A stretch of DNA of 64,000 bases, taken from assembly GCF_001625445.1 (NCBI RefSeq), contig NZ_LWHG01000029.1, forward strand, positions 62,001 through 126,000, read 5' to 3'. Both the position numbers and the translations under genes were made by a program. A model generated the notes under the pieces. That model was not told where the DNA came from, did not search any database, and saw only the letters and a program-made list of their open reading frames with translations. The stretch comes from Haladaptatus sp. R4 (GTDB lineage: Archaea > Halobacteriota > Halobacteria > Halobacteriales > Haladaptataceae). This document shows, piece after piece, positions 1-64,000 of the stretch (positions are counted from its first letter, which is position 1; every line of letters starts with the position of its first letter).

Positions 1-1
1 C

Positions 2-49
2 GAAGACCGGGGCCTCGCTGATTTGATTCGGGCACAGTACGACCGCTGA
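2..49 (+). CDS. 3' end of an unidentified gene (partial)
   Basis: An open frame enters from the left edge and ends at TGA (47-49), giving the C-terminal residues EDRGLADLIRAQYDR. Fifteen residues are too few to name the protein. It would be convergent with the MoaD-like gene on the other strand. Confidence 0.45.
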   Translation, partial: EDRGLADLIRAQYDR

Positions 50-95
50 GTTCGGTGTTTCTTTTCCCGTCGTCCCGTGTTCGGTACGGAAACCG

Positions 96-368
96 TCACC
101 TGCTATCGGTTCCCCCCCGAACGGCGGGAAATACCGTTAGCTCCGCATCGGCCGGACAGTGATCGTCCGAATCGACGCGCTCCCCGTTCACCGAGAAACG
201 GGCACTGGCCCGGAGTTTCCCGTCGGACGCGTACAGGTGCGTCTCTGCTCGGTGGTAGTCCTCGACGAAGGCCGCGAGCGCCTCTTCGACGGTCCCTCCG
301 TCGAAGGCGAGCGAGACGGTTTTCTCACCCGTTGCACTTCGGAGCGGGCCGTACACGGTGACGCGCAT
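96..368 (-). CDS. MoaD/SAMP-like ubiquitin-fold sulfur carrier protein
   Basis: This 90-residue protein has the beta-grasp pattern of MoaD and haloarchaeal small archaeal modifier proteins: MRVTVYGPLRSATGEKTV at the start, a central helix-rich part, and TVFPAVRGG near the end. In the family the C-terminal Gly-Gly is activated as a thiocarboxylate (molybdopterin synthesis, tRNA thiolation) or joined to proteins. Here four residues, TDSR, follow the Gly-Gly, so it would need trimming or is miscalled. A run of seven C (112-118) lies just at this spot, so the last codons are uncertain. A MoaD role would fit a genome with a molybdenum CO dehydrogenase, but the gene is not linked to that operon. 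Confidence 0.75.
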   Translation of the reverse strand: MRVTVYGPLRSATGEKTVSLAFDGGTVEEALAAFVEDYHRAETHLYASDGKLRASARFSVNGERVDSDDHCPADAELTVFPAVRGGTDSR

Positions 369-553
369 GCATCACGCTACGGTGGTGGACACGAAAAGTG
401 ATGCGCGCCGAAAAACGGTTCCGCTATCGGTTGTACGGTTCCTCCCACTCGGATCGAACGCGACGGCGAATCCTTTCCCGACTATCCTTTGTGAACTCCA
501 ATTGCCGGACGGGGTGGAGAAAACTTATGCCATTAGGGCTACACGTGTAGGCG

Positions 554-1636
554 ATGCCCCGTTCACGACGAACCCTCCTCAAGTCGGCAGGTCTCGCAGT
601 TAGTAGCGGAACGCTCGCGTCGATCGCCGGGTGTCTCGGCGGCCTGTCGTCCGATGGTGGGAGCGGTCCGGCCGAACGATCCACGGCGGATCCGTCTACA
701 ACAGACCAGCCCACGACGGAACTGTCGGCGAAAACGCCGTCGTCGGATTTCGTGCAGTGGCTCCCCGACCCGACGAAAACCCCGCTGCGGGATGGCTACG
801 GCTTCCTGTATTTCGACGTCGCGGGGATCAGTGAACGCCGGGAATCGATGCACGAGAACGCCTACTCCCGTCTCGAAAAGGAGATGTTGCGTCCCATCCC
901 CAGCGACTACGTCGACGTGGCTGACGTCGACACCTCGATAACGCTCGACTTCGTCGCGGAACTGTCCCTCGGATCGTTCGATCCGGAGACGGTCGGCGAG
1001 AAACTCGCCAGCGACGGGGAGTCGCCCGCGACGACGTCACGGGGTACCGCGACGACAACGCGAAACAGTACGACAACGCGAACTACTCGGTCGGACCGGG
1101 AACGGTATCGCGGGTTCGACCTCTACGATACGAACCGAGTCTACGCTGTCTCGGAAGACGCCCTGCTACTGATGTCCCCGATGATCGAGGGTGATTCGGT
1201 CGATAACGCCAAAGCGATCATCGACGCGGCGACGACGGAGACGAGCCACTACGCCGACGGCAACGAGTACGTGTCGTCGATGCTCGGGGTCGTCGACAAT
1301 CCCGACGCACTCTGGTGCTATCCGGAGGCGATGGACGGTTCGACTTCCCGTGGCTTCCGAAAGGACGCCATCACGGGAGAGCTCAAATCGTGGCGGTTCG
1401 GGAGCGAGACGACCCACCTCACGTTTGCGGACACGTATCCCGACGAAGAGACGGCAAAGAGCGGCGAACTGTCGAACTACATCGAATCGCAGTCCCGCCG
1501 ATTCAGTTCGTACGACGGGCTCAACGTCGAAATCGATGGCCTGATGGCCTGGGCCGACGGCACCACTCCGACGAACGAGTTCGACCATCTGTCGGCCGGT
1601 GGACCGAGCGACGGCGTCCACACCACGTACAACTGA
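554..1636 (+). CDS. Tat-exported lipoprotein, unknown function
   Basis: A 360-residue protein with a twin-arginine signal (RSRRTLLKSAG) followed by a lipobox (SIAGC, Cys about residue 27), as in haloarchaeal membrane-anchored lipoproteins. Residues about 30-60 and 165-190 are Thr/Ser/Pro-rich linkers (TTTRNSTTTRTTRSD) that may be glycosylated. The rest is acidic and soluble with no catalytic motif that I recognise. It has its own promoter region; the next gene starts about 100 nt downstream on the same strand. Function unknown. Confidence 0.8.
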   Translation: MPRSRRTLLKSAGLAVSSGTLASIAGCLGGLSSDGGSGPAERSTADPSTTDQPTTELSAKTPSSDFVQWLPDPTKTPLRDGYGFLYFDVAGISERRESMHENAYSRLEKEMLRPIPSDYVDVADVDTSITLDFVAELSLGSFDPETVGEKLASDGESPATTSRGTATTTRNSTTTRTTRSDRERYRGFDLYDTNRVYAVSEDALLLMSPMIEGDSVDNAKAIIDAATTETSHYADGNEYVSSMLGVVDNPDALWCYPEAMDGSTSRGFRKDAITGELKSWRFGSETTHLTFADTYPDEETAKSGELSNYIESQSRRFSSYDGLNVEIDGLMAWADGTTPTNEFDHLSAGGPSDGVHTTYN

Positions 1637-1738
1637 CGGTACTCCCGCTAAAAATCCGAACCATCTCCGCCGGTCGGTGTCCCCACGCCAGCAGTCGTTG
1701 GGAAGGATTTAACTGACAGCCATCCAATCGTTCGACAG

Positions 1739-2551
1739 ATGTCCACCGCTTTCGGCGATGCCCTCCGCGAGCGTCTCACGCTGCGAGCCGTTTTCTCTTG
1801 GCTCGCCGCGCTCGCCATCTTTCACTTCTTCCTCGAATCGACGGCTCCCCAGTTAGCAACGACGGCCTTCGCAACCGTCAGCGCCGGTCTCACCGATCTT
1901 TTTTCGGACGCCTACGACCTCCGAAAATCCGTGACGCACGCTGGTTTCGGAGTGCAGTTGCTTCTCAGCGGTGTCGCGTTGTCCGTGTTCGACGACGGAA
2001 CCGTGTTGTTCCCGGCCGCGTTCCTCGTCGTCGGGGCTTGGTTCGTCCTCAACGCCATACAGACGGTTCGTCACGAGGGGGCGACCGTCCCCGAGACGAA
2101 CCGAGACGGCCACGACGTGTACGGTGAATACGTCGCCAAACGTATCTACGATATTCTCGACGACCGGCCGCAAACGCGCCGCGAACTCGGCGACTCGATC
2201 GAGGCCGACGACGAGGTCGTCGATGCGGCCATCGACCGACTGCTGGATCGGGATGCCGTTACGCGAGTCGGGAGCGAGTTCCGGATTTCCCCATCCGCGG
2301 ATTCGGATGGTCTGACCCGTCTTCAACGTCGTATCTCCGACGTGCTCCAGCGGATTGCTCGACCAATCACGCTCGAATTCGAGGGATGGGATGGTGCACA
2401 CGTCGACCGCGACGACTTCCGGGGAACCACCGTCGAAAGACGGACTGCTCGTTCCCGTACGACCGACTCCCGAATGACACACGACGACCACGGTTCACAC
2501 GAGGTGAGTTCGGATTCGAATCGCCAGCGGGAGTCCGAATCGGCGAAGTAG
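1739..2551 (+). CDS. Membrane protein with C-terminal winged-helix domain
   Basis: The 270-residue product has three hydrophobic segments (about residues 18-36, 65-85 and 90-108). A cytosolic part follows whose residues about 128-182 (YVAKRIYDILDDRPQTRREL... DRLLDRDAVTRVG) look like a winged-helix fold of the kind used to bind DNA. The C-terminal 60 residues are polar and rich in Asp, Arg and Ser, probably disordered. A membrane-tethered regulator or sensor is possible, but no target is evident. It follows the lipoprotein gene by 102 nt and may share its transcript. Confidence 0.65.
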   Translation: MSTAFGDALRERLTLRAVFSWLAALAIFHFFLESTAPQLATTAFATVSAGLTDLFSDAYDLRKSVTHAGFGVQLLLSGVALSVFDDGTVLFPAAFLVVGAWFVLNAIQTVRHEGATVPETNRDGHDVYGEYVAKRIYDILDDRPQTRRELGDSIEADDEVVDAAIDRLLDRDAVTRVGSEFRISPSADSDGLTRLQRRISDVLQRIARPITLEFEGWDGAHVDRDDFRGTTVERRTARSRTTDSRMTHDDHGSHEVSSDSNRQRESESAK

Positions 2552-2900
2552 TTACTCCCCCTTTCTCGTCCGTATCGTTGATTCTCGTTTCGGACCCGAG
2601 TTCGTGTGTCAAAAAACGTCGAAAACCGTTATTGTTGGCCAGTATTAATAATACGGCTGGTCGGGGTGAACGTCGTGTTTGCCTGGAGGGCTTCGGATGG
2701 CCCCCGACCTGTCATGCTCCGTGTCTTCTGCATCGATGAGCGTGCAAAACCGGATGATGCACCCGTAAGACGAATTTAGTACTGCTTCTACCGTCATTCG
2801 ACGACCGAAATAACCTCTCTTCAAATAGCCAATTTTCAATTAGGCTATTTCGATTTAGGCTATTCGGAAGTATTATCCTGCTACGGGAACGAGGTAGCTC
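2552..2900. other. Intergenic region, AT-rich towards 2901
   Basis: No convincing gene. GC content drops strongly between about 2590 and 2890. A 64-codon minus-strand frame (2645-2839) exists, but it has no recognisable feature and I do not call it. The last 80 bases carry the repeats listed separately. Confidence 0.5.
2823..2864. repeat. Inverted and direct GGCTATT repeats upstream of the ATPase gene
   Basis: AAATAGCC (2823-2830) is matched by its inverted copy GGCTATTT (2843-2850), and GGCTATT recurs at 2858-2864, 15 bp after the previous copy. The cluster ends 36 bp before the start codon at 2901, where promoter and operator elements are expected, so it may bind a regulator, possibly the gene product itself. 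Confidence 0.5.
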
Positions 2901-4298
2901 ATGGATCGATTCGTGAATCGGGAGGTCGAACTGTCACGGTTACGGGACTGCTACACCTCCGACGAAGCCGAAATGGTCGTCGTTTTCGGCCGTCGTCGTC
3001 TCGGGAAAACGCAACTGGTGCAGCACTCGCTCGCGGGGAGAGACGACGCGGTCCTGTACCAAGCGACGGAGACGACACCCCAAATACAACTCGACGAATT
3101 CGTCGATGTCGCATCGGAATCGTTCCCGGGCATCGCTCAGATCAAGCAAAATTGGGAGGCTCTCCTCGGCTACCTTGGTGACCGAGACGGGATCATCGTT
3201 CTCGATGAGTTCCCATACCTCATCGATGCCGACGAAAGTCTTCCCTCGGTCATTCAACGGTTGTGGGATCAGCGGTTTCGGGATACCGCGGGGACACTCA
3301 TTTTGGTTGGATCGTCGATCAGTATGATGGAAGAGGCGACGCTGTTGGGTAACAGTCCTCTGTATGGCCGATTCACGGAGCGGTTGGATCTTCGACCCCT
3401 CGACTTCACTGCCGCGCAGGAGTTCGTCCCGACCAGCTACTCGCCGGAAGAGAGAATCTATACGTGGGGCATCTTCGGCGGCGTTCCGTACTATCTCGAC
3501 GGTATCGAACTCGATCACGACCTCGGAACGGTTCTCACGGACGAAGTCCTTTCACAGCGGGGGTATCTCCACAACGAACCGGAGTACGTCCTGCGAACCG
3601 AACTCACGAACCCGAATCGGTACTTCGCGATCCTCACCGCAATTGCGGCCGGGAAGACGGCATCGAACGAGATCGCACAGGCGGTGGGCATCGACGGGAA
3701 ACAGATTTCGACGTACACCCAGAAGTTAGAACGGCTCCGCCTCATCGAACGGGAGGTACCACTGACCGAGGAGAAGTCGAAATCGCGTCGTGGCCACTAC
3801 CGTATTCTCGATCCGCTGTTTCGGTTCTGGTTCCGGTTCGTTTACGGGAACGAAGATCGGTACGAACGGTTGGGTGGAGACGCTTACGAGGCCGTGATCG
3901 AACCGGAACTCCCTGACTTCGTTAGCCCTGAGTTCGAAGTACTGTGTCAAGAAGCGCTCCCTCGCTTGTACCCGGAGAAGACGTTTCTCGACATCGGCCG
4001 ATGGTGGTACAAGAACCACGAGGTCGATGCCGTCGGATTCACCACGGATGGAACGATGGTCGCCGGAGAGTGCAAATTCACGGCCGCGCCGCTCGACTAC
4101 AGCGCGCTCGCATCACTCGAAACCCACGCGGAAGAAATCCGCTGGTCACCGAACTCGGGTGAGGATCCCACCAGAAAATACGCCCTCTTTACGCGAAATG
4201 GCGCGACACGATCGGTTCGTGAGGCGGTGTCCGAGAGAGACGACGTACGGTTGTTCACGCTCGACGACGTGACTCACCACGTCGCGCAGAACGAGTGA
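2901..4298 (+). CDS. Archaeal-type P-loop ATPase with C-terminal DUF234-like nuclease-fold domain
   Basis: A 465-residue protein of the archaeal ATPase family. It begins MDRFVNREVELSRL, has a Walker A-like loop GRRRLGKTQLV (residues about 30-40), a Walker B-like IIVLDEFPYLI (about 99-109), a sensor region LILVGSSISMMEEA, a winged-helix part (SNEIAQAVGIDGKQISTY) and a C-terminal DUF234 region with DFVSPEFEVLCQEALP and a charged EVDAVG...GECKF motif reminiscent of PD-(D/E)xK folds. Such proteins are widespread in archaea, often with unknown roles or near mobile or defence genes. The lower GC of its upstream region and the repeats there hint at acquisition or autoregulation. It is convergent with the cox operon. 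Confidence 0.85.
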   Translation: MDRFVNREVELSRLRDCYTSDEAEMVVVFGRRRLGKTQLVQHSLAGRDDAVLYQATETTPQIQLDEFVDVASESFPGIAQIKQNWEALLGYLGDRDGIIVLDEFPYLIDADESLPSVIQRLWDQRFRDTAGTLILVGSSISMMEEATLLGNSPLYGRFTERLDLRPLDFTAAQEFVPTSYSPEERIYTWGIFGGVPYYLDGIELDHDLGTVLTDEVLSQRGYLHNEPEYVLRTELTNPNRYFAILTAIAAGKTASNEIAQAVGIDGKQISTYTQKLERLRLIEREVPLTEEKSKSRRGHYRILDPLFRFWFRFVYGNEDRYERLGGDAYEAVIEPELPDFVSPEFEVLCQEALPRLYPEKTFLDIGRWWYKNHEVDAVGFTTDGTMVAGECKFTAAPLDYSALASLETHAEEIRWSPNSGEDPTRKYALFTRNGATRSVREAVSERDDVRLFTLDDVTHHVAQNE

Positions 4299-4345
4299 AC
4301 GGAGGCCTTTCGTCGGTCAAATCGAAGCATGCCACGGGGCATCGA

Positions 4346-5487
4346 TCAATCGGTATCCATCGACGGCGTCACCCGGTCGTGGATCGTTCCCTCGCGTTCC
4401 CTGAGGTGCTTCGGGTCTCGGTCGTTACGCACGGCGACGATTTCCGAGACGATACTGAGCGCGATTTGATACGGCGACCCGCCACCGAGGTCGAGTCCCA
4501 CTGGAGTGAACAGTCGTGTTAGCTCGTCGCTGCTGAACGTTTTCCCTTCCGTCTTGAAGTCATCGAGCATCTCTTCGAACCGTTCGTGGGGGCCCATGAG
4601 GCCGATATACGGCACTTGGGTCCGAAGGAGTTCGTCGACGACGATCCGGTCGTCGACGAAGTTGTGGGTGGCGACGACGACGTACGTGTTCGCGTCGAAG
4701 TCGAGCGTGTCACGGATCCGTGCGGGGGACGTGGAATGCACGTCGGCGGCGTTCGGGAAGCGGTCGGGCGTCGCCGTCGCTCCCCTGAAGCCGACCACCG
4801 TTACGCGGAAGTCCGCCATCGCCCCGAGTTCGATGATCGGTCGAACGTCGTTGCCGGTGCGACGACCACGAGGTCGTCGGGCGAGCGGTGGCTGTCGACG
4901 AAAATCGAGACGTCATCGACGACGACGGTTTCCGAGGTACCATCGGCGAGAAGGGGAGCGACGACCTCCCGAAGGGGGTCGAAGCTGAACTCCGTGTCGT
5001 CGTCCACGTCGAAACCGTCCGCTTCGGGGTCGTAGTACGCCCGCGTTCCGACCAGTTCGTCCGGACCGTCGGTGACGGTGACGACGCCGACGTCCCAGCC
5101 GTCGCCGACGGCGTCGAGGACGGGTCGATAGCTCTCATCGAGCGGTTCGAGGAGGACGTCGATGACGCCGTTACACCCGACGCCGAGTCCCCAAACGTCG
5201 TCGTCCGCTTCGGGCATCAGGTCGTACGTCTCCAGACGCGGTTCCCCGGACGCGAGCACGTCCGCGGCGAGACGCTGAACTTCGTCTTCCAGACAGCCAG
5301 CAGTGATGTGGCCGACTTCCGTCCCGTCCGCGGAGACGAGCATCTTCGCCCCCGGGCGACGATACGCGCTCCCTTCGACGTTGACGACGGTGGCAAGGAC
5401 GCCCCGGTCGCCGCGTTCCACGAGTTCGCGGGCTCGTTGTAACACTTCGTTCTCCGGTGTACTCCAATCGTTGTCGGTTCTGCTCAT
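4346..5487 (-). CDS. coxF: XdhC/CoxF family molybdenum-enzyme maturation factor, frame broken
   Basis: The N-terminal half (from MSRTDNDWSTPENEV, start 5487) has the XdhC_CoxI pattern LATVVNVEGSAYRRPGAKM and ITAGCLEDEV. The C-terminal half has the Rossmann part (VVATHNFVDD, PYIGLMG, DLGGGSPYQIALSI). The halves lie in different frames; one extra base in the CCGG around 4854-4857 would read APGNDVRPIIELGAMADF and give 380 residues. XdhC-type proteins bind and insert sulfurated molybdenum cofactor; CoxF has this family role in CO dehydrogenase clusters. It is last in the operon, and its start overlaps the previous stop as ATGA (5484-5487). Confidence 0.85.
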
Positions 5488-6347
5488 GGTTCTGTTTGTC
5501 CTGTTTCGGATGATCGTTCGCTCGTTTCGTCCAGTTTCTCCGCGTCCAGCGAGAGCCCCGGAAGCTCGGAGCTTCGGGCGACGTACACCTTCTCCAGTCC
5601 GCTGTCGTGCAGGTCGGTCCCGCAGTCCCCCGCTCGCACACTCGCTCGAACGCCCGCCGGATTCTCCACTCGCGCCCCTGCCACGAGGTCGATACCGGCA
5701 TCGAAGGCGGGACCGGGGACGAACGATGCCGTCGCACCCACGAGAACGACGAGCGGCACGTCGGCGGATCTCAGTGCCGAGAGATAGCGATCCAATCCCC
5801 CGTACACCAGCGTCGACCCGGTGATAAAGCAGACGCCCGCACCCGCAAACGCCGTCTCGCACTCGTCCGGCGGGAACAGTTCCACGGTCACGTCGTCCGG
5901 CGACGGGACGGATTCGGGTTTCTCGCGTTCGACCACGCGCACGTCGACGGCGGCGAACTTCCGGAACGCCGGACGGAACAGGCCGACCGTGGTGATCGTG
6001 GCGACGTCGTCGTCGAGGGACGCCATCGGGTCGCCGGATCGCCACTCGACTTCGGGCGCGGAGAGGGCGTTCAGCGTCGCGATACCCACGGCTCGGCGTA
6101 CCTTCCCGTCGATGTCCCCGTCGGTCGCCAGCGATGCGAGCGCGGAAACGTTCTCGGGCCACGATTCCGGGCGCTCGCCCCGCGGCCGATGGGCGACCCC
6201 CGCAAGGTGACCGTGGTCTGGGTGCGTGAGTTCGACGAGAACGACCCGCTCGCCGACGGTAACGCGCGGGGCCGTCGCGGTCGCCGCCGTCCCCCGAACG
6301 CTGGCATAAATTCGGTCCACGAGGTCGGTATCAAGCGGGTCGGTCAT
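5484..6347 (-). CDS. DUF364 (putative heavy-metal chelation) family protein in the cox operon
   Basis: The 287-residue product starts at MTDPLDTDLVDRI (6347), chosen because ATG overlaps the coxE stop as ATGA. It resembles the DUF4213/DUF364 family: an N-terminal part with VGIATLNALSAPEVEW, and a C-terminal Rossmann-like part with TTVGLFRPAFRKF, CFITGSTLVYGGLDRYL and VVLVGATASFVPGPAFDAG. The family is proposed to handle metals or metal cofactors; its reaction is not established to my knowledge. Its position between coxE and coxF, with 4-nt overlaps on both sides, suggests a role in building or loading the Cu-Mo site, but that is inference. Confidence 0.8.
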   Translation of the reverse strand: MTDPLDTDLVDRIYASVRGTAATATAPRVTVGERVVLVELTHPDHGHLAGVAHRPRGERPESWPENVSALASLATDGDIDGKVRRAVGIATLNALSAPEVEWRSGDPMASLDDDVATITTVGLFRPAFRKFAAVDVRVVEREKPESVPSPDDVTVELFPPDECETAFAGAGVCFITGSTLVYGGLDRYLSALRSADVPLVVLVGATASFVPGPAFDAGIDLVAGARVENPAGVRASVRAGDCGTDLHDSGLEKVYVARSSELPGLSLDAEKLDETSERSSETGQTEP

Positions 6348-7659
6348 CCAGCAGTGACACCCCCTCCCGCCGCTCGCTCGCGGAAATCGTATTCGAAGCC
6401 CAACGGTCCGCGCGGTCCGTACCGGTCGAGTTGCCGCGCGACCTCCGCCACGTCCCGCGGACCGGCGAAGGCGAACAGGCCGTCGATGTATGGGAGGACG
6501 GCGGCCATTCCCCGACAGGTCGGTTCGTACGCCGGTGAGGCGGCGAGCGGGTTCAGCCACAGAATCGACCCCGAGCGAAGGGAAAGCCGTGCCATCGCCG
6601 CTTCGAGGTCGTCGACGTCACCCACGTCGAGGCCGTCGCTAACGACGAGCGTCGCCGTCCGATAGTCGATGGCGTTCGGCCACCGTGCCGGGAGCGTCGA
6701 CAGCGACGCGCCGATCTTCGTGCCGCCGCCCCACACCACCTCGGCGTGTTCGAGCGCGGTCGCCGGATCGTCGTCCGCCCGTTCGAAGACGTCGGTCACC
6801 TCCTCGATGTCCGTATCGAAGAAGAAGATCCTGACCGACCGACAGTCACGCACGAGTGACTCCAGAAACGTGAGGAGGAACCCCCGGTCGATCGCATCGA
6901 GAACCGATCGACTCACGTCCACGAGGACGCACGCGCGGACCTCGCTCACCCGCCGGTCCCGTGTCGGAAGCGACGGGGGAACGCCGCCCATCGAAAGGCT
7001 CTCTCGAAGCAGTCGTCGCGCGTCGATGGCGTACCCGGTTCGGTCCAGGTGCCACCGTCGTCCCGAGAGGGTCGCCAGGGCGCGTTCGAACCGTGTTACT
7101 GTCGTCCAAGCGCGGTCGCCGTTTCCCTCGCCTTCGACCTCTTGCCCGTCACCGCTCGCGCTGAACGTCCCCGAACGGTGATCATCGAGGAACCGTTCGA
7201 GGGGACTCTCGGTCTCATCGGCGATTCTCCGCGTTCTGATCGTCGACTCGGAAAGGGTCTCCTTCCCCACATCGCCGAGAGCATCTTCGAGCAGTTCCTT
7301 CGACTCGGAGTCAGTAGAAGCGTCGGCGGGCGGACGGTCGGACGACCGACCGGATTCGATGGGGCGACTCACGTCGTCCGCCGTGGCAATCGCTTCGAGA
7401 CCGGTGTTGAGACGGTACCAGAATACGGGGAAACGCTCGTCGAACACCTCGCTGTCGTGCGGGTCGGAGACGAGCGTTGCGTGCGTCGCGGCGCGGACAC
7501 GGCCTCGGTCGGTGACCCCCGTCGCCGCGAGCGCTTCGACCGCCGAAAGCGACCCGTCGACGGGGACGTCGACGCCGTGAAATCGGAGCGTCCGTGCGAA
7601 GCGGACGACCTGTGCGATGACGTGGTCGCGTGCGCCGACGAAGTCCGGACGACGTTCAC
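6344..7659 (-). CDS. coxE: CoxE-like VWA-domain protein, 5' end frame uncertain
   Basis: The main frame encodes a von Willebrand A-like domain with VRACVLVDVSRSVLD (MIDAS-like DxSxS), VRIFFFDTDIEEV and TATLVVSDGLDVGD, typical of CoxE. The frame stays open upstream of the first ATG (7447) and continues the family N-terminus (VVRFARTLRFHGVDV, AATHATLVSDPHDSEVFDER). The best start is GTG at 7657-7659, overlapping a TGA as GTGA, but one base must then be added near 7650. With it the protein has 438 residues. CoxE works with the AAA+ protein CoxD in converting the Mo site of CO dehydrogenase to the active Cu-S-Mo form. Confidence 0.8.
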
Positions 7660-8619
7660 CGACCGTCGTCGGGGCTCGATCCGTTTCCGTCCCGTTTCGC
7701 CGACTCGCTTCGCGGGCGGCGTCGCCAGTCGGTTCAGAGAGTCGGTATCGACGAGGGCACGCTCGGCCGCCTCCGCCCGGAGTTCGGTGAGCGTTCGCTC
7801 GACTGCCGCGGCGCTGAGATTCTCCATCTCCGCATCGCTCCGGAGCGTTGCGACCGCTCGCGCCCAGTCGAGCGTTTCGGCGACGCCCGGTCCCGTGAGG
7901 AACGACTCCTCACGGAGACGCCGGACGATACCACACACCTCGCTGGCGACGGTGGCGTCGAGGTGGGGAACGTTCCGCCGGACGATTTGGCACTCCGCTT
8001 CGAACGACGGTGGTTCGACGTGGAGGGAGAGACACCGTCGTTTGAGTGCATCACTCACCCTCCGTGTCCGATTCGACGTGATGACGACGATCGGGGGTCG
8101 TTGGGCGGTAACGGTGCCGTACTCCGGAATGCTGACCTGATAGTCGGACAGCAGTTCGAGGAGGAACGCCTCGAACTGCTCGTCCGATCTGTCGACTTCG
8201 TCGATGAGGAGGACCGGCGGCGTGACGCCCTCGTGTGTGAGTGCCTGCAACAGCGGGCGTTCGAGGAGGAACCCCGAATCGAAGACGGAGTTCGTTTCGT
8301 CGATCGATCGCTCACCCGAGCGAATCGCCAGCAACTGCTTCGTGTAGTTCCACTCGTACAGCGTGTTCTCGGCGGTCAGTCCCTCGTAACACTGGAGGCG
8401 GATGAGTTCCGCGTCGAACCCGTCGGCGAGCGCCTTCCCGAGTTCGGTCTTGCCGCTCCCCGGATCACCCTCGACGAGCAGCGGTTTGCCGAGCTTGAGC
8501 GCCAAAAAGACGGTCGTCAGCAGTTCGTCATCGGCCACGTATCCCGTCTCCGCAAACCGTTCTCCGAGGTCGATTTCGGTCAGGTCGGCGAACGGCTCAC
8601 CGTCCGCTCGTTCGTTCAT
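7656..8619 (-). CDS. coxD: CoxD-like MoxR-family AAA+ ATPase, 3' end frame uncertain
   Basis: Starting at MNERADGEPFADL (8619), the protein shows a MoxR-type AAA+ module: Walker A LLVEGDPGSGKTELGKAL, Walker B PPVLLIDEVDRSD, sensor 1 PPIVVITSNRTR and arginine-rich SDALKRRC. In bacteria CoxD is needed for the [CuSMoO2] site. The ATG overlaps the previous stop as ATGA (8616-8619). The frame would run into coxE without stopping; one base fewer at about 7690-7760 puts it in the frame ending ...DGNGSSPDDGR at TGA 7656-7658, giving about 320 residues, a normal length. An alternative is a genuine CoxD-CoxE fusion, which I consider unlikely. Confidence 0.82.
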
Positions 8620-9771
8620 CGAAGTCGCTCCTCCATGCGGAAGCGTTCGGGGTCGTCTTCGAACGCGTCGGCGCATCCCTGTCCACAGAAGTAGTAGGTC
8701 TTGCCGTCGAGGTCGACCGTCGCGGGGCCTCGTCCGTGACGACGTCCATGCCGCAGACCGGATCGATCACCGTTTCCCCGTTCTTCGCATTCGCATCCGC
8801 GCCCTCATCCTCGCCCACGTCCTCATTTTCGTCCACGCCCTCATTCTCATCCGCGTCCGCGTTCGCTTCCTCACCGTCGTTCGCCGCTTCGTCCCTTTCG
8901 GTTCGGGTTTCGATTCCCTCGCTCGGGACGGGCGGACGGTCCGTCGCACCGCGTCGGGCCGCCACGAGTTCCGCGAGGATGCTCAGTGCGATCTCCTCCG
9001 GCGTTTCGGCTCGCAGATCGAGACCGGCGGGGACGACCTGGCGTCGGCGACGTCGTCGGCGTCGACGCCGAGGCGCTCGGCCACGTCCTCGAACAGGTTC
9101 TTCGCCCGTCTCGTGCTGGCGACGAGTCCGACGTACGGAACCCCCGCTCGAAGCCCGATTTCGATCCCACTCTCGTCGAACGCCCCCATCGTCGCGACGA
9201 CGATAGCCTCTGCCCCCTCGATCCGTTCGACGACACCCTCGTCGTCGGGGGTGATAGTCTCGTCCGCCCGAGGGGCGGCCTCCGAATCGGCGACGACGGT
9301 CACCACGTACGACATGTCGCCCGCGAGTCGAGCGAGTGAGCGTGCCATCGGCGAGTCGCCGATGACCACGAGTCGCGGTGTCGGCATCACCGGTTCGACG
9401 AACAGTTCGAGGACGCCGCCGCTGTGGCACGTCATCGGGAACGCGTCGAGGCCGGGACGAGCGACGGTGTCCGGGTCGGGTGCCAATCCTAACAGCGCCG
9501 ATTTTCCCGTCCGTAGGGCGCGTTTGGCTTCGCGGACGGCGACCGACTGGGCGCAGGCGGCACCACCGACCCACCCCACCAGTTCCCCGTCGGGCGTTAC
9601 GAGCGCTCTGTCACCCACGTTCACGGAGACCGGCGGTTCTCGTCGGACGACGGTCACCACGGCGAACGAACGGCCAGCTTCGCGCCACTCGCTGGCCAGT
9701 CGGTCCACCTTCTCGGGCGAGGTAGCGTCCCGTTCGGTCGGGTCGTCGTCGGGTGGTCTGTCTGTCGTCAT
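8616..9771 (-). CDS. XdhC-like protein fused to a C-terminal YHS domain, two frame breaks
   Basis: Starts at MTTDRPPDDDPTERD (9771). The XdhC part is recognised by VTPDGELVGWVGGAACAQSV, AFPMTCHSGGVLELFVEP and the Rossmann part (LVVIGDSPMARSLARLAG, PYVGLVAS). After VAPAGLDLRAETPEEIALSI-type sequence comes an Asp/Glu/Asn/Ala-rich linker (about 9.0-8.8 kb), then a YHS metal-binding domain (DPVCGMDVVTDEAP, then YYFCGQGCADAFEDDPERF). One base is missing near 9040 and one near 8723; restoring both gives 385 residues. YHS domains bind metals, often copper in transport proteins, so this may be a copper or cofactor delivery protein. The stop overlaps the coxD start. Confidence 0.78.
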
Positions 9772-9837
9772 CTTCTGATGCGTGCTACTAGTACACACGG
9801 GTCGCGTGCGAAAGAGGATGTCGCCGCCGAGACCGGA

Positions 9838-12316
<2,479 letters not shown>

Positions 12317-12320
<4 letters not shown>

Positions 12321-13042
12321 GGGGAGTCACCTCCGTCGTCCGCGGTCCGGGTCCCGTCTGTCGTTCCGTCCTCCGAAACGTTCCGACAGCAGGAGTCCGC
12401 CCCGCATCCCGTCGCCTTGCCACCGTCCGTCACGTTGCCACCGTCGGTTGCCTCGCTGCCGTCAGTCGCTTCGCCGCCGTCCGTCGCCGTGGCCTCCGCC
12501 TCGGCGTCCGTCTGTTCGTTTTCGACGGGCGACTCCGGCGGTTCGCGGCCGTTGAGCACGTCCGCCGCGTACTCGATGGACTTGACGATGTTTTGATAGC
12601 CCGTGCATCGACAGAGGTTGCCGCTGATCTTCTCGCGAATCTCCGCCTCCGTCGGGTCCGGGTTCTCGTCCAGCAGGGCTTTTCCGGCCATGATCATGCC
12701 CGGCGTGCAGTAGCCACACTGGAGGCCGTGCATCTGGCGGAAGCCCTCCTGAATCGGGTGGAGGTCGCTCTCTCCCATTCCCGCTTCCTCTAGGCTCCCC
12801 ATTCCTTCGACCGTCGTGATGTCGCTCCCGTCGGCTTGCACGGCGAAGAGGAGACACGACTTGTAGGCTTCGCCGTCCATATTGATCGTACACGCCCCGC
12901 AGTTCCCGGTGTCACAGCCGATGTGCGTGCCGGTCAGGTCGAGGTTCTCCCGAATCGCGTGTACGAGTAGCTCTCGCGGCTCGACGCTCAGTTCGTGTTC
13001 GGTTCCGTTGATCGTGAGTGTGATGTCCTTCGTCTGGTTCAT
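12317..13042 (-). CDS. coxS: CO dehydrogenase small (2Fe-2S) subunit with unusual C-terminal tail
   Basis: The start [18 protein letters not shown] (13042) gives 241 residues. The first 160 are a normal CoxS: plant-type 2Fe-2S cysteines in [16 protein letters not shown]...CLLF and the second cluster in [11 protein letters not shown]...[10 protein letters not shown]. It passes electrons from the Mo site to the FAD subunit. The last 80 residues are unlike the family: an acidic linker, then repeated ATDGG-type units (about 12410-12490) and a Cys-rich GCGADSCC before another acidic stretch. The frame is intact. The stop overlaps the coxL ATG by four bases, and the coxM stop lies one base before the start. 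Confidence 0.92.
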
Positions 13043-13043
13043 G

Positions 13044-13909
13044 TCAGTCCCCTCCCGCCCGTTCCGTTGCGTCGGCAAGCGCACGCTGCGTGAGGACCCG
13101 GACCATGTTTTCCTTGTATTCGACGCTCCCGTGTTCGTCGGCCTCGGGATTCGACGCCTCCGCGGCGAGTTCACCCGCCCGCTTGAACAGGTCGGCACTG
13201 GGCGATTCGTTTTCGAGCGCTTCCGCGGCGTCGGGAACGGAAACGTTCGTGATATCGACCGCCGTCAGCGCGACGGTCGCGTCGGTGATGACGCCATCGT
13301 CCACTCTCACGCGAGCACCCACTCCGACCATCGCGTAGTCGCCGACCTTCCGTTTCAGTTTGTGATACGCGCTCCCCTCGTCTTCCGGCGGAACCGGTAC
13401 TCGGAGTTCGGTGGCGAGTTCCCCCTCCTTCAGGTTGTTGTCGTAGGGGAGAAGGAAGAACTCGTCCGCGGGGATGACGCGTTCGCCGTCCGGTCCCTGC
13501 GCGACCACGTCTCCCTCGTGAGCCAACAGTACGGTCGCCCAATCCCCCTTCGGGTCCGACTGGGCGACGAGCCGACGACCGTTCCGCGGTTGCGGATCTG
13601 CGGGTCCGCGACGAGCGGTGCGGTATCGGCGAAACTGCCGTACTTCTCGGCGATGAGCGGCGATTCCTCGATTTCGACGTGCCGCGTGAGGGCACCGATC
13701 TTCAGGTATCCGTCCTCCTCGCGAAGATAGTCGAGATCCTCGATGCGGTTCAGATCGACGACCGTCGACGGTCGTGCCAGTCGAAACCGCATCAGGGGAA
13801 CGAGGCTCTGTCCCCCGGCGAGGATGGTCGGTTCGTCGAGACCGTCGAGGAGGTCCACCGCCTCGTCGACGGTCGTCGGTTCGTGAAGTTCGAATTGTGC
13901 GGCTTTCAT
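13044..13909 (-). CDS. coxM: CO dehydrogenase medium (FAD) subunit, one frame break
   Basis: From [18 protein letters not shown] (13909), the FAD-binding PCMH-type domain shows [19 protein letters not shown] and [13 protein letters not shown], the two flavin-contact motifs, followed by a CO dehydrogenase flavoprotein C-terminal domain ([24 protein letters not shown] end). One base is missing near 13567; adding it gives GS[16 protein letters not shown] and 288 residues, the usual size. It moves electrons from CoxS to the quinone pool. The start overlaps the coxG stop as ATGA (13906-13909). Confidence 0.9.
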
Positions 13910-14492
13910 AGCAAGTTCCTGAGTCGGTTCGTGATACTCCGTCCCTGTTCGCTCTCGTCGACGTCCGACATCTGCTGCTGGATGTTCGTGAAAAACTGGC
14001 TCACTATCTTGTCGGCGACCGGGTTGAGTACCCGGCCGCCCAACTGTGCAATTCGCCCGGAGACGTCGGCTCCCGTCCACCACTCGACCTTCGATCCGAC
14101 GTCGTCGCTGATGGTCATTCCGGATTCCATCTCGAAACTGCTGTCCGAGGCGGCACCACCGCCGTGGCCACCATTTTGGGATACTCCCGTTCGATGATGG
14201 TGACCCGCGTTTCGAATCGCGGTTTCACGCTCCCGACGCCGATCTGCATCAACGCCGCGTACTTGCCCCCTTCCACGAACGCTCGATCCGCGACGACCTC
14301 CGGATCGACGTCGGGCAACGTCGGGACGTCCTCCTCCGGTTCGTAGTTGTCGAAATCGAAGTCGCCGTCATCCATCGGGACGATGTACCGACATCCCTTG
14401 AGCGCATCCCGAACGGCGACGGGATCCGACAATACGACCCAGGCGTCCTCCGGCTCTACCCCCTCCAGTTCGAATTCACCCTCGAACTCCAT
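13906..14492 (-). CDS. coxG: CoxG-like SRPBCC protein, one frame break, first gene of the operon
   Basis: MEFEGEFELEGVEPEDAWVV (14492) begins a CoxG/SRPBCC fold: DPVAVRDALKGC is the typical 'xxVAxClPGC'-like element, then EREYPKMVATA, and after the break SSFEMESGMTISDD, SKVEWWTGADVSGRIAQLGGRV and VADKIVSQFF. One base is missing near 14160; adding it reads GGAASDSSFEME and gives 195 residues. CoxG proteins are thought to anchor or recruit CO dehydrogenase to the membrane. It is the first gene of the nine-gene run, so the operon promoter should lie just above 14492. Confidence 0.85.
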
Positions 14493-14549
14493 GCCTGTAT
14501 GCTCCTGTCCGAGTCCGTAGACTCGTGTTCCTACCCAACCCGTGCAATG

Positions 14550-14855
14550 TTAAGTGTTACCTAGTGACACAATTTTCGTCACGCGTTTCGCGTCTATCAT
14601 CGAATCGACACTGTCGGATAGACCAATGTATCCGAAGCTATCGATCAAAGCCATCTCCTCCGCGAGTTCTTCGAGCGACATTTGGGTACCGATTCGGTCC
14701 AAGAGCAGACGGTCGCAACTGGCTGACCATCCCTTCTACGGCCGAGTCGTCCAGTTGCCGGGGAATATGGATAAAACCGCCGACGATATCCTTGGAATCG
14801 GATCGTTCGTGGTCTCCTCCGGGCCGAATTCGAGAACGATGCGGACGGAAGCCAT
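14550..14855 (-). pseudogene. Candidate small gene broken by two frame shifts
   Basis: The ATG at 14855 (MASVRIVLEFGPEETTND) and the stop at 14550 (…SDSVDSMIDAKRVTKIVSLGNT) are in the same frame, 102 codons apart, but a TAG interrupts. Between them another frame reads SDSKDIVGGFIHIPRQLDDS, which looks protein-like, so two compensating indels would restore about 100 residues. The last part alone (MSLEELAEEMALIDSFGYIG, from 14681) could be a 43-residue protein. I do not recognise the family. It lies 10 nt after the GDSL gene and 57 nt before coxG on the same strand. Confidence 0.4.
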
Positions 14856-14865
14856 GTTCGGTTGC

Positions 14866-16164
14866 TCACCTCGTGTGTCGATGGGTCCGTTTGAAGAGCG
14901 AAAGATCGACCGCGTCGGCCATCGCACGATAGCCAGCATCGCTTGGATGCAGGTGATCGCCGCTATCGTATTCCGGACGGATTCGATCTGGCTGGGCCGG
15001 GTCGCGGATCGCGGCATCGAAATCGATGACACCATCGAAGACGTCCGTCGTCCGGATAAACCGATTCACCATCTCCCGTTTGGCCTCTCCCTCCGGCGAA
15101 TCGTATCTGTTTCCGTATTTCGCCCCCCGAGTCGGCGTGAGGGTTCCGGCGAAGATGTTGCTCCCGCTGGCGTGCACTCGTTTGGCGATCTGCGTCAGTC
15201 CGGCGATCATCTGCTCGGCGGTTACTGCCGGAGGGTATTGACCGATGTCGTTGATTCCCTCGAGGATAATCACGTCGGAGACGTTCGGTTGCTCGATGAC
15301 GTCGTGGTCGAGTCGCGCCAGTGCGTTGTTGCCGAACGAAAGTCCCGGGTTCGCATCGTGAAGGAGTCGATTACCCGAGATACCGGCGTTAACGATCGAT
15401 CGATGCACTGACCGGTGATCGGTGAGCCGTCGTGCCAAGTAATCGGGCCAGGTGTGATCCGCACCCGGCGTCGAGTTGAATCCGTCGGTGATCGAATCGC
15501 CGAACGCCACGATCGTGCTCGTGAGTTTCCGCGCGATCACATCGACACCACCGAGGAAAAACCACGATTGCGTCGAGTTCGTGAACTGGTCACCGTCCGC
15601 GTCGGCCGTGTGGTTTCCCCGTTGGGAGATATACGTCGTGTGGAGCGCGAGCGGATGCCACGTCGCGGGGCCAGTAGCGGCCGATGCGTACAGACTGACG
15701 GCGAGGTCCTGATCGGGTTCGACGGACAATTCGATGGGATCACTGTAGACGACTGCCCCTGCCGGAATGAAAACGGATTTCTCGCCCCCAAACGTTACCG
15801 TTCTGTTCGTCTTCGACAGAACGGTTGCTCCGGTATCGCGGATTCCGACCGTCGCCGCATCGATCGTCACGCCTTTCGTCCCGTACTCGTTCGTGAGTCG
15901 AATGCGAACAGCTGATCCTCCGACGCTGGTATGGACGATTTCCCGCAACGTTCGATTCTCGAACCCGGTCCGTGAGAGGCCACTCTGCCCCGGGGGGACT
16001 GGCGACCCGCTCCACGCCCCCACGAACCGTTCGTGAGCGCCACCACGGCCGTGTGACGGCGAACCGTTTCTCGGTGATTCACACGCACCGGAGACGTCCA
16101 CCCCGGTTGCACTGATACCGGTCGCTGCACCAACCGCCTTGAGGAATGTTCTCCGTTCGAACAT
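14866..16164 (-). CDS. Secreted SGNH/GDSL-family hydrolase
   Basis: The 432-residue product has a twin-arginine signal (MFERRTFLKAVG) ending near a Cys (VSGAC) that could be a lipobox. A beta-rich N-terminal domain (residues about 40-210) precedes the SGNH catalytic domain: block I TIVAFGDSITDGFN with the nucleophilic Ser, block II NAGISGNRLL, block III IILEGINDIGQ and block V GDHLHPSDAGY with the catalytic Asp and His. Such enzymes deacylate or deacetylate esters, often on polysaccharides; the substrate here is not evident. A strongly AT-rich stretch at 16190-16245 upstream probably holds its promoter. Confidence 0.9.
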   Translation of the reverse strand: MFERRTFLKAVGAATGISATGVDVSGACESPRNGSPSHGRGGAHERFVGAWSGSPVPPGQSGLSRTGFENRTLREIVHTSVGGSAVRIRLTNEYGTKGVTIDAATVGIRDTGATVLSKTNRTVTFGGEKSVFIPAGAVVYSDPIELSVEPDQDLAVSLYASAATGPATWHPLALHTTYISQRGNHTADADGDQFTNSTQSWFFLGGVDVIARKLTSTIVAFGDSITDGFNSTPGADHTWPDYLARRLTDHRSVHRSIVNAGISGNRLLHDANPGLSFGNNALARLDHDVIEQPNVSDVIILEGINDIGQYPPAVTAEQMIAGLTQIAKRVHASGSNIFAGTLTPTRGAKYGNRYDSPEGEAKREMVNRFIRTTDVFDGVIDFDAAIRDPAQPDRIRPEYDSGDHLHPSDAGYRAMADAVDLSLFKRTHRHTR

Positions 16165-16308
16165 GCACTGAGTATAGATCTATACCGAAATAAATTCAAT
16201 TGATGAATTATTATATTTTTAAAAATTATAATTGGTAATATACGCCGTTAGCTGACGGTGTCACGGTGACGACGTCCCTCGTTGGCACGAACGGTCGAAC
16301 CGATCCAC

Positions 16309-17296
16309 TCAGTCGTCGGTGGATACCGGTGCCGGGGACGTCGATCCGGCGTTACTCCCCCGTGAGAAGTAGGATGCCAACGCCGGGCCGCTGACGTTGT
16401 GCCAGATGCTGAATAGTGCCGGGATGAGGGCTACAGCAGGCGAGAAGAACGCCGTCGCGAGCGCGACGGCGAGGCCGCTGTTTTGCAGGCCGACCTCGAA
16501 CGCACAGGTCCGAACCCGCTCTTCGCTCATACCGGTAAGGCGGCCGACGCCGTATCCGGACCCGAGACCGATCGTGTTGTGTGCGATGACGGCGACCACC
16601 GCGACTGCTCCGGCGCTCGCAATCGTCTCCTGGCTGAGACGACGACGGCCGCGACGACGGCGACGATGGCGACGACGCTCACCGCCGGGAACACCTCGAC
16701 ACTCGCTTCCGCGACCGACGGGGCACGTCGGCATCGAGGAGGTATCGAAGCGCGAACCCGGCGATCACGGGAATCAGTACCACCTGCACGATGCTGAAGA
16801 ACAGATCCGCGAAGGTGACGTTCAGTTGTTCCCCGGCGAGGAAGACGACCCAGGCGGGCATCACGATGGGTGCCGCGAGCGTCGTCACGGTCGTGATCGC
16901 CACGGAGAGGGCGACGTCCCCGTCCCCGAGATAGCTCATCACGTTCGAGGCGGTGCCGCCGGGTGCCGCCCCGACGAGGATGGCACCGAGGGCGAGTTCC
17001 GGGGGAAGGGAGAGGGCGAGAACGACGAGGTAGGCCGCCGTCGGCATGATTATCCACTGGGTGAGCGCCCCGATGATGACGTCACGCGGTCGGTCGAAGA
17101 GGCGCTCGAAGTCCGCCGGTTGGAGCGTGATTCCCATCCCGAGCATGATGATGCCGAGAAGGGGGGTGATGTACGGACCGATCCACGTGAAAGCCGGTGG
17201 AACCACGAACGCGATAGCGGAGAACGCGAGCACCCAGACGACGAAGTAGCGGTTCGCGACAGCGCTCACACGTTTTGCGACGTCCACACTGCTCAT
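16309..17296 (-). CDS. Bile acid:sodium symporter (BASS) family transporter, two frame breaks
   Basis: From MSSVDVAKRVSAVANRYFVV (17296), the protein has about nine hydrophobic segments and the family pattern MLGMGITLQPADFERLF, LVGAAPGGTASNVMSYL (discontinuous helix with sodium-site residues) and, after the breaks, AHNTIGLGSGYGVGRL, AFEVGLQNSGLAVALA and SIWHNVSGPALA. Two indels, near 16725 and 16640, split it into three frames; joined they give about 329 residues, normal for BASS proteins. It likely takes up an organic anion with sodium. No neighbour suggests the substrate. Confidence 0.85.
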
Positions 17297-17531
17297 GGTC
17301 TCCCCTGGATATTCGATGGTCGTTTTCGATTCATACCCTGCGATTTATTGTCGTGGGTTTATTCCTGCCGAAACGTCTCAAAATTGCCGGGATCAGCCGT
17401 CGATACGAGAATCTACGCGGAGGTGTGAAATCAATTGGCCGAGAACGAATACATCCTGCCCCCGAGCAGGCGACGAACGTCGCACGAACGACTTGCTGAT
17501 CGCCCGATTAGGAAAAATGTCCTTGGAATCG

Positions 17532-19060
17532 TCACTCGGTGACCGTGACGGCCCGTCGATCGGTTTCGAGGAGCCGATTGAAGGCGTCGAGCATGGCCGT
17601 GACGCTCGCCCGAGTGATGTCCGCATCGCTCGCGTTCACCGACACCGAGTGGTCGTTGTGTGACACCTCGACTTCCACGGTGACGAGTGCGTTCGTCCCG
17701 CCGGTAATCGCATCGACGTGATACGATTCGAGCGTCGCGTCGATGTCGAGTCCTTCCGGGTGGCGGTGATGGCGGCATCGACGGGACCGCTTCCGACACC
17801 GCTGGCGACGTGTTCCTCGCCGTCGACGGCCAGTCGAACGCTCGCGGTTGGTGTCGCACCCCCACTGGTGGCAGTTAGGTCCCGAAGTTCGATCGGTCGG
17901 TCCCGTTCGCGACCCTGTACCTCGTCGGCGATTGCGAGCAGGTCGGTGTCGGTGATGCGTCGTCCTCGCTCACCGATGGCCTTCACCCGCTCGACGATCG
18001 TGTTGAGTTCGTCACCGGACACGCTGACGCCGTGTTCGTCGAGTGCCGAACGGACACCCGCCCTACCGGCGTGTTTTCCGAGGACGAGTCGGCGTTCACG
18101 ACCGACGGTATCCGGCGGGTACGGTTCGTACATCGCCTCGTCCTTGAGCGTCCCGTCCGTGTGGATGCCGGACTCGTGTGCGAATGCGTTCTCGCCGACC
18201 ACGGCCTTGTTCGGTGCGAGCGGAACGTCGGTCGCCGTTGCGACCGTTTGCGCGAGGTCGTACAGCCGTTCGGTCTCGACCGTTTCGAGATCGTAGCCGT
18301 GATCGAGCGCGACGGCGACCTCTTCGAGTGCGACGTTACCCGCCCGCTCGCCGATTCCGTTCACGGTTGCGTGAACGAGATCCGCTCCGGCCTCGATGCT
18401 CGCGAGTGCGTTCGCCAGCGCCAGTCCGAGATCGTCGTGGGTATGGGTGCTCGTCGGACCGAGCGGTGCCAACCGGGAGACGGCGGCCGCGGCCTCTTCC
18501 GGGGTCGCGTGTCCGACCGTATCACAGTAGCAGATTCGGTCAGCTCCGGCCTCGACGCCCGCGTTCATCAATCGTTCGAGGAAATCGAGGTCGGCCCGTG
18601 AGCCGTCCTCGCCGAGGACTTCCAGCCAGAGACCGTGATCCTTGGCGTATTCGGTGAGTTCGACCGTCGTTTGGATCACTTCTTCGCGCGTGGTCCCGAC
18701 CTTTCCCTCGATGTGGCGGTCGCTCGCGGGAACCACGAGGTTCACCCCGTCGACCCCGCAGTCGAGCGCGAGGTCGATGTCGTGTTTGACGCCGCGGGCG
18801 AAACTCGTCACCATCGCGTCGAGGTCGAGGTCGGTTACCCTCGAAATCGTCTCTCTCTCACCTTCTCCGGTGCAGGCGCTCCCGGCTTCGATGACACTGA
18901 TGCCGGTCGCATCGAGCTTGCGGGCGATTTCTGCCTTGTCCGTCGGCGTAAGCGAGATTCCCGGCGCTTGTTCGCCGTCGCGGAGCGTGGTATCGAGGAA
19001 CTGTACGTCAGAATCAGATAGTGGGGTTAGTTCGGGGGAGCCCCCGAATAAATCGATCAC
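17532..19060 (-). CDS. 2-isopropylmalate/(R)-citramalate synthase family protein, one frame break
   Basis: Shows the HMGL-like TIM barrel: FLDTTLRDGEQAPGISLT, DGVNLVVPASDRH, CDTVGHATPEEAAA, STHTHDDLGLALAN, NGIGERAGNVALEE and HESGIHTDGTL. A missing base near 17752 moves the C-terminal regulatory domain (LDIDATLESYHVDAITGGTN, VTVEVEVSHN) to another frame; with it the protein has 509 residues and ends at 17532. The enzyme condenses acetyl-CoA with a 2-oxoacid for leucine or isoleucine synthesis; the sequence alone does not separate LeuA from CimA. It stands alone, without leuBCD. Confidence 0.88.
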
Positions 19061-19217
19061 TGGTCATGATATCCACTTTGGTGTGGTACTCAGACGCATA
19101 TAGTCTGTTCGAGATGGGCAGATATTGCAACCAGTCGAGTGCGGATGCCGTCTCCGGTGCCGAGAGGACGAGTGATGCCGACGCTCTTCGGGAGATTCGC
19201 AAATCCGAACTGACCAC

Positions 19218-20630
19218 CTACAGGGATCGGTGGTGACGGACGCGGACGACTTGCGGAGTCGCATCGCCGAGTCCGAAGTCGCTGTCGTTCATCAGCACGA
19301 ATTCCCGGTCGTCGAGGATGGCGACGCCCTCGACTTTCGACGGGAGGCCGTCGTAGTCGTCGGTGTCGAACGCGAGGTCCTTCGGGACCGCTTCGACGCC
19401 CGCGTCCGCCAGACCGGCAGCATCGAGCGATTCGAGTGTCGGCGTCGTATCTACGTCGTCGAACGTCTCGGGAACCGTCGAGACGCCATCGAGATCGACG
19501 CGATAGAGCTTCATCGTCTCGCTCACGCGTTCGAGGACGAGCAGGGTCCCCTCACCGAGAACCTTGAGTTCGCTGACCTTCACGTCGTGCTGGTCGGGCG
19601 AACCGTCCGCGTTGTCCTTCTCGAACGTACCCGAAAGATCGAGTCGGTAGAGGTACTCGTCGGTGACCGATTTGGAATCGAGATCGAACCGGAAGATGCG
19701 GACGTTCCGAGACGTGTTCGACGTGTGGACGTCCGGGTTCGCGAGCGGGCTCTGCAGCGCGAAGAAAATCTCGCTCTCGTCGGGCGTGACGCCGAACCCT
19801 TCGATCCCACGGTTGAGCTTTCGTCGGCGGACGATCGCCGGGAGGTCACCCGTCACGGGATACGTGGCATCCGAGAGGTCGGCGTCCACGCCCGCCGGGA
19901 CGATACGGTCGAGTACCCTCCCGTCGGCGGCGACGTGTGCGAGGCTCGGTGCGTACTCCTCGGAGATCCAGAAGGTTCCATCGGTGAGTTGGGCGACCGC
20001 TTCGACGTCCATCCCGTTCGGATCGTACGGGATGCGTGCCCCGTTCATCGAGTACGCGGCCTCGGTGTCGGTCACGGTCAACGGGTTGCTGATAGCGGTG
20101 ATGTCGTGTCCGTCCGCGTCCGCGAGCGCGATTGTGTTCACGACGCGTGGCGTCCCATCATCGAGTTCGATCTCGTAGATCGACGGCGTATATCCGGGGT
20201 TCGTGAATATCTTCCCGCCGGACTGGTCGCCGAAGAACGAGGGATCGAGGCCGGTAACCTCCTTTGCATCATCGTGGTGGATGTTCGGTCCGCGGTCGCC
20301 GACCGCGTAGAAACGATCGGTCGATCCGTCGGCAGGAGCGGCGGCCCCACTACCGGGACTGACGAAGAGGTCGAGCGTCTTCCCACGAGTCGAGCCGTTT
20401 CGGAACGTGACGTGTCCGAGCGACAGACCGGACATGTCGAGCGACGTGACCTCGACACGGGCGTTCGTTATTCGACCACAGTTCTCGTCGTGAGTGTTGC
20501 CGTCGTTTCCTTTCTTCTTCCGCTCGTGCCGGTCTCGGCCCCAACTCCGAAGTCTGTTTCCGAAGACGCTGTACGCACCGGTCAGTCCGATTCCACCGAG
20601 CATCCGTCGCCGCGTGGTTTTTTCGCGCAT
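19218..20630 (-). CDS. Tat-exported phytase-like esterase domain protein
   Basis: A 470-residue protein starting MREKTTRRRMLGGIGLTG, a twin-arginine-type signal. The mature part matches the 'esterase-like activity of phytase' family: FYAVGDRGPNIHHDD, MDVEAVAQLTDGTFWISEEY, GRVLDRIVPAG, NRGIEGFGVTPDESEIFFAL and VEGVAILDDREFVLMNDSDFG, a beta-propeller pattern. Such proteins are extracellular and may act on phosphate esters, but few have been tested. The upstream gap to 20738 is very AT-rich (TATATATTTTTATA near 20662) and probably holds promoters for both directions. Confidence 0.85.
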   Translation of the reverse strand: MREKTTRRRMLGGIGLTGAYSVFGNRLRSWGRDRHERKKKGNDGNTHDENCGRITNARVEVTSLDMSGLSLGHVTFRNGSTRGKTLDLFVSPGSGAAAPADGSTDRFYAVGDRGPNIHHDDAKEVTGLDPSFFGDQSGGKIFTNPGYTPSIYEIELDDGTPRVVNTIALADADGHDITAISNPLTVTDTEAAYSMNGARIPYDPNGMDVEAVAQLTDGTFWISEEYAPSLAHVAADGRVLDRIVPAGVDADLSDATYPVTGDLPAIVRRRKLNRGIEGFGVTPDESEIFFALQSPLANPDVHTSNTSRNVRIFRFDLDSKSVTDEYLYRLDLSGTFEKDNADGSPDQHDVKVSELKVLGEGTLLVLERVSETMKLYRVDLDGVSTVPETFDDVDTTPTLESLDAAGLADAGVEAVPKDLAFDTDDYDGLPSKVEGVAILDDREFVLMNDSDFGLGDATPQVVRVRHHRSL

Positions 20631-20737
20631 CGAATCGAGACAGCCATAGAGACCATATGTAAATATATATTTTTATACTATAGAAATTAAGAGCCCAACT
20701 TTGACAACGAAGGGGTTATGGAGCGGTTCCACCATCC

Positions 20738-20986
20738 GTGCCCGAAATCTCCCGCTCGTTGGGCGTCGATACAATCCACTGCCGTTATCAACTGGTGACT
20801 CTGAGGGCAAGTGTGAACGCCCCTAAACCGTCTTTTGACGGTGAACCAGATTTGGTGAGTAGTGGGTACAGAATAACCGTCGATAACGGCCGCGATTCGT
20901 TCTTTGCGATCTGTATCGAGGAACCCGAGAGCGAGACGGCGTGGATCATGTCGGATACCGTCCGGTCGCTGGAGCGGATGCGATGA
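20738..20986 (+). CDS. Small hypothetical protein
   Basis: An 82-codon frame with a GTG start. The C-terminal half, YRITVDNGRDSFFAICIEEP and TAWIMSDTVRSLERMR, resembles short haloarchaeal proteins of unknown function that end in an 'AWI-x-SD' pattern. The N-terminal third looks less protein-like, so the true start may be further in. It is divergent from the phytase-like gene across an AT-rich promoter region. Function unknown. Confidence 0.5.
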   Translation: MPEISRSLGVDTIHCRYQLVTLRASVNAPKPSFDGEPDLVSSGYRITVDNGRDSFFAICIEEPESETAWIMSDTVRSLERMR

Positions 20987-21141
20987 ACCCGCATAGTAGA
21001 GATGCTTCGACGAATCTCTTCAACGCGGAAGCGGTATCAGTTCGGCGTGATACGACGTTGCTCCCCATCGAACGTTCATCTGGCACGACACCATCGAACG
21101 TTCCTCTGACACGATAACGCGACGTTCGTCGGGCGACTTCC

Positions 21142-21758
21142 TCAGCGGAACGCTTCGTTCCAGCGGCCGCCGTGAACGAGTTCCTCGACTTCCTTCCGTC
21201 GTCGGGTATCGGCGGAACTCTCGACCCGGTCGTCCGTGGGATGACGACGACGATAGCGCCGATGGGATCGTACGCCTCGGGGACGTCGAACGCGTCTCGG
21301 AGCGCCGACCAGTCTTCGGTGGGGATGCCGAAAAACAGTGCGCCGAGTCCTTCGGCGACGGCGGCGTGGAGGACGTTCAAGGCGGCCATTCCCGTGTCGA
21401 TATACCAGTACGGAACCGGCCAGAACGACTCGTCGCGGTCGGTTCGCCCCTTATCCGGTTCGGCGTACCTGTCGAGATAGACGTCCTTGCAGGCAAACGG
21501 CACCACCACGAGCGGTGCCCGGCGGACGCGCTCGGGTTGGGGGTTGTGTTCGTTGGTCGCCCAGAAGCGCTCGCGGTCTTCGGGCGACTCCAGCGCGATG
21601 AAGGAGAACCCTTGGCTGAAACCGGCCGACGGGCCTTGCAGTCCGGCAGTGACGATTCGCTCGACTGCCTCCGCTTCGAGGGGGTCGTCACGGAAGTTCC
21701 GCACCATCCGACGACGACGGATGACCTCGTAGTAGTCCATGTGAGACGGGTACGACAC
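21142..21758 (-). CDS. Nitroreductase-family flavoprotein, one frame break
   Basis: MDYYEVIRRRRMVRNFRDDP (ATG at 21740; an upstream ATG at 21758 is possible) is the classic nitroreductase start with an Arg-rich FMN phosphate site. It continues with VTAGLQGPSAGFSQGF, YIDTGMAALNVLHAAVAEGLG and IPTEDWSALRDAF. A base is missing near 21246; with it the end reads GAIVVGHPTDDRVESS... HGGRWNEAFR and stops at 21142, for 199 residues from 21740. These FMN enzymes reduce nitro compounds, quinones or activated alkenes with NAD(P)H; the natural substrate is unknown. Confidence 0.85.
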
Positions 21759-21845
21759 TGGCCGCTATAGTACTTGTTCGCACCGAACGGGGCCAACGAG
21801 TGTAACCGGCAATGGACACGAACGGTCGCCGATTTACGACCCGTG

Positions 21846-23129
21846 TCAGGTCGAATCCTGTCCTTGTACTAACTCGACGTGGACGACGACTTCGTGTCCG
21901 GTCGTTTTCGTTAGCCGCTCATCGATCCGGTGTGCGACGTCCGGTGGTATTCGTCCGTTCGGTCCGTACGACACGACGACCGTCACATCCGCTGGATGGT
22001 CGAGAAGGACCTCGTCGATATCGTAGTTCACGGTCGCTTGTTCGAACTCCAAGTCTCCGAATTGGCCGCTGTTGAACATCGCCTTGACCTCCGTATTGAC
22101 GTCGGTCTTCACGGTTCCGACTCCGAACGACGCCCACGTGACGGTGGCGAGGACGACGGACAGGAGGACGAGACCGACAACGACGGTCGCGATTCGAGTA
22201 CGAACGGCCCGTCGGGCCTGTATCTCGTGTTTTCCTTTTTCGGGGCGATACCCCGCAAGCCACAGCAGAATGAGCGCCGAGAGGTTTATCGCGAGCAAGT
22301 TCACCAGCACGAGAACGCCAGCGGTGAGGACGATTCCAGGATCACCCCACGCGAGACCGAGGCCCGCGGTGGCGGCGGGAGGGATGAGCGCCACTGCGAT
22401 TGCGACCCCGACGAGTGACGACCCCGCTCCCCGGATGACGCTCACTGCTCCGGCGACACCCGATCCGAGTGCCAAAAACAGCGAGAGGAAATTCGGCGAG
22501 GTGCGTTCGAGGACCTGCGGAATCGTTCGAATATCGGTCGGCGGGAGGAAGACCGTCTCTTTCAACAACAGGCCAAGAACGGCGGCAGTCACGATTGCGG
22601 CAAGTAAACCGGTTACTTGCAGTCTCACGCCCCGTTTCGTCATATCATTGTTCGCGAGAACGGCCCCGACACTGGCCGAAATCGCCGGTCCCATGAGCGG
22701 TGCGATGACCATCGCCCCAATAATCGTCGCCGCCGAATTGAGGAGCAACCCGGTCGTCGCTATCAGCGTGCTCACGATGAGGAAAATGAAAAACGTGGAG
22801 GATTCGGGGGCCAGGTCCTCGGCCCGGGCAACGAGTTCGTCACGCGAGATACGGTACCCCCGATACCGGTCCTTGAGCGCCCCGATCCGTTCGGAGACCA
22901 CCGTCTCGGTCGGCATGACGAGAGTATACGATTTCTCCTTGATCCCGGCCGCGTACAGACTATCGAGCACGGGTTCGACGCCGGAGTCGGGGACCGGAAA
23001 CGAAACGAGCGCTTCGAAGTCGCCGCGGCCGGTTTCTTCCCAGACTGCATAATCGATCCCCTCCTCGTCGAGCGCCGCAAGGACGTTCGCTCGGTCCCCC
23101 TCCGGAATGAGAACTTGGATGAGACGCAT
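21846..23129 (-). CDS. DUF389/TIGR00341 family integral membrane protein
   Basis: A 427-residue protein. The N-terminal soluble domain (MRLIQVLIPEGDRANVLAAL, ACT-like size) is followed by about six membrane segments with the family signature LLLNSAATIIGAMVIAPLMGP, SGVAGAVSVIRGAGSSLVGV and VALIPPAATAGLGLAWG, then a C-terminal soluble domain (VNYDIDEVLLDHP, HEVVVHVELVQ). The family is common in haloarchaea, with no proven function. It is divergent from the DsrE gene. Confidence 0.88.
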   Translation of the reverse strand: MRLIQVLIPEGDRANVLAALDEEGIDYAVWEETGRGDFEALVSFPVPDSGVEPVLDSLYAAGIKEKSYTLVMPTETVVSERIGALKDRYRGYRISRDELVARAEDLAPESSTFFIFLIVSTLIATTGLLLNSAATIIGAMVIAPLMGPAISASVGAVLANNDMTKRGVRLQVTGLLAAIVTAAVLGLLLKETVFLPPTDIRTIPQVLERTSPNFLSLFLALGSGVAGAVSVIRGAGSSLVGVAIAVALIPPAATAGLGLAWGDPGIVLTAGVLVLVNLLAINLSALILLWLAGYRPEKGKHEIQARRAVRTRIATVVVGLVLLSVVLATVTWASFGVGTVKTDVNTEVKAMFNSGQFGDLEFEQATVNYDIDEVLLDHPADVTVVVSYGPNGRIPPDVAHRIDERLTKTTGHEVVVHVELVQGQDST

Positions 23130-23372
23130 ACATTTGTTACGCGCCGTGCAATATATACGAATACCTACACATATATCCAGTATCGGTCCACAGTTTGGGT
23201 TTCTTATTCGAGAGAGAATTCCGATTCACGGGTTCAGAAATCATCATCTTCGGACGGGGGTCATTGGTCGGTAGTTTCTACGGCCCGTTCTCTCTGATAG
23301 GTGGTATCGTCACAACGCCCCGGACTGGTGGAAATCCCGCCTCTTTTTCCTCGTTGCCGCATCCTTGCGAGC

Positions 23373-23711
23373 ATGAAAGCGGTATTCCATCACTCGAACG
23401 ACGACCCCGAACGACACGATAGAGTCCTCGGTAATATGGCCAATCTGCTCGACGATGAGACGATTTCCCTCGACGCCGTCGCACTCGTTGCGAACAGCGG
23501 TGGCCTCTCGCTCCTTTTGAAGGACTCTCCGTATCAGGAGCGAGTAGAGACCCTTCTCAATCGGGGGGTCAGTTTCAAACAGTGTCACAACACGATCGAT
23601 GGAACGAACATCACCAGCGAGGACTTGATCGACGGCGTCGAACTCGTTCCCTCGGGCGTCGGCGAACTAACGCGGCTTCAACACGAGGGGTACGCCTACA
23701 TCAAACCGTAA
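23373..23711 (+). CDS. DsrE-family small protein
   Basis: The start ATG at 23373 (MKAVFHHSNDDPERHDRVLG) gives 112 residues with the DsrE/DsrF-like alternating pattern: an N-terminal strand, a helix with NMANLLDD, VALVANSGGLSLLLKD, LLNRGVSFKQCHNTID and a C-terminal GVGELTRLQHEGYAYIKP. One Cys (KQCHNT) sits where sulfur-relay members carry their active Cys. It may take part in sulfur transfer; no partner genes are nearby. Confidence 0.85.
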   Translation: MKAVFHHSNDDPERHDRVLGNMANLLDDETISLDAVALVANSGGLSLLLKDSPYQERVETLLNRGVSFKQCHNTIDGTNITSEDLIDGVELVPSGVGELTRLQHEGYAYIKP

Positions 23712-23717
23712 GCCAAA

Positions 23718-23927
23718 TCAGAGTCGATCCGGATCCGAACTACTCGATTCCCTGTAGAGTTGCCAGCCTGTGAGTACGAGCACCACTACGAAGGACAGCG
23801 CTGAGATGATGGCCATCGCACCACCCTCTCCGCGGGCAATACGGAGGGTCTGAATACTCCCGGCGATACCCGCCGCACCGGCGATACAGAGCCGTTTTCG
23901 TCGGGAAATCCCGTCAGTGTGATTCAT
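23718..23927 (-). CDS. Small membrane protein
   Basis: Sixty-nine residues from MNHTDGISRRKRLCIAGAAG (ATG at 23927) with two hydrophobic stretches, residues about 12-28 and 38-58 (ISALSFVVVLVLTGWQLY), and a polar tail. It is convergent with the DsrE gene, 6 nt apart. No family recognised. Confidence 0.5.
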   Translation of the reverse strand: MNHTDGISRRKRLCIAGAAGIAGSIQTLRIARGEGGAMAIISALSFVVVLVLTGWQLYRESSSSDPDRL

Positions 23928-24004
23928 AGAATTACGATCTGTCGCGTTGGTAAATCCCTTGTGGGGCGAGTATCCGTGGCAGTGGGGGGTGAGTCGGGAC
24001 GCGC

Positions 24005-24201
24005 CTATGGATGTACCTCTCGAAAGTCTCCCTCTATTGTTCCAATACAAATTTCCCATCCTTCGTGGTCGTTCGTGACGTACTCGTACGCGAATCCGTG
24101 CCATCGAACTCCTCGAAGACGAATCGTTGCAAAAGCGACTCTATCCTCTCCTCAGCATCGCACTCGACGTTTCTCGGTGACTTACACCATCGGTGAGCCA
24201 T
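24005..24201 (-). pseudogene. Small hypothetical gene with one frame break
   Basis: From ATG at 24201 the frame reads MAHRWCKSPRNVECDAEERI and then ESLLQRFVFEEFDG; after about 24100 the protein-like frame is a different one, HGFAYEYVTNDHEGWEICIG then TIEGDFREVHP, stopping at 24005. One missing base would join them into a 65-residue protein with amphipathic helix and strand character. I do not recognise the family. The corrected reading is more convincing than either frame alone. Confidence 0.45.
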
Positions 24202-24651
24202 CGGTGCCTGCTCTTCACGACCGAGTTTCGGCGGTTGACCGACCGAAACGCGTCAGTGGCCGCCTTTTGGATGGTTTCCTCGTCGAACCGTCGAACTCAG
24301 TCCGAAATCGCTTTTTGAGAGAAGTCGTATCAATCGGTCACATCTGGCCCCCTACCATTCCCTGTTGTACGCAATCACGAGCAGGAATCGCTTTGTCGCG
24401 TCTATCTCGTCTGCGCCATCGAGTCTACCGAAGGTCAGAACTCGGTTCTCCGAGCGTCCCATCGGTGATACTGACCGTAGTGATGTGTAAAGACTTCGGA
24501 AACTTTGGGAAGTAAGATTCGGATCCCTCTCGTTTATTTAAATACGTTCCTCGTCCTTCTACCGCTACCTGGGAAAGTCGGAGGACGTGCAATTCGTGTT
24601 TCGAATCGACTCGAATCTGCGAGTTTGTGCGTCTATTCGTTTCTTTTTGCA
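24202..24651. other. Intergenic region
   Basis: I see no convincing gene here. The longest frame (minus strand, ending at 24425) is interrupted in composition and overlaps the zinc-ribbon gene out of frame. Confidence 0.4.
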
Positions 24652-24756
24652 CTAATCCGCTCCATGTGGTGGTACGTATCCACAATTTTCGCATGACCAG
24701 GTCCCGTAGTCACGAACGATACCGCTTGAACCACAACGAGTACACTTGTAACGCAT
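24652..24756 (-). CDS. Tiny zinc-ribbon protein (34 aa)
   Basis: ATG at 24756 begins MRYKCTRCGSSGIVRDYGTW, followed by SCENCGYVPPHGAD and TAG. Two CxxC pairs (CTRC and CENC) 14 residues apart form a four-Cys zinc ribbon. Haloarchaea are known to make many such micro-proteins with two CPxCG-like motifs, some regulating metabolism. The flanking DNA is AT-rich and otherwise non-coding, which makes a chance Cys pattern less likely. Confidence 0.6.
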   Translation of the reverse strand: MRYKCTRCGSSGIVRDYGTWSCENCGYVPPHGAD

Positions 24757-25107
24757 CGACTCCGACTTTGGTTTCGTCAATCATAAAATTATCTATCGTC
24801 AATTGTCGTAATATTGTGGTTGGGCACTGATTCGACTGGAATGGATGTCGTTCAATACCGGTTCCGCAGAAAATAATTCATACATACTATGAATCTCTTT
24901 ATTCACTTCAAATATTGAAAAAATATAATAGAAATGACAGATATAACTGTCACTGCGGGAAGTTATCGACTGTCATCGAGGCACTTCACGACGATTTTCT
25001 GATCAGCAGTAGCGACGATACCTGTGTCCCTCGCTCCCGTCGAATCCTATGGTTCACGGTTTCGAAGGCCCGTCAAGCGGTAGCCCGGTTGGTGCCGGTA
25101 CGCATCG
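24757..25107. other. Intergenic, very AT-rich
   Basis: No gene seen. Long A/T stretches around 24780-24945 may hold the promoter of the minus-strand zinc-ribbon gene and the terminator of the proline dehydrogenase gene. Confidence 0.4.
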
Positions 25108-25968
25108 TCACGAGAGGATCGCGCGGGCGGCGAAGAGGAGGTTCTCCTTGCGCTCCATGACACGGCGGTAGAAGTACTGGGCCCATTTCCCACCATACGG
25201 AACGTATTGGACGACGCGTACTCCGTCCTCCGCGAGGTCGACCTGCGCGTCGTCGCGGACTCCCATGAGCATCTGTATCTCGTATGGCGTGCCGCACTCG
25301 TCGTGGAGGTCCCGGGCGAGCGAAATCATCTGTGGGTCGTGGCTACCGACGGAAACGTGCTCGAATTCGCTGAAGAGGTAATCGAGGTGCTCCTCATACG
25401 CCTCGTTTACCCGCGATTTGTCCGCGTGCGCAACCGATGCGGGTTCGTCGTACGCGCCCTTGACGAGGCGAACGGTGGCGTCGCTCCGTGCCAGTCGCTG
25501 CAGGTCGTCGCCGGTCCGTTTGAGGTTCGCCTGGATGGCGACGCCCACGTCGGCCCCGTCGCGGTCGGCGTTTTCGACGACGGCGTCGAGCGTCGCATCT
25601 GTCGTCGTGTGGTCCTCCATATCGACCCAGACGAAAACGTCGTGGTCGATGGCGTGGTCGACGATGAGTTCTACGTTCTCGGCGAAAACGTCCGTGCCGA
25701 CGTCGAGGCCGACCTGACTGGGTTTGACGCTGATAGACGCGTCGAGGTTGCGGTCATCGATCTCCGCGGTCAAGTAACAGTACTCTTCGGTGTCCTCGAA
25801 CGCGGGCGAGCGCTCGTGGTAATGTTCACCGAGAAGGTTGAGAATGGCGCTAATGCCTCGATCGTTGAGATCAGCGGCGTACTCCAGTGCTCCTTCGGAC
25901 GACTCTCCGGCGACGAAGTTGTTCGCTATCGGTGGGATCACGTCCACCACTCGACGTTCGGGTGGCAA
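25108..25968 (-). CDS. Proline dehydrogenase
   Basis: A 286-residue single-domain PRODH with an FAD-binding TIM-barrel pattern: ISVKPSQVGLDVG, DVFVWVDMEDHTTTDATLD, VGVAIQANLKRTGDDL, VRLVKGAYDEP and SVGSHDPQMI; the C-terminal YVPYGGKWAQYFYRRVMERK has the RR pair that holds the proline carboxylate. It oxidises proline to pyrroline-5-carboxylate and passes electrons to the membrane. It is divergent from the IclR gene, with the P5C dehydrogenase and a proline-type symporter 1.3-3 kb away, so the region is a proline-use locus. Confidence 0.92.
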   Translation of the reverse strand: MPPERRVVDVIPPIANNFVAGESSEGALEYAADLNDRGISAILNLLGEHYHERSPAFEDTEEYCYLTAEIDDRNLDASISVKPSQVGLDVGTDVFAENVELIVDHAIDHDVFVWVDMEDHTTTDATLDAVVENADRDGADVGVAIQANLKRTGDDLQRLARSDATVRLVKGAYDEPASVAHADKSRVNEAYEEHLDYLFSEFEHVSVGSHDPQMISLARDLHDECGTPYEIQMLMGVRDDAQVDLAEDGVRVVQYVPYGGKWAQYFYRRVMERKENLLFAARAILS

Positions 25969-26241
25969 AAATGATTCTATTTCACCGAATATTGGTCGAT
26001 AACTACCACGAAGCCCCGTAGAGCCATGGTGTTCACAATACTCGAACTCGGTCAGTTAGCTGTTCGCATGGGATGTGATACTACTCATCATAGGATGGTT
26101 GGTTCCGACGACGACACGGGTGTCGAGTTCACTCACGATCACCTCCGTTTCACATAGTATGAAATAACACGGGAAATGACTGGGGTGGACCAATTACTGT
26201 CCTCTCTCACGGCGTACTCCAGCGAGACAACGCAGATATAT

Positions 26242-26309
26242 TTACGAACATATGGCTGTAATGGTAATGGTGAAGCATCACGATAGACGTTACAGACATA
26301 TGGGTGTAA
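26242..26309. promoter_or_regulatory. Two operator-like sites TTACR-N10-TGTAA before the IclR gene
   Basis: TTACG-N10-TGTAA at 26242-26261 and TTACA-N10-TGTAA at 26290-26309 are 48 bp apart centre to centre and share the core ACATATGG before TGTAAT. They lie between the divergent proline dehydrogenase and IclR genes, which suggests binding by this IclR protein. A third copy is at 60353-60372. Confidence 0.55.
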
Positions 26310-26457
26310 TTGACGTGGCGAACGGTTGGTTCGAACATTGTGAACTACACGGATCGTGTGTCCAGATGTGACTGCGGTTTCCCGGGCGTGAGTGTCCGCC
26401 GACACGTGGTTCCCATAATGCGAACGCTTTTGCGTCGAGGTTGTGTGATGTGATACT

Positions 26458-27210
26458 ATGACAGACGGAAGCCGGACGTTCACCACGACGGAAACGTCGT
26501 TCGCCGTAATCCACGCGATCGAGGACGCGAACGGAGCGACGTTCGCGGAACTCAGGTCGCAACTCGACCTCTCCAAGAGCACGCTGTACTACCATCTGAC
26601 CACCCTCGAAAAATACGGATACGTGGTGAAAGAACGCGGGACGTACCAACTCGGCTTGCGATTCCTCTCGCACGCCCAGCACGCCAAGAACAAGGAGCCA
26701 GCGTTCGACGTCGTCCGTTCGAAAGCCCGCGACCTCGCTGACAGGATACCCGAGGAAATCTCCTTCGCTACCGAGGAGAACGGTCGTCTCGTCGTGGTCT
26801 ACCACAACATCGGTGGCTCCGCAATGACCGACTTCAAGATCGGACAGTACCTGTACATGCACGTGACCGCAAGCGGGAAAATGATGCTCGCGGAGATGTC
26901 CGAGGAGCGCGTCGACGAGATAATCGACCGCTGGGGACTTCCAAAACTCACGGAGAACACGATCACGGATCGGGACACACTGAAGGAGGAGTTAGACCGG
27001 GTCCGCGAACGGGGGTACGCGATCAACGACGAGGAACAGCGCGAGGGACTCCGGAGCGTGGGTGCGAAGATAACGAAGCCCGATGGGTCCGTTCTCGGGG
27101 GTCTCGCCATCGACGGTGCGACCTATCGACTGACCAACGATCAGATCGAGGGACACACGGTACAGCAACTGTTCGACACGATCGACGAGATCGAAGCCGA
27201 AATCGACTGA
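26458..27210 (+). CDS. IclR-family transcriptional regulator of the proline locus
   Basis: A 250-residue protein with an N-terminal winged helix (TTETSFAVIHAIEDANGATF, LRSQLDLSKSTLYYHLTTLE) and a C-terminal IclR effector domain (HVTASGKMMLAEMS, LKEELDRVRERGYAINDEEQ, REGLRSVGAKITKPDGSVLG). It lies between the divergent proline dehydrogenase and the co-directional symporter and P5C dehydrogenase, so it probably senses proline or an intermediate. Whether it represses or activates is not visible. Confidence 0.9.
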   Translation: MTDGSRTFTTTETSFAVIHAIEDANGATFAELRSQLDLSKSTLYYHLTTLEKYGYVVKERGTYQLGLRFLSHAQHAKNKEPAFDVVRSKARDLADRIPEEISFATEENGRLVVVYHNIGGSAMTDFKIGQYLYMHVTASGKMMLAEMSEERVDEIIDRWGLPKLTENTITDRDTLKEELDRVRERGYAINDEEQREGLRSVGAKITKPDGSVLGGLAIDGATYRLTNDQIEGHTVQQLFDTIDEIEAEID

Positions 27211-27284
27211 ACGCGATCTCGACTCGAAGGGAATGAAACCGAACCGGTACATTGATATATTATGCTACAAAGTCCCATACGAAT

Positions 27285-28781
27285 ATGGTACAAGCGGGTA
27301 TGGAAACCATTATCGGGCTAGTTGGCTATCTGATCCTGGTAGTAGCGATCGGTCACTGGGGAACGAAGTTGGTCTCCTCCGAGGAGGACTTCTTCCTCGG
27401 GGGCGAACAAATCCCCGGTTGGGCACTTGCACTCTCCGAACGGAGTTCCGGGATGTCCGGTTGGCTTCTCCTCGGCGTGCCGGGATTGGCGTGGTCGATA
27501 GGACTCTCCGCCGTCTGGGTGCTCGTCGGCACGACCGGCGGTGCCATCTTTCAGTGGATCGTTTACGCGCGGCCGTTCATGGAAGGTCGCAAGGAAACGG
27601 GCGCGGTCACGCCGATAGGGCTTCTCGCGGAGAAAATCCCCGGTGACTCGCCGGTCGTCCGTGCGCTCCCGGCGCTCGTCACCTTCGTGTTCTACATGGG
27701 CTACGTCGGGTCGCAGTTCCTCGCTGGCGGCAACATCTTCAAGAAGGCCTTCGGAATCGACCCCGTCATCGGTGTCCTTCTCATCGGCGGCATCGTGACA
27801 GCGTACTCGCTCGCCGGTGGATTCCCGTCCGTCGTCTGGACCGACGTGATGCAAGCGCTGTTGATGGTGTTCACGCTCGTGGTGCTTCCGGGCTATCTCC
27901 TCGTCGGCGTGTTCCTCGATCCCTCCACCTCACTCGTGGGCGGACTCGCGGCCTCCGGGGGAAACCGGTCGGCGTGGTTCGGCGGACGGACCGGTGCTGC
28001 CGCGCTCGTCTTCCTCGGCGCTAACCTGAGCTGGTTTTTCCTCTACCTCGGCGGTTACCCGCACCTCGACGCTCGGTTCATGGCTGTCCGCAGCGGCGAC
28101 GACCGCCGCTCGGCCATCATCGTGGCGACCGTCTGGGGTATCCTCACCTCGTCGGGCGCAGTGCTCCTCGGCCTCCTCGCGCGCGTTATCGACGGCGCGC
28201 CGCAGGCCCTGCAGGCGGACCGCGAGATGGTCCTCCCGTTCATGGTCTTGAAACACCTCCCGGGACTGCTCGGGGGAATCCTCCTCGCGGGCGCGCTAGC
28301 GGCGATGATGTCGACGGCTTCCTCGCAAATCGTCGTCGCTAGCTCCGCGGTCGCACAGGACGTCTACACCGACATTCTGAAGAAGGGTCAGGAGTTCAGC
28401 GATAAGGCCCAACTACGCGTCTCCCGCGCCGCCACGCTTGCGGTCGGCGTGATCGGACTCGTGATCGCACTCCTGACGTCGAACCTGGTGTACACGCTCG
28501 TGAGTTACTCCGGAACCGGACTCTTCTCCGCCTTCGGGCCTGCGTTCACTCTCCTCTTCTTCTGGCGACGAAACCTCTCCGTGGCGGGCCTCGTGGCGGC
28601 GTTCGTCGCCGGTCCCGGCGCGACCATCCTCTGGATCGCTTTCGGAATGAACTCGATCATCACGGTTCGTCTCATCGCACCGCCGATCGGGTTCGCCGCA
28701 GCGATCGGTGCCTCCCTGCTGTGGCCGGGCGGAGAACTAACCAGCCCCGCCCCGTCCGCGAGCGCCGCGAACCAGGACTGA
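27285..28781 (+). CDS. Sodium:solute symporter, proline permease-like (SSS family)
   Basis: About 498 residues from MVQAGMETIIGLVGYLILVV (ATG 27285; an upstream ATG at 27252 is less likely because its extension is polar). The usual 13 helices are visible, with family motifs FFLGGEQIPGWALALSERSS, GVPGLAWSIG, SLAGGFPSVVWTDVMQALL, GYPHLDARFMAVRS and AALAAMMSTASSQIVVASSA, where the last contains sodium-site Ser/Ala residues. The pattern is close to PutP-type sodium/proline symporters. It sits 75 nt after the IclR gene and 222 nt before P5C dehydrogenase. Confidence 0.9.
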   Translation: MVQAGMETIIGLVGYLILVVAIGHWGTKLVSSEEDFFLGGEQIPGWALALSERSSGMSGWLLLGVPGLAWSIGLSAVWVLVGTTGGAIFQWIVYARPFMEGRKETGAVTPIGLLAEKIPGDSPVVRALPALVTFVFYMGYVGSQFLAGGNIFKKAFGIDPVIGVLLIGGIVTAYSLAGGFPSVVWTDVMQALLMVFTLVVLPGYLLVGVFLDPSTSLVGGLAASGGNRSAWFGGRTGAAALVFLGANLSWFFLYLGGYPHLDARFMAVRSGDDRRSAIIVATVWGILTSSGAVLLGLLARVIDGAPQALQADREMVLPFMVLKHLPGLLGGILLAGALAAMMSTASSQIVVASSAVAQDVYTDILKKGQEFSDKAQLRVSRAATLAVGVIGLVIALLTSNLVYTLVSYSGTGLFSAFGPAFTLLFFWRRNLSVAGLVAAFVAGPGATILWIAFGMNSIITVRLIAPPIGFAAAIGASLLWPGGELTSPAPSASAANQD

Positions 28782-28845
28782 CGGCGCGAACGAACGGGTG
28801 TTTCGACACGGTACACCGCTTCGAATGTCGTCGCGTATCGGGATA

Positions 28846-28862
28846 TCATACGGTGAGTATGA
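28846..28862. promoter_or_regulatory. Palindrome TCATAC-N5-GTATGA before the P5C dehydrogenase gene
   Basis: A perfect 6-bp inverted repeat, TCATAC (28846-28851) and GTATGA (28857-28862), in the 222-bp gap between the symporter and P5C dehydrogenase genes. Probably an operator or promoter-linked element; its protein is unknown and it differs from the TTACA-type sites. Confidence 0.4.
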
Positions 28863-29003
28863 CCCTGCGGAACGTGGGTTTCATCGTCGCTTTCCGCCGG
28901 TTCGTCGTGGTTTTTCAGTCGAACGATGGGTGATTCCGATATGGTGTCCGGTACCGTACCGAGTAGGGTATGACAGTAAATCCCAAACTATAATACCGGT
29001 CGA

Positions 29004-30601
29004 GTGCCACCTACGAGTGTGCAAGCGAGAGACTTTGATAACGAATTGACGTTCCACGAGTACGAGCAAAACGGTACCGTCGAGGAGTTTCACGAAGCGT
29101 ACGAGGAAGCCGTCGAGTCCGTCCGAGCGGAACTCGGGGGGACTCACTTACTTTGGATCGACGGCGAGAGGGTCGATACGGGGGACCGTTTCGACGTCGT
29201 ATCCCCCGGAAATCTGGACCGAGAGGTCGGCGAGTTCGCCGCTGGCAGTTCGGAAGACGTGGACGCTGCCGTCAGCGCTGCTGCCGCCGTCGCTCCCGAA
29301 TGGGAGGCTTCCGATGTCGATTTCCGCGTGGAGATTTTCCGCAACGCTGCGGCGATCATGCGTGATCGGAAGTTCGAACTCGCCGCGACCATCTCACTGG
29401 AGAACGGTAAGAACCGGACGGAAGCGATGGCCGACGTCGACGAATCCATCGACTTTCTCGAATTCTACAGCCGTGAATTCGAGCGGTCCGATGGGTACGC
29501 TTTCGACACCGGGGAGCCAACCCCCGGCCAGCACACCAGGAATTTGCTACGACCGTACGGCGTGTTTGGGGTCGTGGCACCATTCAACTTCCCGATGGCC
29601 ATCTTCGTCGGTATGACCGCCGGTGCGTTGATCACCGGCAATACCGTCGTCGCGAAACCCGCGAAAACGACATCGCTGATCGCACACAAGTGCGTCGACA
29701 TCTTCACCGAGGCCGGGATGCCGAACGGTGTTCTGAACCTCGTTATGGGCGGTGGTCGCGACGTCGGTCAGCCGCTGGTCGAGCACGAAGACGTTTCGGG
29801 TGTCGTTTTCACCGGATCGCGGAAGGTCGGACTGTCCATTCAGGAGACCTTCTCCGAGCACGGGAAACACGGACCCGTGATCGCTGAACTCGGTGGGAAG
29901 AATCCGGTGATTGTCAGTGACACCGCAGCGCTCGAAGACGCGGTAGAAGGCGTAATGAAGGGTGCCTTCTCCTTCAGCGGACAGAAATGTTCCGCGACCT
30001 CACGCGTGTACGTTCAGGAGGACGTGATCGATGAATTCACGGATCGTTTGGTCGCCGAAACGGAAAACCTGAATATCGGTCGAGCGACGGAACGGGAGAC
30101 CTTCGTTTCACCGATCATCAACGACAGCGCGCTCGAATCGTACGAGGATATCTGTGCACGTGCGGAAGAAGAGGGGACGGTTCGAACCGGTGGAAACGTC
30201 GCTACGGACGGTGAACTCGCGGACGGTCGGTTCGTCGAACCGACGTCGTCACGGACATCCCTCACAGCCACGAACTCGCACGTGAGGAACACTTCCTCCC
30301 ATTTGTCACGATTCACCCGATATCCGATCTGGACGAGGGAATCGAGAAGTCGAACGACTCCGAATACGGGCTCTGTGCCGGACTCTTCTCGCAAGACGAC
30401 GACGAAATCGACCGGTGGTTCGATGAAATCGAGTCCGGTATGTGCTACGTGAATCGCTCCCAGAGTGCGACGACGGGCGCATTGGTTCAGGCACAACCGT
30501 TCGGCGGTTGGAAGTACTCCGGCACGACCGGTAAATTTGCAGGCGGTTACTGGTACCTCCAGCAGTTCATGCGCGAACAGAGCCGAACTCGGGTCGACTG
30601 A
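29004..30601 (+). CDS. L-glutamate gamma-semialdehyde (P5C) dehydrogenase, one frame break
   Basis: An aldehyde dehydrogenase of the 1-pyrroline-5-carboxylate type: LRPYGVFGVVAPFNFPMAIF, VVFTGSRKVGLSIQE, GPVIAELGGKNPVIV (catalytic Glu), FSGQKCSATSRVYV (catalytic Cys) and, after the break, QPFGGWKYSGTTGKFAGGYW. A base is missing near 30246; with it FVEPTVVTDIPHSHELAREE continues to TGA at 30601, giving 532 residues. It starts with GTG (29004, or GTG 29019). It completes proline conversion to glutamate with NAD(P)+. Confidence 0.9.
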
Positions 30602-31221
30602 ACGATCGATGGTGAAGGGACACCGGTAACCGTTCGATTTCACTGGATTTCACTGGGCGTGTGCTTGATCGATGTGGGACTCGTCATCAGCCATGAAACC
30701 TATGGGACTTTGCCTCTGTCCGAAACCATCGAACGTGCAGCAGTCGCCCGCCAGTACGCATGTTTCCCGGATCGAATTCCGCACCGGATTACCGTTTTCG
30801 GGTGATTTCAGGGTAGTTTTGTCGATCCCAGGTAATAGTTGGATAATTTATTCATCGTTCCGTCGTCCGTGTCGATAAAGCCGGTATATCGATTCGAATT
30901 CGATCGTTTTCAGAAAAAAGTCTCAAATCGGGGAATATTCACGAATTCGTGTCTTTAAAGAAGATATCTCAAAAAATGGTGTTCGGTATTTCTGCCATCG
31001 AACAGTATCTCGACGAACCATTTGCTGCTATTGTCTAATAGATGTCTTTTATCGAGTACGTAGCGTATAACTATGGCAAATCGGTGTCACTGGTGGATAG
31101 TACCATCGTGGAGGATTCGTTCATCCGTACCTGACTCCGTGGTCCTAGACTTCTCACGGGGTCGGCTGCATCGAATTCAGTGTGCTACGTCCCGACACTG
31201 GGGACTCCCAACGGCCAGGGG
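30602..31221. other. Intergenic, partly AT-rich
   Basis: No gene that I can support. 30830-31060 is AT-rich without repeats of note. Short frames at 30672-30878 and 31073-31441 lack protein-like composition. Confidence 0.45.
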
Positions 31222-31626
31222 TCAGCGGATGCTGGCCACCAATCGAGAAACGCCCAGTCCGAGTACTCCACCCAACGTCCCGAGAATGGCAGCGATCACG
31301 AGTCCGACGGTAATCGCCCACAGAATCCGGAACGGGAGGCCTGGCATTTCGCCGGTAATGCCCATGCCAACGAGGTGGATTCCGAATCCCGCGGCGAACG
31401 CGAAGTTGAATAGCCAGACGCGACGGAGGTTTCGATCGTAACGGGCGAGCACCGCACTTCCAGTGAGAAGGCCGACGGCGAAGTACTCCAACCGAAGAAA
31501 TCGGAAAACTGGCGGATCGAACCGTGCAATCACGGCCAAAAATCCAGCCGAACACAGAAATAGCCCAACAGCGGTCAGACCGTCCCGTAATCGCGTCTGT
31601 CGATCAGGATCCCGTCGTATTGACAT
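31222..31626 (-). CDS. Four-helix membrane protein, unknown function
   Basis: A 134-residue protein from MSIRRDPDRQTRLRDGLTAV (ATG 31626; upstream ATGs at 31641 and 31671 are possible). Four hydrophobic segments: GLFLCSAGFLAVIARF, YFAVGLLTGSAVLARY, WLFNFAFAAGFGIHLVGMG and LWAITVGLVIAAILGTLGGV. Rich in Gly and Ala with a basic N-terminus. No family recognised. Confidence 0.7.
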   Translation of the reverse strand: MSIRRDPDRQTRLRDGLTAVGLFLCSAGFLAVIARFDPPVFRFLRLEYFAVGLLTGSAVLARYDRNLRRVWLFNFAFAAGFGIHLVGMGITGEMPGLPFRILWAITVGLVIAAILGTLGGVLGLGVSRLVASIR

Positions 31627-32056
31627 GGCCAGCGTATGCATTATGAATGATTGATTCCTGCTCGAAGGCACGCCATGGCACGCGTGCGAGCAGGTATGGA
31701 GGACGTGGCGGGTGCAGGGGGGTAGTATGGATCAGGAGTGATGGCGCCAGACCCACGGGGACACATTCAGGGTGTCAGAGGCAACCTCGCCACACTTGTT
31801 CCTTCGAGGGGTTCGGTATATGCTTTGTGCTACTGTTCGAAAATAAGACAGTAACGCGTATCGCCATAATCGCGGACTCGACGGCTACTTGCAGACCCGT
31901 TCTCACTAATGGTCGGAGTCGGAAGTTCGAACCCCTCGAACATCGTGAGGTACCCCCGTTTGTCGTGTGATCCGCATCCGTTGTGTGGATTCGTTTGTAC
32001 TTGGACCGACGATGGATCGACCGTTGGTTGTCAGCCAACAGTACGTGCACCCGTCA
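31627..32056. other. Intergenic region with a tRNA T-arm-like word
   Basis: No gene called. TTCGAACCCCTCGA at 31925-31938 recurs at 48957-48970 and looks like part of a tRNA 3' end, but no acceptor stem can be drawn here. The remaining bases show no clear protein or RNA signal. Confidence 0.35.
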
Positions 32057-32227
32057 TCAGGGTCCGGGTCGATTATCGGACGACAGTTGGCCCTGCTTCG
32101 TGACTTGGCCACCACACTCCGGACATACCCCTTTTACGGTATCGAAGGTTTCACCGCACATCTGGCATTCAAATCGCGCATCACTCTTCGTCGTGAATAG
32201 CTCTTTGAGTTTGTTCACGAAACCCAT
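32057..32227 (-). CDS. Small zinc-ribbon protein (56 aa)
   Basis: From ATG at 32227: MGFVNKLKELFTTKSDARFE, then CQMCGETFDTVKGVCPECGG and a polar tail ending DNRPGP. Four cysteines (CQMC and CPEC) form a classic zinc ribbon; the N-terminal amphipathic helix is common in haloarchaeal relatives. Role unknown. Confidence 0.75.
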   Translation of the reverse strand: MGFVNKLKELFTTKSDARFECQMCGETFDTVKGVCPECGGQVTKQGQLSSDNRPGP

Positions 32228-32315
32228 TGGTGCTAATATACACTCGTTGCGGAATCGGAAAAAGTCTAGGGGAGTACGTGGGAGGAGATGAATCGACGAG
32301 AGGAATAATCGCTCC

Positions 32316-32657
32316 TCAGTCGGCACCGAAGACGAGAACGACGGGATTTTCGCACGGTGCATAGATCTTCATCTCGCGTCCCTTCTCGGAGTACCGTGTC
32401 CCCGCGACCCTGATCAGATCCGCTCCTTCGAGGGCGTCGACATGGTATGAGACCGTCTGAAGCGAGACATCGAGACGGGTAGCGAGCGCGGACGGCGTTC
32501 CCGGTTCCTCTGTAATTGCGACGAGGAGCGTTCGAGCGGTCTTGGATGACAGCGTACTCAAAACCGAGTCAATGTCCTGTTCATTGATATCCAACAATTC
32601 GATATCCCCCGCCTGTGCAGTATCGATATCGGGCGATGGTTCGGGTAGAAGAGCCAT
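32316..32657 (-). CDS. ArsR-like winged-helix regulator
   Basis: A 113-residue protein with a helix-turn-helix of ArsR type: LSTLSSKTARTLLVAITEEP, PSALATRLDVSLQTVSYHVD, ALEGADLIRVAGTRYSEKGR and EMKIYAPCENPVVLVFG. Haloarchaea hold many such small regulators. The one Cys (APCENP) is not a metal site by itself. Its target is unknown; it lies 88 nt upstream of the zinc-ribbon gene on the same strand. Confidence 0.85.
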   Translation of the reverse strand: MALLPEPSPDIDTAQAGDIELLDINEQDIDSVLSTLSSKTARTLLVAITEEPGTPSALATRLDVSLQTVSYHVDALEGADLIRVAGTRYSEKGREMKIYAPCENPVVLVFGAD

Positions 32658-32788
32658 TATATCACCAACGCAGAGAAGTTGGATGCAAACCGTATAGTCT
32701 CTTGCGAAAAGAGACGGACGATGTACCGGTTCCGGAGAGTATCGGGCTTACCGATTCGGTTGCTAGTCCGGACGATAGCGGATACCGT

Positions 32789-33583
32789 TTATCCGGTAGA
32801 AGAGCGTTCACCGAGGGTTCGTTCGATGTTCTGGACGGTCCGGTCGAGGTGTGCTACGAAATCGTCGATGGTATCGTTGGTAACGCGATATTTGGGACAA
32901 TCCAGGCTCACAGCACCGCAGACTCGTCCATGAGGCTGATAAACCGGTTTGGCGACGGAATAGAGGCCGGTAACTACCTCCTCATCGTTGACGGCGTAGC
33001 CTCGTTCGCGAGTGTTTTCGAGTTCCGCGAAAAGCTCATCGGTAGTCGATATAGAGTGGTCGGTTTCATGGGGAAGTCCCCACTGATCCGTGATTCTCTC
33101 TACGCGCGAGTTACTACATTCGGCCAGGATGGCTTTCCCCGACGCGGTATTGTGCATATAAAACGTCCGTCGATCACTGAGAAACGTCGATTGGGAATCG
33201 TAAAGTTCGCTGTACAGTGAAACGACCCGTCCGTGTTCTTCGACACTGAAATCCGCTATTCGGTTCGTTCGGTCGTTGAGAGCAGTGATCTCTTCCTCGG
33301 CGATGTCGTAGATTTCCTTCCGGGAGATGACGTACTCCCCCAATTCGAAAAATTTCAGTCCCAAGTGGTAGAATTCGCCCTCCTTCACGACGTATCGCGT
33401 GTCCCGAAGGGTGGTCAGATGAGCGTGAACGGTACTTTTCGAGAGATCGAGTTCCTCGGCCAACTGGCGTAACCTGATACCATCGTGCGTCCTGATGGTC
33501 TCTATGACCGCTAAGGAAGTCTCGGTCGTCGATACCGTCGAAGCGGACGTCCCATTCCGTGTTACCATGTCCATAGATAACAT
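32789..33583 (-). CDS. IclR-family transcriptional regulator
   Basis: Winged helix SLAVIETIRTHDGIRLRQLA and ELDLSKSTVHAHLTTLRD, then effector domain NTASGKAILAECSNSRVERI, RERGYAVNDEEVVTGLYSVA and GRVCGAVSLDCPKYRVTND. ATGs at 33583, 33574 and 33568 are all possible; the last fits the family best. It is divergent from the YkvI transporter gene and is the likely regulator of that pair. Confidence 0.88.
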   Translation of the reverse strand: MLSMDMVTRNGTSASTVSTTETSLAVIETIRTHDGIRLRQLAEELDLSKSTVHAHLTTLRDTRYVVKEGEFYHLGLKFFELGEYVISRKEIYDIAEEEITALNDRTNRIADFSVEEHGRVVSLYSELYDSQSTFLSDRRTFYMHNTASGKAILAECSNSRVERITDQWGLPHETDHSISTTDELFAELENTRERGYAVNDEEVVTGLYSVAKPVYQPHGRVCGAVSLDCPKYRVTNDTIDDFVAHLDRTVQNIERTLGERSSTG

Positions 33584-33589
33584 TGGACA
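33568..33589. promoter_or_regulatory. TGTCC-N12-GGACA inverted repeat at the IclR start
   Basis: TGTCC (33568-33572) and GGACA (33585-33589) flank 12 bases at the start codons of the IclR gene, a position suited to autoregulation. Short arms, so chance is possible. Confidence 0.3.
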
Positions 33590-33935
33590 CCACTAATATG
33601 TTCGCTATACCCGAACTGGTTTAAACGTCGGTTGGCATCGACGAAGGTACTCTTTCGGAGCGGAATCCTCGTCTCCGAACCCTTTGCTACCCGAGTACAA
33701 GCGATATGCCGCGTTTTGATGCGGTGGACTGTTATACGGGAATTCTCGATGAGGAAACCAATTTCGTCGTTCGGTATTTAAACGAGAGGGATTTATCGGT
33801 GATGTCGAGGAGTAAAAATGCAACTCCGACATATAATTGTTCGTTAGGATCGATTCCTATATGGGCAAATAACCACATGAATTTCATAAATTTGGCGTAA
33901 AAACCTTAATATCCAATACTCACGAGTCATGGATT
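33590..33935. promoter_or_regulatory. Divergent promoter region
   Basis: The 346 bp between the IclR (minus) and YkvI (plus) genes are AT-rich near 33770-33930. GTTCG-N7-CGAAC at 33600-33616 is another possible operator half-pair. No gene seen. Confidence 0.4.
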
Positions 33936-35129
33936 GTGTTCGCATACCTCACAAAATCACGATTTCGACGGATCATGGTTCCAGCGATCGTTTTCCAATC
34001 GGTAAGCGTCGGAGGAGGATTTTCGACGGGCCGGGAGGTAGTGGAGTACGTAGCGAAGTATGGGGCGCTCGGAAGCGTCGCGATTCTCACCTACGTGACG
34101 GTGCTTGCGATCTGTGGTGCCCTCGTTTACGAGTTTTCGAGGAGATTCGACCTCTACGATTATAAATCGCTCATGAAGAACCTCATCTGGCACGGATGGC
34201 CCGTCTTCGAGGCAATCTACGTGATTCTCGCCGTCGTCATTATCGCAGTCGTCGCCTCCGCAGGGGGTAATCTGATGAATCAGATCCTCGGCGTTCCGGT
34301 GTTCTTGGCGAACGTTCTTCTCATCGGATTCATCTTCTTCGTCCTCTACTTCGGACGCGAAGCCATCGAGCGATTCAGCGTCTACGGTACGACGTTCATT
34401 TACGCGGTATATCTCGCCATGTTCGGATACGTCCTCGCAACCAACGGCGGACAGGCTCTCGATATCCTTCGGAGCGGGAGTACGGCATACGTGAACGATC
34501 CGAGCGTCCCTGCCGCGATCAAATCCGCGCTGATCTACGCCGGATATTCGCTCATCGGATTTATTCCACCGCTGTTCCTGATCGACCGGATGGAAAACCG
34601 TTCGGAAGCGGTCGTATCCGGCGTACTGAGCGCATTTATGCTTGGGATTCCCCTCGTTCTATCGTATCTATCCCTGCTGGCGTACTATCCCAACGGCGAC
34701 GTGATGGGTGCATCAGTGCCGTGGTTGGCGATGCTCGACCCACCAGTTCTGTTGGTGTGTTACGGAATCGCGATCGGATGGACGTTGACCGAAACCGGAG
34801 TCGGATTCGTTCACTCCATCACGGAACGCATCGATGAGGATATCAAAGAGTCAGATCATCGGTTCTTTGCCGCCAGGGACGGTCTCTCGTCATTGGAACG
34901 CGGATCAGTGGGACTACTGATCCTCCTCGGTGCGATAGCGCTCTCCCGAATCGGTATCATCAGCCTCGTCAGTGAGGTGTATCCGATTCTGGCCGTATTG
35001 TTCACCGCGGTACTCGTGATTCCCCTGCTCACCGTTGGACTCTATCGGCTATCGAATCCCGCATGGAAGCGCGAGTTTTGGCGAGAACGCGGTGCCGAAA
35101 CCCAAAGTAGCGGCATCGAGGCCGAATGA
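33936..35129 (+). CDS. YkvI-like membrane transporter (COG3949 type)
   Basis: A 397-residue protein with about ten membrane helices and an N-terminal SVSVGGGFSTGREVVEYVAK stretch typical of YkvI proteins, distant relatives of LeuT-fold transporters. Other segments: IIAVVASAGGNLMNQILGVP, AGYSLIGFIPPLFLIDRMEN and AIGWTLTETGVGFVHSITER. The start is GTG. Its stop overlaps the next gene as ATGA, so the two proteins are made together, suggesting the transporter imports the substrate of the racemase-like enzyme. Confidence 0.85.
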   Translation: MFAYLTKSRFRRIMVPAIVFQSVSVGGGFSTGREVVEYVAKYGALGSVAILTYVTVLAICGALVYEFSRRFDLYDYKSLMKNLIWHGWPVFEAIYVILAVVIIAVVASAGGNLMNQILGVPVFLANVLLIGFIFFVLYFGREAIERFSVYGTTFIYAVYLAMFGYVLATNGGQALDILRSGSTAYVNDPSVPAAIKSALIYAGYSLIGFIPPLFLIDRMENRSEAVVSGVLSAFMLGIPLVLSYLSLLAYYPNGDVMGASVPWLAMLDPPVLLVCYGIAIGWTLTETGVGFVHSITERIDEDIKESDHRFFAARDGLSSLERGSVGLLILLGAIALSRIGIISLVSEVYPILAVLFTAVLVIPLLTVGLYRLSNPAWKREFWRERGAETQSSGIEAE

Positions 35130-35845
35130 TGTACGGGTGGAGGAACCGGATCGGACTCGTCGTAACGTCGTCCGACAGAACGAGCGAGGGCGAGTACTTC
35201 CGGCACACACCCGATGGCGTTTCCGTACACGTGGCTCGCATGCTACTTGAGGATGGGGTCGCCGACGCGGAAACCTTGGAACGAATGTCGGCCGATGTCG
35301 AACGCTGTGCAAAATTGCTCAAAACCACCGATGTCGATGTTATCGCCTACTCCTGTACGACCGGTAGCCTGCTCAAGGGCGAGGGATTCGAAACGGAGAT
35401 CGAACGACGGATCGAAACGGTGGCCGGTGTTCCTGCGGTCGCGACGGCGGCGTCGATCAAGCGTGCGTTAGACGCACTCGATGTCGAATCGCTCACAGTT
35501 GCGACTCCGTACATACCGGAGCTCAACGAACTGGAAGTCGATTTTCTGGAGGATTCAGGCTACGAAGTGCTCGACATATACGGGTTGGGATGTAGGACCG
35601 ACGAAGAAATCTGTGCCCACCACCCGGAGATGGCATACCGACAAGCCCGGGAAATGAACCGGGAGGATGCTGACGCGATATTCATCAGTTGTACGGGGTA
35701 TCGAACGTTCGAGATCATCGACCGATTGGAACGGGATCTGGATAAACCAGTGATAACGAGCAACCAGGCGACGTTGTGGGATGCACTTCGGAAAATCGAC
35801 GTCGATTACTCCGAAATCGAGTTGGGCACCTTATTCCGACACTGA
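35126..35845 (+). CDS. Asp/Glu racemase superfamily enzyme, maleate isomerase/arylmalonate decarboxylase-like
   Basis: A 239-residue protein: MMYGWRNRIGLVVTSSDRTS, VIAYSCTTGSLLKGEGFE with the first catalytic-type Cys, VPAVATAASIKRALDAL, LTVATPYIPELNELEVDFLE and AIFISCTGYRTFEIID with the second Cys. This double-Cys layout is that of maleate cis-trans isomerases and related racemases; decarboxylase members keep only one. I infer an isomerase or racemase acting on a small dicarboxylate. It is translationally coupled to the YkvI gene. Confidence 0.85.
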   Translation: MMYGWRNRIGLVVTSSDRTSEGEYFRHTPDGVSVHVARMLLEDGVADAETLERMSADVERCAKLLKTTDVDVIAYSCTTGSLLKGEGFETEIERRIETVAGVPAVATAASIKRALDALDVESLTVATPYIPELNELEVDFLEDSGYEVLDIYGLGCRTDEEICAHHPEMAYRQAREMNREDADAIFISCTGYRTFEIIDRLERDLDKPVITSNQATLWDALRKIDVDYSEIELGTLFRH

Positions 35846-35903
35846 AAGTTCGATTGTCGGCGGAGATGGCAAAGAACGCGTGAGTTTTAGCACCGACGGG
35901 GAT

Positions 35904-37097
35904 TCACAGGCGTGATTCGTACTCGAATACGCCGTCGAACGCCCGTTCGAGGATGTGCTCCATGTCGTCCACATCGGTCAAACGAGGATTTCCAGTGAGA
36001 CTTCCGTCTTCGAGTGCCTGCGCTGCCAACGCAGGAATCGCTTCGCGTTCGGCCGCCGTCTCGTCCAGCGTCCTGGGGATCCGGACCGAATCACCCAGTT
36101 CGCGTACCACACGAACCGCTTTGTAGGCCTCTAGCTGTGTTCGGCGGTTGCGGTCGATCGGTTCCCCGAGGCGCTCCGCGATAGTACAGAACTTCTCGGG
36201 AACTTGTGACAGGTTGTACTCCATCACGTACGGAAGGATGATCGCGTTGACCAATCCGTGAGGAACACCAAACTGGCCGCCGACTTGGTGAGAGAGCGCG
36301 TGTACTGCACCCAATCCAGCGCCGTTGAACGCCATCCCGGCCTGCATACTTGCCCTGGCCATCGCCGTGAGCGCAGCAGGGTCGCCGTCACGGTACTCGA
36401 CGGCACGGGGGAGGAATTCGCCGACTTTCTCGACCGAATCGAGCGCGATAGCGGAGGTCTGACTTTGTGCCTTGATCGATACGTACGCTTCGATAGCGTG
36501 CGTCAACACGTCCATTCCAGTCGCCGCCTTTACCGGCGGTGGTGCACTCGCCGTCAGATCGGGATCGATCAACGCGAGGTCGGCGAGGAGTTTCACGTCC
36601 CCGATTTCCTCTTTGACGTCGGTCTCGGAGTCCTTCACGATACACCAATGACCGACCTCGCTCCCGGTTCCGGACGTCGTTGGTATGTAGATACTCGGTG
36701 GAGGGGATTCCGGGACGTTTCCACTCCCTTCGTAGTCGAGAATGTGGCCGTCGTTCGCTGCGATGATCGATGCCGCTTTTGCGGTGTCCAACGACGACCC
36801 ACCACCGATTCCGAGAATGAGGTTCGCGTCGGCGTCGTCGTAGGCGTCCGCTGCCTCGTGAACGACTGTGTCAGTCGGATCAGGCTGAACACCGTCGAAG
36901 ATGGCATACTCCTTTCCGGCTTCCTCGATCGATTCGAGTACCGGTTCGAGAACGCCCGCCTCGCGAACACCTTCGTCGGTCACGACGAGCGCACGTTCCG
37001 CATCGAATCGGTCGATGTACGAACCGACTTCGTCTGAAGCTCCACGACCAAACAGGATCCTATTCGGGACGTTCCATTCCGCTAATTGTTGTGTCAT
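35904..37097 (-). CDS. Iron-containing alcohol dehydrogenase (group III)
   Basis: A 397-residue protein with NAD motif LILGIGGGSSLDTAKAASI, IYIPTTSGTGSEVGHW, metal-site GMDVLTHAIEAYVS and GAVHALSHQVGGQFGVPHGL, giving the Asp and three His ligands for Fe. Family members oxidise or reduce alcohols and lactaldehyde-type compounds. It lies 230 nt downstream of an ALDH gene on the same strand, which suggests an alcohol to aldehyde to acid sequence, possibly on a gamma-glutamylated amino alcohol. Confidence 0.9.
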   Translation of the reverse strand: MTQQLAEWNVPNRILFGRGASDEVGSYIDRFDAERALVVTDEGVREAGVLEPVLESIEEAGKEYAIFDGVQPDPTDTVVHEAADAYDDADANLILGIGGGSSLDTAKAASIIAANDGHILDYEGSGNVPESPPPSIYIPTTSGTGSEVGHWCIVKDSETDVKEEIGDVKLLADLALIDPDLTASAPPPVKAATGMDVLTHAIEAYVSIKAQSQTSAIALDSVEKVGEFLPRAVEYRDGDPAALTAMARASMQAGMAFNGAGLGAVHALSHQVGGQFGVPHGLVNAIILPYVMEYNLSQVPEKFCTIAERLGEPIDRNRRTQLEAYKAVRVVRELGDSVRIPRTLDETAAEREAIPALAAQALEDGSLTGNPRLTDVDDMEHILERAFDGVFEYESRL

Positions 37098-37330
37098 TGT
37101 TGTGTCACCGTGTTCTATGAGTCGCGTGAATCCGGCACTGCGTGCAGCGTTCCGGTTACGGTGTAGATAGTACCAGTATTCGATTCATACCCCTTACTCC
37201 CCATACCTATGAGTATTTAAATAGTCGTGGCGGGTCGCTTGGATTTCTTCGTCCCAGGAGCACACCCGACAGGGAACGTATCCACCTCGCGTTCGCCCCA
37301 TCGTTCGGACAAGACGACAGATCGATGCGG

Positions 37331-38779
37331 TCAGTACGGGTCCATCCCGTCGTGCTCGACGACGACGCTGTTTACGGTGGTGAACGCCTCGACGCCCTCG
37401 TAACCGCCTTCCCGTCCCAGACCGCTCTCCTTGTTCCCTCCCCACGGGCTTTGAGGCATCGACACGGGGAACGTGTTGACTGCGACGAGGCCGTGATCGA
37501 GTCGGTCAGCGATGCGAGTGGCGTGCAACCCGTCGGTCCAGATGGACGCCGCGAGCGCGTACGGCGAGTCGTTCGCCACGGCGACGGCTTCATCGACCGA
37601 TTCGACGCTCAGTATCGAGAGCACTGGGCCGAATATCTCCTCGCGCGCAATTTGCATGTCCGGCGTCACGTCATCGAACACGGTCGGTTCGACGAAGTAT
37701 CCGTCCTGCAACTCCGGATCGTCCGGGACACCCCCGCCGGTTCGGAGGGTCGCTCCCTCCTCCCGTCCCGATTCGATGTAGCCGAGAATGTCGTCCTGCG
37801 CTTCCGCCGAGATGACCGGCCCCATATCAGTCGTCGGATCGTCCCCGGATCCGAGGGAGATACGTTCCGCTTCCCGGACCACGAGTTCGGTGAATTCCGC
37901 CCTCACGTCTTCGTGGACGATGGCGCGTGAGGTAGCGACGCAATTCTGCCCGGCATTGGAGAAGATTCCTCGGGCGACGCCGCGCGCCGCATTCTCGACG
38001 TCGGCGTCGGGGAGGACGACCGCCGGAGCCTTCCCTCCGAGTTCCAGGTCGACCGGCGTGATGTTCGCTGCCGCAGCCTCCAGCACCTGTTGACCGACCG
38101 CAGTCGAACCGGTAAACGTGATCAGATCGACGCCGGGATGATCGCTCAGGGCCGCTCCCACCTCGCTCCCCGACCCCGGAACGAGGTTTACGACGCCGTC
38201 GGGGAACTCCTCGGCGAGAATATTCCCGTACCTCATCGTCGATAGCGGTGCTCGACTCGGTGGCTTCGCGACGACCGTATTTCCCGTGGCGAGGGCGGCC
38301 GCAATCCCTCGGGACCCCAACAGGAGCGGATAGTTCCACGGGATGATGTGTGCGGTAACGCCGTAGGGGACCCGTTTCGTGTAGTTGAGCCGGTTCGTCG
38401 AAGTTGGGATCGTGTCACCTCGAACCTTGTCCACCACACCCGCGAAGAAGCGAAACTGCTGGGCGGTTTCCATGACCTCGCCTTCGGCCGTTCCGAGACA
38501 TTTTCCGGTCTCCGCGACGAGGAGTTCGCTGAGTTCGTCCCGATCCGCCTCGATCCGCTCGGCGACGGCAAGCAATCCACGTTCACGTCGAGCGGGGTTG
38601 CTCTCCGCCCACTCCTTTCGTACACTCCGCGCAGCGTCGATCGCTTCGCTCGCGTCGGTTCGTGTTCCGGTCGAGACGGTACCGACCGTCTCTCCCGTAG
38701 CGGGATTTTCGACGGAACGCTCGGTCCCACCTCGATCCTGCCCGTCGATTCGCATCTCGTAGCTGTGCATACCGGTCAC
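37331..38779 (-). CDS. NAD(P)+-dependent aldehyde dehydrogenase
   Basis: A 482-residue ALDH: AHIIPWNYPLLLGSRGIAAA with the catalytic Asn, LITFTGSTAVGQQVLE, PVDLELGGKAPAVVLPDADV with the catalytic Glu, IFSNAGQNCVATSRAIVHED with the catalytic Cys, and MPQSPWGGNKESGLGREGG. It resembles betaine-, succinate-semialdehyde- and gamma-glutamyl-aldehyde-type enzymes, and the substrate cannot be read from sequence. ATGs at 38779 and 38770 are both plausible. It follows the permease gene by 90 nt. Confidence 0.9.
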   Translation of the reverse strand: MTGMHSYEMRIDGQDRGGTERSVENPATGETVGTVSTGTRTDASEAIDAARSVRKEWAESNPARRERGLLAVAERIEADRDELSELLVAETGKCLGTAEGEVMETAQQFRFFAGVVDKVRGDTIPTSTNRLNYTKRVPYGVTAHIIPWNYPLLLGSRGIAAALATGNTVVAKPPSRAPLSTMRYGNILAEEFPDGVVNLVPGSGSEVGAALSDHPGVDLITFTGSTAVGQQVLEAAAANITPVDLELGGKAPAVVLPDADVENAARGVARGIFSNAGQNCVATSRAIVHEDVRAEFTELVVREAERISLGSGDDPTTDMGPVISAEAQDDILGYIESGREEGATLRTGGGVPDDPELQDGYFVEPTVFDDVTPDMQIAREEIFGPVLSILSVESVDEAVAVANDSPYALAASIWTDGLHATRIADRLDHGLVAVNTFPVSMPQSPWGGNKESGLGREGGYEGVEAFTTVNSVVVEHDGMDPY

Positions 38780-38869
38780 AACCCTCGGACCCGGCCTAAA
38801 TATTTCCCGGCTGATGTGGGACTGTTTATAAAATACGTCGGGAGAGCCGCCAGCAGACGGGGAGTCGGA

Positions 38870-40402
38870 TCACTCGGAGGGTTCTCGAACGGTGTCGCCC
38901 GTCGAATCGCGCCGCTCGGCCATGTCGGGAGCGGCGTCGTTCGTCGCCGCGTTCTGCTGGTTCAGGGCGAAATCCTCCTCCGGTGCCCGCACTAGACGGT
39001 GGCGACCCCTGACAGCGAAATAGATGATCCCGCCCGCATACCACAGCGCCGCTCCGATAACGCCGAACCGATACGACGGGTTCAAAAAGAGGAACACGAA
39101 GGTAACGGCCGCGATAACGATTGCGACCACCGCACCGAACACGCCGACCGGACTCCGATACGGTCGTCTGAGGTTCGGATACTCTCGCCGGAGCAGGATG
39201 AACGCCAACGACTGCATGATGTACGAGATCATGGCGCCGAACACCGCCATGTTCAACAGAACCGCCCCCACCGGACTGTCGCTCGGCGTGAGCCAGATCA
39301 ACAGCGCCGCGACGTAGCCAATCAACGAACCGGCGATCAAAGCGACGTGTGGCGTATCGCGCTCGTCGTGGGTGACCGAGAGCCACTGTGGGAAGTACCC
39401 CGCCCGGGACAGCGAGTAGATGTTACGCCCGAACGCGAAGATGATCGCGTGAAAGCTCGCCACCAATCCGGCCACGGCGATCAACGAGAGCAACGCCGCA
39501 CCGATGCTGCCGGGGAATATGGTTTTGAAGCCCAAGAACAACGGATTATCCGCTTGGCCGACCTTTGCCGCGCCAGGTGCGATGCCGCTGTTGAGGAACA
39601 ACGTCAGGAACGCCGTGATGATCAGCGTCACGATGCCCAGTATCGTCGCTTTGGGCAGGTCGCGCTCCGGATCGTGTGCCTCTTCCGCCGCTAACGGCAG
39701 TTCCTCGATGGCGAGGAAAAACCAAATCGCGAACGGCAACGCCAGGAAGATGCCCTTGATGCCTTTCGGCAATAGTTTGCTCTGACCCGAATCAGCGGGT
39801 ACGGTCAGTGCCCAATCGAACGAAAAGTGCGGAATCGCACCGATGAAAAAGACCGCCAATATGCCCAACGCGAGGAAGGTGATGAAGACGGTGAACCGGA
39901 AGCTTTCCTTGACGCCCACTATGTTGAGTCCGACGAAAATACCATAGAATATCGCCCACCAAACCGGCGCGGGCATGGAAAAACTGAGCAATGCCTGTGT
40001 AACCGAGTTCATGTAGCCGCCGATACCGACGACGATGACCGCGGTGGTGATGACGTACTCCATGTTCTCACCCAAACCCGTGATAAAGCCACCCCAGGGA
40101 CCCATGGCCGTCCGTCCGAACGAATAGGCACCCCCGGTGTGGGGGAGCGCCGGTGCCATTTCCGCGATGGAAAAACAGAGGCCCAGATACATGACGGCGA
40201 TGATGATCGTTGCGATGACGAGGCCCATGAACCCACCAGCGGCGAGGCCGAAGTTCCAGCCGAAGAAATCGCCCGAGATGACGGCACCGACGCCGAGTGC
40301 CCACAGCGACCAAATCCTCGCGTGCCGCCGTAAGCCACGATCTTCGAAATAACTATCATCCACATCGTTGTACGTAACGCTACCCCCTTCTTTATCTGAC
40401 AT
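38870..40402 (-). CDS. Ethanolamine-permease-like APC transporter
   Basis: A 510-residue protein with 12 helices. The N-terminal stretch LRRHARIWSLWALGVGAVIS, GDFFGWNFGLAAGGFMGL, CFSIAEMAPALPHTGGAYSF and TAMGPWGGFITGLGENMEYV is that of the ethanolamine permease subgroup of the amino acid-polyamine-organocation family. PLAAEEAHDPERDLPKA and AFGRNIYSLSRAGYFP are further APC motifs. The C-terminal 45 residues are polar. It leads an apparent minus-strand unit with ALDH and Fe-ADH and is divergent from the Bat regulator, whose neighbour is a glutamine-synthetase-like ligase. Confidence 0.88.
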   Translation of the reverse strand: MSDKEGGSVTYNDVDDSYFEDRGLRRHARIWSLWALGVGAVISGDFFGWNFGLAAGGFMGLVIATIIIAVMYLGLCFSIAEMAPALPHTGGAYSFGRTAMGPWGGFITGLGENMEYVITTAVIVVGIGGYMNSVTQALLSFSMPAPVWWAIFYGIFVGLNIVGVKESFRFTVFITFLALGILAVFFIGAIPHFSFDWALTVPADSGQSKLLPKGIKGIFLALPFAIWFFLAIEELPLAAEEAHDPERDLPKATILGIVTLIITAFLTLFLNSGIAPGAAKVGQADNPLFLGFKTIFPGSIGAALLSLIAVAGLVASFHAIIFAFGRNIYSLSRAGYFPQWLSVTHDERDTPHVALIAGSLIGYVAALLIWLTPSDSPVGAVLLNMAVFGAMISYIMQSLAFILLRREYPNLRRPYRSPVGVFGAVVAIVIAAVTFVFLFLNPSYRFGVIGAALWYAGGIIYFAVRGRHRLVRAPEEDFALNQQNAATNDAAPDMAERRDSTGDTVREPSE

Positions 40403-40595
40403 TGTTCCAACTCTGAATTATCTATGATCTCCTAAACTGTATCTCCGGCATTTTGGGAGCACTTATCAGCGTGCGCCGAGTTTGCGGGGAGACGATGACT
40501 CGGCGCTCCTCATCGGGGACAAAAACGCCGCTGAAATATTTCAAGATTTTCAGTTATCAACAACCATATAGGGATACGATGGTTCTATTTCCGCC

Positions 40596-41300
40596 ATGAT
40601 CGAATACTCGTTTAGAATAAAGCACGAGGGATGTTGGACCAACAGTTTTAACGATGCGTTCCCGAACGCGCGTGCATCCATCATCTACTCCTATCTCGTT
40701 CACGGGACGAGCGTCACGATGATCGAGGTGACGCAGGTCGAAGAGGGGGAAATCGACGACCTCGTCGATTGGCTAGAGGATCATCCGGTGATGAACACGA
40801 GTCGACTCGTCAGTTTCACCAGCGCCACCAACCGGGGCGTCGTCTGTCTGGAAGGCGATTACGACACCGAGACCGAACCGGTACTGAACGTACTACTGGG
40901 AAACAGTTGTTTCCCGACGATACCGGCGACCGTCGCCGATGGGTGGGAACATTGGGACGTCCTCGCCCCGACGCACGAACAGGTGAGTCGCGCTCACGAG
41001 GAGTTACAGCAACTAGGCACCGTACAGATCGACTCGCTGCACTCCCCCGAGTTCGAGGGGATGTTCATGGGACTTCTCGAAGTCAAGAAAGCGATACAGA
41101 ACCTCTCCGCTCGGCAACTCGAAGTGCTCTCGCTCGCCATAGAAGAAGGATACTACGACTCCCCCCGTTCGTGTAAACTCAAAGATTTAGCCGAACACGA
41201 CCCGACGGGCGTCTCGACCGTCGGAGAACACCTTCGGCTCTCGGAGGCGAAGATTCTGAAAGCGATCGGTCCGATGCTGGACCAACCCGCCAAGGACTAG
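40596..41300 (+). CDS. Bat-type HTH_10 transcriptional regulator
   Basis: A 234-residue protein with an N-terminal sensor-like domain (MIEYSFRIKHEGCWTNSF) and a C-terminal HTH_10 motif: LSARQLEVLSLAIEEGYYDS, PRSCKLKDLAEHDPTGVSTV, GEHLRLSEAKILKAIGPML. Such regulators are specific to haloarchaea. The ethanolamine-type permease gene is divergent and the GS-like gene converges, overlapping its stop by 4 nt. It likely controls this cluster. Confidence 0.9.
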   Translation: MIEYSFRIKHEGCWTNSFNDAFPNARASIIYSYLVHGTSVTMIEVTQVEEGEIDDLVDWLEDHPVMNTSRLVSFTSATNRGVVCLEGDYDTETEPVLNVLLGNSCFPTIPATVADGWEHWDVLAPTHEQVSRAHEELQQLGTVQIDSLHSPEFEGMFMGLLEVKKAIQNLSARQLEVLSLAIEEGYYDSPRSCKLKDLAEHDPTGVSTVGEHLRLSEAKILKAIGPMLDQPAKD

Positions 41301-42628
41301 AACTCGTCCCGATACTCCTCGCGTTCCCATTCGGTCACGTGGTCCATCGATCGGTCGAACTCGTCCCGTTTTAACTGTACAAATTCCTCGACGAGCGCCG
41401 AACCGAGGGCATCCTCGATCACTTCGTCGTTTTCGAGGTGTTCGAGCGCCGTCCAGAGGGTACGGGGGAGACTCTCGTAGCCTTCGTCGTAGGCGTTCTC
41501 GATCGTCGGTTCGCCCGGATCGATCTCGTTTCGGATACCGTCCAATCCAGCCGCGAGCGAGGCCGCGAGACCGAGATACGGGTTACACGACGAGTCGGGT
41601 ACCCTGTGTTCGATACGCGTCGCCGAATCGAGTTCGGGGGGTAGGCGAACCACCGTCGAACGGTTGTCCGGTCCCCACGCGATATTGACCGGGGCCCAGA
41701 TTCCTGGGAGGAGCCGTTTGTACGAGTTGACCGTCGGCGCGCAGATCGCTGTCAGCGCTTTCATGTGTTCGAGGAGGCCACCGACGAAATGCCGTCCCGT
41801 CTCGGAAAGCCCGGACTCCCCGACCGGATGCTTTCCCGCGGGAAATCGGATATCGTCGGTATCGCTTTTGAACTCGTTCTCCGACCCCGTACGGTCCCAC
41901 AGGCTGAGGTGGAGATGCATCCCATTGGCGTCCTCGTGTGAGTGCGGTCGGGGCATGAGCGTCGTTTTACATCCGTGCTGCCGCGAGACGGATTTGAGCA
42001 TATGGCGGAGGAACATGACGGTATCCGCCGTCCGCAGGGCATCGTCGTACTCGATATTGATCTCGTACTGCCCCGGTTGCGATTCCTGATGGACACCGAG
42101 AACGTGGCCCCCCGCCGCTTCCATCGCGTTCGTCCAATCGCGGATGAGGTCCGATCCCATGTCGAGGGCGTCGAGGTCGTACGAACAGCGGTCGTTGTAG
42201 GGGACCCATCCACCATCGTCGTCCGGACGTAGGAGCGAGAACTCGGTTTCGACACCGACACGTGCCGTGTATCCCTCCGACGCGAGGTCTTCGAGGACGC
42301 TCCTGAGCGCACTCCTGCTGCAGAGGTCGAAGCGTGAACTATCTACGTTGGTCAGATCCGTGAAGACCGCCGCCGTGTCGGCGGCCCACTCTATCGGCAT
42401 CACGGAGTCGACGTCGGGGACCGCCATCATGTCGCCCGCTTCGGCACCGTATTTCGGGTCGTCGAGGAGCGCAGGTTCGAGGGTCAGTTCGGCGACCCCG
42501 TTGGCGAACCCGACTCCCTCTTCGATCGCGTGTGATGCTTCGTCACCGGAGAGGGAGATTCCGCGTGCAACGCCATTGATGTCGGTCCAGACCAGGCGTA
42601 TGGTTTCGTAATCTGAAAGGGAAGTCAT
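41297..42628 (-). CDS. Glutamine-synthetase-like gamma-glutamyl amide ligase
   Basis: A 443-residue protein with the N-terminal beta-grasp IRLVWTDINGVARG and the catalytic GS domain: ARVGVETEFSLLRP, GHVLGVHQESQPGQYEIN, DANGMHLHLSLWD, NSYKRLLPGIWAPVNIAWGP, NRSTVVRLP and ATRIEHRVPDSSCNPYLGLA. GS-like proteins without the classic regulatory Tyr join glutamate to ethanolamine, putrescine or other amines. With an ethanolamine-type permease and two dehydrogenases nearby, a glutamate-ethanolamine (or amine) ligase is the most likely role. The start is followed upstream by an AT-rich promoter region. Confidence 0.85.
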   Translation of the reverse strand: MTSLSDYETIRLVWTDINGVARGISLSGDEASHAIEEGVGFANGVAELTLEPALLDDPKYGAEAGDMMAVPDVDSVMPIEWAADTAAVFTDLTNVDSSRFDLCSRSALRSVLEDLASEGYTARVGVETEFSLLRPDDDGGWVPYNDRCSYDLDALDMGSDLIRDWTNAMEAAGGHVLGVHQESQPGQYEINIEYDDALRTADTVMFLRHMLKSVSRQHGCKTTLMPRPHSHEDANGMHLHLSLWDRTGSENEFKSDTDDIRFPAGKHPVGESGLSETGRHFVGGLLEHMKALTAICAPTVNSYKRLLPGIWAPVNIAWGPDNRSTVVRLPPELDSATRIEHRVPDSSCNPYLGLAASLAAGLDGIRNEIDPGEPTIENAYDEGYESLPRTLWTALEHLENDEVIEDALGSALVEEFVQLKRDEFDRSMDHVTEWEREEYRDEF

Positions 42629-43037
42629 TGGGACGCTTTCTCATCGTAGTATCGGGGCATATGTGTTTACCCCCAAACTTGCGATTTATTAATAATCGAC
42701 TTCGGCGTTGAATGTAGACGCGAGAAATACTACTTCCACGACGAAAACGGAACGGGAGACGACTACGGGTGGCGTATCCACACGGATAGACCGACCGAAA
42801 GCACCTATTCGACCGCGTGAATTCTCTACTTCCGTACTACCTGTCCCCCGTTTCGAACTACTTCCCATATTGATAATAAACCCGTGAAATAGTGTCGGTT
42901 TAGACTGCATTTAATATCGTTAATAACGAATGAACTGTTCGAAAATGAGTTCGAACAGTCACGCAAGAGTTCAAAACAGCGAAATTCACCTGGACGACCG
43001 AGCGGGTCTATAACCTACCGGTGAATCCACCCAGTCG
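42629..43037. promoter_or_regulatory. Divergent promoter region between GS-like and DsbA-like genes
   Basis: About 410 bp, AT-rich near 42680-42700 and 42880-42960. TTCGAA and GTTCGAA-type words occur, including GAACTGTTCGAA near 42930 and GAGTTCGAACAG near 42948, which share the palindrome core CTGTTCGAA and may be an operator. No gene supported. Confidence 0.35.
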
Positions 43038-44171
43038 ATGTCAAAGAATAATCCATCTCGGCGGACATTTATGAAGACGACGGGCGTTCTCGCAGCGGTC
43101 GGTGTCGGTGGCGCCATACCCGCGAGCGCGGAAACGGCAATTCCCGAAGCGCCGGTGCCGAACGACACTGACGAACTTACGTACGCGACGATGGGAACGG
43201 ATCCGAACAATCCCACCGCGACCGTTTATGGCAACTTCAAATGCCCGTTTACCCAAAAATTCGTTCGAGAAGGCAATCTCGAAGCGGTACTGAACGAATA
43301 CGTCACATCCGGTGAGATGAACATACGGTTTCGGGCGCTCGCATACCAACCGCCGGGGACATCCTCGCACGGTACGTCGACCTACTACATCTCCGATAGC
43401 GATCCGCTGATCTCGGAAGCCGCATTGAGCGTTTGGGACGTCTCGCCCGACGATTACTGGCAATTCTTCGACTACATGTTTTCGGGTCTCATCTCCGGAA
43501 ACGTCTCGTTCAGCGAGATGAAAGGCCGCATGCAGACGGCAGACGTCTCCGATCGAGGAACGATCATCGACCGCGCCTCCTCCGGCCGATTCGATGATAC
43601 TGTGGAAGAAAACCGCTACGATGCCGGTGATTACGGAGTCACGTTCACTCCGACGATGGTTCTCGATGGGGAAACGATCGCTCCCCACCACGATACCGAT
43701 ACCTTACTGAACTGGATCGGAGGTCAGCTTTCGAGTGCGAGTGACTTCTCGCCCGAAGAAACGACCACGTCCGAAAGTTCGTCGGAATCCGCGGATTCGA
43801 ACGATACACCGAACTCGGATAGTGAATCGGATTCGAACGATACATCGAACTCGGATGATGGGTCGAATTCGGATGCTGTATCCGACTCTACGGATTCTGA
43901 AGTCAGTCAATCGTCTAGTAATGACGAAGATAGCTCCAAGGATACCACGGCAGGAGGGACGAAGGAGGATTCCGATCAGTCATCCGAATCCTCGACGGCA
44001 GAAAGTCAGTCCTCGACGGCGGAGACTCGGAGTTCGACGTCTAAATCGAAGGACGTATCGGCGAACGACGAGGACACCCCCACCGATAGCTCCGAGTCAA
44101 ATGCCGATGACAGTCAAACTGAAACGATGTCTATCAGAGAGCTCTGCCGTCTCATTTTGAACCCTGTCTGA
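43038..44171 (+). CDS. Tat-exported DsbA-like protein with Ser/Asp-rich tail
   Basis: The 377-residue product has a twin-arginine signal (SRRTFMKTTGVLAAVGVGG) and a DsbA-like domain: ATVYGNFKCPFTQKFVREGN, ISDSDPLISEAALSVWDVSP and GVTFTPTMVLDGETIAPHHD with the cis-Pro. The active site reads CPFT, so the second Cys of CxxC is replaced by Thr. Residues about 240-365 are a Ser/Asp/Asn/Thr-rich low-complexity tail, ending MSIRELCRLILNPV, a hydrophobic patch with one Cys. It may hold or shield thiols outside the cell, or it may not be a redox protein at all. Confidence 0.85.
   Translation: MSKNNPSRRTFMKTTGVLAAVGVGGAIPASAETAIPEAPVPNDTDELTYATMGTDPNNPTATVYGNFKCPFTQKFVREGNLEAVLNEYVTSGEMNIRFRALAYQPPGTSSHGTSTYYISDSDPLISEAALSVWDVSPDDYWQFFDYMFSGLISGNVSFSEMKGRMQTADVSDRGTIIDRASSGRFDDTVEENRYDAGDYGVTFTPTMVLDGETIAPHHDTDTLLNWIGGQLSSASDFSPEETTTSESSSESADSNDTPNSDSESDSNDTSNSDDGSNSDAVSDSTDSEVSQSSSNDEDSSKDTTAGGTKEDSDQSSESSTAESQSSTAETRSSTSKSKDVSANDEDTPTDSSESNADDSQTETMSIRELCRLILNPV
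43794..43856 (+). repeat. Tandem 27-bp repeat inside the DsbA-like gene
   Basis: A 27-bp unit beginning GATTCGAACGATACA and ending CGAACTCGGAT occurs at 43794-43820 and again at 43830-43856 with one difference, a 36-bp (12-codon) period. It encodes DSNDTPNSD- and DSNDTSNSD-type units and marks slippage growth of the tail. Confidence 0.75.
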
Positions 44172-44386
44172 TTATCCACCGAGGTGATCGATCCGTCTTG
44201 GGAAGCGAAATGAATCTATTCCAATTTGAAGTGCAATTTATAGTGGCAAAATGCAATCTCAAACTGTTGTAAACAATTCCTCAGCAAATACATTACTGGG
44301 TGTCACAATTTATACGATGTCGATTGAGAAGTCGTCCGGTGATCAGCGTCGACGAATTCCCCAGTGAATCGACAAACGGCCGGTGG

Positions 44387-44542
44387 TTACGAGATTTCGA
44401 GATGGCAAATAGAATCGGAACCACAATTAGGACACGTTTCGGCAGTCCCACAGAGCGTTTCTCCACACCTTCGACACTCGACGACGATATCTGATCGATC
44501 ATCAGATACGAAGAGGTGGTGGATGTGAGGTACGATTTTCAT
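44387..44542 (-). CDS. Small zinc-ribbon protein (51 aa)
   Basis: ATG at 44542 reads MKIVPHIHHLFVSDDRSDIV, then VECRRCGETLCGTAETCPNC and GSDSICHLEIS with TAA at 44387. Cys pairs CRRC and CPNC form the zinc ribbon, with two further Cys. It lies in an otherwise empty gap and is too short for most gene finders, yet the Cys layout matches haloarchaeal zinc-ribbon micro-proteins. Confidence 0.65.
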   Translation of the reverse strand: MKIVPHIHHLFVSDDRSDIVVECRRCGETLCGTAETCPNCGSDSICHLEIS

Positions 44543-44694
44543 ATCAATTTCTCTTATCAATTAGTAATAGGCTTTGTGGGTAGTTAGCAATCCAACATGT
44601 CGTTCCGTTCCACGAACCGTCCAATTCTTGCCGAAGCGTGATACAAGCGGTGGATAACAAAAACACAAAGCACTTATCAGCCCGATTTATATCA

Positions 44695-44877
44695 ATGAGT
44701 ATGGACGTCTCGGCAACTATTCCGGAAGGGAGTGTCGCTGAAAGGGTCGTATTGGTCCCACTGACGGCGATCTTTACGACGCTGTTGATCGTAACGGTCA
44801 CGGCTGTACTACTTACACAGCGGCAGTTCGAGACTGCCTACCATTGGCTCGTCTTCGACTGGCGGGAACCGATATAA
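44695..44877 (+). CDS. Small single-helix membrane protein
   Basis: Sixty residues from MSMDVSATIPEGSVAERVVL (ATG 44695) with one helix, PLTAIFTTLLIVTVTAVLLT, and an amphipathic end QRQFETAYHWLVFDWREPI. No family recognised. An upstream ATG (44638) is less likely. Low GC around it and no partner gene. Confidence 0.45.
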   Translation: MSMDVSATIPEGSVAERVVLVPLTAIFTTLLIVTVTAVLLTQRQFETAYHWLVFDWREPI

Positions 44878-45067
44878 TCCTCTCATCGTTACCGGGTCCG
44901 TTCCAGTCACGGTTTGCCGGTTCGCCGTCGTTTTCGCTCTTCTCCGAGGGAAACTATCGAACGCTCCGTCGTCGATGTCTTTGTCGATAGCATTCGTGCT
45001 TTCGGATACTGATACGATAGAGGTGGTCCACGGGTACGGACGGGCCATCGGGTTTGCACGTATCTAT

Positions 45068-46303
45068 TCAGGATGTCGTGATCGTGTGTCCGCTCGGTTT
45101 GAGACGCCGTCCAAGCCACGTTACGACCACAGCGAACAGGTAGTACGTTACGATGAGACCGGCGTTCCAGAGATACCTCTCCGAACCGGGAACGATCGGA
45201 TCGATAGCGTAGACGACGTTCTCAAGCCCCCAGAAACTATCATACAGAACGAGCATGAGGAGGTACGCTGGGAGGAATAACACCCGAGGGAGTTCCCCAT
45301 AGCTGTAGATATCGACCACATCGGGGAGGTGCCACGTCAGCGCTAGGAAGGCGAATAGAAGCAAGGTCGTTCTTGCGGTCCACGCCGACGGGGTGTTAGG
45401 CGACTGCTGTCCATCTGTCCCATTCGAGAGATACTCGGCCAGCGAACGAAGGTCGTCCGTTTCCAGACCGAATGCCCGAATGTCGTTCTCTCGGACCGTA
45501 TTGTCGAATTGGAGTGACCGATACTGGTCGATACCCATGGGGAATCCCGGGAGTTTGCTACCGACGTGTAACCCGAGTTTGGCGAATACCATCGGTATCG
45601 GAACGACCTTGGTCGACGTCCCGTCGGCTTGGTACACCAACCGCGTTACGTCGGCGAGCGTGAGCACGTCCGGACCGCCGAGTTCGTGGACTTCCCCGTC
45701 GTGCTCGTCGTTTTCGACCGCATCCGCGAGCATCGGGGCCAGGTCGCCGACCCACAGTGGTTGGAAACGGGTCGTTCCACCGCCCGGCAAACCGGTTACG
45801 TATGGGGTCGTGAGCATCTTCGTGAAGTCTACGAACTCGCCGCCGTCGCCGAAGATTACCGATGGGCGTACGAGTACCCAATCGAGGTCGGCGTCACGAA
45901 CCGTTCGCTCCGCCGCACCTTTCGCTCGGAGATAGGCCGTCGGGCCATCGGGGTCCGCACCGAGGGCACTCATCTGAACGAGTTTCCGGACGTCGTGTGC
46001 TTCTGCCGCTTCGACCACGTTCGCGGTGCCATCAGCATGGACGCGCTCGTGCATCCCTTCCCCGCCATCCGGCGTGAACAGTGGCGAAAGGGCCACGAGA
46101 TTGACGACGACCTCTTGGTCGGCGAACGCTCCTTCGATCGATTCGTACTCGGTCACGTCCCCATTCGCTACTCGAACGGTGTCCGCGGGGTGGTCGTTCT
46201 CCGCTGCACGCGCGAGAACGGTCACCGCGTGCCCTCGATCCACCAATTCGCGAACGACGTTCGTGCCAATAAATCCGGTACCGCCGACGACCAGGACGTT
46301 CAT
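45068..46303 (-). CDS. NAD(P)-binding epimerase-like protein with C-terminal membrane domain
   Basis: From MNVLVVGGTGFIGTNVVREL (ATG 46303), a 411-residue protein with an atypical SDR Rossmann domain (GGTGFIG, VVNLVALSPLFTPDGGEG, RPSVIFGDGGEFVDFTKML) close to NDUFA9/NmrA-like proteins. From about residue 305 follow three to four membrane segments, TTLLLFAFLALTWHLPDVV, VLFLPAYLLMLVLYDSFWGL and AGLIVTYYLFAVVVTWLGRR. Some haloarchaeal relatives carry this fused tail. Role unknown, perhaps in lipid or quinone chemistry at the membrane. Confidence 0.85.
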   Translation of the reverse strand: MNVLVVGGTGFIGTNVVRELVDRGHAVTVLARAAENDHPADTVRVANGDVTEYESIEGAFADQEVVVNLVALSPLFTPDGGEGMHERVHADGTANVVEAAEAHDVRKLVQMSALGADPDGPTAYLRAKGAAERTVRDADLDWVLVRPSVIFGDGGEFVDFTKMLTTPYVTGLPGGGTTRFQPLWVGDLAPMLADAVENDEHDGEVHELGGPDVLTLADVTRLVYQADGTSTKVVPIPMVFAKLGLHVGSKLPGFPMGIDQYRSLQFDNTVRENDIRAFGLETDDLRSLAEYLSNGTDGQQSPNTPSAWTARTTLLLFAFLALTWHLPDVVDIYSYGELPRVLFLPAYLLMLVLYDSFWGLENVVYAIDPIVPGSERYLWNAGLIVTYYLFAVVVTWLGRRLKPSGHTITTS

Positions 46304-46419
46304 ATACGTCGTTTTATCTGCGGAGCAGTTTACGATATCTGCCTGCACACGTGCCAATCAGTGGCGTCTCCGCCAGTGGTCGTCCATGGTGAATCTCCTG
46401 CAAACCCGCGCGATACTCC

Positions 46420-47219
46420 TCAGGGTCCGAGCGAAAACGGGAATGAAAACGAGGGTTCGATCAAATCGGCCTGTCCGCGGTACCGTTCGAACAACTTCTC
46501 GCCCCACTGGAGGAACTCCGTATCGGTCGAATGGACGCACGCTTCGAGGTGGCCACCACTGTCGTATGCCCCCATTAAAAGCTGGTCGTCACCGAGGGTG
46601 AGGCCGAACCCGAGGCTATCCGGATAGCGGTAGAGGTCGAGGACACCGACGCTCACGACGATTTTAAATTCGGTCGGATTCAGACTGCGTGCTCGATCGA
46701 TCGTGTCTTCGGCCATCACCAGTTCGGTGTGGACGCCATCCAGTGCTAGTTCGGCGTGGACGTCGTGGAACAAGCGACTGAGAACCGGTGAGATCATTCG
46801 AATATGGTCGGAGTCGAACTCCCGGACGCGTTCGAGGTATGCACGGATCGGTGCTTGTGGATTCTCGGGGGAGACTGTGACGAGGGAAGCGCCATCCAAC
46901 CACCGTGGATCAGGAGAGTGCTCGATATCGGGGAGGTTCCTGAGAAACGGCTCGAACGTCTCGATTCGGTCCAACGTCTTCAAGTAGGTCGTGTGTTCGT
47001 CGACGATGCAGTCACCGACGTCGTGAGCCGATACGTGCCACCGCTTTTAGTCGCCCAGCCACGTTCGACGAATTGGCCGAGATGGCGTTGAATGCTCCGC
47101 CGGGAGAGGGACAGGTCGTCGGCGAGTTCCGCTGGCGATCCGGGTCGTTTCCTGAGATGGGTGAGCAACTCTCGGCGTTCCGGAGAACCGGCGAGGAATC
47201 GAGCGAGATCGTTCGACAT
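46420..47219 (-). CDS. Winged-helix regulator with FilR1-type middle domain, one frame break
   Basis: The first part from MSNDLARFLAGSPERRELLT (47219) is a winged helix (PAELADDLSLSRRSIQRHLG). A base is missing near 47016; with it the reading continues CIVDEHTTYLKTLDRIETFE and FLRNLPDIEHSPDPRWLDGA, the DUF1724/FilR1 domain of haloarchaeal and methanogen regulators, to 266 residues. Ligands and targets are unknown. Confidence 0.8.
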
Positions 47220-47347
47220 CGTAGCAGTCACTACGCTTTCACGTCCAAAAAACAAGTTGCTTTTCGGTAGCGGAACGGGATCGACGGAACTGCAATCATC
47301 GAGGTAGATTCGAGCAGGATGAATGGCCATGCTTGCAACCGAGTGAT

Positions 47348-47821
47348 TCATCCACACGTCGTTTTGGCCGTCTGATTATCCTCGAAAATGGCGGTCTGCA
47401 TGGTACATCGATAGGTGATACCGTCCCCGTCGGGCACACGAATCGGCTTGCCGACTCCGAGCGGGTTAACGACGAGTTGTGTGTGGACCACGATGGTGGA
47501 ACGTTCGTCGTTGCGAACGTGCGAGCGGAACCAGTCATCGACTTTGTCGTTGTTCATCGTGATCGGGATGACGACGTCCCGGGTTTCTCCCGGCAATAGA
47601 AGCTTCCGTTTCGTCGCGTTCGCCGAAAGGACACCGCTTCCCGAGTGAAACATGGGGATGCCGTTTACGTCGGCCCTCATTCTGAGTCCGGTCGGATCGA
47701 CGACGATGGGAACCGTCTCGCTCGGGTTGTGAATTCGAAATCGCACTAGGACCGTCGTTCGATTCCGATTGACACGCCCCAACGTCGTCTCGACGTCCTG
47801 CACCTCCGCGCCGACGGTCAC
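47348..47821 (-). CDS. LEA2-like protein, second half or coupled gene
   Basis: 157 residues starting with GTG (47821): TVGAEVQDVETTLGRVNRNR, VLVRFRIHNPSETVPIVVDP and DWFRSHVRNDERSTIVVHTQ, a LEA14/water-stress fold. GTG overlaps the upstream TGA as GTGA. Haloarchaeal LEA2 proteins often hold two such domains in one chain, so one missing base could have split a single gene of about 349 residues; true translational coupling is the alternative. Confidence 0.7.
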   Translation of the reverse strand: MTVGAEVQDVETTLGRVNRNRTTVLVRFRIHNPSETVPIVVDPTGLRMRADVNGIPMFHSGSGVLSANATKRKLLLPGETRDVVIPITMNNDKVDDWFRSHVRNDERSTIVVHTQLVVNPLGVGKPIRVPDGDGITYRCTMQTAIFEDNQTAKTTCG

Positions 47822-48396
47822 GTTCCGATGAACGGGACGACGTCAACTCGCCGAGTACGGACGTACTTCCCTTCCGTTTTCGCGGCGGCGTGTGAGAGCG
47901 AATCGAGAATGGGTGCTCGGTCCGCAAACTGGGTATGCGTCTTCGAGACGTGATACGACCAGTTTTTGACGGGAGTGGCGATGCGAACGTTCCCGTGAGC
48001 AGTCGCATGGATCGTTTCGTTCGCCTCGATGAAATTCACCCACCAGTCCTTCAGCCGGTCGTTTTGGATGTATGTAGACTGAGTTTGTGTCGTGTTCCCG
48101 CGGGGAAGGTCCACCCTGTTTCGAGTTCCCGTAGCAACGGTGACTCCGTTGAGGGAAAGCGAGTAGCGTGCGTGCAGTGTGTTGCCGGTCGTAAACTCGA
48201 TAGGATACGGATTGGTCGTCCAGAACGTCGTAACGACCTCGGTTTGATGAGGGGTGACGCTCCCCCAGTCTCCGAAGTCCTGAACGCCAGCGGATGGTTT
48301 CGGTACTGCTCCGCTCGTCACCGCGAGGTATCCACTCCCGGCGAGAACGAGTATCACTAGTACACCTCCGATAACGAGGTTTCGTATTCGTGTCAT
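47818..48396 (-). CDS. LEA2-like membrane-anchored protein
   Basis: 192 residues: an N-terminal membrane anchor (NLVIGGVLVILVLAGSGYLA), then a LEA2-type beta domain with EVVTTFWTTNPYPIEFTTGN, RVDLPRGNTTQTQSTYIQND and DWWVNFIEANETIHATAHGN. It ends VDVVPFIGT at a TGA that overlaps the next start. Such proteins are thought to protect against desiccation or stress, likely on the outer membrane face; no test is visible here. Confidence 0.75.
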   Translation of the reverse strand: MTRIRNLVIGGVLVILVLAGSGYLAVTSGAVPKPSAGVQDFGDWGSVTPHQTEVVTTFWTTNPYPIEFTTGNTLHARYSLSLNGVTVATGTRNRVDLPRGNTTQTQSTYIQNDRLKDWWVNFIEANETIHATAHGNVRIATPVKNWSYHVSKTHTQFADRAPILDSLSHAAAKTEGKYVRTRRVDVVPFIGT

Positions 48397-48804
48397 GAGT
48401 GTTCGAATCCTTTCGAACCGTTCGTCAGCGATTTCGGTCCTCCGTACGACGGGAGAATGAATCCCGAGGAGCGTAATTCTCTTGGCTATTTCGTTGTAAT
48501 TATCTGTGATTTTTCATCAATAGATCGATAGGGCCGACTCCGAGGCGGGGGAAACGGTTTCGCGTAGACTGTTTCACTTCGTTCGTGTTAGATATTTCAA
48601 CGGAAGGAACCGCATAACAATACCGGATGCGGCCATTGATTGGTATGCGAGCGCCGTAGGATGTGGACTCGATTGCCAGGTTCCTACGCGTTCGAGCATC
48701 GCTGAGCAAACAACGCCATGTCGCACGTCATACATACGCTAGCCTGGCTGTGCCCACTCTCCTGGCACAGTCAATCTACGCTCCGATAGCGAGAAATCCG
48801 AGGA
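48397..48804. other. Intergenic region
   Basis: About 400 bp upstream of the LEA2 genes and of the tRNA-like structure. AT-rich near 48480-48530. No gene seen. Confidence 0.4.
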
Positions 48805-48893
48805 GAACGGGTTGCTTGTTGGTAGAAGCACCATCGACACCGCGTCGATGGCGGCCACTCCGTGGCCCCGGTGGTTCGATTCCACCCCCGTTC
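48805..48893 (+). tRNA. tRNA-like structure, type II, with abnormal anticodon arm
   Basis: The acceptor stem GAACGGG (48805-48811) pairs fully with CCCGTTC (48887-48893). The D arm is GCTT-GTTGGTAG-AAGC (48814-48829). The long variable arm GGCCAC-TCC-GTGGCC (48853-48867) is perfect, as is the T arm GGTGG-TTCGATT-CCACC (48870-48886). The anticodon arm is wrong: CCATCGAC and GTCGATGG (48831-48838, 48844-48851) pair over 8 bp around a 5-nt loop ACCGC, without U33 or a 7-nt loop. T-rich sequence follows. It is either a decayed tRNA, a tRNA-like RNA, or a tRNA altered by indel errors. Confidence 0.4.
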
Positions 48894-48937
48894 GTTTTCC
48901 CAGTACCGATTTGCCCAACCCGGAGATTTGATCACGA

Positions 48938-48970
48938 ATGTTGCCGAACGGGGATTTCGAACCCCTCGAC
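48938..48970 (-). other. tRNA 3'-end-like fragment on the minus strand
   Basis: Read on the minus strand, the segment shows GAGGGGTTCGAAATCCCC followed by GTTCGGC, that is, a T arm with TTCGAAA and half an acceptor stem. No matching GCCGAAC lies upstream, so it is at most a 3' fragment, as left by element integration into tRNA genes. Confidence 0.25.
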
Positions 48971-49034
48971 GGTTCGAATATTTCGTCGAGGTCGTATGGG
49001 AATATTTGAATAGTATACTCCAACACAAGATAGT

Positions 49035-49280
49035 ATGGCAGATGTCTTCGCTACTAATTTGATCGGGATGACAGCCATCGGGACGCATGGAACTACCCTC
49101 GGGGAGGTCTCCGATATTACAACGAACGTGAATGTAGGGGAGCTCTTGCACCTCGTTATCGACCCCGATGAAACCGCCGATCAGGACGGCATCGATATCG
49201 CTGTCGACGAGAACGATTTCTTCGAGTTGCCCATCGATCGGATTCACGCCGTCAATGACTATATCGTCGTAGAACTGTGA
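49035..49280 (+). CDS. PRC-barrel domain protein
   Basis: 81 residues: MADVFATNLIGMTAIGTHGT, TLGEVSDITTNVNVGELLHL, VIDPDETADQDGIDIAVDEN and DFFELPIDRIHAVNDYIVVE. The short beta-barrel is of the RimM/photosynthetic-reaction-centre H type, common as single-domain proteins in haloarchaea and proposed to act in RNA processing or cell division control (CdpB-type proteins). The closing D-Y-I-V-V pattern is typical. Confidence 0.88.
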   Translation: MADVFATNLIGMTAIGTHGTTLGEVSDITTNVNVGELLHLVIDPDETADQDGIDIAVDENDFFELPIDRIHAVNDYIVVEL

Positions 49281-49350
49281 GTACCTGTCTACATCGAAAA
49301 GACGGTCGTCACGATATACGTGAGTCGAGGTTTCCGTCAGCGGCTACTCG

Positions 49351-49623
49351 GTGAAACGCGGTTGCGAGCAATTGCTGTCGTCGCTGGTCGTGATCTTTTC
49401 GCTTCTCGGAGTATGTGACTGGCTACCAACATTCAATGCGATTTTATACCATTCTGAAACGACGGAAGTGATACGAGAGGTCATCAATCATGAGATTTTC
49501 CACGGAGTAAGGAGCTTCTCGGTTTACGCATCGGTTGCGCTGTGGTCCGTACACGTAACAGCAGTCGCTATGAAGACCGGACTTGCTAGAAAACCGATCC
49601 ACGACGACCGATTTCGAACCTGA
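49351..49623 (+). CDS. Possible small membrane protein
   Basis: A 90-codon frame with two hydrophobic stretches, LLSSLVVIFSLLGVCDWLPT and FSVYASVALWSVHVTAVAMK, linked by a charged part with HSETTEVIREVINHEIFHGV. Plausible but not recognised, and codon use is not strongly protein-like. Confidence 0.4.
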   Translation: MKRGCEQLLSSLVVIFSLLGVCDWLPTFNAILYHSETTEVIREVINHEIFHGVRSFSVYASVALWSVHVTAVAMKTGLARKPIHDDRFRT

Positions 49624-49755
49624 CGGCCGCCCCGTCTAAAAACGGTGACGGGGCTGCTGGTGGGAGGCGTTCTGATACGCGTTAGCGGTATCGCTGCGCC
49701 GAGAGATGCTGTATTGCCCGCGAATCGATTCGACCGACTGCACGAGTAGCCATCT

Positions 49756-50079
49756 ATGCAACAACCACCCCGAAAACGATTGCCCCACGAACAGAGTAAC
49801 CGGAATACCGGTCGTCCACCACCCGGACAGCAGGATTCGATAGACGCGGTCGTCGTGATCCTACTCGGACTCCCCCTGTACCTGGTAGTGGGGCTGTTAC
49901 TGAGTACGGCCCCGAGCCTTGCTGTAGTGATCGCGGCGATTGCTGGAATCTCCACGCTTTCGGTCGTTATCCCTTCCGTCGTCATTCGACTCGTCACGAT
50001 TGCGCTCGAACGACGAAGTCCGAACAGCGCATCGATGCGGAACGACACGGAGGCGACCGGGAATTCGAATCCCGAATAG
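49756..50079 (+). CDS. Small membrane protein
   Basis: 107 residues: a polar N-terminus (residues 1-30), two helices IDAVVVILLGLPLYLVVGLL and AVVIAAIAGISTLSVVIPSV, then a polar tail. No family recognised. The plus frame is favoured over the antisense frame because of these clean helices. Confidence 0.5.
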   Translation: MQQPPRKRLPHEQSNRNTGRPPPGQQDSIDAVVVILLGLPLYLVVGLLLSTAPSLAVVIAAIAGISTLSVVIPSVVIRLVTIALERRSPNSASMRNDTEATGNSNPE

Positions 50080-50344
50080 ACCGGCGAGTGGACATCCTAT
50101 TTTCGTCCCTTCGAACGCTTGGACGCGAGCGGTCAACTTGCTCTAAGAACCGTACTCCAGAGTCAAGCGACCGGTGTCGTATTCATCCGAGCGTCGATCA
50201 CGTCGTATATATTGACCCGGTGAAATCCTAAGAAATAGGTACAATAGGTGACGTAGTTAGCTATTTCATCCGTGATCCCGTTCCGCCGATTCTCTGCGAA
50301 ATCACCACAACATCTATCACGAATCTTGGTGAAGTTGTGGTGCT
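50080..50344. promoter_or_regulatory. Upstream region of the Zn-dependent dehydrogenase
   Basis: 265 bp with an inverted pair GAAATA (50231-50236) and TATTTC (50262-50267) flanking 25 bases. No gene seen. Confidence 0.3.
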
Positions 50345-51415
50345 ATGCAGACCGCAAGATGGCACGGACAACGTGACATTCGCGTCGAAGAGACGGAGGA
50401 ATCGAGTGTTGGAGCGACGGATGTACGCGTGGAGGTCGATACGTGCGGGATCTGTGGCTCCGATTTACACGAGTACGCGGCAGGACCCATATTCATCCCC
50501 GAAGGAGATCCACATGCGATTTCGGGTGAACGGGCACCGATCACGATGGGACACGAGTTCAGCGGTGTTATCAGTGAGGTAGGGGAGGACGTGGAAAACC
50601 TTACCGAGGGTGACGCAGTGGCGATCAATCCCATCCTCTATTGTGGCGAGTGTCGCCAATGTCGGGAGGGAAATTATCATATCTGTGATTCCGGTGGTTT
50701 CGTCGGTCTGTCCGGTGGCGGCGGTGGGTTCGCCGAAAACGTGGTTGTGAGTGCAGAGAAGGCAGTTCCACTCGGGGAGGACGTTCCGCTCGAACACGGC
50801 GCGCTAGTCGAACCGTTGAGCGTTGGTCTCCATGCCGTTCGTCGATCGGGTATCAGTGCAGGCGACACCGTCGCGGTCTTCGGCAGCGGCCCCATCGGCC
50901 TGTCGGTGATTCAATGTGCACGGGCGGCCGGTGCCAGACGGATTTTCGTCTCGGAGCCCCGGGCGGCCCGCCGTGACCGAGCGGCGGACTCCGGGGCCGA
51001 CCATCTCATCGACCCAACCGAGGTCGATGCCGTCGACGAAATACGTTCATCGACTGACGGTGGCGTCGATGCGGCGTTCGAAGTCGCTGGCATCGAACCG
51101 ACGTTCAACGCCGCGCTCGAAAGTACACGGCCTGGCGGGACCGTTACCGTCGTGAGTATCTGGGAAGAGACGGTGAATATGCCCCCGAACACACTCGTCC
51201 TCGGCGAACGGACGCTCACCGGAACGCTCGCGTATCTGGGAGGGCCGCGCTCGAACGAGGAATACGGGATGGTTATCGATATGCTCGCGGACGGGACGCT
51301 CGATCCGGATCCGCTCGTTACCGACCGCATCGGTCTCGATGATATAGTCGACGAGGGGTTCGAATCGCTCCTCGACGAAGGGAGCGATCAAGTGAAAATC
51401 TTCGTCAAACCGTGA
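50345..51415 (+). CDS. Zinc-dependent medium-chain dehydrogenase, 2,3-butanediol/threonine DH type
   Basis: 356 residues: VDTCGICGSDLHEYAAGP (catalytic zinc Cys), TMGHEFSGVISEVGEDVENL (zinc His/Glu), structural zinc site NPILYCGECRQCREGNYHIC, and NAD fold TVAVFGSGPIGLSVIQCARA. Family members oxidise polyols, butanediol or threonine. It is followed 208 nt later by the Ntn amidase and may be part of a locus handling a polyol or sugar derivative with the ABC importer. Confidence 0.9.
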   Translation: MQTARWHGQRDIRVEETEESSVGATDVRVEVDTCGICGSDLHEYAAGPIFIPEGDPHAISGERAPITMGHEFSGVISEVGEDVENLTEGDAVAINPILYCGECRQCREGNYHICDSGGFVGLSGGGGGFAENVVVSAEKAVPLGEDVPLEHGALVEPLSVGLHAVRRSGISAGDTVAVFGSGPIGLSVIQCARAAGARRIFVSEPRAARRDRAADSGADHLIDPTEVDAVDEIRSSTDGGVDAAFEVAGIEPTFNAALESTRPGGTVTVVSIWEETVNMPPNTLVLGERTLTGTLAYLGGPRSNEEYGMVIDMLADGTLDPDPLVTDRIGLDDIVDEGFESLLDEGSDQVKIFVKP

Positions 51416-51623
51416 TTTTCACCCCGGTTCGATAGAGTTAGATAATTCCGACGGACTGCACATTACCTTCTCCAAATTTTGACAACTCGTTTGGTGTCTT
51501 CCGTGTAAAACCGATGATGGCGTGCCGTGACACCGAAGCGAATGTTTATGAAATCTGATGTCGATTCATTGACGCATGGATTACACTGTAATCTCGAACC
51601 AGCCCACAGGAGGTCGGCCCTAG

Positions 51624-52613
51624 ATGTGTACTCGCCTCTCGTATCTCGGACCTGATGACCGCACTCTCACGGCCCGGTCGATGGACTGGAAAGTGGATAT
51701 CGGAACGAACATTTGGACGCTCCCCCGTGGCATAGAGCGCGATGGCAAGGTCGGGCCGGCCTCGTTGACCTGGACGGCTCAGTATGGTAGCGTGGTCGCC
51801 ACTGCCTTCGATGAGGTCACGACGGACGGCGTGAACGAAGCTGGTTTAGTAGCCAACTTGCTTTGGTTGCCCGAGTCGGAATATCCGGACTGGGACGGCG
51901 AGTCATCCGCAATGTCGATCTCGCTGTGGGCGCAGTATATGCTGGATAATTTCGAGACCGTCGCCGAGGCCGTAGAGAACGTTCGACGGGAGGATTTCGC
52001 AGTCGTAACCGCCCAAGTTCCGGGCGAAGATCGGTTGGCTGCACTCCACCTCTCGCTATCGGACGCCACCGGTGACAGTGCGATCATGGAATTCGTAGAT
52101 GGGGAGTTGGTCGTCCATCATAGCCGCGATTACCAAGTCATGACCAACTCGCCGACCTTCGACAAACAGCTCGCATTGGCCGAGTACTGGAAAGAGATCG
52201 GTGGCACGGTGATGCTTCCCGGAACGAACCGTCCAGCGGACCGGTTCGTAAGAGCCCGTTTCTACGCGGACGCGATTCCTCACGTCGAGGATCGGCGTAC
52301 TGCGACCGCAAGCGTATTTAGCGTCATTCGAAACGTATCCGTGCCGTACGGTATCAGCACGCCGGACGAACCCCACATTTCATCGACGCGATGGCGAACG
52401 GTCGTGGATCACAAGGACCTGATTTACTACTTCGAGTCGGCGCTCACGCCCAACGTCTTTTGGATCGAATTGGACGACATCGACGTCTCTTCCGAAGCGG
52501 ATGCGCGAGTTCTCGAATTGGGACCGAATCAATCCAACACCTTCTCGGGAGAAGTGTCCGAGCAAATGGTCGCTAGCGAGCCGTTTACGTTTCTCGGGGC
52601 CCCCGCCGAGTAG
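51624..52613 (+). CDS. Choloylglycine hydrolase/penicillin V acylase-like Ntn hydrolase
   Basis: 329 residues beginning MCTRLSYLGPDDRTLTARSM DWK, so Met removal exposes the Cys2 nucleophile typical of this Ntn family; Arg18 and Asp21 also match. VNEAGLVANLLWLPESEYPD, YQVMTNSPTFDKQLALAEYW and the late ISSTRWRTVVDHKDLIYYFE are further family positions. These enzymes cut linear amides such as bile salt conjugates, penicillin V or N-acyl homoserine lactones. No signal peptide, so it acts inside the cell; the substrate is unknown. Confidence 0.9.
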   Translation: MCTRLSYLGPDDRTLTARSMDWKVDIGTNIWTLPRGIERDGKVGPASLTWTAQYGSVVATAFDEVTTDGVNEAGLVANLLWLPESEYPDWDGESSAMSISLWAQYMLDNFETVAEAVENVRREDFAVVTAQVPGEDRLAALHLSLSDATGDSAIMEFVDGELVVHHSRDYQVMTNSPTFDKQLALAEYWKEIGGTVMLPGTNRPADRFVRARFYADAIPHVEDRRTATASVFSVIRNVSVPYGISTPDEPHISSTRWRTVVDHKDLIYYFESALTPNVFWIELDDIDVSSEADARVLELGPNQSNTFSGEVSEQMVASEPFTFLGAPAE

Positions 52614-52980
52614 CGATCACGTCATCGGGGTTTCGAACGCCGAATTTGGAAGAGATGATCCCCACACAGCACAGGTAGATCACGGGAATAAATGGTGTTT
52701 CAGGTCGATAAGGTTATGTGAAAATAATATTATCGTTCTCGGGAAATACAAGAATGAAATTACGTATGGCGAGTTTCTGAACGAGGCAATTTAGCGCGCA
52801 AATATTATTTTGCCGCCTTTCAGCGAGATTGTTCTCGTGTAGAGGAGAATCTTTCCCTGTGATTTCTTAGTTATAAAATGATTACTGGAGAAATCAGTTA
52901 ACCAGTCATCGAAGAATGTATTCTCGATTTAGCTCATGATTCGTATGGGTGCGGTGGCCCGGGAGGGGTTCAGGTATGAC
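52614..52980. other. Intergenic, AT-rich
   Basis: Convergent gap between the amidase and IMPase-like genes. Long T and A runs at 52720-52890 may end transcripts from both sides. No gene seen. Confidence 0.45.
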
Positions 52981-53766
52981 TTACCGAACCGTCTGTGCAA
53001 CGTGTTCGACGACTTCGTCGTGTCGTGTGCCGTTCGTTGCGACGATGCCCTCGGCGTCCGGCGTCCAACGGGTACCATCGATGTCGGTTACCGTTCCACC
53101 TGCCTGTTCGACCAAATACACTCCTGCAATCGTGTCCCACGGATTCGGCTCCGGTTGCGTCGAGACGGCAGCGTCGATGGCACCGCTCGCGACCATTCCT
53201 AACGTCACCTGTGCGCAGCCGAAACGCCGTAAATCGCCGAATTGGCGTATCAGTCCCCGAAGAAGGTTTCCAAATTCCTCGTCCCGTTCGGAACCGTATC
53301 GGAGAATGGGCGCGACGATGAACTGTTCAGGGTCGGTTTCCATACTCACCGCTGTTTGCTCGCCGTTCAGCATCGTACCGTTCGAATCCACGGTGTAGAC
53401 GTCGTCCAAAGCCGGGGCGACGGTCGTCGCGGCGACGGTTTCGTGATCACGGACCGCGGCTACCGTCGTCGTCCAGAGGTGAACTCCTCTGACGAAGTTC
53501 GTCGTTCCGTCGATTGGATCGATGACCCAGGCGTTTCCGTCATCGGGAAGGGACTTGCGTTCGTCCTCTTCCTCGCCGACGATGGTCGCCTCGGGATATC
53601 GATCTTTGATGATCTCGATGACCCGCTGTTGCGTGTCGGTGTCCGCCTGCGTGACGAAGTCCATCTTCGAGTCCTTGGTTTCGACGTCCAACTCGGTTCG
53701 GAATTGTCTGTGAGCGACGGTTGCACCCTCTACTGCCGCACGGAACGTGGTATCTTGTCGTGTCAT
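52981..53766 (-). CDS. Inositol monophosphatase/FBPase-like phosphatase
   Basis: 261 residues with the Li-sensitive phosphatase motifs: KMDFVTQADTDTQQRVIEII, ATIVGEEE, WVIDPIDGTTNFVRGVHLWT and NPWDTIAGVYLVEQAGGTVT. It removes phosphate from inositol-1-phosphate, fructose bisphosphate or related sugars with Mg2+. It is the last gene of an ABC importer operon (87 nt after the ATPase), so it probably acts on a sugar or polyol phosphate made from the imported substrate. Confidence 0.9.
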   Translation of the reverse strand: MTRQDTTFRAAVEGATVAHRQFRTELDVETKDSKMDFVTQADTDTQQRVIEIIKDRYPEATIVGEEEDERKSLPDDGNAWVIDPIDGTTNFVRGVHLWTTTVAAVRDHETVAATTVAPALDDVYTVDSNGTMLNGEQTAVSMETDPEQFIVAPILRYGSERDEEFGNLLRGLIRQFGDLRRFGCAQVTLGMVASGAIDAAVSTQPEPNPWDTIAGVYLVEQAGGTVTDIDGTRWTPDAEGIVATNGTRHDEVVEHVAQTVR

Positions 53767-53852
53767 GATTGCCGTTTTCGTCGTGTACGTTCGAATCCCA
53801 TCATATTACATATTATCGCCGGACACCCGGAGAAACAATCCAACTAGTGAAA

Positions 53853-55023
53853 TCAGACGATTCGGGCCCCTGATGTTTCGAATATCCACGCCTCTTCGGT
53901 CTCGAAATCCACCCGAACGCGGTCCGTGTGCTGTGAAATCTCACCTTGTGACGTGAGCGCCGAGAGGGAAATTCCGTCTGCGGATAGGTGGATCGCGTCC
54001 CTGTCGCCGAGCGGTTCGATCACGTCGACGTCCGCAACGAACATGTCTCGACCACTATCGAGACGCAGGTACTCGGGTCGAATACCGTAAACGACGGTTT
54101 CCCCTACGCGGTCTTTCATCACCGCGGTTTGCTCATCCGTCGCGGGAATCGTGCCGAGGTCGGTAACGAAAGACAGACCCGTCGAATCGCGTTCGACCGT
54201 CCCCTCGATCAAGTTCGGCGACGGCGACCCGATGAAGTCGGCGACGAAGCGATTCGTGGGGTCGTTGTAAATGTCGTACGGACTTCCGATCTGTTGCACG
54301 TGACCGTCGTTCATCACGACGATTTTGTCGCCAAGCGTCATCGCCTCCTCCTGATCGTGTGTCACGAAGATCATGGACGTGGTCAGTTCACGTTGGATCT
54401 TCTTGACTTCGACGCGCATGTGGTCCCGAAGGTTGGCGTCGAGCGCGGAAAACGGCTCATCGAGTAGAAACGCTGCGGGTTCCATCACCATCGCACGGCC
54501 CAGCGAGACGCGCTGTTGTTGTCCGCCGGACAACGCCGAGGGCTTTCGATCCAACATCGGGGCGATGTCGAGCGTTTCCGCGACATCCTCCACGCGCCGG
54601 TTCTTTTCGTCCTTGGAGAGGTCCGTGTTCATGTCGAGACCGAACCGCATGTTCTTCCGCACGCTCATGTGTGGAAACAGCGCGATGCTCTGGAAGACGA
54701 ATGCGAGGTTTCGATCCTTCGATTTCAACCCAGTGATGTCCTCATCGTCCACGAGGATGTGACCGCTATCCGGTTCTTCGAGTCCAGCAATGCAACGAAG
54801 CGTGGTGGTTTTTCCGCATCCCGAGTGGTCCGACGAAGACGACGAACTCGCCTTCATCGATGTCGATGTTCACGTCGTCGCATGCGACGATTTCCCCGTC
54901 GTTGAACGTCTTCCGAATTTCATCGATCTGGATGTGTGTCGTCCCGCTCGCTCCGGAAGGTTGGCTGGCGTCCGATTTCACTGTCGATTCGTTCGAACTG
55001 GTCTCGTCTGTTGTTTGCGTCAT
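53853..55023 (-). CDS. ABC importer ATPase, MalK/UgpC type, one frame break
   Basis: Starts MTQTTDETSSNESTVKSDAS (55023), an acidic N-terminal extension, then the ATPase: Walker A VGPSGCGKTTTLRCIAG after correction, Q-loop FQSIALFPHMSV, signature LSGGQQQRVSLGRAM, Walker B FLLDEPFSALD, H-loop MIFVTHDQEEAMTLGDKIVV, and a TOBE domain (VVYGIRPEYLRL). An extra base at 54824-54826 breaks Walker A; removing it gives 389 residues. It powers the two permeases upstream. Confidence 0.9.
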
Positions 55024-55049
55024 TGTTGGTTGTGGTATCGAAGGTCGTG

Positions 55050-55883
55050 TCATACGGTGAATGCGTTTTCGAGGTAGTTCCGTGCGACGAGGTAGATTAT
55101 CGTCGGTGGGATTCCGATGATGAGCGTCTCGGCCATCAGTTTCCCCCAATACACTCGTTCACCCGACCCACCGCCGATGGTCCCATACAGCACCGGGACG
55201 GCCGGAACCGGTCCGGTACCGGTCGTCAACAGGTTCGCGAAGAGGAAGTCGTTCCATCCGGTGAGGAAGGCGAGGAAGCCGACAGCGACGATGCCCGGCG
55301 CGGCCAACGGAAGGATCACCCGAAGGAACGCAGTGAACTGCGTACAGCCGTACACTTGGGCCGCTTCCTCGATGTCGTCCGGGAGTTTCTCGAAGAAGTC
55401 CCGGAGGATCCAAATCGCGAACGGGGTGACGAACACCTGATACGCCAGGATCATTCCGGGAATGGTGTTGTACAGTCCCAAGTCGTTCCAGAGGTCCATG
55501 ATCGGGATGACGAGGAGGATGTACGGGAACATCATCGCCGAGATGATGGCGTAAAAACCCGCTTTCTTCCCGTAGAACTCCTTTCGAGCGAACGCGTACG
55601 CTCCCGGTATGGTGATGATCAATGCCAGTATCGCGGTCCCGGCACCGATGAGGAAACTGTTCAGGAGGTTCGTCTTGAGTTCGGTAAAGCCGTTCGTCCA
55701 CGCCTTCAACGTCGGTGCGTGCGGGATGAGGTGTGGTGCACCGAAGAACTCGTTCGGCGGCATGAACGACACCGAAACGATGAACAACAGGGGAATGAGG
55801 TTCGATAACACCAGAAACCCGATCACACCGTACGTGGTCGCTTTGACGGTGACACCGACGGTGTCGTAGCCTTCGGTACTCAT
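55050..55883 (-). CDS. ABC sugar-type importer permease (MalG-like)
   Basis: 277 residues with six helices and the EAA loop QVYGCTQFTAFLRVILPLAA PG, where it meets the ATPase. The start overlaps the end of the MalF-like gene by 4 nt (55880-55883). Typical of the carbohydrate uptake 1 permease family. Confidence 0.9.
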   Translation of the reverse strand: MSTEGYDTVGVTVKATTYGVIGFLVLSNLIPLLFIVSVSFMPPNEFFGAPHLIPHAPTLKAWTNGFTELKTNLLNSFLIGAGTAILALIITIPGAYAFARKEFYGKKAGFYAIISAMMFPYILLVIPIMDLWNDLGLYNTIPGMILAYQVFVTPFAIWILRDFFEKLPDDIEEAAQVYGCTQFTAFLRVILPLAAPGIVAVGFLAFLTGWNDFLFANLLTTGTGPVPAVPVLYGTIGGGSGERVYWGKLMAETLIIGIPPTIIYLVARNYLENAFTV

Positions 55884-56794
55884 GCTCCCTCCTCACTCGC
55901 GCGCTCGAACTCGCGGATAAACACGAACACGAAGCCGATGGTCAGGAGGAGCAGGACGATTCCGACCGCGTAGGCGACGCCCATCTGTCCCTGACCGTAG
56001 GCGAACCGATACAGTAGCACCGCGAGGATCGAGGTATCGTAGCCCGGCCCTCCGTTGGTGAGTTGGAGCACCTGCGAAATCTTCGTCATGTTCCAGATGA
56101 GCCTGATGCTCACCGCGACCAAAATCGCGCTTTTCAGTTGGGGAAGTGTTACACGAAGGAACGTCTGATATCGGTTCGCACCGTACATCTGTGCCGTTTC
56201 GTACATCTCCTCGGGGATGCTTTCGAGGTTCGCAGAGATGATGAGGAACATGAACGGCCAGAACGTCCAGGTCGTCACGAACATGACGACGCCGAGTGCC
56301 ATATCCCCGTGGCTACCCCAGTAGATGGTCTTATCTAGGACGTGCCATTTCGTGAGAAAGCCGAAGACTGGCCCGAGGTCCGGTTCGAGCATATACGCCC
56401 AGATGGTGCCCGTTATCAGTGGAGGGACGGTGTACGAGATGAGGAACGTCCCGGTTACGAACCCTTTTCCACGCCGAAGTTCACGAACCGCGAGCGCGGC
56501 CATCACGGCGACGACCAATTGAAACACGGTGGTGAGCGTGAACATCAAGGTCACCTTCAGCGACGTGTAGAAGGGGTTCCATCCGAACAGGAACGTGTAG
56601 TTCTCGATGCCGGTCCACGTCGGTTCACCGCCGAACGGCCAGTTGTTGAAACTCATGTAGATTCCCTGCATGAACGGCATCCACATGAGCACGACGAGGA
56701 AGAGGAGAACCGGGAGTATCAGCAGATATGAGAACCAGTCCTCCGATAACTGTTCGGTTCGATTTCTCACGTCGAATAGGTTTCGTGTCGACAT
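55880..56794 (-). CDS. ABC sugar-type importer permease (MalF-like)
   Basis: 304 residues: six helices after an N-terminal cytosolic part (MSTRNLFDVRNRTEQLSEDW), with EAA loop TAQMYGANRYQTFLRVTLPQ. It begins one base after the binding-protein gene stop (56796), so the genes are co-translated. Confidence 0.9.
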   Translation of the reverse strand: MSTRNLFDVRNRTEQLSEDWFSYLLILPVLLFLVVLMWMPFMQGIYMSFNNWPFGGEPTWTGIENYTFLFGWNPFYTSLKVTLMFTLTTVFQLVVAVMAALAVRELRRGKGFVTGTFLISYTVPPLITGTIWAYMLEPDLGPVFGFLTKWHVLDKTIYWGSHGDMALGVVMFVTTWTFWPFMFLIISANLESIPEEMYETAQMYGANRYQTFLRVTLPQLKSAILVAVSIRLIWNMTKISQVLQLTNGGPGYDTSILAVLLYRFAYGQGQMGVAYAVGIVLLLLTIGFVFVFIREFERASEEGA

Positions 56795-56795
56795 A

Positions 56796-58187
56796 TCAGA
56801 GCTCTATTTGTTTGCGGATCTGTTTCGCGGTGCGGTCACAGGCTTGCTCGGGGGAGATTTTCCCGCGAACGGCCTCCTGGAAGAGCGGACCGGCGATGTT
56901 GTACTGGATGGCGTTCATCTTGGGATGGCTTGCCCACCCGTTCTCCATGCCGTCCACCGTCGTCTCCAGCGTGGAGATGAACTTGCTGTTTCCGATCGCT
57001 TCGTTGTTTTTCACGCCGTCCCAAACGTCCTTTCTGACGGGGAGTGTCGCCAACGAACTCGGAACTTGTTTCTGGAAATCCTTCGAGAGGAGCTTGTTTA
57101 TCCAGGCGATAGCCGTATCCTCGTGTTTCTTCCAGACGCTCTTTTTCACGCCGTCCGGTTTGCGCATGAGCGCGACACACTGTGTGAAGAAATCGCCTCT
57201 ATTCCCGGCGTTCCCTTTCCACGACGGTGCGAACACGATTTTCCCCGACTTGAGCATATCCTCGGCACGACTCCGAAAGAGCCCGAAGTCCTTCGTGCTA
57301 CCCTGGTACATGCTCACGGAACCGGAGATGAGGTTCTGGGCGACGGATTCGTTGGACGCCGTCGGGGCCTTGTCCGACGAGAGTCCGTGTTTCTGGTAGA
57401 TATCCACGTACCGTCTGGTCGCTTTCTTCCACACGTCGTTGTCGTAGTTGACGTCCGACCAATCCTCGTTGAGGTACATACCGTCGTAGCCGCCATCGGA
57501 TGCGGTCCACGTTATGAGCGCTTCGTCGGTGACGTCCCCCTGTGCGCCGTAAATCTGAAACCCGTAGTCTCCCGGACCCTTGTTCTGTAGTTGCTTCGCG
57601 ATTCGAAGGAGGTCCTGATAATCCTTCGGCGGGAAGTCGTCCTCGATGGAGAGACCGGCCTTTTCGAAGTGGTCGGCCCGGGCGATGAACGGTGCGCCGA
57701 CTTCGAGTCCGATCGGGATCTCGTAGAGGTCCGCGTCGAAGCCACGGTAGCAACTCTGGGCCATTTCGAAGGCCCATTTGGCGTTTTTCAGCGCGTCAGA
57801 GTCGAGTCGGTGTTTGTACTCGTCGACCGGTTTCACCCATCCGGGGTCGATGAACTGTCCGTTGAGCGAGTTCGTCGAATCGTAGATAACCGGGCGGTTT
57901 CCGTTCTGCATGTTGTTCTTCCATTTGCCGCCGTTGATGTCGTCCCAACTCGCCCAGTTCATCTTCATCGTCGCGTCGTGTTGCTTCTCGAAGTCGTCGA
58001 CCGACGACTCCATCAACTGCTTTGCGACCTCCGACTGGGAGTGAAAGTACTCCCAGTATTGGAAGTCCTTCCCGTTTCCACCTGAACTGTTTCCGTCGGT
58101 GACGGCACTGATACAGCCGGAAAGCCCGGCGATTCCACCGATTCCTATCGTTTTGACAAACTGTCGTCTTGATGCCTCAGCCGACAT
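56796..58187 (-). CDS. ABC importer substrate-binding lipoprotein, family 1
   Basis: 463 residues from MSAEASRRQFVKTIGIGGIA (ATG 58187, chosen because it puts the Tat signal at the N-terminus). A lipobox LSGC anchors it outside the cell. The mature part has the solute-binding pattern FQYWEYFHSQSEVAKQLMES, IPIGLEVGAPFIARADHFEK and PSLATLPVRKDVWDGVKNNE. It leads an operon with two permeases, an ATPase and a phosphatase; the ligand is probably a sugar, polyol or glycerol phosphate compound. The promoter region is AT-rich and shared with the divergent dehydrogenase. Confidence 0.9.
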   Translation of the reverse strand: MSAEASRRQFVKTIGIGGIAGLSGCISAVTDGNSSGGNGKDFQYWEYFHSQSEVAKQLMESSVDDFEKQHDATMKMNWASWDDINGGKWKNNMQNGNRPVIYDSTNSLNGQFIDPGWVKPVDEYKHRLDSDALKNAKWAFEMAQSCYRGFDADLYEIPIGLEVGAPFIARADHFEKAGLSIEDDFPPKDYQDLLRIAKQLQNKGPGDYGFQIYGAQGDVTDEALITWTASDGGYDGMYLNEDWSDVNYDNDVWKKATRRYVDIYQKHGLSSDKAPTASNESVAQNLISGSVSMYQGSTKDFGLFRSRAEDMLKSGKIVFAPSWKGNAGNRGDFFTQCVALMRKPDGVKKSVWKKHEDTAIAWINKLLSKDFQKQVPSSLATLPVRKDVWDGVKNNEAIGNSKFISTLETTVDGMENGWASHPKMNAIQYNIAGPLFQEAVRGKISPEQACDRTAKQIRKQIEL

Positions 58188-58377
58188 GGTTTGCCACAAT
58201 TAAGCACACAGGTATAAATCTTTGGTGCAATTTTGGAAATTATCTATTCAGAAAACAATGATGAACGATATGTCGTGAGTTCTGTAGCATAAATCATTGA
58301 GAAAAACACTAATATACCGACCTTGGGCTGTTTAGTATTACTGCCACGGGTGTCATACCCGACGGCGGAGAATATCC

Positions 58378-59349
58378 ATGAACGACGAGACAGCAGACAT
58401 CCTCGTACTGCGAAGTGACACGCACGGATTGCCAGCGAAAGATTACGCTGACCGGCTTTCCCAACGCCTGCCGACTCACCGGGTCCATCTCGCCCGAACT
58501 TCGTCCGACGAGCGTGACCTCATCGAGCGAGCGGACGTCGTCACCGGCGTCGATATCGACGAAAGCCTCCTGGAGTACGCCGAAAACCTTCGGTTGTTCG
58601 CGGGCGTTGCGGCGGGCTACAACCATCTCCCGCTCGAAGCCTTCTCCGAGATGGGTGTCACGGTGACGAACGCCTCAGGTATTCACGCGCCGAACATCGC
58701 GGAACAGGTCCTCGGCTACGTGCTTTCCTTCTCGCGTCGACTTCGGGAGGGATGGGAGCGCGAAAAGCGCCACGAGTGGCGACATTTCCAAGCCGAGGAA
58801 CTGAAAGACAGCACCGTCACCGTCGTCGGACTCGGCGCGATCGGAACGGCGATCGTCGATCGGTTCGCCGGGTTCGATGTCCATACCATCGGGGTACGGT
58901 ACACTCCCGAGAAAGGTGGTCCGACCGACGAGGTCATCGGGTTCGAACGGGAGGCGTTCCACGACGCCGTATCGAGGACGGATTATCTCCTGATCGCCGC
59001 CCCGCTGAGCGACACGACCCGTGGGCTCGTTTCGGAGGAGGAGTTCAAGACGTTGCCGCCAAACGCGAGGGTGGTCAACGTCGGTCGAGGACGGATAATC
59101 GACACTGATGCTTTGGTATCCGCGATTCAGAAGAACCAGATCAACGGTGCGGCACTCGACGTCACGGATCCCGAACCGTTACCGGCGGATCATCCACTAT
59201 GGCGATTCGAGAACGTCACGATCACTCCGCACAACGCGGGTCACAGTCCGAAGCACTGGGATCGGTTGGCGGAGATCGTTGCGAGCAACGTGAATCGACT
59301 CGCCGAAACGAACAGGGGGGAGGAGTTGGAAAACGTCGTTCGATCCTAA
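58378..59349 (+). CDS. D-2-hydroxyacid dehydrogenase
   Basis: 323 residues: NASGIHAPNIAEQVLGYVLS, NAD motif VTVVGLGAIGTAIVDRFAGF, LLIAAPLSDTTRGLVSEEEF, VVNVGRGRIIDTDALVSAIQ (substrate Arg region), ALDVTDPEPLPADHPLWRFE with the catalytic Glu and TPHNAGHSPKHWDRL with the catalytic His. It interconverts a 2-oxoacid and D-2-hydroxyacid with NAD(P)H. It is divergent from the ABC operon and 90 nt before the IclR gene, so all probably share one regulon. Confidence 0.92.
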   Translation: MNDETADILVLRSDTHGLPAKDYADRLSQRLPTHRVHLARTSSDERDLIERADVVTGVDIDESLLEYAENLRLFAGVAAGYNHLPLEAFSEMGVTVTNASGIHAPNIAEQVLGYVLSFSRRLREGWEREKRHEWRHFQAEELKDSTVTVVGLGAIGTAIVDRFAGFDVHTIGVRYTPEKGGPTDEVIGFEREAFHDAVSRTDYLLIAAPLSDTTRGLVSEEEFKTLPPNARVVNVGRGRIIDTDALVSAIQKNQINGAALDVTDPEPLPADHPLWRFENVTITPHNAGHSPKHWDRLAEIVASNVNRLAETNRGEELENVVRS

Positions 59350-59439
59350 CTCGTAGTCTCTCCTCCGGAAAGAAGTGTCGATCACACCGGTCCCCGATTT
59401 CACAATCGTGGAGGAATTACGTTTAAACCGAACTGCTGC

Positions 59440-60249
59440 GTGGTGGTGGGTATGTGCGGGAACTCGATGAACGACGACGCGACGAACGATACCGGGGCGG
59501 ACACACTGGGGTCGGTCGAAAAAGCGTTTCTCATCCTGGAGCAATTGAAGACTGTCGAACGGGCAGGTGTCTCGGACCTCTCCAAGGAACTAGCCCTTCC
59601 GAAGAGTACGGTTCACATCTACCTCCAAACGTTCCGGAAACTGGGTTTCGTCGTCCAGAAGAACAACGACTACTCGCTCAGCTACCGGTTCCTAGAGTAT
59701 GGTGGGCGGATCAGGAACCGTTCTAAGCTCTACCAAGTCGCGAAATTGGAAGTGGACCAGCTAGCGATGGACACGGGCGAGGTCGCAAATCTGGGCATCG
59801 AGGAGGATGGACAACGTATCTTACTCTACAAGGCAGGTGGGAGGGACGCTATTCACGACAACGCTCCTATTGGGGAGTATACGCACATGCACTGGACCGC
59901 GCTCGGAAAGGCGATGTTGGCGGAGTTTCCTCGATCTCGCGTCGAATCCATCGTCGAGACGCACGGGCTCCCGAAAGCGAACGAACACACGATAACGGAT
60001 AGGGACACGTTGTTTGCCGAGTTGGAGCAAATTCGCGACCGTGGATACTCGGTCGAAGATCAGGAACGGCGACAGGGTGTCCTTACGATAGGGACGCCCA
60101 TCATGGACCGAAGCACGGACGAGGTCATCAGTGCGATTTCGGTTTCGGGCCCGAAAAGCCGTCTGGACGAATCCGAAATGTTCGAAGAACTCGTCAGCGC
60201 GGTTAAGCAGGCGGCAAACGTTATCGAACTCCGCTACACTCACTACTAG
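59440..60249 (+). CDS. IclR-family transcriptional regulator
   Basis: 269 residues (or 263 from MNDDATND at 59467): VEKAFLILEQLKTVERAGVS and KELALPKSTVHIYLQTFRKL form the winged helix, MHWTALGKAMLAEFPRSRVE and IRDRGYSVEDQERRQGVLTI the effector domain. It likely governs the adjacent dehydrogenase and ABC operon. Downstream lie palindromes and a TTACA-type operator. Confidence 0.9.
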   Translation: MVVGMCGNSMNDDATNDTGADTLGSVEKAFLILEQLKTVERAGVSDLSKELALPKSTVHIYLQTFRKLGFVVQKNNDYSLSYRFLEYGGRIRNRSKLYQVAKLEVDQLAMDTGEVANLGIEEDGQRILLYKAGGRDAIHDNAPIGEYTHMHWTALGKAMLAEFPRSRVESIVETHGLPKANEHTITDRDTLFAELEQIRDRGYSVEDQERRQGVLTIGTPIMDRSTDEVISAISVSGPKSRLDESEMFEELVSAVKQAANVIELRYTHY

Positions 60250-60285
60250 TTCCACCATGGGATGTCGGGAAACGTATCGAGTTCG

Positions 60286-60310
60286 ATCCATTCAACAGTA
60301 TTGAACGGAT
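60286..60310. promoter_or_regulatory. Palindrome ATCCATTCAA-N5-TTGAACGGAT
   Basis: A near-perfect inverted repeat, 9 of 10 positions matching, 36 bp after the IclR stop. The core TTCAACAGTATTGAA recurs as TTCAATAGTATTGAA at 60529-60543, a perfect palindrome. Likely a dimeric regulator site. Confidence 0.5.
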
Positions 60311-60352
60311 TTCCACGCATGAAGATCGAGGTAGAACTGAATCGAAAAGGGA

Positions 60353-60372
60353 TTACAAATATATGCCTGTAA
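60353..60372. promoter_or_regulatory. Third TTACA-N10-TGTAA operator-like site
   Basis: TTACA (60353-60357) and TGTAA (60368-60372), extended to GATTACA and TGTAATC, have the same spacing and central ATATG as the two sites before the proline IclR gene (26242-26309). No gene start lies close downstream. Confidence 0.5.
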
Positions 60373-60528
60373 TCTTAATCGAATATTCGTCAATTACAGT
60401 CGACTATCCTTCTGATCTCCAGAGAAGAGATAAACGGTTTAAAACCCTTAAGGGGGTTAAATACGTGGTTCAGTCCGTAATAACGGTTCAATCGAGTACT
60501 CAGTCGGACGTACTTTTAGACTCGACCA

Positions 60529-60543
60529 TTCAATAGTATTGAA
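60529..60543. promoter_or_regulatory. Perfect palindrome TTCAATAGTATTGAA
   Basis: Seven-base arms around one G. Second copy of the site at 60286-60310, 240 bp away. A looping pair of operators is possible. Confidence 0.5.
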
Positions 60544-61140
60544 CACCGGTTGTGAACGTTTGACGCATGGCGGATATCTCCCGTGATTCCGTTCGAACGC
60601 GTGTAATGCGGTGTGTACATTGTGAAGGCTTCCGGCTACAGTATGATAAGACTGATAGGAAATATTCTAACAAAGTCGAAAATTATCCTATTATATTTTA
60701 TATTTACTTTCCTATTAAAGTATATGTTTTAGACATCGGGCGGGTCCAGTCAGTATTTTGTTTTATTCACAATAGTGTATCCGCCACTCACCATCCCTTT
60801 CCGTTGGTGCATCAGAGGGTTCATTCTCACGAGAATCCATTCTGTCCGCCAACCACATCATTGAGCGTTATATATTGATTGGTATTTTTTCTATTACTGG
60901 ATTAGTCGCGACGATGCCAGTCACAATAACGTAATCAGAGCGAGATAGTATTGCTATAGATAATCAATACTCTTGTCAGTAGCGTAGCGGTTGGATCCAT
61001 TTTCCTAAAGAACTGGTACTGTTGTTCACGCAAACTCGATTTATGGATAAAATTGTGTCACATTGATATTTTGTGGAACGATTCAGCTCGGTATTTTTTC
61101 GAAATCGATGCTCCTCCGTAAACCGCACTCGTACGGTCGG

Positions 61141-61509
61141 TTACTCCTCGAGTGGTTCGACGAGTTCCACGACGTGGCCGTCCGGGTCTTCGATGAACGC
61201 CGTGCGCGCCCCCGCCGCGGGTTGATCCTGTGGTTCTTGGACGGTCCCGAAGTGATCGATTCGTTCGAACGCGTCGTCGACGCTCTCGACCGATAGCGCC
61301 AGGTGGTCCCAAGCGGTACCGGCATCCACTTCGTCCACCCCGCTAGTATCCGAGAGTTGGATTTCGACGCCATCATCGTCGGTGACGTACCGGTTTATGG
61401 TGTCGCCGCTCTCGAACGACCACGACTCCTCGAATCCGAGTTGTTCCGTGTAAAACTGGACTGACTCTTCGGCATCCGTCACGTTAAGACAGACGTGTAT
61501 TAGGCCCAT
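61141..61509 (-). CDS. VOC/glyoxalase-fold protein
   Basis: 122 residues from MGLIHVCLNVTDAEESVQFY (ATG 61509). Two beta-alpha-beta-beta-beta modules: LGFEESWSFESGDTINRYVT, VEIQLSDT, AWDHLALSVESVDDAFERID and TAFIEDPDGHVVELVE. The metal-site His and Glu positions of glyoxalase I and dioxygenase relatives are present (LIHVCL, VEIQLS, WDHLAL, VVELVE). Substrate unknown; glyoxalase-like or extradiol chemistry is possible. Confidence 0.88.
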   Translation of the reverse strand: MGLIHVCLNVTDAEESVQFYTEQLGFEESWSFESGDTINRYVTDDDGVEIQLSDTSGVDEVDAGTAWDHLALSVESVDDAFERIDHFGTVQEPQDQPAAGARTAFIEDPDGHVVELVEPLEE

Positions 61510-61693
61510 GTGTTCCGCTACTGTTCCGGGATAATAAAGATATTTTCCCCGAGCCAAACAAATCGGATAACCGCATCGCCAATGGAGACGACCGGCGGTC
61601 TCCCGGATTCTCGTAGGGCACCGAAAACGCCGGTGAGTTCGATCGATGACCGGATCAGGAGCCTTCATTCGGCCACTCGTAACCGAACCGTCC

Positions 61694-62992
61694 TCAGTTG
61701 TCGCCCTGTCGGAACCTCATTCGCTTCGCTACCGTCCACTCCCTCCAATGAAACGCCTCGACAGCGCCCCACGCCCCGATGACAAGCGCTGCGAGGATGA
61801 GGAGATTGAATTCTAGCGGACCGATCCAGGTCGGGAGAACCCATTGTGCGGTAGTGTAGACGTATGTGTATGTGGCATCGATTCTTTCCGCTACGTTCGT
61901 CCGCTCCTGCCCGACGGCTTTCGTACCGATGGTACCGTTTTTCCTGAGTTCGTTTATCGGTGGTCCCGACGGTTCGTCGCCGTACACCGGTCGTTCGATG
62001 TCGTACGGTTCGAACGGTATCTCGACTTTCCAGACGACGTCGCCACCCGGTGTCACTTCGAGGGCCCGATTGTTGTTGCTGTCGACGATGAGTGTGTTTC
62101 CGTTCGGAAGTCTATCCGCGTCCCGCGGCCAATCCAACCCGGTCCCATAGGACCAGGTTCGCTTCCACCCGCTCTTCGTCTTTTCGTACTCGACGACGCG
62201 GTCGTTCTCGCTATCCGCGACGAGAACCGTAACCGGGTCCTGCGAGAGGAGAACCGGGTTGTGCTGTTCGTTGAGGATGTCGTAGTTGTCCTCCTCCCCC
62301 AAGGTCCAGCGAACGCGTTTCGTCTTTCGGTCGATAAGCATGACACGGTCGAAGTTCCGTGGACTGACGAGAAACGCGGAACCGTTGTCGACCGCGTCGA
62401 TGTCGTTCAGGTGGGTGTATCCACCGGGGCCGCCGCCCGCACTCGCGGGGAAGTGGTTACGAAACCGATACTCCCACACGATCTCATCTTCGGAACGGTC
62501 GTACACGAAAACCCGATTTTTGGCGCTCAAGTCGGCGATGGCGTATCGATCGTTTCCGAGATAGTCGATATCGTGTGTACCGGGAGGAATCTCGAACTTC
62601 TTGAGCACCGTCCCCGTGCGCCAGTTCATCTCGATGGCGTAAAACGTCACATCGAAGGAAAAGGCGGATTTGTCCATACTCCCATCGCGTGCGACGAAGA
62701 GTATGCGATTCGCTCCGAGCGGATCCACATCCATATATCGGTCGTACTTGCTGTGAATCCAGATCGGTTCGTTCGTCGCCGTGTCGAACGCTACTAACCT
62801 CGCCTGCCCCGTCGGAAACTCCTTCCCTTGTGCGGAAACGAACGTGACGTTCTCTATCGGAACCTCGTCCGCCCGGTGATTTGTTTCCTCTGGGACCGCC
62901 AAATCCTCGTGCGTCAATCCACTCGATACGACAGGTGCGAGAAGAACGACCACGACGATAAGCATCGAAACTCGAAACTTCTGTGTTGGCAT
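61694..62992 (-). CDS. Arylsulfotransferase (ASST)-like exported/membrane protein
   Basis: 432 residues: N-terminal signal or anchor (VSMLIVVVVLLAPVVSSGLT), a beta-propeller with repeated ASST-type elements (THDIDYLGNDRYAIADLSAK, YTHLNDIDAVDNGSAFLVSP, WTLGEEDNYDILNEQHNPVL, WPRDADRLPNGNTLIVDSNN) and a C-terminal helix LEFNLLILAALVIGAWGAVE. Arylsulfate sulfotransferases move sulfate between phenols; haloarchaeal members are untested to my knowledge. Confidence 0.85.
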   Translation of the reverse strand: MPTQKFRVSMLIVVVVLLAPVVSSGLTHEDLAVPEETNHRADEVPIENVTFVSAQGKEFPTGQARLVAFDTATNEPIWIHSKYDRYMDVDPLGANRILFVARDGSMDKSAFSFDVTFYAIEMNWRTGTVLKKFEIPPGTHDIDYLGNDRYAIADLSAKNRVFVYDRSEDEIVWEYRFRNHFPASAGGGPGGYTHLNDIDAVDNGSAFLVSPRNFDRVMLIDRKTKRVRWTLGEEDNYDILNEQHNPVLLSQDPVTVLVADSENDRVVEYEKTKSGWKRTWSYGTGLDWPRDADRLPNGNTLIVDSNNNRALEVTPGGDVVWKVEIPFEPYDIERPVYGDEPSGPPINELRKNGTIGTKAVGQERTNVAERIDATYTYVYTTAQWVLPTWIGPLEFNLLILAALVIGAWGAVEAFHWREWTVAKRMRFRQGDN

Positions 62993-63685
62993 CTACTGTC
63001 GATAACGGGCTTATTAGATATTAATCAACTTACAGAATCTCCCCGAACGGGACGACCGTTTTTCCGCCACTTCTCTTTCCCATGCTTGTCAAAAATGGGG
63101 ACGTCACAGGGAGTAACAAGACGAGGTTGACGAGGAAAATCGAGATTCGAATCCACATTCTGCTTTACTTAGCTGGATACATTCCCGCCGACGTTGATAT
63201 CTCGATTTTCTTCACGTGGAACGTTTATCTCGGAACTCGTCCTGCTGTTTCAGCGTCTCGTTCTGCAGAACTCCGGAGGGGATAACGGGATGATTTACCA
63301 CGACACGCGATACTTGTCTTCGGTCCAACCGTACCGTTCCCTAAACGAGTAGTCGTCGAGTACCATCGGTTGCTGTCTCCGAGACGAGAAATCGACTTCT
63401 CTACGAAAAGTGAATGTTCGTTCGTCTATCGATGCTATGGAAAGACGGGCACCGCTAAGAGAGGGATACTCCTGCCATATGTTCAAAATATTTTATAAGC
63501 GTTGGGGTGTTTGTTTAGTAAAGCCGTGAAAACATACATATAAAAACGCAAAGATAACTAATTTGTGGACAATTTTTATATACAGAGTCGTAGTCGAACC
63601 AAGCGTTAAAATTTCAAAGATGACAAGTAGAAGTCGGAGGGTGGCTGAATTTTGCAAATAACGATATCAACAAGACCGTCATACT
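62993..63685. other. Intergenic, AT-rich
   Basis: About 690 bp. A minus-strand frame ending at 63295 (last part MVLDDYSFRERYGWTEDKYR VSW, from 63366) could be a small peptide, but support is weak. The stretch 63480-63680 is AT-rich and holds the promoter of the next gene. Confidence 0.4.
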
Positions 63686-64000
63686 ATGACAGAATACATG
63701 AGCGAAACGGAATATCTGAGCGGGAAAACGTGCGTCATCACTGGTGCTTCACGGGGAATTGGAGCAGAAATCGCCAAAGATCTCGGTTACCACGGTGCAA
63801 ATGTCGTTGTGAACTACCGATCTTCTGAACGTGAAGCACTTGATGTTACAGAGGGGATCGAAGCCGAAGGAAACAGTGCGATCGCCATACAGGCAGACGT
63901 AACCAACAGAGAGGAAGTCGACGAGATGGAAGAACGCGTCCGTGATACGTTTGGTCCTGCTGATGTGCTAGTGAATAATGCGGGAATCACCGTGGATCGA
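63686..64000 (+). CDS. fabG: FabG-like short-chain reductase, truncated by window end
   Basis: Residues 1-105 of an SDR: MTEYMSETEYLSGKTCVITG, then ASRGIGAEIAKDLGYHGANV (TGxxxGIG cofactor loop), VVVNYRSSEREALDVTEGIE and VLVNNAGITVDR (NNAG). This is the pattern of 3-oxoacyl-ACP or acetoacetyl-CoA reductases; haloarchaea use such enzymes in polyhydroxyalkanoate synthesis, but the genes beyond the window would decide that. Confidence 0.85.
   Translation, partial: MTEYMSETEYLSGKTCVITGASRGIGAEIAKDLGYHGANVVVNYRSSEREALDVTEGIEAEGNSAIAIQADVTNREEVDEMEERVRDTFGPADVLVNNAGITVDR

What the first reader, a model, noticed from the sequence alone, without database searches (positions are those of the whole stretch)
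4346..14492. Complete form I aerobic CO dehydrogenase operon in a haloarchaeon
Nine minus-strand genes run coxG-M-S-L-(XdhC-YHS)-D-E-DUF364-F with 4-nt stop/start overlaps at most junctions. CoxL carries AYRCSFR, the Cu-binding loop of true CO oxidisers, and the maturation genes coxD, coxE and coxF are all present. Form I CoxL is known from some haloarchaea, so CO as an energy source is plausible; the gene order and the two extra genes differ from the classical bacterial coxMSLDEFG order.
Basis: partly seen in the sequence, partly recalled or inferred. Interest (0 to 1): 0.75.

Follow-up and report, generated by a model that had tools for sequence, protein, structure and literature searches.

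The report
Haloarchaeal carbon monoxide oxidation gene cluster
A salt-loving archaeon carries the known gene set for using carbon monoxide; the cluster itself is ordinary for such archaea, but one of its helper genes ends in a likely copper-binding piece that hints at how the enzyme's unusual copper atom gets in.

Summary
The cluster is real: nine minus-strand genes at 4346-14492, CoxL in the form I clade, AYRCSFR present. It is the usual haloarchaeal arrangement: 12 of 17 fetched haloarchaeal loci share the full order. Corrections: (1) As sequenced it is not intact: six genes carry eight frame changes, without nonsense codons. Other conserved genes of this genome are frameshifted too (21 of 160 orthologous places), so assembly error is likely; but cox is about six times denser, so decay is not excluded. 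(2) The 'extra' XdhC-YHS gene is the CoxF orthologue; the last gene is a CoxI-type XdhC also found in form II loci. (3) The YHS tail is widespread: 51 of 51 CoxF rows outside the proteobacterial branch of my tree have it, nearly always with the Asp-Cys-Cys-Cys set of a copper-responsive YHS domain. In 195 haloarchaeal genomes this CoxF occurs in exactly the 14 with form I CoxL (13 with YHS, one without). CoxF of Oligotropha, where copper loading was studied, lacks the tail. Best mechanism: CoxD sulfurates Mo; CoxF, with its YHS tail, delivers copper with CoxE. DUF364 is an add-on (12 of 14). CO uptake and copper binding are untested.

The parts
13906..14492 (-). coxG (one frame change near 14160)
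   Evidence: tblastn to L007/L008 in two frames; Pfam COXG on the L008 orthologue, no match on the window piece; alignment
13044..13909 (-). coxM, FAD subunit (frame change near 13570)
   Evidence: Pfam CO_deh_flav_C on the second window piece, none on the first
12317..13042 (-). coxS, 2Fe-2S subunit, open throughout
9838..12320 (-). coxL, Mo-Cu subunit, form I (frame changes near 11816 and 10190)
   Evidence: PDB match to CO dehydrogenase large chains; tree
11129..11149 (-). AYRCSFR active-site loop
   Evidence: sequence; alignment of 94 CoxL-type rows
8616..9771 (-). coxF (XdhC-YHS fusion; frame changes near 9030 and 8725)
   Evidence: Pfam XdhC_CoxI and XdhC_C on the window piece, plus YHS on the L008 orthologue; tree with pHCG3 CoxF
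8637..8768 (-). YHS domain of CoxF, carrying D-x2-C and C-x3-C
   Evidence: window translations and 52-row YHS alignment; YHS profile hits the two window pieces in separate frames
7690..8619 (-). coxD, MoxR-type AAA+ ATPase (frame change near 7726, 3' end uncertain)
   Evidence: Walker motifs visible in the alignment
6344..7700 (-). coxE, VWA protein (start unresolved)
5484..6347 (-). DUF364/DUF4213 protein, open throughout
   Evidence: Pfam PF04016; AlphaFold2 model pLDDT 86 matching 3npg and 3l5o
   Evidence: tree
14510..14525 (-). inverted repeat upstream of coxG, possible operator or leader hairpin
   Evidence: not tested further

Best explanation
This is a standard haloarchaeal form I (Mo-Cu) aerobic CO dehydrogenase operon: coxG-M-S-L-F(YHS)-D-E-DUF364-I. 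CoxM, CoxS and CoxL make the enzyme that turns CO and water into CO2 plus electrons for respiration. CoxD sulfurates the molybdenum; then CoxF, working with CoxE, supplies copper, and I infer that its C-terminal YHS domain is the part that holds the copper and hands it on. CoxG helps the enzyme to reach the membrane. DUF364 is an accessory found in most haloarchaeal form I operons, perhaps making or handling a metal ligand or pterin. Shown here: gene identities, form I clade, CoxF orthology, conserved metal-ligand residues, co-occurrence. Taken from work on Oligotropha: the steps of CoxD, CoxE, CoxF and CoxG. Inferred: the copper role of YHS and any role of DUF364. The frame changes are most likely assembly errors, so the strain probably has working genes.
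For: CoxL in the form I clade, support 100; best PDB matches are CO dehydrogenase large chains (1ffu, 8uem, 1zxi, 1n5w). Full nine-gene order in 12 of 17 haloarchaeal loci L006-L019, L026, L058, L063, and annotated in N. bangense. In 195 genomes of the order, form I CoxL and the CoxF orthologue at E <= 1e-49 occur in the same 14 (Fisher p 1e-21); 13 of these 14 CoxF have YHS, counting the window's split one. Five haloarchaeal form II loci that I looked at have G-S-L-M-D-E-CoxI without CoxF-YHS or DUF364. XdhC tree: YHS-CoxF groups with pHCG3 CoxF; the last gene groups apart, with form II genes. YHS Asp and three Cys kept in 51, 51, 51 and 52 of 52 rows. Copper is supplied by CoxF in Oligotropha (PMC4240915: abstract, passages, section 14), and a YHS domain with the same ligand set makes an adenylyl cyclase copper-responsive (PMC4626032: abstract, passages). 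Frameshifts elsewhere in this genome: 21 of 160 orthologous places, against 3 of 76 between congeners (1 of 39 and 2 of 37); they hit PEP synthase, methionine synthase, and Trm5b-like and NuoH-like genes.
Against: Frame changes are about six times denser in cox than elsewhere in this genome (8 in 10.1 kb against 1.3 expected, P 6e-5, a region chosen after the fact), and gene GC does not explain it. On the same contig outside cox I saw none in 10 orthologous places (10.9 kb). One cox change is an 8-column gap, unlike the one- or two-base indels seen elsewhere. Window CoxD has 13 private changes at columns otherwise invariant, where the 13 other rows have 0-3 each; CoxG's first part 3 against 0-1. 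YHS is not indispensable: proteobacterial CoxF lacks it and so does the haloarchaeon G061, whose CoxL also has an in-frame TGA; the Deinococcus YHS has lost three of the four ligands. In L029 the XdhC-YHS gene lies beside a form II CoxL, with form I CoxL divergent nearby. L006, L009 and L011 lack parts of the order. No copper binding or CO uptake was measured.
Confidence: 0.68

Rival explanations
1. The operon is a decaying relic: the eight frame changes are real mutations and the strain cannot oxidise CO.
For: Density of frame changes in cox is about six times that of other tested genes, and none was seen in 10 places elsewhere on the contig. Only 1 of 9 held genomes of the genus has form I CoxL, so it is dispensable there. 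CoxD and CoxE of the window have 13 and 12 private changes, although another row (L026) has 14 in CoxE.
Against: One frame without stops in every segment between the jumps. Among 64 form I rows the window CoxL is never the lone deviant at an otherwise invariant column, and its tip branch equals that of L007, whose coxL frame is open (0.10 and 0.099). Third positions carry 69-70% of the codon differences. Central genes elsewhere are frameshifted by small indels too.
Confidence: 0.28
2. The YHS domain of CoxF is a structural zinc or iron site, or a sensor, and not the copper donor.
For: YHS and TRASH-like domains occur in other proteins; the profile also matches L24e and phenol hydroxylase. Proteobacterial CoxF and the CoxF of G061 dispense with it.
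Against: It is fused to the very protein proposed to supply copper (PMC4240915), and in the sampled haloarchaea this CoxF occurs only with the copper-bearing form I. It has the same Asp and three Cys as a YHS domain that responds to copper and not to Zn, Fe, Cr, Co or Ni (PMC4626032, passages). It is a confident fold on a flexible linker of about 32 residues, as a carrier domain would be.
Confidence: 0.37
3. DUF364 is a passenger gene without a role in CO dehydrogenase.
For: No match in 2 of 14 form I genomes (G129, G171; G171 is a 360-contig assembly), and close relatives stand in G128 and G155 with no cox genes within the 20-kb stretches looked at.
Against: Present in 12 of 14 form I genomes and 2 of 181 others at E <= 1e-50 (Fisher p 2e-15); coupled by 4-nt overlaps; 65 invariant positions in 13 orthologues, including His53, Cys242 and His247.
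Confidence: 0.35

Closest known systems
Form I cox operons of haloarchaea (Halovenus carboxidivorans L008, Salinigranum salinum L007, Natronorubrum bangense L243)
   Same: Same nine genes in the same order; CoxL 85-87% identical to L007/L008 and 77.5% to N. bangense
   Different: The window copy carries eight frame changes and lies beside a GDSL hydrolase gene, where N. bangense has moeA
coxMSLDEFG of Afipia (Oligotropha) carboxidovorans pHCG3 (L242)
   Same: M-S-L core, CoxD, CoxE, CoxF and CoxG homologues
   Different: Here G comes first, CoxF lies between L and D and carries YHS, and DUF364 and a CoxI-type gene are inside the run; pHCG3 CoxF has no YHS match
Haloarchaeal form II-type loci (L155, L156, L157, L108, L094)
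   Same: CoxG, S, L, M, D, E and CoxI-type homologues
   Different: CoxL has GAGR in place of CSFR; order G-S-L-M-D-E-I; no CoxF-YHS, no DUF364 found
YHS domain of Mycobacterium phlei adenylyl cyclase (PMC4626032)
   Same: One Asp and three Cys at the same spacing (against residue numbers in the paper)
   Different: There a sensor on a cyclase; here fused to an XdhC-type maturation protein
DUF364 structures 3npg and 3l5o (PMC2954201)
   Same: Same fold, TM-score 0.66-0.71 over the query
   Different: 17-19% identity; five aligned cox proteins share a C-G-T-x-L-H stretch

Membership tests
Form I aerobic CO dehydrogenase | CoxL loop AYxCSFR with the Cu-ligand Cys | tested here: met
   AYRCSFR at 11149-11129; CSFR in 66 of 94 CoxL-type rows, all in one clade
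Form I aerobic CO dehydrogenase | CoxL groups with form I to the exclusion of form II | tested here: met
   support 100, motif columns dropped; quick tree, SH-aLRT only
Form I aerobic CO dehydrogenase | M, S and L subunits encoded together | tested here: met
Form I aerobic CO dehydrogenase | maturation genes coxD, coxE and coxF | tested here: met
   present, coxD and coxF with frame changes; coxF is the XdhC-YHS gene
Form I aerobic CO dehydrogenase | open reading frames for all subunits in this assembly | tested here: not met
   frame changes in G, M, L, F, D and I; probably assembly errors
Form I aerobic CO dehydrogenase | oxidises CO; contains the [CuSMoO2] site | not testable with these tools
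   needs strain and enzyme
CoxF | groups with Oligotropha CoxF, apart from CoxI | tested here: met
   window XdhC-YHS lies in the 66-row CoxF group (95) with L242_14001, which is 280 aa like CoxF in PMC4240915; the name CoxI for L242_17505 is recalled and its branch is long
Copper-binding YHS domain | Asp and three Cys metal ligands | tested here: met
   51, 51, 51 and 52 of 52 rows; window has all four, across its frame change
Copper-binding YHS domain | binds copper | not testable with these tools
   I measured none and saw no binding data for a CoxF-YHS protein (paper searches)
DUF364 (PF04016) | profile match and enolase-N plus Rossmann-like fold | tested here: met
   71.5 bits, cut-off 23

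The most novel reading that the evidence does not exclude
The YHS tail is the original copper-carrying half of CoxF, present in most form I CO dehydrogenase systems of archaea and bacteria and lost in Proteobacteria, the group that contains the model Oligotropha. It holds Cu(I) on one Asp and three Cys and swings on a flexible linker to load the Mo-S-Cu site, while the XdhC body guards the sulfurated molybdenum. Haloarchaea add DUF364 to provide or trap the metal in high salt.
Probability: 0.42. Interest if true: 0.7.

Novelty: new member of a known kind. Interest (0 to 1): 0.45.

Why it matters
Form I CO dehydrogenase has a Mo-S-Cu site that PMC4240915 calls unprecedented in nature, and that paper proposes its copper donor from mutants of one proteobacterium, whose CoxF has no YHS match here. 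The wide CoxF-YHS fusion, seen because this operon was followed up, gives a residue-level hypothesis that can be tested by changing one domain. For the strain, a patchy gain (1 of 9 held genomes in the genus) suggests horizontal spread of CO use among haloarchaea.

Tried and rejected
'Two genes peculiar to this operon' was rejected: both are common in haloarchaeal form I loci, and the XdhC-YHS fusion is found across phyla.

I lowered three odds slightly for this and for the clean remainder of the contig.

'Frame changes are purely an effect of high GC' was rejected: GC of frameshifted and intact genes does not differ (medians 0.642 and 0.631, p 0.27). Homopolymer counts are like those of congeners.

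A coding-potential scan saw seven of the eight cox jumps as frame switches but scored only five as frameshift-like, and had a background of 0.16-0.46 per 10 kb in controls against 0.84 in this genome. It was replaced by the homology test. (15 of 112 orthologues in this genome; reverse direction 7 of 102) was not used for the counts because I judged that some reverse-direction queries were antisense frames. One search used too strict a coding threshold (24-197 queries, 3-36 orthologues) and was not used. One search gave 22 frame changes in 166 orthologues; removing places found from both congeners left 21 of 160. Of 14 chromosomal cases sent to (one of them a control), six showed a clear one- or two-base indel, two were skipped and the rest were unclear. 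I did not look for second intact copies of the broken chromosomal genes.

Neighbours of the lone DUF364 genes (L151-L153) gave no metal or molybdenum context that I could recognise (by eye, no family search).

A replicate of the co-occurrence test in actinobacteria failed because the tool needs a G handle. It was not pursued, so co-occurrence is tested in one archaeal order only.
Full report
What is there. The window is bases 62001-126000 of contig C29 (426 kb) in a genome of 4.9 Mb in 34 contigs. It is haloarchaeal: its order holds G184, whose CoxL is identical to that of Halovenus carboxidivorans L008. Frames of relatives align to the minus strand of 4346-14492 in the order CoxG, CoxM, CoxS, CoxL, XdhC-YHS, CoxD, CoxE, DUF364, XdhC. 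Pfam names each on the Halovenus orthologues, and on the window pieces where these are long enough (the first pieces of G and M gave no match). The order is far beyond chance: 12 of the 17 haloarchaeal loci fetched by CoxL share all nine genes in the same order (L007, L008, L012, L014-L019, L026, L058, L063; L017 and L058 are identical). Two are cut by contig ends (L010, L013) and three depart: L006 lacks DUF364 and the last gene, L009 shows M-S-L-XdhC-YHS only, and L011 lacks D, E and the last gene. The N. bangense record is publicly annotated with the same run.

Frame changes. Compared with relatives the reading frame jumps eight times: G near 14160, M near 13570, L near 11816 and 10190, XdhC-YHS near 9030 and 8725, D near 7726, last gene near 4860. 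Between the jumps one frame is always open. To see whether this is special I took 30 stretches (600 kb) of the same genome and compared genes of two congeners with them and with the window: 21 of 160 orthologous places carry a frame change (1.26 per 10 kb), against 1 of 39 and 2 of 37 between the congeners (Fisher p 0.04 for 22 of 166 against 3 of 76; the two controls are the same pair in both directions). The broken genes include PEP synthase and methionine synthase, and Trm5b-like and NuoH-like genes whose scores lie below the NCBIfam cut-offs. Six of the chromosomal cases show a clear indel of one or two bases. A genome with so many broken central genes is most simply one with unpolished indels; its completeness is 95.85 against 99-100 in eight congeners.

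Against that reading: eight changes in 10.1 kb is about six times the rate elsewhere (P 6e-5, post hoc); GC does not explain it; on the same contig outside cox I saw no change in 10 orthologous places, 10.9 kb, where 1.4 would be expected (the count of places favours unbroken matches); one cox change is an 8-column gap; and CoxD shows 13 private changes where the 13 other rows show 0-3, CoxE 12 where others show 0-14, the first part of CoxG 3 where others show 0-1, although the Walker motifs of CoxD stand. CoxL and CoxS show no such excess: among 64 form I rows the window CoxL is never the lone deviant at an otherwise invariant column; among 18 haloarchaeal rows it deviates alone at 8 columns, L007 at 7; CoxS 1 where others show 0-5. 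The CoxL tip branch is 0.10 like the 0.099 of L007, and 69-70% of codon differences are at third positions. I hold assembly error, with a working operon in the strain, at about 0.7.

Form I. In a tree of 94 CoxL-type rows, with the seven motif columns left out, the 66 rows ending in CSFR form one side of a branch with support 100; the window falls with L006, L007 and L008 (97) inside 18 haloarchaeal rows (99) (quick search, SH-aLRT only, midpoint root). The best solved relatives are CO dehydrogenase large chains. In 195 genomes of the order 14 have form I CoxL (77-100% identical to the L008 query; the window's open stretch 85%); the other matches at E <= 1e-200 are form II-type at 45-48%. In the genus, 1 of 9 held genomes has it. 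CO oxidation with a form I enzyme has been reported for Halobaculum WSA2 (PMC5743682, passages), whose locus here is L013.

What the two 'extra' genes are. A tree of 109 XdhC-family rows (LG+G4, SH-aLRT only) puts the XdhC-YHS gene with CoxF of Oligotropha plasmid pHCG3 (L242_14001, 280 aa, as CoxF in PMC4240915), in a 66-row group with support 95. The last gene of the operon lies elsewhere (29 rows, 98) with the second pHCG3 XdhC protein, which I recall as CoxI and whose branch is long, and with the XdhC genes of haloarchaeal form II loci. So the operon reads coxG-M-S-L-F-D-E-DUF364-I. Within the 66-row group, YHS is present in 51 of 51 rows outside the proteobacterial branch (the window row, split by a frame change, was not counted; the rows include duplicates such as L017/L058, L008/L158 and the near-copies L014/L104). 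In the proteobacterial branch it is absent except in one of two genes of L056. A further group of 14 XdhC rows, all from Thermoplasmata form I loci and without YHS, lies outside the 66 (support 100); I treat it as a separate XdhC gene. In 12 of the 13 loci that hold these rows I could not exclude or did show a second, YHS-bearing gene only where the contig reached it (L044 and L049 show none).

Why copper. Form I differs from form II by the copper bound to the Cys of CSFR (PMC4240915). In the 195 genomes the CoxF orthologue (E <= 1e-49; next best 1e-24) occurs in the same 14 genomes as form I CoxL and in none of 181 others. Checking each of the 14, YHS is found in 13 (the window's in two frames); G061's CoxF ends in an acidic tail without YHS, and its CoxL has an in-frame TGA. 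The listed weaker matches in the other genomes cover either the XdhC part or the YHS part of the query, not both (matches at E <= 1e-10). Five haloarchaeal form II loci that I looked at have G-S-L-M-D-E-I and neither CoxF-YHS nor DUF364. A partial exception outside the order is L029, where XdhC-YHS stands beside a form II CoxL, with form I CoxL on the other strand about 8 kb away. In Oligotropha, mutants place CoxD at sulfuration and CoxF/CoxE at copper insertion, and the authors name a putative copper motif in CoxF (PMC4240915: abstract, passages, section 14). A YHS domain makes a mycobacterial adenylyl cyclase respond to copper and not to Zn, Fe, Cr, Co or Ni, with an Asp and three Cys as presumed ligands (PMC4626032: abstract, passages). 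The same four residues at the same spacing are kept in 51, 51, 51 and 52 of 52 CoxF-YHS rows; the exception is Deinococcus, which has lost three of them. They are invariant in the 43 rows used for the fold, a set that left out Deinococcus. The model shows an XdhC body, a disordered linker of about 32 residues, and a confident YHS domain; the body matches XdhC structures. Two searches of the open paper library, for YHS with CoxF and for YHS with XdhC and CO dehydrogenase, found nothing; most subscription papers are not covered.

DUF364. It occurs in 12 of the 14 form I genomes, in 2 of 181 others at similar strength (G128, G155), and in 3 more weakly (p 2e-15 at E <= 1e-50). [quoted passage not shown] G129, with form I and a 99% complete genome, has no match, so it helps rather than being essential. 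My guess at its job is weak.

Verdict. The operon is real, correctly recognised as form I, and ordinary for haloarchaea. It is not intact as sequenced, probably for technical reasons. The useful result lies beside it: CoxF carries a likely copper domain in most form I systems seen here, but not in the model organism.

Noticed in passing
window 14510-14525: Inverted repeat (6-bp arms, 4-nt loop) just upstream of coxG; L006 and L007 have similar dyads there, with a paired change in L006 (by eye).
   Followed up: partly
L010-L019, L063 upstream of coxG: Most of this second haloarchaeal subclade shares a conserved block with a TATAAAA promoter-like sequence, not seen in the window's subclade.
   Followed up: no
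L094 (G000:C21:995001-1015000): Two form II-type CoxL genes of the same genome are also split by a frame change, although 95% and 84% identical to unbroken copies in congener G003.
   Followed up: partly
L017 and L058: Natronorubrum bangense records carry an identical 21.5-kb stretch with the cox operon on chromosome and plasmid: recent duplication or assembly artefact.
   Followed up: partly
L117 (G061): A haloarchaeal form I locus whose CoxF lacks YHS and whose CoxL has an in-frame TGA: perhaps a decaying or altered system.
   Followed up: partly
G000 contig C21 stretches: GATC is 1.9 times as frequent as in two congeners; the cause is unknown.
   Followed up: no
window 19221-20630: Phytase-like gene (PF13449) near the operon; a phytase step was proposed for copper release in Oligotropha, but nothing links the two here.
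   Followed up: no
window 99-368: ThiS-family small protein, possibly MoaD/SAMP-like, 4 kb from the operon end.
   Followed up: no
L029 1-5000: XdhC-YHS and coxD lie beside form II-type M-S-L, while form I M-S-L is divergent about 8 kb away: maturation genes may be shared.
   Followed up: no
L151, L152 (G128, G155): Close relatives of the cox DUF364 protein (51-54% identical) stand apart from cox genes in genomes without form I CO dehydrogenase.
   Followed up: partly

Follow-up and report, generated by a model that had tools for sequence, protein, structure and literature searches.

The 64-kb stretch of Haladaptatus sp. R4 DNA analyzed here (the window) is a section of a 426-kb contig from a genome that is ~96% complete. 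The original prediction grouped five genes in this window, encoding a permease, a glutamine synthetase (GS)-like protein, an ALDH, an Fe-ADH, and a Bat regulator. All five of these ORFs were present and uninterrupted at the positions given below, and the grouping of regulator, ligase, ALDH, and Fe-ADH recurred in relatives. The GS-fold ligase of 443 aa (41297–42628, minus strand; PF00120, 348 bits) is probably a gamma-glutamylethanolamide synthetase. It is followed on the same strand by an APC-family permease of the Eat type (38870–40402; TIGR00908, 385.6 bits), an ALDH (37331–38779; PF00171, 543 bits; probable gamma-glutamyl-acetaldehyde-amide dehydrogenase), and an Fe-ADH (35904–37097; PF00465/PF25137; probable gamma-glutamylethanolamide dehydrogenase). 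Between the ligase and the permease lies the gene for the Bat-type (HTH_10) regulator (40596–41300, plus strand; PF04967), which is convergent with the ligase gene, with a 4-base overlap at their ends, and divergent from the permease gene, with a 193-base gap between them. An "ectoine EutA"-like gene at 35126–35845 was unrelated to ethanolamine EutA according to family models. The R4 genome also encodes a canonical GS. Probable frameshifts elsewhere in the assembly split the gene for this GS, and likewise a second GS-like gene, into two frames each; the five-gene cluster itself is free of frameshifts. The nearest relative for the cluster identified by genome search was Haladaptatus salinisoli PSR8, a member of the same genus, in which the cluster is carried on a 487-kb plasmid.

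Both dehydrogenases are full length. The ALDH retains the catalytic motifs ELGGK and QNCVA and shares 65–81% identity with its orthologs in the haloarchaeal loci described below as type A; its best family model was betaine-aldehyde dehydrogenase, under the cut-off. The Fe-ADH retains its catalytic motifs and shares about 68–86% identity with the type A orthologs. The permease passed the TIGR00908 model narrowly, ~4 bits over the cut-off of 381.75, and the H. salinisoli ortholog scored 372.9 bits, 9 bits under it. Among 392 sampled Halobacteria genomes, the Eat-type permease was found in R4 alone, and it also occurs in H. salinisoli; it is present in the R4 cluster in place of the ABC importer of most relatives. 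The R4 permease shares 52% identity with the product of a Thermomicrobium roseum gene annotated as eat and located two genes from a GS-like gene. In the plasmid records examined, this eat, adjoined by an SDR and a GS-family gene, was the counterpart of the R4 permease in a pathway context, and the slightly closer bacterial homologs (Phyllobacterium and Mesorhizobium) had no GS-like or dehydrogenase neighbors. The ABC importer of the relatives was most similar to polyamine/aminoethylphosphonate (Pot/Phn) importers, under every cut-off. The predicted structure of its binding protein was uninformative (pLDDT 30), and no sequence relative of this protein was found in the PDB.

Upstream of the ligase, an operator-like motif, CGCAAGTTTGGGGGTAAA, is located at 42666–42683 on the minus strand, 37 nt from the ligase start and right after an A+T-rich, TATA-box-like stretch (the ATTATTAATAAAT region; 42684–42695, minus strand) that may represent the archaeal core promoter. 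The 18-base motif has a consensus near CGCAAGTYTGCGGGTGAA in type A loci, and the R4 site was the best match in the 64-kb window for a motif matrix trained without this window and without H. salinisoli. The motif beat 99% of simple shuffles in 11 of the 15 type A loci, was weak in three (L063, L064, and L088), and was not detected in L089; the type B loci had no such motif at the corresponding position before the ligase gene. The Bat-type gene neighbors the ligase in almost every locus of either type. Its product probably regulates the cluster and may bind the predicted CGCAAGTYTGCGGGTGAA site.

Active site and phylogeny of the GS-fold ligase

We aligned the R4 ligase and its orthologs with haloarchaeal paralogs and with GlnA and PuuA of E. 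coli. The three ammonium-site residues were replaced in the R4 ligase (D50 to A, Y179 to S, and E327 to W; S. typhimurium numbering), and the same A/S/W combination was present in every type A and type B ortholog examined, whereas the canonical haloarchaeal GS controls retained D50, Y179, and E327. The R4 ligase keeps E129, E131, E212, E220, H269, H271, R321, R339, R344, E357, and R359; N264/G265 are changed to D/A, and the metal, glutamate, and ATP residues are otherwise mostly retained. Such retention of the glutamate, metal, and nucleotide residues together with loss of the ammonium site is the pattern of GS-fold gamma-glutamyl-amine ligases, and the same kind of loss is seen in GlnA4/PauA7 (PMC6529630). 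Because D50, Y179, and E327 are replaced, the R4 protein, judged by its active site, is not a glutamine synthetase, and its active-site residues argue strongly against a role in ammonia assimilation.

Comparison with family models placed the R4 ligase under every curated equivalog cut-off for a GS or a ligase. It failed the GS models TIGR00653 (325 bits; cut-off 429) and TIGR03105 (351 bits; cut-off 470) as well as the gamma-glutamylputrescine synthetase model NF045547 (345.7 bits; cut-off 650), which the positive control, H. larsenii GlnA2, passed with 697.1 bits. In an IQ-TREE phylogeny constructed without S. coelicolor GlnA4, the type A and type B ligases formed one haloarchaeal clade (support 100/100), separate from canonical GS (100/100) and from a GlnA2-like clade containing H. 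larsenii GlnA2 (100/100). The NF045547 score and the separate clade disfavor a polyamine ligase. The AlphaFold model showed a GS fold (pLDDT 76; pTM 0.85), and its structure matches did not separate GS from GmaS: the best solved structures were true GS of methanogens, and GmaS was among the matches. A pattern scan showed that the closest bacterial sequences are type III/GmaS-like.

Two genomic settings of the ligase in haloarchaea

Orthologs of the ligase (55–100% identity) were found in 18 of the 392 Halobacteria genomes, representing 10 of 86 genera, and other searches beyond this sample contributed H. salinisoli and additional named species. Beyond the haloarchaeal orthologs, identity falls sharply to 41% in bacteria. 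The loci fell into two settings. Type A ligases share 66–83% identity with the R4 ligase, and the type A loci (n = 15, including R4) encode the regulator, ligase, ALDH, and Fe-ADH, with a four-gene ABC importer in most. In type B loci, with ligases of 55–57% identity, the same regulator and ligase adjoin EutA, EutB, and EutC (ethanolamine ammonia-lyase). The same ABC importer is present in six of the seven type B loci, the exception being L071 of Natrialba taiwanensis, a 10-kb contig with no importer in view. Halobellus species fall in both types, and Natrinema carries a type B ortholog. The regulator, ligase, ALDH, and Fe-ADH genes were found as a group in type A loci of several haloarchaeal families, and pairwise distances of the cluster genes were correlated (r = 0.64–0.87); this recurrence and correlation indicate that the grouping is not due to chance.

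EutB was encoded in all six sampled type B genomes versus 39 of 392 overall (p = 7e-7; 2e-3 at the genus level). These co-occurrence tests were performed at the genome level and repeated at the genus level, ignoring kinship beyond the genus. The type A clusters contain no ammonia-lyase, and EutB was not found in the ~96% complete R4 genome, so the classical Eut pathway would not be the R4 route. The retention of the ligase beside an ammonia-lyase in type B loci is puzzling for a catabolic role with ethanolamine. Glycine-cleavage genes lie next to several type A clusters: GcvT-GcvH-GcvPA-GcvPB in L062, GcvPA-GcvPB in L066, GcvPA in L065, GcvT and GcvH in L068, and GcvT in L069 and L088.

Of the 15 type A loci, 12 have a gene for an M81/MlrC-type protein (PF07364 and PF07171; WP_227355738.1 in H. 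salinisoli) between their ALDH and Fe-ADH genes. Those without it are R4, Halorussus litoreus (L059/L086), and an incomplete locus from a MAG (L089) with matches for the ligase and Fe-ADH alone. M81 orthologs (at least 64% identity) occurred in exactly 10 of the 392 genomes, all of which belong to the 12 genomes of type A (p = 3e-18; 7e-6 at the genus level), and the remaining M81 matches reached at most 45%. Three annotated contexts of M81 genes outside the clusters, from bacteria and other haloarchaea, had no GS-like neighbor and represented unrelated settings. Mutagenesis of MlrC demonstrated the importance of E56, H150, D184, H186, and H208 (PMC9506587), and the motifs with these residues were conserved in all 12 cluster M81 copies, which thus keep the zinc-binding and catalytic residues of the MlrC/M81 metallopeptidases (PDB IDs: 7ylq and 3iuu). 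Because its orthologs are confined to type A genomes, the M81 protein is probably the missing gamma-glutamylglycine amidohydrolase of the type A clusters. The known substrate of MlrC is linearized microcystin/nodularin; hydrolysis of gamma-glutamylglycine by an M81 protein is a new proposal, and our literature search found no paper linking the two. Together with the ligase, Fe-ADH, and ALDH, this proposed hydrolase would complete a four-part set in the 12 M81-containing loci.

The cluster had been predicted to have no hydrolase for the last step, which holds for R4 but not for most relatives, given the M81 candidate. The sole M81 protein found in the R4 genome is a paralog of 34–36% identity encoded on the same contig, 240 kb away, with the active-site residues kept. 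A search with E. coli PuuD as the query, run without a positive control, found no PuuD homolog in R4. PF07722 matches, considered as PuuD-type hydrolases, were weak, and one was GMP synthase subunit A. As judged from gene content, the last step in R4 would have to use an enzyme other than a cluster M81 protein.

Proposed ethanolamine pathway and its alternatives

Gene content, active-site replacements, phylogeny, synteny, and co-occurrence, from which we infer the substrate and the order of reactions, make it quite likely that the R4 cluster serves haloarchaeal ethanolamine catabolism via gamma-glutamylation with release of glycine. The Eat-type permease would import ethanolamine, and the GS-like ligase would use ATP to join it to the gamma-carboxyl group of glutamate, yielding gamma-glutamylethanolamide. 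Oxidation of this alcohol by the Fe-ADH would give an aldehyde, which the ALDH would convert to gamma-glutamylglycine, from which a hydrolase, probably the M81/MlrC-type protein in most relatives, would release glutamate and glycine, the latter entering the glycine cleavage system. Ethanolamine is the substrate of EutBC, and the best evidence that it is also the substrate here is the linkage of EutBC to the same genes for importer, regulator, and ligase. Glycine as the end product fits the glycine-cleavage genes that adjoin several type A clusters. The originally predicted sequence of amine import, glutamylation, and oxidation of the alcohol and then the aldehyde thus gained support, at the level of sequence, from the EutABC neighbors, the loss of the ammonium site, and the Gcv neighbors.

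The cluster might instead glutamylate and oxidize another amine or amino alcohol, such as a polyamine, isopropanolamine, 3-aminopropanol, or methylamine. GS-fold ligases accept many amines, relatives have a Pot/Phn-like importer, and both the nearest bacterial ligases and the structure matches include GmaS-like proteins. However, the R4 ligase scored far from the putrescine cut-off that H. larsenii GlnA2 passed and belongs to a separate clade, EutABC adjoin the ligase in type B, the glycine-cleavage neighbors suit a C2 amino alcohol, and the cluster encodes an alcohol dehydrogenase rather than an amine oxidase; we therefore regard another substrate as unlikely. Less probable still is that gamma-glutamylethanolamide is a storage, detoxification, or signaling compound, with the ALDH and Fe-ADH acting on free acetaldehyde, glycolaldehyde, or choline-like compounds. 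The redundancy of a catabolic ligase beside the type B ammonia-lyase and the betaine-aldehyde dehydrogenase model hit of the ALDH would agree with such a role, but only in type A do the ALDH, M81, and Fe-ADH genes accompany the ligase, and the M81 orthologs were confined to genomes of this type. That the GS-like protein assimilates ammonia freed elsewhere, for example by the type B ammonia-lyase adjoining it, is highly improbable despite its structural matches to methanogen GS, given the replacement of all three ammonium-site positions in every member examined, the absence of an ammonia-lyase from type A clusters, and the canonical GS in the R4 genome.

The proposed ethanolamine pathway resembles bacterial systems in its layout. 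Streptomyces coelicolor degrades ethanolamine through the GlnA4 pathway (SCO1610–SCO1615), in which GlnA4 is a gamma-glutamylethanolamide synthetase and glycine is the proposed product (PMC6529630). There too, the gene for a GS-fold ligase that lacks the ammonium-site residues adjoins genes for a regulator, an ALDH, and a dehydrogenase of the alcohol type, joined in some species by a permease gene. However, Streptomyces has a short-chain dehydrogenase and a hydrolase of the glutamine-amidotransferase/amidohydrolase type, whereas the haloarchaea have an Fe-ADH and probably an M81 hydrolase, together with a Bat regulator and a ligase clade of their own. The ethanolamine operon of Phaeobacter encodes ETAGA, GAADDH, GETADH, and GGAH with EtoVWX, and glycine is again the proposed product (PMC10132767). 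The same four enzyme steps are proposed, but this bacterial system has a TRAP importer and an RpiR regulator in place of the haloarchaeal Eat or ABC importer and Bat regulator. On the T. roseum plasmid (NC_011961), eat has as neighbors a gene of the GS family and one for a dehydrogenase of the alcohol type; the latter is an SDR, not an Fe-ADH, and the ligase falls outside the archaeal clade, in a long-branched grouping with E. coli PuuA.

The original prediction knew of no archaeal pathway of this kind. For ethanolamine this stands, as we found no description of its gamma-glutamylation in archaea in the open-access literature, but archaeal amine glutamylation as such was already represented by Haloferax mediterranei GlnA-2, a glutamate-putrescine ligase published in 2021 that lacks D50, Y179, and E327 (PMC8394153). 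This GS-like protein shares amine ligase activity with the proposed R4 enzyme, but its substrate is putrescine, it has no dehydrogenase cluster, and its relative H. larsenii GlnA2 belongs to another clade than the R4 ligase. Thus, ethanolamine gamma-glutamylation is known in Streptomyces and roseobacters, and the archaeal version is probably new, with an unexpected second wiring to EutABC. A more specific reading, which we credit and doubt in equal measure, is that haloarchaea possess a full ethanolamine-to-glycine route assembled from parts recruited independently of bacteria (the ligase clade, Fe-ADH, and Bat regulator), with M81 as the gamma-glutamylglycine amidohydrolase and a conserved core (importer, ligase, and regulator) coupled in different haloarchaea either to the oxidative module or to the B12-dependent EutABC, both couplings occurring within Halobellus.

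Ethanolamine is a major product of bacterial and algal lipid breakdown. If the proposed pathway is correct, some haloarchaea would use it without ethanolamine ammonia-lyase and its cobalamin, and a clade of "glutamine synthetases" so far annotated generically would gain a function. Some M81 "microcystinase-like" proteins would likewise acquire a first metabolic role, and the two settings would provide a test system in which one core is wired to two ethanolamine routes.

M81 paralog and the cluster on the Fe-ADH side

The sole M81 (MlrC-type) protein in the genome containing the window is encoded at L080:9776-11185 (G000:C29:343776). It shares 34–36% identity with the cluster M81 proteins, the proposed hydrolases of most clusters in which the ligase occurs with ALDH and Fe-ADH, and retains the active-site residues. 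An ABC importer adjoins its gene. Within the window, a separate small cluster (32789-35845) adjoins on the Fe-ADH side and comprises genes for an IclR regulator, a membrane protein, and an Asp/Glu-racemase/arylmalonate-decarboxylase-like protein resembling the ectoine EutA.

Other GS and GS-like genes

The same genome carries a second GS-like gene, GlnA2-like, at G000:C29:315200-316203 (L076:8873-10215), which is split between two reading frames, perhaps because it is a pseudogene or because the assembly is wrong there. The product of the adjoining gene (L076:7599-8699) has an amidohydrolase-like N-terminus and showed no match to NCBIfam. Likewise, two frames are needed to read the canonical GS gene (G000:C11:408958-410225), a pattern suggestive of base errors in the assembly. 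At locus L225, two GS-like genes (6905-8215 and 13422-14708) lie ~5 kb apart, an arrangement that recalls glnA-2 and glnA-3 in Haloferax mediterranei; they have lost the ammonium site.

Ethanolamine ammonia-lyase and the ligase

Haloarchaeal ethanolamine ammonia-lyase seems to be little described. EutB was present in 39 of the 392 Halobacteria genomes sampled (19 of 86 genera), the majority of these 39 lacking the clade of the window ligase. At L070–L075 and L094, EutABC adjoins the ligase, the Bat-type regulator, and the ABC importer, except in Natrialba taiwanensis (L071), where the importer is not seen on the 10-kb contig. At these loci, the gamma-glutamyl ligase and the adjoining ammonia-lyase probably act on the same substrate.
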